From assembly GCA_946482635.1 (NCBI GenBank), contig CAMLSG010000142.1:1-14131 (forward strand): a stretch of DNA of 14,131 nt. The letters are read 5' to 3'. The notes under the pieces are model-generated. The model was not told the origin of the DNA. It ran no database searches and saw only the letters and a program-made list of their open reading frames with translations. The position numbers and the translations under genes are program-made. The DNA is from an uncultured Duganella sp. (GTDB taxonomy: Bacteria > Pseudomonadota > Gammaproteobacteria > Burkholderiales > Burkholderiaceae). Of the stretch, positions 1 to 14,131 are shown in pieces. Numbering within the stretch: position 1 is the stretch's first letter; each line of letters opens with the position of its first letter.

Positions 1-353
1 ATCACGCCGTCGATGGAAAATCGTTCGCACTGCTGGCCGGTGGCCTTGAAACTGAGCGCGTCCTCGTCCCAGTGGCGCACCTTGTCGGCTTCCGGCTCGG
101 GGATATAGGTGTTGCAGCCGAAATGCGCCTGCAGCGCAGCATTGCCGCCGCAGTGGTCGGAATGCAGGTGCGTCGTGTACAGGCGGTCCAGGCGGCGGCC
201 GTGCAAGGCATGCCGCACCAGGTCGAGCGTCTGCTGTTTGTGCGCGACATAGCCGCTGTCGATCATGGCAGCGTCGTGGCGGCCCAACAGCAGGACATTA
301 TTGGACGAGAGCCAGCCGCGTTCGAAAACGTGGATGGATGGGTGTAGCTTCAT
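1..353 (-). CDS. MBL-fold metallo-hydrolase, N-terminal part (3' end outside window)
   Basis: This is the first ~117 residues of a metallo-beta-lactamase-fold hydrolase. It starts at the ATG whose complement lies at 351-353 and reads leftward off the window. The metal-binding motif THLHSDHCGG is at about residues 61-70 (His62, His64, Asp66, His67), preceded by the typical strand ending in MIDSGY at about 30-35. The family uses a mono- or dinuclear metal centre to hydrolyse esters, thioesters or lactams, and the substrate cannot be told from this fragment. No signal peptide is visible, so it is probably cytoplasmic. It lies four bases after the stop of the DUF1289 gene on the same strand, so the two are probably co-transcribed. 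The fold is certain from the motif; the subfamily is not. Confidence 0.85.
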   Translation of the reverse strand, partial: MKLHPSIHVFERGWLSSNNVLLLGRHDAAMIDSGYVAHKQQTLDLVRHALHGRRLDRLYTTHLHSDHCGGNAALQAHFGCNTYIPEPEADKVRHWDEDALSFKATGQQCERFSIDGV

Positions 354-357
354 TGCG

Positions 358-582
358 TCAGTCAAAGTCGATCAGTTGCTCACGGCGGCGCAGCTCAGCC
401 CACACGGCGCGCTTGTATGCGTCGTCGGCACGCGACCAGGCGACGATTTCGTCGATGGTGCGCAGGCAACCTTCGCAAAAACCAGTGTCCTGGTTCATCT
501 TGCACAGGCTGATGCAGGGTGATGGCACGGGCGTGGCCAGTTCCGGCGCGCCTGGCGGCAGTTCAGTACTCATGGCCGACAT
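358..582 (-). CDS. DUF1289 domain protein
   Basis: A 74-residue protein with the DUF1289 signature. The core PSPCISLCKMN, then GFCEGCLRT, ending in AVWAELRRR spans residues 20-68 and holds four cysteines in two pairs (C23/C27 and C36/C39), which suggests a small metal-binding fold. The family is widespread in proteobacteria and has no established biochemical role. Two in-frame ATGs are possible, at 582 and 573; neither has a strong Shine-Dalgarno, and the longer form is given. The much longer open frame upstream runs antisense through the esterase gene and is not used. It is the first gene of a probable two-gene unit with the metallo-hydrolase downstream. Confidence 0.8.
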   Translation of the reverse strand: MSAMSTELPPGAPELATPVPSPCISLCKMNQDTGFCEGCLRTIDEIVAWSRADDAYKRAVWAELRRREQLIDFD

Positions 583-618
583 TTTACCGCAGTGCGGCAA
601 AAGTGCCCGGAATGGCCC

Positions 619-624
619 TATACT
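619..624 (+). promoter_or_regulatory. candidate -10 element for the esterase gene
   Basis: TATACT lies in the divergent gap between the DUF1289 gene and the esterase, about 67 bases before the esterase ATG. There is no good -35 hexamer 16-18 bases upstream, so this is only a candidate. Confidence 0.25.
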
Positions 625-690
625 GATGGGGCACCAGAACAAAAAGGAGTGGCGAGGAGACAACCTGACCAACCAGCCTCCGAGGTGCTT

Positions 691-1659
691 ATGAAGCTCG
701 ATCGCCATTGGTTTTCCCGCGCGCTGGGCCAGCTCGCGCGCCACCGCCTGGGCCGGCCCGTCCCCGGCCAGCCGCAATTCATCGGCGGCGATTTCCATTG
801 CCGCGCCGGCAACCGCAGTTACAAGCTGTACGTACCATCCTGTTACGAAGGCCAGCCCATGCCGTTGCTGGTGATGCTGCACGGCTGCCTGCAGGATCCC
901 GACGATTTCGCCGCCGGCACGCAAATGAATGCGGTGGCCGAGGAGCGCGGCTGCCTGGTGCTCTATCCGGCGCAAACGCCGGACGCCAACCACACCCGAT
1001 GTTGGAACTGGTTCAGTGCCCTCGACCAGGAGCGCGGCCAGGGCGAACCCGCCATCATCGCCGCCATGACACGCGACGTCATGGCGCGCTATCCGGTACT
1101 GCAAAGCGAGGTTTACATCGCCGGCCTGTCGGCTGGCGGCGCCATGGCGGTCATCGCCGGCACCCTGTACCCGGACCTGTTTGCCGCCGTCGGCGTGCAT
1201 TCCGGCTTGCCCTTTGCCGCGGCGCGCGACCTGCCATCGGCCTTGCTGGCCATGCGGCGCGGCGCCGCCCGCGCGCAGGCAGCCCTAACGGCAGGCCAGC
1301 CGGTGATCGTGTTCCACGGGGACCAGGACCGCACCGTGCACCCGGCGAACGGCGAGGAAGTGCTGGCGCAGGGCTTGCGCAGCCATCCGCTGGGCGAGCA
1401 GGCCAGTCCGGCCACGCTGGCGGGCCAGGTACCCGACGGCCACGCCTTCACGCTGAAGGCGCACTGGCTGGAAGACGGCTCGCCTCTCGGAGAACACTGG
1501 GTGATCCACGGGGCCGGCCATGCCTGGTCCGGCGGCAGCGCGGAAGGCAGCTACACCGACCCGCGCGGGCCGGATGCCAGCCGGGAGATGATGCGCTTCT
1601 TCAGCGCCGCGAAAAGTGCAGTTTCATCGCCAGCACGCACAGGGCCAGCACCAGGGTGA
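691..1659 (+). CDS. PHB depolymerase-family esterase (type 1 catalytic order), cytoplasmic
   Basis: A 322-residue alpha/beta-hydrolase of the PHB depolymerase/feruloyl esterase family. Motifs appear in type-1 order: oxyanion segment MLHGCLQD (62-69), nucleophile elbow GLSAGG with Ser147, acid residue in FHGDQDRTV (Asp213), and catalytic His277 in GAGHAWSGG. Such enzymes hydrolyse short-chain polyhydroxyalkanoates or aryl esters. There is no signal peptide and no C-terminal substrate-binding domain, so a soluble intracellular esterase acting on oligomers or small esters is likelier than an extracellular depolymerase. The ATG at 691 is chosen because GAGG sits six bases before it (682-685) and the domain starts soon after. 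GTG codons at 649 and 685 are in-frame alternatives. The last 59 bases overlap the convergent SemiSWEET gene. The catalytic family is secure; the substrate is not. Confidence 0.85.
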   Translation: MKLDRHWFSRALGQLARHRLGRPVPGQPQFIGGDFHCRAGNRSYKLYVPSCYEGQPMPLLVMLHGCLQDPDDFAAGTQMNAVAEERGCLVLYPAQTPDANHTRCWNWFSALDQERGQGEPAIIAAMTRDVMARYPVLQSEVYIAGLSAGGAMAVIAGTLYPDLFAAVGVHSGLPFAAARDLPSALLAMRRGAARAQAALTAGQPVIVFHGDQDRTVHPANGEEVLAQGLRSHPLGEQASPATLAGQVPDGHAFTLKAHWLEDGSPLGEHWVIHGAGHAWSGGSAEGSYTDPRGPDASREMMRFFSAAKSAVSSPARTGPAPG

Positions 1660-1864
1660 TGCCGTTGGCGATAATCACTGGCCAGGCATTGGTCTGCAGG
1701 CCATAAATCAGCCAGAGCAGCACGCCGAAGCTGAAGATCAGGTACATGCCGGTGGAAATGCCGTCGGCATGACGCTGGCGCCAGACCAGCAGGACTTGGG
1801 GTACAAAAGCGAAAGTGGTGCAGAAGGCGGCGATAAAGCCGAGCAGGTCAGGTTGAAGCAACAT
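1601..1864 (-). CDS. SemiSWEET-type sugar transporter (PQ-loop/MtN3 family)
   Basis: An 87-residue, very hydrophobic protein with three membrane segments (roughly residues 6-25, 38-56 and 62-82). FVPQVLLVWRQR at about 20-31 carries the PQ motif, followed by the typical DGIST turn. SemiSWEETs are bacterial half-size relatives of eukaryotic SWEETs; they dimerise in the inner membrane and pass sugars down a gradient. Length and topology match the family. The start overlaps the 3' end of the CWC gene by 17 bases, which suggests translational coupling, in keeping with the lack of a clear Shine-Dalgarno. Its own 3' end overlaps the convergent esterase gene. The transported sugar cannot be inferred. 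Confidence 0.8.
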   Translation of the reverse strand: MLLQPDLLGFIAAFCTTFAFVPQVLLVWRQRHADGISTGMYLIFSFGVLLWLIYGLQTNAWPVIIANGITLVLALCVLAMKLHFSRR

Positions 1865-2072
1865 CAGGTCGGGTTTCCAGGGAGGCGATATGGGCACGCA
1901 GGCATGCCGGACACCAGCAGCCGACCGCGTCGGCCCCGGGAACGGGAATGGCCGGCGGCAGGAAAGTGCACCAGCACGGCGTCTCGCCCGGCGCCCCGGT
2001 CGGCTTCTGCCCGGCTGGCGCATCGGCCATGGCGCAGTGGAACTCGACGCCGCAACGCTCACAGGTGCTCAT
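1848..2072 (-). CDS. cysteine-rich CWC family protein
   Basis: A 74-residue protein with the layout of the Cys-rich CWC family: CERCGVEFHC at residues 4-13, a CWC triplet in the middle, then CWCPACL near residue 53. The paired cysteines suggest zinc or another metal, but the family has no established function. Pro-rich stretches lie between the cysteine pairs. The ATG at 2072 sits directly before the first Cys pair, as usual for the family. The gene is divergent from argB and ends inside the start of the SemiSWEET gene, so the two are probably one transcript. Confidence 0.75.
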   Translation of the reverse strand: MSTCERCGVEFHCAMADAPAGQKPTGAPGETPCWCTFLPPAIPVPGADAVGCWCPACLRAHIASLETRPDVAST

Positions 2073-2147
2073 ATCATCAATGCAATCATGCGTAAGGGAG
2101 AAGGCCAGACTAGCGGATCAAACCGTAAATTACAACTCGATTGGCCC

Positions 2148-2153
2148 TATAAT
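2148..2153 (+). promoter_or_regulatory. candidate sigma70 -10 element for argB
   Basis: A consensus TATAAT stands 42 bases before the argB ATG in the divergent gap (2073-2195). No convincing -35 hexamer lies 16-18 bases upstream; GTAAAT at 2125-2130 is the nearest candidate. Position and a perfect -10 make it the likeliest argB promoter. Confidence 0.4.
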
Positions 2154-2195
2154 GCGCACCATTGACCTTAAATCTAATTTTCTGGAACCCCCGCC

Positions 2196-3119
2196 ATGAC
2201 CAACCTGCCTGCCCGCGACCCGGATATGTCCACTGACCTGAGCGGCGTTACGCCCCAAGTCAAGGCTCAGATCCTGGCCGAGGCGCTGCCGTACATCCGC
2301 AATTACCACGGCAAAACCATCGTTATCAAATACGGTGGCAATGCCATGACCGAAGAGCGCCTGAAGCACGGCTTCGCGCGCGACCTGATCCTGCTGAAAC
2401 TGGTGGGCATGAATCCGGTGGTGGTGCACGGCGGCGGTCCGCAGATCGACAATGCGCTGAAGAAGATCGGCAAGCAGGGCACTTTCGTGCAGGGCATGCG
2501 TATCACCGACGAAGAAACCATGGAAGTAGTGGAGTGGGTGCTGGGCGGTGAAGTGCAGCAGGACATCGTCATGCTGATCAACCACTACGGCGGCCAGGCA
2601 GTGGGCCTGACCGGCAAGGACGGTGGCCTGATCCGCGCCCGCAAGATGGCCATGCCGGACAAGGAAAAACCGGGCGAATTCCTGGACATCGGCTTCGTCG
2701 GCGAGATCGAGGCGATCAACCCGGCCGTGGTGAAAGCCCTGCAGGATGATGCCTTTATTCCAATTATTTCGCCGATCGGCTTCGGTAAAGATGGCCAGGC
2801 TTACAACATCAACGCTGACGTTGTCGCCGGCAAGATCGCCGAAATCCTGAAGGCTGAAAAGCTGATCATGATGACCAACATCGCCGGCGTGCAGGACAAG
2901 AACGGCAACCTGGTGACCGACCTGTCGGCGCGCGAAATCGACGAAATGTTCGCAGACGGTACGATTTCGGGCGGCATGCTGCCGAAAATCTCTTCCGCAC
3001 TGGACGCCGCCAAGTCCGGCGTGAACACCGTGCACATCATCGACGGGCGAATTGAACACAGCCTGCTGCTGGAAGTCTTGACCGAACAGGCTTTTGGCAC
3101 TATGATCCGGTCTCACTAA
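2196..3119 (+). CDS. argB: N-acetylglutamate kinase
   Basis: A 307-residue amino-acid kinase that phosphorylates N-acetylglutamate, the second step of arginine synthesis through acetylated intermediates, in the cytosol. Seen directly: the glycine-rich nucleotide segment VIKYGGNAM (about 43-51), [11 protein letters not shown] (about 85-95) contacting substrate and [11 protein letters not shown] near residue 138, the YNINAD segment near residue 205, and the C-terminal GGMLPK motif. Length fits the long N-terminal version with a kinase-preceding helix (residues ~17-37), the arrangement of arginine-inhibited hexameric enzymes, so feedback inhibition is likely. The ATG at 2196 follows a weak GGAA; an ATG at 2226 is an alternative. 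A tRNA gene follows 39 bases downstream; no other arg gene is in the window. Confidence 0.96.
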
Positions 3120-3126
3120 AATTTTT

Positions 3127-3146
3127 GGCGGCTTTCAACAGCCGTC
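3127..3146 (+). other. stem-loop between argB and tRNA-Thr
   Basis: GGCGGCT (3127-3133) pairs with AGCCGTC (3140-3146) with one G-U pair and a six-base loop. It begins eight bases after the argB stop and 13 bases before the tRNA. No T-run follows on either strand, so it is not a typical intrinsic terminator. An RNA 3'-end or processing structure is possible. Confidence 0.3.
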
Positions 3147-3158
3147 GAAAACGTGAAT

Positions 3159-3233
<75 letters not shown>

Positions 3234-3239
3234 TTCTCC

Positions 3240-4136
3240 TTAGTAGATTCGCTCTACTTTCACGCCACGCTGGCGCAGCAGTTCCGCAACATTCCCCGAT
3301 CCGACCAGATGCAGAGTGCCGATAGCGGCAAAGCTGTGCTGTTCTTTTTTCATCATTTCCACGATGCCGTCGGCCAGCACGGGATTGCGCTCTTCCAGCA
3401 ACACCTTTTTCATGAATTTGCCGGAGAAGGTCTTGTCCTCCTCCACTTCGCGCGCCAGGGCCTCGAATTTGACGGCATCGGCGGAAGCCCAAGCGTCGAC
3501 CAGGTCGCGCGGCTGCACGCCCTGCTTGCTGTCTTCGAAGGTATCCAGGCTGTCCTCCAGGAAGCGCGCCTGTTCCTGCGGCGTCAGGCGCCCGAACAGC
3601 GCCGCCTGGCCGCCGACCGATTCCAGTTCCACCACTCGCTGGTTGCGGCCATGCGCGGTGCGCGCCAGCTGTAGGTCGACGCCCAGCTCCGGACGGTAGC
3701 CCAGGGCGCGGTATTCGCCGATAGTGATCATCATCACGATCAGCCACGGTTTCATCGACGCCACCATTTCCGGCGCGATGCCGTGTTTCTTCAACATGCT
3801 TTCCAGGCGTGGCCGGTATTCGGGGCGGATCTCGGCCATGGCACTGCCGGTACCTGGCGCATACAGGCCGTACTCACGCATTATCGCCATCGACTTGGCC
3901 GGGTCGGCGGCGGGATCGACTTCCAGCGCCACCGCCGTGGCGCGTTCCATGGCCTGCGTGACGCGCGGTTCGAGCGGGTAGAAGTCGGGCAGGCCAACGT
4001 GGATGGTGCCGAACAGCCACGACGTATGGCCCGCGTATTCCAGCTTGTAGAGCGCGCCGCGCGCCGGCGGGGCGGCAGTGGCCGAAAAGCTCAATCCAAG
4101 CAGCAGGCAAAACATCACTATAATCGTGCGTCGCAT
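3240..4136 (-). CDS. TraB/GumN family protein, exported
   Basis: A 298-residue protein of the TraB/GumN superfamily. A signal peptide is clear: MRRT, a hydrophobic stretch to about residue 18, then an Ala-rich cleavage region ending near SATAAPP. The two hallmark motifs are present: WLFGTIHVGLPD near residue 40 (GxxH) and IGTLHLVGSGN near residue 275 (GxxHxxG), with conserved acidic segments such as VALEVD between them. TraB-related proteins have been proposed to be metal-dependent proteases, and their bacterial substrates are poorly known. The ATG at 4136 is supported by GGAGAG about five bases upstream and by the signal peptide; the longer open frame upstream is antisense to the HAD gene. 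It is divergent from that gene with only 18 bases between starts. Confidence 0.85.
   Translation of the reverse strand: MRRTIIVMFCLLLGLSFSATAAPPARGALYKLEYAGHTSWLFGTIHVGLPDFYPLEPRVTQAMERATAVALEVDPAADPAKSMAIMREYGLYAPGTGSAMAEIRPEYRPRLESMLKKHGIAPEMVASMKPWLIVMMITIGEYRALGYRPELGVDLQLARTAHGRNQRVVELESVGGQAALFGRLTPQEQARFLEDSLDTFEDSKQGVQPRDLVDAWASADAVKFEALAREVEEDKTFSGKFMKKVLLEERNPVLADGIVEMMKKEQHSFAAIGTLHLVGSGNVAELLRQRGVKVERIY
4119..4124 (+). promoter_or_regulatory. candidate -10 element for the HAD gene, inside the TraB-type coding region
   Basis: A consensus TATAAT on the plus strand lies 31 bases before the GTG start of the HAD gene and within the first codons of the divergent TraB-type gene. No clear -35 hexamer accompanies it. 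Confidence 0.3.
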
Positions 4137-4154
4137 AGTCTCTCCAAGTAGAAC

Positions 4155-4826
4155 GTGAATATTAAACCTTTGGCACCGGTCTGGTTGTTCGACCTGGACA
4201 ACACGCTGCACAATGCATCGCATGCCATCTTCCCCGCCATGGTGGAGAAGATGAACGCGTACATGGCGCGCGTGCTGGGCGAAGGCGACACGCCGGCCAG
4301 CGCCCAGGAAATCAGCGCCACCCGCGCCCTTTACTGGCAGCGCTACGGCGCCACCCTGCTTGGACTGGTGCGCCATCATGGCGTGGATGCGGCCCACTTC
4401 CTGCGCGAGACGCACGACCTGCCGGAAATCGAGTCGATGATCCGCTATGAGCGCGGCCTGGGCCAGTTGCTGCGCCGCCTGCCCGGCCGCAAGATCCTGC
4501 TGACCAATGCGCCGCGCGATTACGCGCGCAAGGTGGTCGGGCATATGGGCATCGGCCGGCATTTCAGCGACCAGATCACCATCGAATCAATGCACGTGCA
4601 TCGCCAGTTGCGTCCCAAGCCATCGCGCGTCATGCTGCGGCGGCTGATGCGCCGGAAGGGCTTGAACCCGCGCCGGTGTATCCTTGTCGAAGACACGCTG
4701 GATAACCTGCGTTCGGCGCATGCGCTGGGCATGCGCACCGTGTGGGTGACGCAATACCTGCTGAAACCGGGGAAAAAACCGGCGTGGCTTGATGTCAAAG
4801 TAAAATCTGTCAGAAACTTAAAATAA
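4155..4826 (+). CDS. HAD-family hydrolase, pyrimidine 5'-nucleotidase type
   Basis: A 223-residue HAD-superfamily phosphatase. Motif I FDLDNTL gives the nucleophile Asp13 and acid/base Asp15. Motif II is ILLTNAP near residue 117, motif III Lys is in RPKPSR near residue 155, and motif IV is LVEDTLDN near residue 177. The helical cap at about 20-95 and overall spacing match the pyrimidine 5'-nucleotidase subfamily, which dephosphorylates pyrimidine nucleoside monophosphates. The start is a GTG at 4155, chosen because translation enters the motif-I strand almost at once and no ATG lies nearby. The stop is 14 bases before slmA, so the two are probably co-transcribed. The HAD assignment is certain; nucleotidase specificity is by family resemblance. 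Confidence 0.88.
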   Translation: MNIKPLAPVWLFDLDNTLHNASHAIFPAMVEKMNAYMARVLGEGDTPASAQEISATRALYWQRYGATLLGLVRHHGVDAAHFLRETHDLPEIESMIRYERGLGQLLRRLPGRKILLTNAPRDYARKVVGHMGIGRHFSDQITIESMHVHRQLRPKPSRVMLRRLMRRKGLNPRRCILVEDTLDNLRSAHALGMRTVWVTQYLLKPGKKPAWLDVKVKSVRNLK

Positions 4827-4840
4827 CTGGTCCAAAACCT

Positions 4841-5416
4841 ATGGCAAGTACACAGCCCGGACAGCGCAAGCTGCAAATCCTCCAGGCACTGGCTGAAATG
4901 CTGGAGCATCCAAAAGGAGAAAAGATCACCACTGCTGCGCTGGCGCGCAAGCTGGATGTATCCGAGGCGGCTTTGTACCGCCACTTCGCCAGCAAGGCCC
5001 AGATGTTCGAGGGCCTGATCGAATTCATCGAGTCCACCGTGTTCGGCCTGATCAACCAGATCGCCGACAAGCAGGCGGACGGCCTGGCCCAGGCGCGCGA
5101 CATCCTGGGCATGCTGCTGAATTTCGCCAGCAGCAACCCTGGAATGACCAGGGTGCTGATCGGCGACGCGCTGGTCAACGAAGACGAGCGCCTGCAGCAG
5201 CGCATGAACCAGTTCTACGACCGCGTGGAACTGGCACTGAAACAGGCGCTGCGTGCTGCAGCGGCCGAAGGCCAGGCCCATGAGGCTGACGTCACTGCCC
5301 GCGCCGGGCTGCTGGTCAGCTTTGTGCTGGGCCGTTGGCACCGATACGCCAAGAGCGGCTTCAAGTCGAATCCATCGCATGACGCCGCCGTACAGATTGC
5401 ATTGCTGCTGAATTGA
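4841..5416 (+). CDS. slmA: nucleoid occlusion factor SlmA
   Basis: A 191-residue TetR-type DNA-binding protein strongly resembling SlmA, which binds palindromic sites across the chromosome and blocks FtsZ ring assembly over the nucleoid. The N-terminal helix reads RKLQILQALAEMLE; the helix-turn-helix spans roughly residues 28-58 (ITTAALARKLDVSEAALYRH), followed by SKAQMFEGLIEFIE as in the family. The C-terminal half holds NPGMTRVLIGDALV, also characteristic. Length is close to the enterobacterial protein (198). There is no strong ribosome-binding site at the ATG. The stop overlaps the start of the pabB-pabC gene in TTGA, so the two are translationally linked. A generic TetR regulator is a much less likely alternative. 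Confidence 0.9.
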   Translation: MASTQPGQRKLQILQALAEMLEHPKGEKITTAALARKLDVSEAALYRHFASKAQMFEGLIEFIESTVFGLINQIADKQADGLAQARDILGMLLNFASSNPGMTRVLIGDALVNEDERLQQRMNQFYDRVELALKQALRAAAAEGQAHEADVTARAGLLVSFVLGRWHRYAKSGFKSNPSHDAAVQIALLLN

Positions 5417-7230
5417 ACTGCTTTACCTTTGCTTTGCTGGACGACGCTAGCGTCGATCCAGCCACCGGCGCTGGCCGCTTATCCCGCCTCTACACCGGAC
5501 ATCGCGCTACCCTCGCCTGCGGCGACTTCTCCGGCTGGCCGGGCGTGCTGGCCGGCATGGAGCAGGCGCTCGCACGCGGCTTGCACGCGGTGCCGGTGCT
5601 CAGCTACGAGTTGGGACACCATATCGTGGGCGTCGAGCCGCGCGCTGCCGCACACGACGCGCCGCCATTGGCGCAGGTACTGCTGTTCGAGCGCTGCGAC
5701 GAGCTATCGCAGTCGGAAGTCGCAGACTGGCTCGCAGCCCAGGCCGCAGCCGACACTACACCGGCAGGCGTGGCTGGCATCCGCGCCAATGTGAGCGAAG
5801 CGCAGTTTGTCGACGCCATCCAGCGCATCCGCGATTACATCGCAGCCGGCGACACCTACCAGGTCAACTACACCTACCGCCTGCATTTCGACGCCTTCGG
5901 TTCACTGTTTGCGCTGTACCAGCGCCTGCGCGCCCGCCAGCCGGTGCCTTACGGCGCGCTGATCGGGTTTGACGATGGCCGCGCCGTGCTATCGCTGTCG
6001 CCGGAACTGTTCGTGCGCAAGGAAGGCGGCACGCTGACCGCGCGCCCGATGAAGGGCACCGCGCCCGCTGCCGCCGACGAAGCGGAAAATGCTCGCCGAG
6101 CTGCTGCCCTCGCAGCCGACCCGAAGAACCGCGCTGAAAACCTGATGATCGTCGACCTGCTGCGCAACGATATCGGCCGCGTGGCCGCTACCGGCAGCGT
6201 CGAGGTCCCGAAACTGTTCGAAGTCACGCGCTTCAGCAGCGTGCTGCAAATGACCTCCACCGTGCAGGCCCGCCTGCGCGACGACGCCACGCTGGGAGAG
6301 ATCTTCAACGCACTCTACCCTTGCGGCTCCATCACCGGAGCACCCAAGAAGCGCACCATGGAAATCATCGCCGAGCTGGAACCCGAACCGCGCGGCATCT
6401 ACACCGGCGCCATCGGCTGGTTCGCCCCCGACGGCGATTTCTGCCTGAACGTACCGATCCGCACGCTTACGCTCCATGCGGAGCAAAACGGCATCCGCAA
6501 AGGCGTGATGGGCGTCGGCGCCGGCATCGTCTACGACAGCGAGCCGCATGACGAATTCGCCGAATGCCAGTTGAAGGCCCGCTTCCTGACCGGCCTGTCG
6601 AACGATTTCGAACTGTTCGAAACCATGCATGCCACGCGCGAATCCGGCCCCCGCCATCTGGAGCGCCACCTGCAACGCCTGGCGGCATCGGCGCGCTATT
6701 TCGGCTTTGCCTGGGATGAAGCAGCTGCCCGGGCCTACCTCACGCTGGCTTGCCAGGCCCTGCCAGCCGGCCAGCCGCACCGCCTGCGGCTGGCGATGAA
6801 CAGCGCCGGCGCCTTCGCCGTGCAGACCGGCGCTCTGGCGCCGCTGCAGGAACCGGTTCGCATACTGCTGGCTGACGAAGCCACCGACAGCAGCGACCTG
6901 TTCCTGCGCCATAAATCCACTATCCGCGAACACTACGACGCGGCCTGGAAAGCCGCCGACGCCCAAGGCGCCTTCGACAAGCTGTTCTTCAATGAGCGCG
7001 GGGAGTTGACGGAAGGGGGACGCAGCAATGTTTTCCTCCGCATGGATGGCCTGTGGATAACACCGCCTTTATCCAGCGGCATGCTGCCGGGCGTGATGCG
7101 GGCCGTGATCATCGATGCCTGGGGCGCACAGGAGCGCATCGTCACGCGCGACATGCTGCTCGCCGCGGAGGAAATCGTGGTGTGCAATTCCCTGCGCGGC
7201 GCGATGCGCGCGAGCCTACAGGTCGATTAG
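5413..7230 (+). CDS. pabB: aminodeoxychorismate synthase component I fused to aminodeoxychorismate lyase
   Basis: A 605-residue bifunctional folate-pathway protein. Residues ~1-385 are the chorismate-binding PabB part: PMKGT with catalytic Lys214, NLMIVDLLRNDIGRV, VLQMTSTV, GSITGAPKKRTMEII, then FCLNVPIRTL and a GVGAGIVYDS segment. Residues ~395-605 are a PabC-like PLP-dependent lyase: FETMHATRESGPRHLERHL, the PLP Lys in RHKSTIREHYD (Lys501), and NERGELTEGGRSNVF. Together they convert chorismate plus ammonia to aminodeoxychorismate and then to 4-aminobenzoate and pyruvate; a separate PabA amidotransferase would supply ammonia and is not in this window. The start is a TTG at 5413 overlapping the slmA stop; no Shine-Dalgarno is visible, so reinitiation from slmA is likely. 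The 3' end overlaps the convergent DUF1428 gene by 15 bases. Confidence 0.93.
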   Translation: MNCFTFALLDDASVDPATGAGRLSRLYTGHRATLACGDFSGWPGVLAGMEQALARGLHAVPVLSYELGHHIVGVEPRAAAHDAPPLAQVLLFERCDELSQSEVADWLAAQAAADTTPAGVAGIRANVSEAQFVDAIQRIRDYIAAGDTYQVNYTYRLHFDAFGSLFALYQRLRARQPVPYGALIGFDDGRAVLSLSPELFVRKEGGTLTARPMKGTAPAAADEAENARRAAALAADPKNRAENLMIVDLLRNDIGRVAATGSVEVPKLFEVTRFSSVLQMTSTVQARLRDDATLGEIFNALYPCGSITGAPKKRTMEIIAELEPEPRGIYTGAIGWFAPDGDFCLNVPIRTLTLHAEQNGIRKGVMGVGAGIVYDSEPHDEFAECQLKARFLTGLSNDFELFETMHATRESGPRHLERHLQRLAASARYFGFAWDEAAARAYLTLACQALPAGQPHRLRLAMNSAGAFAVQTGALAPLQEPVRILLADEATDSSDLFLRHKSTIREHYDAAWKAADAQGAFDKLFFNERGELTEGGRSNVFLRMDGLWITPPLSSGMLPGVMRAVIIDAWGAQERIVTRDMLLAAEEIVVCNSLRGAMRASLQVD

Positions 7231-7575
7231 CATTTCGAAGCCGCCATAGATCAACCGTTTGCCGTCAAACGGCATCCTGGCGGGATCCATCATGTCCTTC
7301 ATGCGCGGGTCCGACATGACTTTCTCGTTGCAGGAGTCGCGCACTTCGCGCGATGGATAAATAATCCACGAGAACACAACTACTTCGCCGTCCTCCAGCT
7401 TGACCGCCTGCGGAAAGGAAGTGTGAACGCCCACTTTCACATCGTCGGCGACGGTCTCGCGATACTCGATCGCGCCATATTCGCGCCACACCTTGGCGCA
7501 CTGGCGCGACATCTCCAGGTACGCATCCATGTTCTTGCTGGGAACCGGCACAATGAATCCATCGACATAAGCCAT
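7216..7575 (-). CDS. DUF1428 family protein
   Basis: A 119-residue protein typical of DUF1428, a small ferredoxin-like (dimeric alpha-beta barrel) family of unknown function. Landmarks are MAYVDGFIVPVPSKN at the N-terminus, VWREYGAIEYRE near residue 30, VVFSWIIYPSR near residue 65, and DPRMKDMMDP followed by MPFDGKRLIYGGFE at the C-terminus. The ATG at 7575 has a strong AAGGAG about six bases upstream. It lies 30 bases downstream of the ftrA-like gene on the same strand and is probably its operon partner. The 3' end overlaps the fused pabB gene. Confidence 0.88.
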   Translation of the reverse strand: MAYVDGFIVPVPSKNMDAYLEMSRQCAKVWREYGAIEYRETVADDVKVGVHTSFPQAVKLEDGEVVVFSWIIYPSREVRDSCNEKVMSDPRMKDMMDPARMPFDGKRLIYGGFEMLIDL

Positions 7576-7605
7576 TTGAATCTCCTTGTGAAGTGAGCCC
7601 TCAGC

Positions 7606-8580
7606 TTATGCCGCACGATTGGCCGTGACAAGGAAAGCACGCCGGTATGCGCCCGGCGTGGTTGAGGCAATGCGGCGAAAATGGTGGCGCAGCGACTCTT
7701 CCGAACCGAAACCCGCCCGCTCTGCCACCTGGGCCAGGGCGATGTCCGGCGACTCCAGCAAATCCTTCGCAATCGCTACCCGCTCACGAGCCAGCCATTC
7801 GACCGGTCCCATGCCGGTAGCGTCCTGGAATTGGCGCTGCAGCGTGCGTGGACTCATGGCCGCGCGCTCAGCCATGCTGGCCACCGTATGCGGCTCGGCG
7901 GGATGGCTGCGCAGCCAGTCCATCAGGCGCGACAACCTGCCTTGCTCATCGTGCGCCATGGGACGCGGCAGGAACTGCGCCTGCCCGCCCTCGCGATGCG
8001 GCGCCACTACCAGCCGCTGCGCCACCATATTGCCGACCCGCGCGCCGTAATCGCGCCGCACCAGGTGCAGCAGCATGTCCAGTCCCGCTGCCGACCCGGC
8101 CGAGGTAATGATCTGGCCGTCGTCGACATACAGGTCGTCCGCCTGCACGTGCACGCGAGGATAGCGCCGCCCCAGCCGCTCGACGTAGCGCCAGTGCGTC
8201 GTAGCGCGGCGGCCGTCCAGCAAGCCCGCCGCGGCGAGGATGAATACGCCCGAGCAGATGGTGCACAGGCGGGCGCCGCGCGCATGGGCGGCACGGATCT
8301 GCACCAGCAGGGCTTCCGGCGGCGTCTCGTCGGCATCGCGCCAGCCGGGGATCACGATGGTATCGGCCCGTTCCAGCAGCGATGGATCGTAAGGCGCCTG
8401 CACCACAATGCCGCCCGCTGCGCGGATCGGGCCCGGTTCGACGGCGCAGACGGCAAAGTCGTACCAGTCGACGCCCAACTCCGGGCGGTCCAGGGCAAAT
8501 AGTTCGACCGTGCAGCCGAATTCAAAGGTGCACAGGCCGTCGTAGGCCAGTGCGACGACCAGGTGTTTTTTCGCGCTCAT
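7606..8580 (-). CDS. ftrA: GlxA/FtrA-type transcriptional regulator (DJ-1/PfpI + AraC domains)
   Basis: A 324-residue regulator. Residues ~5-190 form a DJ-1/PfpI-like (GATase1) domain with the Cys109 elbow in CTICSGVFILAAAGLLDG. Residues ~215-315 form an AraC-type double helix-turn-helix (VASMAERAAMSPRTLQRQF and IALAQVAERAGFGSEESLRH), ending in PGAYRR. Full-length GlxA/FtrA-type proteins are transcriptional activators in which the first domain is thought to sense a ligand. The FtrA name rests on resemblance and on the divergent rhodanese gene, which I recall as a common FtrA neighbour; GlxA-family is the safe call. No strong Shine-Dalgarno precedes the ATG at 8580. The 96-base divergent gap is the likely site of control. 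Confidence 0.85.
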   Translation of the reverse strand: MSAKKHLVVALAYDGLCTFEFGCTVELFALDRPELGVDWYDFAVCAVEPGPIRAAGGIVVQAPYDPSLLERADTIVIPGWRDADETPPEALLVQIRAAHARGARLCTICSGVFILAAAGLLDGRRATTHWRYVERLGRRYPRVHVQADDLYVDDGQIITSAGSAAGLDMLLHLVRRDYGARVGNMVAQRLVVAPHREGGQAQFLPRPMAHDEQGRLSRLMDWLRSHPAEPHTVASMAERAAMSPRTLQRQFQDATGMGPVEWLARERVAIAKDLLESPDIALAQVAERAGFGSEESLRHHFRRIASTTPGAYRRAFLVTANRAA

Positions 8581-8581
8581 G

Positions 8582-8596
8582 GCGTAATCTTAACGC
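8582..8596. promoter_or_regulatory. imperfect palindrome beside the ftrA start
   Basis: GCGTAATCTTAACGC has matching outer arms (GCGT/ACGC) with an imperfect centre, two bases upstream of the ftrA-like start in the gap shared with the rhodanese gene. It could be an operator, but such short palindromes are common in GC-rich DNA. Confidence 0.2.
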
Positions 8597-8676
8597 AATA
8601 TGGCATTCGCGCCACTGCCGCGCTAAGCCGCCGCGGCCGAGAATGGAGTCACTTTCAACGCCACAGGAGAAACCAG

Positions 8677-9090
8677 ATGCCATCCATCGTCACTGAAGTC
8701 GCCGCCGCTCCCAGCGCCGAGGCGCTCGCCCACTTTGAAGATTCGCTGCGTTTTGAAACGGATTGCTGGGATGTCCACAGCGTGATGGGCACGGTGCAGC
8801 AGGACTTCGTGCTGCTGGACGTACGGGGAACGGAAAAGTACGCGGCCGGCCACGTACCCGGCGCGGTGGACCTGGCGCACCGCAAGATCATCGGCTCCAA
8901 GCTGGCCGAGTACCCGCCGGAGACCGTTTTCGTGACCTACTGCGCCGGCCCGCACTGCAACGGCGCAGCGCGTGCGGCAATCCGGCTGGCCAAGCTGGGC
9001 CGGCCGGTGAAAATCATGACGGGCGGGATCACCGGCTGGCTGGACGAGGGCTTCGCCCTCGCCACTGCGCCGGTAGCCGCCGCCGCGTAA
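8677..9090 (+). CDS. rhodanese-like domain protein
   Basis: A 137-residue single-domain rhodanese-like protein. VLLDVRGTEKYAAGHVPGAVDLAHRK (residues ~45-70) is the N-terminal half of the fold. VTYCAGPHCNGAARAA (86-101) is the active-site loop, with Cys89 in the position of the persulfide-bearing nucleophile and a second Cys94 nearby. GGITGWLDEGF closes the domain. The first ~35 residues (PSAEALAHFEDSLRFETDCWDV) form an N-terminal extension often present in this group. Rhodaneses transfer sulfane sulfur; the physiological acceptor is unknown. ATG at 8677 has AGGAGA seven bases upstream. It is divergent from the ftrA-like regulator, a probable controller. The stop abuts the convergent peroxidase stop with no spacer. 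Confidence 0.88.
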   Translation: MPSIVTEVAAAPSAEALAHFEDSLRFETDCWDVHSVMGTVQQDFVLLDVRGTEKYAAGHVPGAVDLAHRKIIGSKLAEYPPETVFVTYCAGPHCNGAARAAIRLAKLGRPVKIMTGGITGWLDEGFALATAPVAAAA

Positions 9091-9696
9091 TCAGCCTGCG
9101 AGGGCTTTCTCGAGCGCTTCAACCAGGGCTTTGTCGTCCGGCTTGACCTTGCTCGGGAAGCTCTCGACCACATTGCCCTTGCGGTCGATCAGGTATTTGT
9201 GGAAGTTCCAGGCCGGCGCCTTGCCGGTCGCCTTGATCAGCTTCGCGTAAAACGGGTTCGGCGCATCGCCCGACACCACGGACTTGGCAAACATCGGGAA
9301 TTTCACGCCATAGGTGTTGTAGCAGAGGTCAGCGATTTCCTTGCTGCTGCCCGGTTCCTGCTTGCCGAAATCATTCGACGGGAAGCCCAGCACTACCAGA
9401 CCTTTCCCCGCGTATTTCGCATACACTTCTTCCAGTCCTTTGTACTGCGGGGTATAGCCGCAATAGCTGGCCGTGTTGACGACCAGGATCACCTTGCCGG
9501 TGTACTGGCACAGGTCCTGCGGCGCATCGTCCTGTAGGCGGTTGAAGGACTGTTTCAGGATGGCGGGGCAGCTCGCGGCCGGCGCATTGGCGGCAGTTGC
9601 AACTGCTGGTTGCGCGGCAGGCGCCTGTGCGAAGGCGGCAGCGGCGCTCAGGCTCAGCGCGGACAGCGCTGCAAACTTGGTGAGGATAGATGGCAT
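9091..9696 (-). CDS. glutathione peroxidase family protein (Cys type), exported
   Basis: A 201-residue thiol peroxidase of the GPx family. A signal peptide is evident (MPSILTKF, hydrophobic Ala/Leu stretch, AAAAFAQ at ~19-24), followed by an Ala-rich linker, so the enzyme should act in the periplasm. The peroxidatic site is NTASYCGYTPQYKGLE, with Cys in place of selenocysteine. GFPSNDFGKQEPG holds the conserved Gln, DLCYNTYGVKFPMF has a candidate resolving Cys, and WNFHKYLIDRKG supplies Trp and Asn of the catalytic tetrad. Cys-type bacterial members often use thioredoxin rather than glutathione. ATG at 9696 is backed by GGAAGAG seven bases upstream and by the signal peptide; the 50-residue upstream extension is not used. 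Starts back-to-back with the PHB depolymerase. Confidence 0.9.
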   Translation of the reverse strand: MPSILTKFAALSALSLSAAAAFAQAPAAQPAVATAANAPAASCPAILKQSFNRLQDDAPQDLCQYTGKVILVVNTASYCGYTPQYKGLEEVYAKYAGKGLVVLGFPSNDFGKQEPGSSKEIADLCYNTYGVKFPMFAKSVVSGDAPNPFYAKLIKATGKAPAWNFHKYLIDRKGNVVESFPSKVKPDDKALVEALEKALAG

Positions 9697-9733
9697 GGGT
9701 AGTCTCTTCCGGTTCGTTCGAATTTCCGATTGT

Positions 9734-10702
9734 ATGACAATTGCCGGCTGCACGTTGGCGCTGGCAGCCGCCGCAGCGCCGGCGCCGCTGCCGGCCATGA
9801 AAACGCAGCAGGTGTCGATTTCCGGCCTGTCGTCGGGTGCCTTCATGGCGGTGCAATACCAGGTCGCCTACTCCGGCAGCGTGGTAGGGGCAGGCATCAT
9901 CGCCGGCGGCAGCTACTACTGTGCGCAAGGCAGCATGATGAACGCCGTCGGCAGTTGCAAAGGCGCTGACGTGGCTGAACTGGCAGCCGTGACCCGCAAA
10001 CGCGCGGAAGCGGGCCAGGTAGATCCGGTTGCGAAGCTGGCCGCACACCGCGTGTGGATGTTCTCCGGCACCCTCGACAAGCTGGTGCCTGCAGCCTCAA
10101 TGGCCGACCTGGCCAGATATTACGCAGCCTTTATCCCCGCCGCACAGGTCCAGTTCAAGAGCGACCTGGCCGCCGGCCACGCCATGCCGACCGACAGTTA
10201 TGGCAACAAGTGCGACGCCCTGGCCGCGCCATTTATCAGCAACTGCGGTTTCGACGCGGCCGGCAACCTGCTGCAATGGATCTACGGGCCGCTGAAAGCA
10301 CGCGGCGACAATGCCGCCCCGGCGGGAAAGCTGCAGGAGTTCGACCAGTCCGAATTCCTCCCGGCGCCGACCACGCACGGCATGGCCAACACCGGCTATG
10401 TCTACATTCCACCAGGCTGCGAAGCCGGCGGCACCGGCTGCAAGCTGCACATCGCCCTGCACGGCTGCATGCAGGACATCGGCACCGTCAAGGACACTTA
10501 CGCGCGCCACGCGGGCTACAACGCCTGGGCCGACACCAACCGTATCGTGGTGCTTTACCCGCAAACGGTAGCAATCACCCCGATGCCGAATCCGAAGGCA
10601 TGCTGGGACTGGTGGGGTTATGACGATCCGGACTATTCGGTGCAGGGCGGCCGCCAGCTGCGCGCCATCAAGCGGATGGCTGACCGCCTGACGGGAGCGT
10701 AA
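9734..10702 (+). CDS. PHB depolymerase, type 2 catalytic domain, exported
   Basis: A 322-residue (from this start) short-chain-length polyhydroxyalkanoate depolymerase-like esterase. Motif order is that of type-2 domains: lipase box GLSSGAFM with Ser33 close to the N-terminus, Asp115 in FSGTLDKLVP, His149 in AAGHAMPTDSYGNKC, and the oxyanion segment IALHGCMQD (His243) near the C-terminal part. Six or more cysteines could form disulfides, which fits export. No linker or substrate-binding domain follows, so binding to polymer granules would be weak. The start is uncertain. ATG 9734 gives a signal peptide without positive charge and no Shine-Dalgarno. ATG 9695 adds MGSLFRFVRISDC with two Arg and a GAGG nine bases before it, but overlaps the peroxidase start. 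The 3' end overlaps the convergent kinase gene by 35 bases. Confidence 0.85.
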   Translation: MTIAGCTLALAAAAAPAPLPAMKTQQVSISGLSSGAFMAVQYQVAYSGSVVGAGIIAGGSYYCAQGSMMNAVGSCKGADVAELAAVTRKRAEAGQVDPVAKLAAHRVWMFSGTLDKLVPAASMADLARYYAAFIPAAQVQFKSDLAAGHAMPTDSYGNKCDALAAPFISNCGFDAAGNLLQWIYGPLKARGDNAAPAGKLQEFDQSEFLPAPTTHGMANTGYVYIPPGCEAGGTGCKLHIALHGCMQDIGTVKDTYARHAGYNAWADTNRIVVLYPQTVAITPMPNPKACWDWWGYDDPDYSVQGGRQLRAIKRMADRLTGA

Positions 10703-11666
10703 CCCGGAAGCAGGCGCCATGCTCGCCATTCGGCAGGCATTCGACCTCACCGCCATGGCGGCGGGCGATCTGGCGAACCAGCGCCAGGCCAAGGCCTACA
10801 CTGCCCGCCTTCTCAGAAGCGCCCGGCAGCCGGTAGAAAGGTTCGAAAATCCGCTCGCGCTCAGCCGCCGGCACGCCCGGCCCGCGGTCGCATATTTCCA
10901 GCATGGTGCCGCCGCCGGCGCTGGCCAGCATCACGCTCACCTCAGCCTCACCGCCATGCCGGCGCGCGTTTTCCAGAAGGTTGCGTACCATGCGACGCAG
11001 TAGCGTAGCGTCGCCCTGCACTGCCCCGGCCACGCCATCCAGTGCCGCCCCTACCCGCGCGCATTCTTCCGCGACGATGCCGGTAAATTCCACTTTTTCA
11101 ATCGCTGCACGGTCCTGCGGAACCGCATCCAGGCGGCTCGCCAGCAAGACCTCGTCGATCAGTTGATCCAGTTCGGAGATGTTGCGCGCCAACTCCTGGC
11201 GTATCGCCGGACTGGCGGAATCCTGCAGCAGCTCCACCGCCATGCGAATGCGCGCCAGCGGCGACCGCAGCTCGTGCGATGCATTGGCCAACAGGGACTT
11301 TTGCGCGCCCACCAGCGCTTCGATGCGGGCCGCAGAATCGTTGAAACTTGCGGCCAGTTGGGCTACCTCGTCAGCCCCATGCACATCTACGCGCGCGCCC
11401 AGGTCGCCCCTGCCCCAGGCCTGCACGCTGCCCTGCAGCTGCTCCAGCCGGCGCGTAATGCGGCGCACGACGGGATAGGCGCCCGCTGCAATCACAATCG
11501 CGATCATCAACAGCAGCATCGTCACCGCCATGGTGGCATTGCGCGGCATATGGCGCGGCGGCGCGAACCAGAAGTGGATGTAGCCGAACATCAGCACGGC
11601 CAGCACAATGCAGGCCAGCAGCGTCGCATAAATGCGCACATACATGCGCGAGCCGAAGTTAGGCAT
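10668..11666 (-). CDS. sensor histidine kinase with minimal periplasmic loop
   Basis: A 332-residue membrane histidine kinase. Two membrane segments at about residues 12-34 and 44-67 are joined by only ~9 residues (APPRHMPRN). A HAMP linker follows (about 68-120, with DEVAQLAASFN), then the H-box SHELRSPLARIR with phosphorylatable His131, N-box NLLENARRHG (Asn229, Asn233), G1 DRGPGVP near residue 260, F-box IFEPFYR and G2 GLGLALV. With no periplasmic domain it resembles intramembrane-sensing kinases, or it may sense through partners in the membrane. The ATG at 11666 overlaps the regulator's stop by eight bases and has AAGGTG upstream; ATG 11645 is an alternative. It is the third gene of the Spy-like/regulator/kinase operon and should phosphorylate that regulator. 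CpxA-like in setting, but lacks CpxA's periplasmic domain. Confidence 0.92.
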   Translation of the reverse strand: MPNFGSRMYVRIYATLLACIVLAVLMFGYIHFWFAPPRHMPRNATMAVTMLLLMIAIVIAAGAYPVVRRITRRLEQLQGSVQAWGRGDLGARVDVHGADEVAQLAASFNDSAARIEALVGAQKSLLANASHELRSPLARIRMAVELLQDSASPAIRQELARNISELDQLIDEVLLASRLDAVPQDRAAIEKVEFTGIVAEECARVGAALDGVAGAVQGDATLLRRMVRNLLENARRHGGEAEVSVMLASAGGGTMLEICDRGPGVPAAERERIFEPFYRLPGASEKAGSVGLGLALVRQIARRHGGEVECLPNGEHGACFRVTLPSGGQPSA

Positions 11667-12414
11667 CCTGCACCTTGGCGAAGACATATCCCGCACCACG
11701 CACGGTAATGATGCGGCGCGGCGCCTTCGGATCATCCTCAATAGCGGCGCGCACCCGGCCCACGTGCACATCAATGGAACGGTCGAAAGGCTCCAGCGCT
11801 CCCCCTTTCAGCGCGTCGATCAACTGTTCGCGCGACAGCACGCGGCCGGCACGCTGGGCCAAGGCCATCAAGAGGTCGAATTGGTATGCGGTCAGCGGCC
11901 GCTCGGCACCGTCGACCCGCACGACACGCGCACCGGGATCGATTTCGAGGCGGCCAAAGCGCAGCGGCGGCTCGGCGACAGGCTGCCCGGATGCTGTCGC
12001 TCCCGCAGCACCGCCGGCATCAGCCAGCGCCGGGCGGCGCAACAGCGCCCGCAGGCGTGCCAGCAACTCGCGCGGCTCGAATGGCTTCGGCAAGTAATCA
12101 TCGGCGCCCAGCTCCAGGCCAATGACGCGATCGAGCGGGTCCCCCTTGGCCGTCAGCATCAGCACCGGAAGGCTGCGCATCGGCTGCGGCATGTTGCGCA
12201 GGCGGCGGCAGACTTCCAGCCCATCGACGTCGGGCAGCATCAGGTCGAGGATCAGGGCGGAAAAGCCTCCTGCCTCGGCCTGCGCCAGCCGGTCCAGGCC
12301 GGCCTGCGCGGTTTCGGCGTGCTCCACGCGCAGGCCATTTTGGGCCAGGTAAGTTTCAACCATCGCCGCCAGGCGCTGGTCGTCGTCGATGATGAGGACA
12401 AGGGGTTGGGACAT
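11659..12414 (-). CDS. OmpR-family response regulator, CpxR-like
   Basis: A 251-residue response regulator. The receiver domain (1-120) has the acidic pocket DDD at 10-12, phospho-acceptor Asp57 in LILDLMLPD, Thr88 and Lys110. The winged-helix DNA-binding domain occupies about 155-248, ending RGAGYVFAKV. Several stretches closely resemble CpxR: LDRVIGLELGADDYLPKPF, RELLARLRALLRR and LEPFDRSIDVHV. A longer-than-usual Ala/Gly-rich linker (about 128-150) separates the domains. It probably binds the GTAAA-N5-GTAAA element upstream of the Spy-like gene, making the operon self-regulated; that is inference. The start is fixed by the family N-terminus MSQPLVLIIDDD; no good Shine-Dalgarno is visible. 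It lies 15 bases after the Spy-like stop and overlaps the kinase start. cpxR is a plausible name, but orthology is not shown. Confidence 0.93.
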   Translation of the reverse strand: MSQPLVLIIDDDQRLAAMVETYLAQNGLRVEHAETAQAGLDRLAQAEAGGFSALILDLMLPDVDGLEVCRRLRNMPQPMRSLPVLMLTAKGDPLDRVIGLELGADDYLPKPFEPRELLARLRALLRRPALADAGGAAGATASGQPVAEPPLRFGRLEIDPGARVVRVDGAERPLTAYQFDLLMALAQRAGRVLSREQLIDALKGGALEPFDRSIDVHVGRVRAAIEDDPKAPRRIITVRGAGYVFAKVQDA

Positions 12415-12429
12415 GGTTGAGACTATAGC

Positions 12430-12915
12430 TTAATGGCTCCCCATGTGGCTCATCGCCATCATGTGCAGGGCGCCGTTGAACTTCGCGCGCTGTTCGGGCG
12501 TGAGGACTTCGGCGGCATCCATCGCAGCAGCCAGCACGCGGCGCGACATCAGGTCCATTTTTTTCATGTGGTCAGCGCGCAGGGTTTCCAGCGCGGCGCG
12601 ATCGATGGCTGGCTGCGCCAACTGCTTGTGCATCGCCTCATGCCCCTCCTGCAACTGCTGGTGGATCGGCTTTACGTCGTTGAAGCAGGCCCTGGCAATT
12701 TCAGTCAGGCGCGATTTCTGGGCCTCGGTTGCGTCGGGCAGGATGTGCGCCACCATGGTTTCGATGTGCTTATCCGCCTGGGCAGCGTCCATCGTCCATG
12801 GACTGTGTCCACGACCGTGGCTATGGCCGCTTCCATGGTCCGCGCCGGCATAGGCGGCGGTACCGCCCAGGGTGGCGACAACTGCGGCGATTGCGATCCA
12901 GGACTTCTTGTTCAT
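12430..12915 (-). CDS. Spy/CpxP-family periplasmic chaperone-like protein, His/Met-rich
   Basis: A 161-residue exported helical protein of the Spy/CpxP (LTxxQ) family. A signal peptide MNKKSWIAIAAVVATL..AYAG is followed by a His/Gly-rich segment (residues 24-37, five His). The LTxxQ motif is clear at 138-142 (LTPEQ) and degenerate at 59-66 (LPDATEAQ). The C-terminus is rich in Met and His (HMMAMSHMGSH). Spy and CpxP are ATP-independent periplasmic chaperones; CpxP also restrains the CpxA kinase, and relatives such as ZraP bind zinc. A chaperone or kinase-modulating role with metal binding is inferred. ATG at 12915 has AGGAGA six bases upstream. First gene of the operon with the regulator and kinase, preceded by CpxR-type repeats. 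Confidence 0.88.
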   Translation of the reverse strand: MNKKSWIAIAAVVATLGGTAAYAGADHGSGHSHGRGHSPWTMDAAQADKHIETMVAHILPDATEAQKSRLTEIARACFNDVKPIHQQLQEGHEAMHKQLAQPAIDRAALETLRADHMKKMDLMSRRVLAAAMDAAEVLTPEQRAKFNGALHMMAMSHMGSH

Positions 12916-12972
12916 GACATCTCCTAATAAGGGTTAGTGGGTATGGCCACTTTAGGGAGCACGCATGTCGCC

Positions 12973-13001
12973 TCTATGAGTCCTGCGTAAAGTTTTGTAA
13001 A
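12973..13001 (-). promoter_or_regulatory. candidate promoter of the Spy-like/regulator/kinase operon
   Basis: On the minus strand TTTACA (complement of 12996-13001) and CATAGA (complement of 12973-12978) are 17 bases apart, a sigma70-like spacing with a poor -10. The -35 coincides with one half-site of the CpxR-type box, the geometry expected for activation by an OmpR-family regulator. Confidence 0.3.
12987..13001 (+). promoter_or_regulatory. CpxR-type box (GTAAA-N5-GTAAA)
   Basis: A perfect direct repeat GTAAA (12987-12991) and GTAAA (12997-13001) with a five-base spacer matches the published E. coli CpxR consensus. It lies in the 207-base gap between the Spy-like operon and the small-protein array, 72 bases from the Spy-like start. 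The adjacent CpxR-like regulator is the likely binder. Confidence 0.6.
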
Positions 13002-13013
13002 TCTGCGACAAAT

Positions 13014-13028
13014 GTAAGGGTTTGTAAT
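13014..13028 (+). promoter_or_regulatory. second, degenerate CpxR-type box
   Basis: GTAAG (13014-13018) and GTAAT (13024-13028) repeat the same half-site with the same five-base spacing, 27 bases from the first box. It could be a lower-affinity site serving the rightward small-protein genes, the first of which starts 95 bases on. Confidence 0.35.
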
Positions 13029-13122
13029 GACCGTCAACATACTGCTGAGTGAGCCCGTTTTCAGCTCAGTGACACAGGAAACAGTGCGCTACACAAGATC
13101 AACTAATAGTGAGGATTTAAAA

Positions 13123-13308
13123 ATGAAAAAAGTCATCGCCACCATGATCGCCGGTCTGTTCGCAAGCGCCGCATTCGCACAACAAACTCCTGCCCCAGCT
13201 ACCCCAGCGGTCCCGGAAGTAAAGGCTGAAGTAAAGGCTGAAGTCAAAGCCGAAGTCAAACAGGAAGTGAAGCAGGAAGTTCAGAGACCTGCCGCTGAAA
13301 AGAAGTAA
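13123..13308 (+). CDS. small exported Lys/Glu/Val-rich repeat protein (array member 1)
   Basis: A 61-residue protein. A signal peptide MKKVIATMIAGLFASAAFA with cleavage before QQ is followed by a short Pro/Ala segment and then six imperfect four-residue units of the type EVKA/EVKQ (residues 32-55), ending in RPAAEKK. The mature part is only about 42 residues, highly charged with alternating Glu and Lys, without aromatic residues or Cys, and so likely disordered or an extended helix in the periplasm. I do not recognise a named family. Its signal peptide is clearly related to those of the next three genes. The start is chosen because GAGG lies eight bases upstream and the signal peptide begins there; a longer frame from 13027 adds 32 residues without merit. 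First gene of a probable operon. Confidence 0.75.
   Translation: MKKVIATMIAGLFASAAFAQQTPAPATPAVPEVKAEVKAEVKAEVKQEVKQEVQRPAAEKK
13216..13287 (+). repeat. 12-base tandem repeat inside array member 1
   Basis: Six imperfect units beginning GAAGT encode EVKA, EVKA, EVKA, EVKQ, EVKQ and EVQR. The first two units are identical; the rest differ mostly at third positions, so the repeat is old enough to have diverged while keeping the protein pattern. Confidence 0.8.
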
Positions 13309-13359
13309 TCAACTAACTAGCTAAACGATTTACATAATTTCTTCCAAAGGACACGCACC

Positions 13360-13662
13360 ATGAAAAAGACCATCGCTACCCTGATCGCCGGCCTGTTCGC
13401 TACCGCTGCTTTCGCTACCACCCCAGCCGCTCCGACCACGCCAGCGCCAGCAGCAACTCCTGCAGCAGCCGTCGCAGCCACCAGCGCCAAGGCTGAAGCC
13501 AAGGTAGAAACAAAGGTCGAAGCCAAGACCGAAGCAAAAGCCGAGAAGAAAACCGAGCACAAAGGCACGCACAAGAAAGCTGAAAAGCCTGTCGAAACCA
13601 AATCCGAAGTGAAGGCGAGCACCACCACCGCCGCCGCGGCTCCTGCGCCAGCAGCCAAGTAA
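13360..13662 (+). CDS. small exported Ala/Lys/Glu/Pro-rich protein (array member 2)
   Basis: A 100-residue protein. The signal peptide MKKTIATLIAGLFATAAFA is followed by a Thr/Pro/Ala segment (20-42), then an alternating charged tract with Lys and Glu every second residue (about 44-66), a His/Lys block TEHKGTHKKAEKP (about 65-77), VETKSEVKAS, and an Ala/Pro tail ending AAK. No Cys, Trp or Tyr. Composition and layout recall E. coli Asr (acid-shock protein: signal peptide, Ala/Pro/Lys/His-rich mature part), but there is no convincing alignment, so Asr-like is only a comparison. AAAGGA lies nine bases before the ATG. Same strand as member 1 with a 51-base gap and no terminator seen, so probably co-transcribed. 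Confidence 0.8.
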   Translation: MKKTIATLIAGLFATAAFATTPAAPTTPAPAATPAAAVAATSAKAEAKVETKVEAKTEAKAEKKTEHKGTHKKAEKPVETKSEVKASTTTAAAAPAPAAK

Positions 13663-13708
13663 TTCTCGCCAGCCAGCTTAAATACTGATGATTAAAAGGA
13701 CACACACC

Positions 13709-14017
13709 ATGAAAAAGACTATCGCTACCCTGATCGCCGGCCTGTTCGCTACCGCTGCTTTCGCTACCACCCCGGTTGCTCCAACCACTCCAGCGCCGGC
13801 AGCGGCACCTGCAGCTGAAGCCAAGGTAGAAGCGAAAGCCGAAGCCAAGACCGAAGCAAAGGTCGAAAAGAAATCCGTGCACAAAACCGCACACAAGAAG
13901 GCAGAAAAGCCTGTTGAAACCAAGTCTGAAGTGAAGGCGAGCCCGGCTGCGACCACGGCCGCGGCGCCTGCACCGGCTGCAGCCCCGGCCCCTGCCGCAG
14001 CTCCTGCAGCCAAGTAA
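13709..14017 (+). CDS. small exported Ala/Lys/Glu/Pro-rich protein (array member 3)
   Basis: A 102-residue close paralogue of member 2. The signal peptide is the same at protein level, the charged tract is shorter by several residues, the block HKKAEKPVETKSEVKAS is identical, and the Ala/Pro tail is longer (APAPAAAPAPAAAPAAK). Length changes fall only in the low-complexity parts. The ATG at 13709 is preferred over one seven codons upstream because AAAAGGA precedes it at the same distance as in its paralogues and because the signal peptide begins there. The gap from member 2 is 46 bases, without a terminator-like hairpin. Function unknown; a periplasmic protective or buffering polyampholyte is a guess from composition. 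Confidence 0.8.
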   Translation: MKKTIATLIAGLFATAAFATTPVAPTTPAPAAAPAAEAKVEAKAEAKTEAKVEKKSVHKTAHKKAEKPVETKSEVKASPAATTAAAPAPAAAPAPAAAPAAK

Positions 14018-14064
14018 TCTTCGTCAAACACGCAGCCCCAAATTCGACTTAAAGGAATCACACC

Positions 14065-14131
14065 ATGAAAAAGACCATCGCTACCCTGATCGCCGGCCTG
14101 TTCGCTACCGCTGCTTTCGCTACCACCCCAG
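14065..14131 (+). CDS. array member 4, signal peptide only (3' end outside window)
   Basis: The first 22 codons of a fourth paralogue, cut by the window edge. The 67 bases present are identical to the first 67 bases of member 2. AAAGGA precedes the ATG nine bases upstream, as in members 2 and 3, and the gap from member 3 is 47 bases. The mature part cannot be described. Confidence 0.75.
   Translation, partial: MKKTIATLIAGLFATAAFATTP

Follow-up and report, generated by a model that had tools for sequence, protein, structure and literature searches.

Small exported charge-alternating proteins of Duganella and its relatives lie behind a predicted composite stress-type promoter

The array and its surroundings

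The DNA analysed here (the window) is a stretch of 14,131 nucleotides from an uncultured Duganella sp. whose 3' end, from 13123 to 14131, carries on its plus strand three small genes in full and the beginning of a fourth (Table 1). The genes are separated by gaps of 51, 46 and 47 bp, and 16 aligned positions of their signal peptides are identical in all four, which bears out the original prediction of a tandem same-strand array of at least four paralogues with a near-identical signal peptide and gaps of 46-51 bp. The ribosome sites, which had been described as of the AAAGGA type throughout, read AAAGGA before genes 2-4 and AGGA before gene 1. All four proteins are probably exported and unfolded.

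The array had also been expected to run on past the window, and gene 4 is indeed cut by the window end; in the relatives the array stops at four. The closest relatives are Duganella sp. Root1480D1 (locus L001, 97% identity in gene 3) and Root336D2 (locus L002, 95%), whose arrays hold exactly four genes each, of 61, 88-95, 102-106 and 96 amino acids, suggesting that the window's own genome likewise carries four copies. Downstream of the Root1480D1 array lies a hairpin, GGCCTCTTCGAGCACGAAGAGGCC, read by eye 3' of gene 4, followed by a gene for a 537-amino-acid protein (10760-12373) which may be a PhoD-type phosphatase. The four-gene array is predicted to form one operon. A search for conserved RNA structure in the 5' leader was negative for the one sequence folded, the window leader (z = 0.72 against shuffles). 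A plasmid origin of the array was rejected, there being no match among 72,556 plasmids by either protein or promoter DNA.

A Spy/CpxP-type gene is divergent from the array and has a 207-bp intergenic region in common with it; it is followed by genes for a response regulator, designated RR1, and a sensor histidine kinase. The listed frame of the kinase gene has 116 bp in common with RR1, and its start is uncertain for that reason. The predicted promoter, which is the key feature of the locus, lies just upstream of the stretch that the original prediction covered.

Table 1. Features of the array locus in the window. The first coordinate of each array gene is its ATG; signal peptides were judged from sequence.
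Feature	Position	Strand	Description
Sensor histidine kinase beside RR1	10668..11774	-	Best NCBIfam model RstB, 172 bits, below the cut-off of 478
RR1, OmpR/RstA-type response regulator	11659..12414	-	PF00072, PF00486; 15 bp after the Spy-type gene
Spy/CpxP-type periplasmic protein	12430..12915	-	PF13801 53.1 bits (cut-off 29.2), PF07813 38 bits (cut-off 24.3)
Direct repeat TGTAAGGGTTTGTAA, 10-bp period	13013..13027	+	Putative OmpR/RstA-type box, TGTAAG-N4-TGTAA
GTCAAC	13033..13038	+	Predicted -35 of an ECF-type promoter; hexamer as in the mutagenised SigAb -35
CGTTTT	13056..13061	+	Predicted -10 element; spacer exactly 17 bp; SigAb -10 is CGTT
Gene 1	13123..13308	+	61 aa; signal peptide and Lys/Glu polyampholyte, without His
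Gene 2	13360..13662	+	100 aa; signal peptide, Ala/Pro/Thr stretch, Lys/Glu tract, His/Lys block
Gene 3	13709..14017	+	102 aa; layout as in gene 2
Gene 4	14065..14131	+	First 22 codons, cut by the window end; 96 aa in L001 and L002

Charge pattern, composition and predicted disorder

The mature parts of the array proteins consist mainly of Ala, Lys, Glu, Pro, Thr and Val, and the His/Lys blocks reported for the second and third members are present. Pairs of Lys and Glu at a spacing of two residues number 11, 16 and 13 in genes 1-3, where 20,000 same-composition shuffles give means of 2.3, 3.1 and 2.5 and maxima of 8, 10 and 10, and the alternation of Lys and Glu at every second position that had been read from the window is thus far above chance. 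The pattern extends to the family at large: in the 129 distinct mature parts encoded by box-led operons (see below), opposite charges are enriched 3.19-fold at spacing 2 and depleted to 0.34 of expectation at spacing 4. A salt-bridged single alpha-helix, which would need opposite charges at spacing 4, was rejected on this depletion. Such helices and LEA-like proteins are likewise of low complexity and rich in Ala, Lys and Glu, whereas the window family pairs its opposite charges at spacing 2 and not 4. The DNA of the array shows degenerate 12-bp repeats, which are the probable source of the Lys/Glu alternation.

Across the same 129 mature parts the median net charge, computed with textbook pKa values, rises from +7.2 at pH 7.5 to +16.1 at pH 4. 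Aromatic residues occur in one of the 129 and Cys in none, and His makes up on average 2.9% of the mature parts of box-operon members. An AlphaFold model of gene 3, built on four sequences only, has a mean pLDDT of 52 and a sole helix at residues 2-17, within the signal peptide, and is as such weak evidence consistent with disorder. The original remark that all charges would lie on one face is geometrically correct for a strand; the model, which is of low confidence, contains no strand.

Selection and distribution of the family

Comparison with the relatives gives dN/dS values of 0.03-0.18 for gene 1 (ten pairs from five genomes). For genes 2, 3 and 4, compared in three pairs each, the ranges are 0.15-0.26, 0.05-0.08 and 0.04-0.13. 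The adjacent genes for the response regulator and the Spy-type protein give 0.03-0.06 and 0.11-0.15, respectively. The array frames are under purifying selection and evolve as proteins. Decayed frames in related genomes had been named as a finding that would speak against a functional family; the frames are kept by selection.

The wider family was examined in 75 loci, which derive from the best 80 of 134 confirmed matches in a contig scan and were chosen by the signal peptide and not by the promoter. By record title they belong to Duganella, Pseudoduganella, Massilia, Janthinobacterium, Rugamonas and Telluria, together with one Herbaspirillum, one Mycetohabitans and several MAGs. Selection by signal peptide and composition yields 188 family genes, isolated or adjacent to one another, in 70 of these loci; the other five yield none. 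The view of the array as a functional, locally expanded family of exported polyampholytes is upheld by these counts and by the dN/dS values, and the suggested search for it in related Oxalobacteraceae finds it to be widespread, with four-gene arrays in the two closest genomes. The loci are mutually related and the counts are therefore not independent events, though several genera are covered. A profile search of 145 genomes returned matches in 116; the profile is of low complexity, with many weak matches in unchecked frames, and this figure is not a distribution. One such match, in genome G069, lies inside a 782-amino-acid frame whose length is due to a run of N within a 3.6-kb stretch.

None of the window genes reaches a Pfam or NCBIfam cut-off, in keeping with the original failure to name a family. 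When 36 members were compared with Pfam, only DUF6153 and CCDC90-like matched at E<=0.01, with one member each. The family may already own a Pfam number, since PF27998.1 is precomputed on some database relatives (3 of 13 in one list and 4 of 37 in another); the local Pfam copy does not report it for three relatives that bear it. Literature searches by signal peptide and for disordered proteins of Janthinobacterium, which covered few subscription papers, found no account of the family. Homogenisation of the signal-peptide DNA within genomes was not clearly shown.

An OmpR/RstA-type direct repeat ahead of the operons

The first part of the predicted promoter is the direct repeat, which ends about 96 bp before the start of gene 1 (13027 to 13123). 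Its opposite strand reads the classic RstA box TACAN6TACA (PMC4117788) at 13013-13026 (-). It is the sole match in the window, where 0.01 are expected (0.04 for the RstA form). The 75 loci, amounting to 1.41 Mb, contain 93 exact TACAN6TACA sites, of which 77 precede an operon-first family gene by at most 200 bp and share the orientation seen in the window; 0.83 would be expected if sites were uniformly spread. Of the remainder, one precedes a family gene in the opposite orientation and 15 lie elsewhere; two of the latter (in L052 and L075) also precede genes of the family kind, and the count has been left unaltered. The median position of the site is 98 bp before the ATG. None of 62 internal family genes has an exact site, and the strict repeat occurs within 260 bp upstream of 3 of 2114 control frames (open frames of at least 150 amino acids in all six frames, family neighbourhoods included). 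Positions outside the search pattern are also fixed among the 73 distinct sites, extending the consensus to TGTAAG-N4-TGTAA.

Operons led by the exact repeat hold 136 of the 191 family genes in the 75 loci and the window. As sized by the family gene filter, and with the cut fourth gene of the window left out, 31 of the 78 such operons have one gene, 38 have two, seven have three and two have four. Either of the causes first suggested for the local expansion, dosage demand or diversification, may apply. The examined 2.81 Mb of Root1480D1 (about 42% of its 6.6 Mb) contain TGTAAN5TGTAA six times, with 0.89 expected from base composition. One of these sites precedes ompR, one a lone family gene and one the array; the other three lie elsewhere.

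Among enterobacterial boxes, both the RstA form TACAN6TACA (PMC4117788) and the OmpR motif GTTACANNNNGTTACA are, like the repeat described here, direct repeats with a 10-bp period; the two motifs overlap and targets in common have been reported (PMC7315122). The window family differs in its half-site, TGTAAG/TGTAA, and in the placing of the repeat, which in the window lies 5 bp before an ECF-type -35.

A predicted ECF-type core downstream of the repeat

Alignment of the sites by the repeat brought out a second conserved block, GTCAAC-N17-CGTTTT. The GTCAAC follows the repeat at an offset of 20 bp in 54 of 74 pairs and of 21 bp in nine (63/74 at 20-21 bp). With spacers of 10 to 24 bp tried, GTCAAC and CGTTTT occur together at 86 sites in the 75 loci, every one with a spacer of 17 bp. 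The shorter form GTCAAC-N17-CGTT has 113 sites, 108 of them before a family gene (a start codon at most 200 bp downstream or a listed start at most 60 bp upstream), and all other spacings from 12 to 22 bp yield 18 sites in total. The window has one such match, at 13033-13059, with 0.01 expected.

Seen from the genes, the core precedes 108 of 126 operon-first family genes and 14 of the 2114 control frames. A subfamily of about 155 amino acids with the same signal peptide accounts for 13 of the genes that lack it (0/13), leaving 108/113 for the other operon-first genes. In 13 first genes that do have the CGTTTT core the repeat is present only with one mismatch. Root1480D1 contains GTCAAC-N17-CGTT 14 times in the same 2.81 Mb, two of them at family genes, and the CGTTTT form four times, again two at family genes; the short core alone is thus not specific on a genome-wide scale. 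The full profile, which includes the downstream block, scores 49.1 and 42.8 at the two family promoters of this genome and 13.7 at the next site.

The bases AAC and CGT are a general signature of ECF promoters (PMC4153023). The core was derived before the report on SigAb, an ECF sigma factor of Acinetobacter baumannii, was met through the letters of the motif. The promoter defined there by mutagenesis has GTCAAC as -35, CGTT as -10 and a spacer of 17 bp; a 16-bp spacer has little effect and one of 18 bp reduces activity about threefold (PMC12153292). In bases and in spacing the core in the window corresponds to a SigAb-type promoter and is a predicted promoter of that type. SigAb is described as Acinetobacter-specific, with sigAb itself, relA and an sRNA as targets (PMC12153292), whereas the targets proposed here are small exported proteins in Betaproteobacteria. 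We do not claim that the GTCAAC-N17-CGTT core is unpublished outside Acinetobacter.

Autoregulation of the kind seen with sigAb was not found in Root1480D1, where none of 29 sigma-family loci has the core upstream of the sigma gene. In locus L245 the core string falls inside the coding frame of an ECF-like gene. A consensus scan of L001 from 9240 to 11000 gave no standard sigma-70 promoter, and this candidate was rejected.

Comparison with Asr of Escherichia coli

The original prediction named Asr as the nearest protein in composition, and in kind it is. Asr is described as a disordered periplasmic chaperone for outer-membrane integrity (PMC10746267, citing others), and RstA binds the RstA box of asr and activates the gene (PMC11135836). 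Like the window proteins, Asr (NF033636) is small, exported, rich in Lys, Ala, Pro and Thr and without Cys, and its gene is preceded by an RstA-type box at a distance of about 100 bp, ending 103 bp before the ATG in E. coli. At the sequence level, membership of the Asr family is rejected. Gene 1 scores 17.2 bits against NF033636, where the cut-off is 50 and E. coli Asr itself reaches 102, and among 36 members three match at E<=0.01, the best at 7e-4. A profile comparison of the family with Asr aligns the signal peptide only. The box of asr has the opposite orientation, the 260 bp upstream of E. coli asr contain a near match to GTCAAC and no exact one, and asr is a single gene in MG1655. Asr is also more basic and has little Glu; its net charge at pH 7.5 is about +14, and those of the three window proteins lie between +0.8 and +4.9. 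The likeness to Asr is kept to function because sequence membership fails and box orientation, GTCAAC and charges differ; on the best reading, the family would work like Asr without being Asr by sequence.

Regulation and function

The genes, their arrangement in an array, the selection acting on them, the anatomy of the promoter and its concentration on the family are supported by sequence, and the reading that we favour, with moderate confidence, is that of an operon induced by envelope stress which encodes disordered, Asr-like periplasmic proteins and is transcribed from a composite ECF and OmpR-type promoter. It is proposed that an ECF sigma factor of SigAb-like specificity reads GTCAAC-N17-CGTTTT, and that a regulator of the OmpR family, most likely OmpR and possibly RR1 in addition, activates transcription by binding TGTAAG-N4-TGTAA upstream of the -35. 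The four small exported proteins would then be produced from one operon in response to a stress that could be acid, osmotic or metal. They would stay unfolded in the periplasm and may shield the envelope or its proteins in the manner of Asr, for example through a net charge that would rise on acidification, with computed family medians of about +7 at pH 7.5 and about +16 at pH 4.

A different role for the proteins, which we regard as unlikely, is that of structural polycations or polyampholytes which bind peptidoglycan, LPS or exopolysaccharide and are not chaperones, the stress promoter serving to tune surface charge. The Lys-rich and Ala/Pro-rich composition, with hardly any aromatic residues and no Cys, would suit such a role, and control by OmpR-family regulators is typical of envelope genes; against it, no binding motif or anchor was recognised and no Pfam match reached the cut-off. 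The available evidence does not separate a structural role from Asr-like action.

For the regulator, the neighbouring RR1 and its kinase are candidates in place of OmpR, an alternative that we regard as unlikely. RR1 is a divergent neighbour of the array both in the window and at L001, L002, L008 and L042, and in genome G069 the repeat stands beside a Spy-type gene next to RR1. The DNA-binding half of RR1 is closest in the PDB to RstA entries (2naz with 81 bits and K. pneumoniae RstA with 66.6, followed by OmpR with 62.3), whereas its best NCBIfam model is OmpR with 222.6 bits, below the cut-off of 331, with RstA at 155; for this reason its name is left open. The recognition residues common to RR1 and RstA are also found in OmpR and so do not discriminate between the two. 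RR1 (at least 62% identity) was found in 14 of 24 picked genomes (7/9 plus 7/15), and nine of the ten genomes without a match keep the exact repeat before family genes; six of those ten were scored on 150 first-look candidates only, so that an RR1 may have been missed. An OmpR-like regulator (46-47% identity) is by contrast present in all 24 of these genomes, which were picked from the 75 loci. Two of its copies were tested and pass the OmpR equivalog cut-off of 331 with 418.6 bits each, the other 22 being assigned by the 46-47% match alone. The repeat, as read directly from the DNA, also precedes the ompR gene in all five loci fetched. OmpR is favoured because of its presence in 24/24 genomes, the repeat before ompR and the list of sites in Root1480D1. 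RR1 as sole regulator is rejected by the ten genomes without a match, nine of which have the repeat, and RR1 may act in addition to OmpR.

The same promoter could instead serve a copper or metal response in which the proteins bind or buffer metal through their His/Lys blocks, with the Spy-type neighbour and the two-component system as partners. In favour are the copper response of SigAb (PMC12153292), the match of the neighbour to PF13801 ('Heavy-metal resistance') and the blocks in genes 2 and 3. PF13801 is however no proof of metal binding, gene 1 is devoid of His, the mean His content is low and Cys is absent throughout, and the Spy-type gene and RR1 adjoin the array in only the four loci listed above, out of 75; this makes a metal response distinctly unlikely. 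There is also a small chance that no ECF promoter exists, with GTCAAC as a third half-site of the repeat and CGTTTT as part of another element, as the 20-bp offset of GTCAA in phase with the 10-bp period and the failed autoregulation test would allow, but the subfamily with an AVLVNN-like mature start retains GTCAAC-N17-CGTT in 8/8 cases where the exact repeat is absent, and the core agrees in every base and in its spacing with the one published for SigAb (PMC12153292).

Implications for the Oxalobacteraceae

Extended beyond the window, the reading of a stress-induced operon behind a composite ECF and OmpR-type promoter leads to a broader and more tentative proposal, for which we would claim a little less than an even chance. 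It is that the Oxalobacteraceae possess an envelope-stress system in which a betaproteobacterial ECF sigma factor of SigAb specificity and OmpR act together, and whose main targets belong to a single family of exported proteins that are disordered, alternate in charge and diversify fast, and which would be an expanded counterpart of Asr. If true, more than 100 operons of small, mostly unnamed low-complexity genes would be tied to one predicted stress promoter, and the promoter would provide a rule for finding further operons of this kind. A sigma specificity that has been described as Acinetobacter-specific would extend to another bacterial class, and the paralogues would form a natural series in which the charge pattern of disordered periplasmic proteins could be tested against their activity. 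The occurrence of a large family of small exported proteins in soil Oxalobacteraceae, most of them behind one stereotyped stress-type promoter, suggests an unrecognised system of envelope protection.

Sequence elements around the array and in related genomes

The core promoter of the array (GTCAAC-N17-CGTT, predicted ECF-type) is followed on the 3' side of its -10 element by an additional conserved block, tGCtcagtgacac.Gg.Aac, which is shared by the window and related loci and falls within the predicted transcript start. A subfamily of approximately 155-residue Lys/Ala-rich proteins carries the same signal peptide as the array proteins, and both the core promoter and the OmpR/RstA-type repeat (TGTAAG-N4-TGTAA) are absent upstream of all 13 of its members (L021, L025, L036, L044, L045, L050, L054-L057, L067-L069). 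The DNA encoding the signal peptides of genes 2-4 is nearly invariant, and in genes 2 and 4 of the window its 57 bases are identical to each other and to those of a Massilia eburnea gene (L008:10001), which may reflect gene conversion or selection on early codons.

Coordinates of the sequence features (L numbers denote loci fetched from genome contigs)
Feature	Source	Position
tGCtcagtgacac.Gg.Aac	window	13062-13090
Signal-peptide DNA, genes 2-4	window; L008	13360-13416, 13709-13765, 14065-14121; L008:10001
Repeat	Root1480D1	L104:19697
GTCAAC-N17-CGTT	Root1480D1	L194:3887
ATCAAC-N16-CGTTTG	MG1655	L076:3232-3259
TGTATTGCAATGTA	Massilia/Telluria	L009:2597, L023:2683, L029:1726, L030:3560, L037:267, L047:455, L053:5280, L070:5876

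The palindromic site TGTATTGCAATGTA occurs once per locus in eight loci, distant from the family genes. In Escherichia coli MG1655 the sequence ATCAAC-N16-CGTTTG, which closely resembles the core promoter, starts 145 bp 5' of the ATG of the acid shock gene asr and touches the RstA box from immediately upstream; this likeness is possibly due to chance.

In the close relative Duganella sp. Root1480D1 the repeat is located upstream of ompR, and on its other side, 83 bp from the site, begins a divergent 118-residue frame with a signal-peptide-like start. One copy of the core promoter sequence in this genome precedes by 49 bp a 94-residue exported Ala/Ser/Lys-rich protein, a possible additional regulon member whose signal peptide differs from that of the family.

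RR1, the response regulator beside the array, neighbours a Spy/CpxP-type gene and a sensor kinase. Because a Spy-type gene is also found near RR1 orthologues located away from the array in three loci (L080, L081, L083), Spy, RR1 and the kinase may constitute a separate module in their own right.
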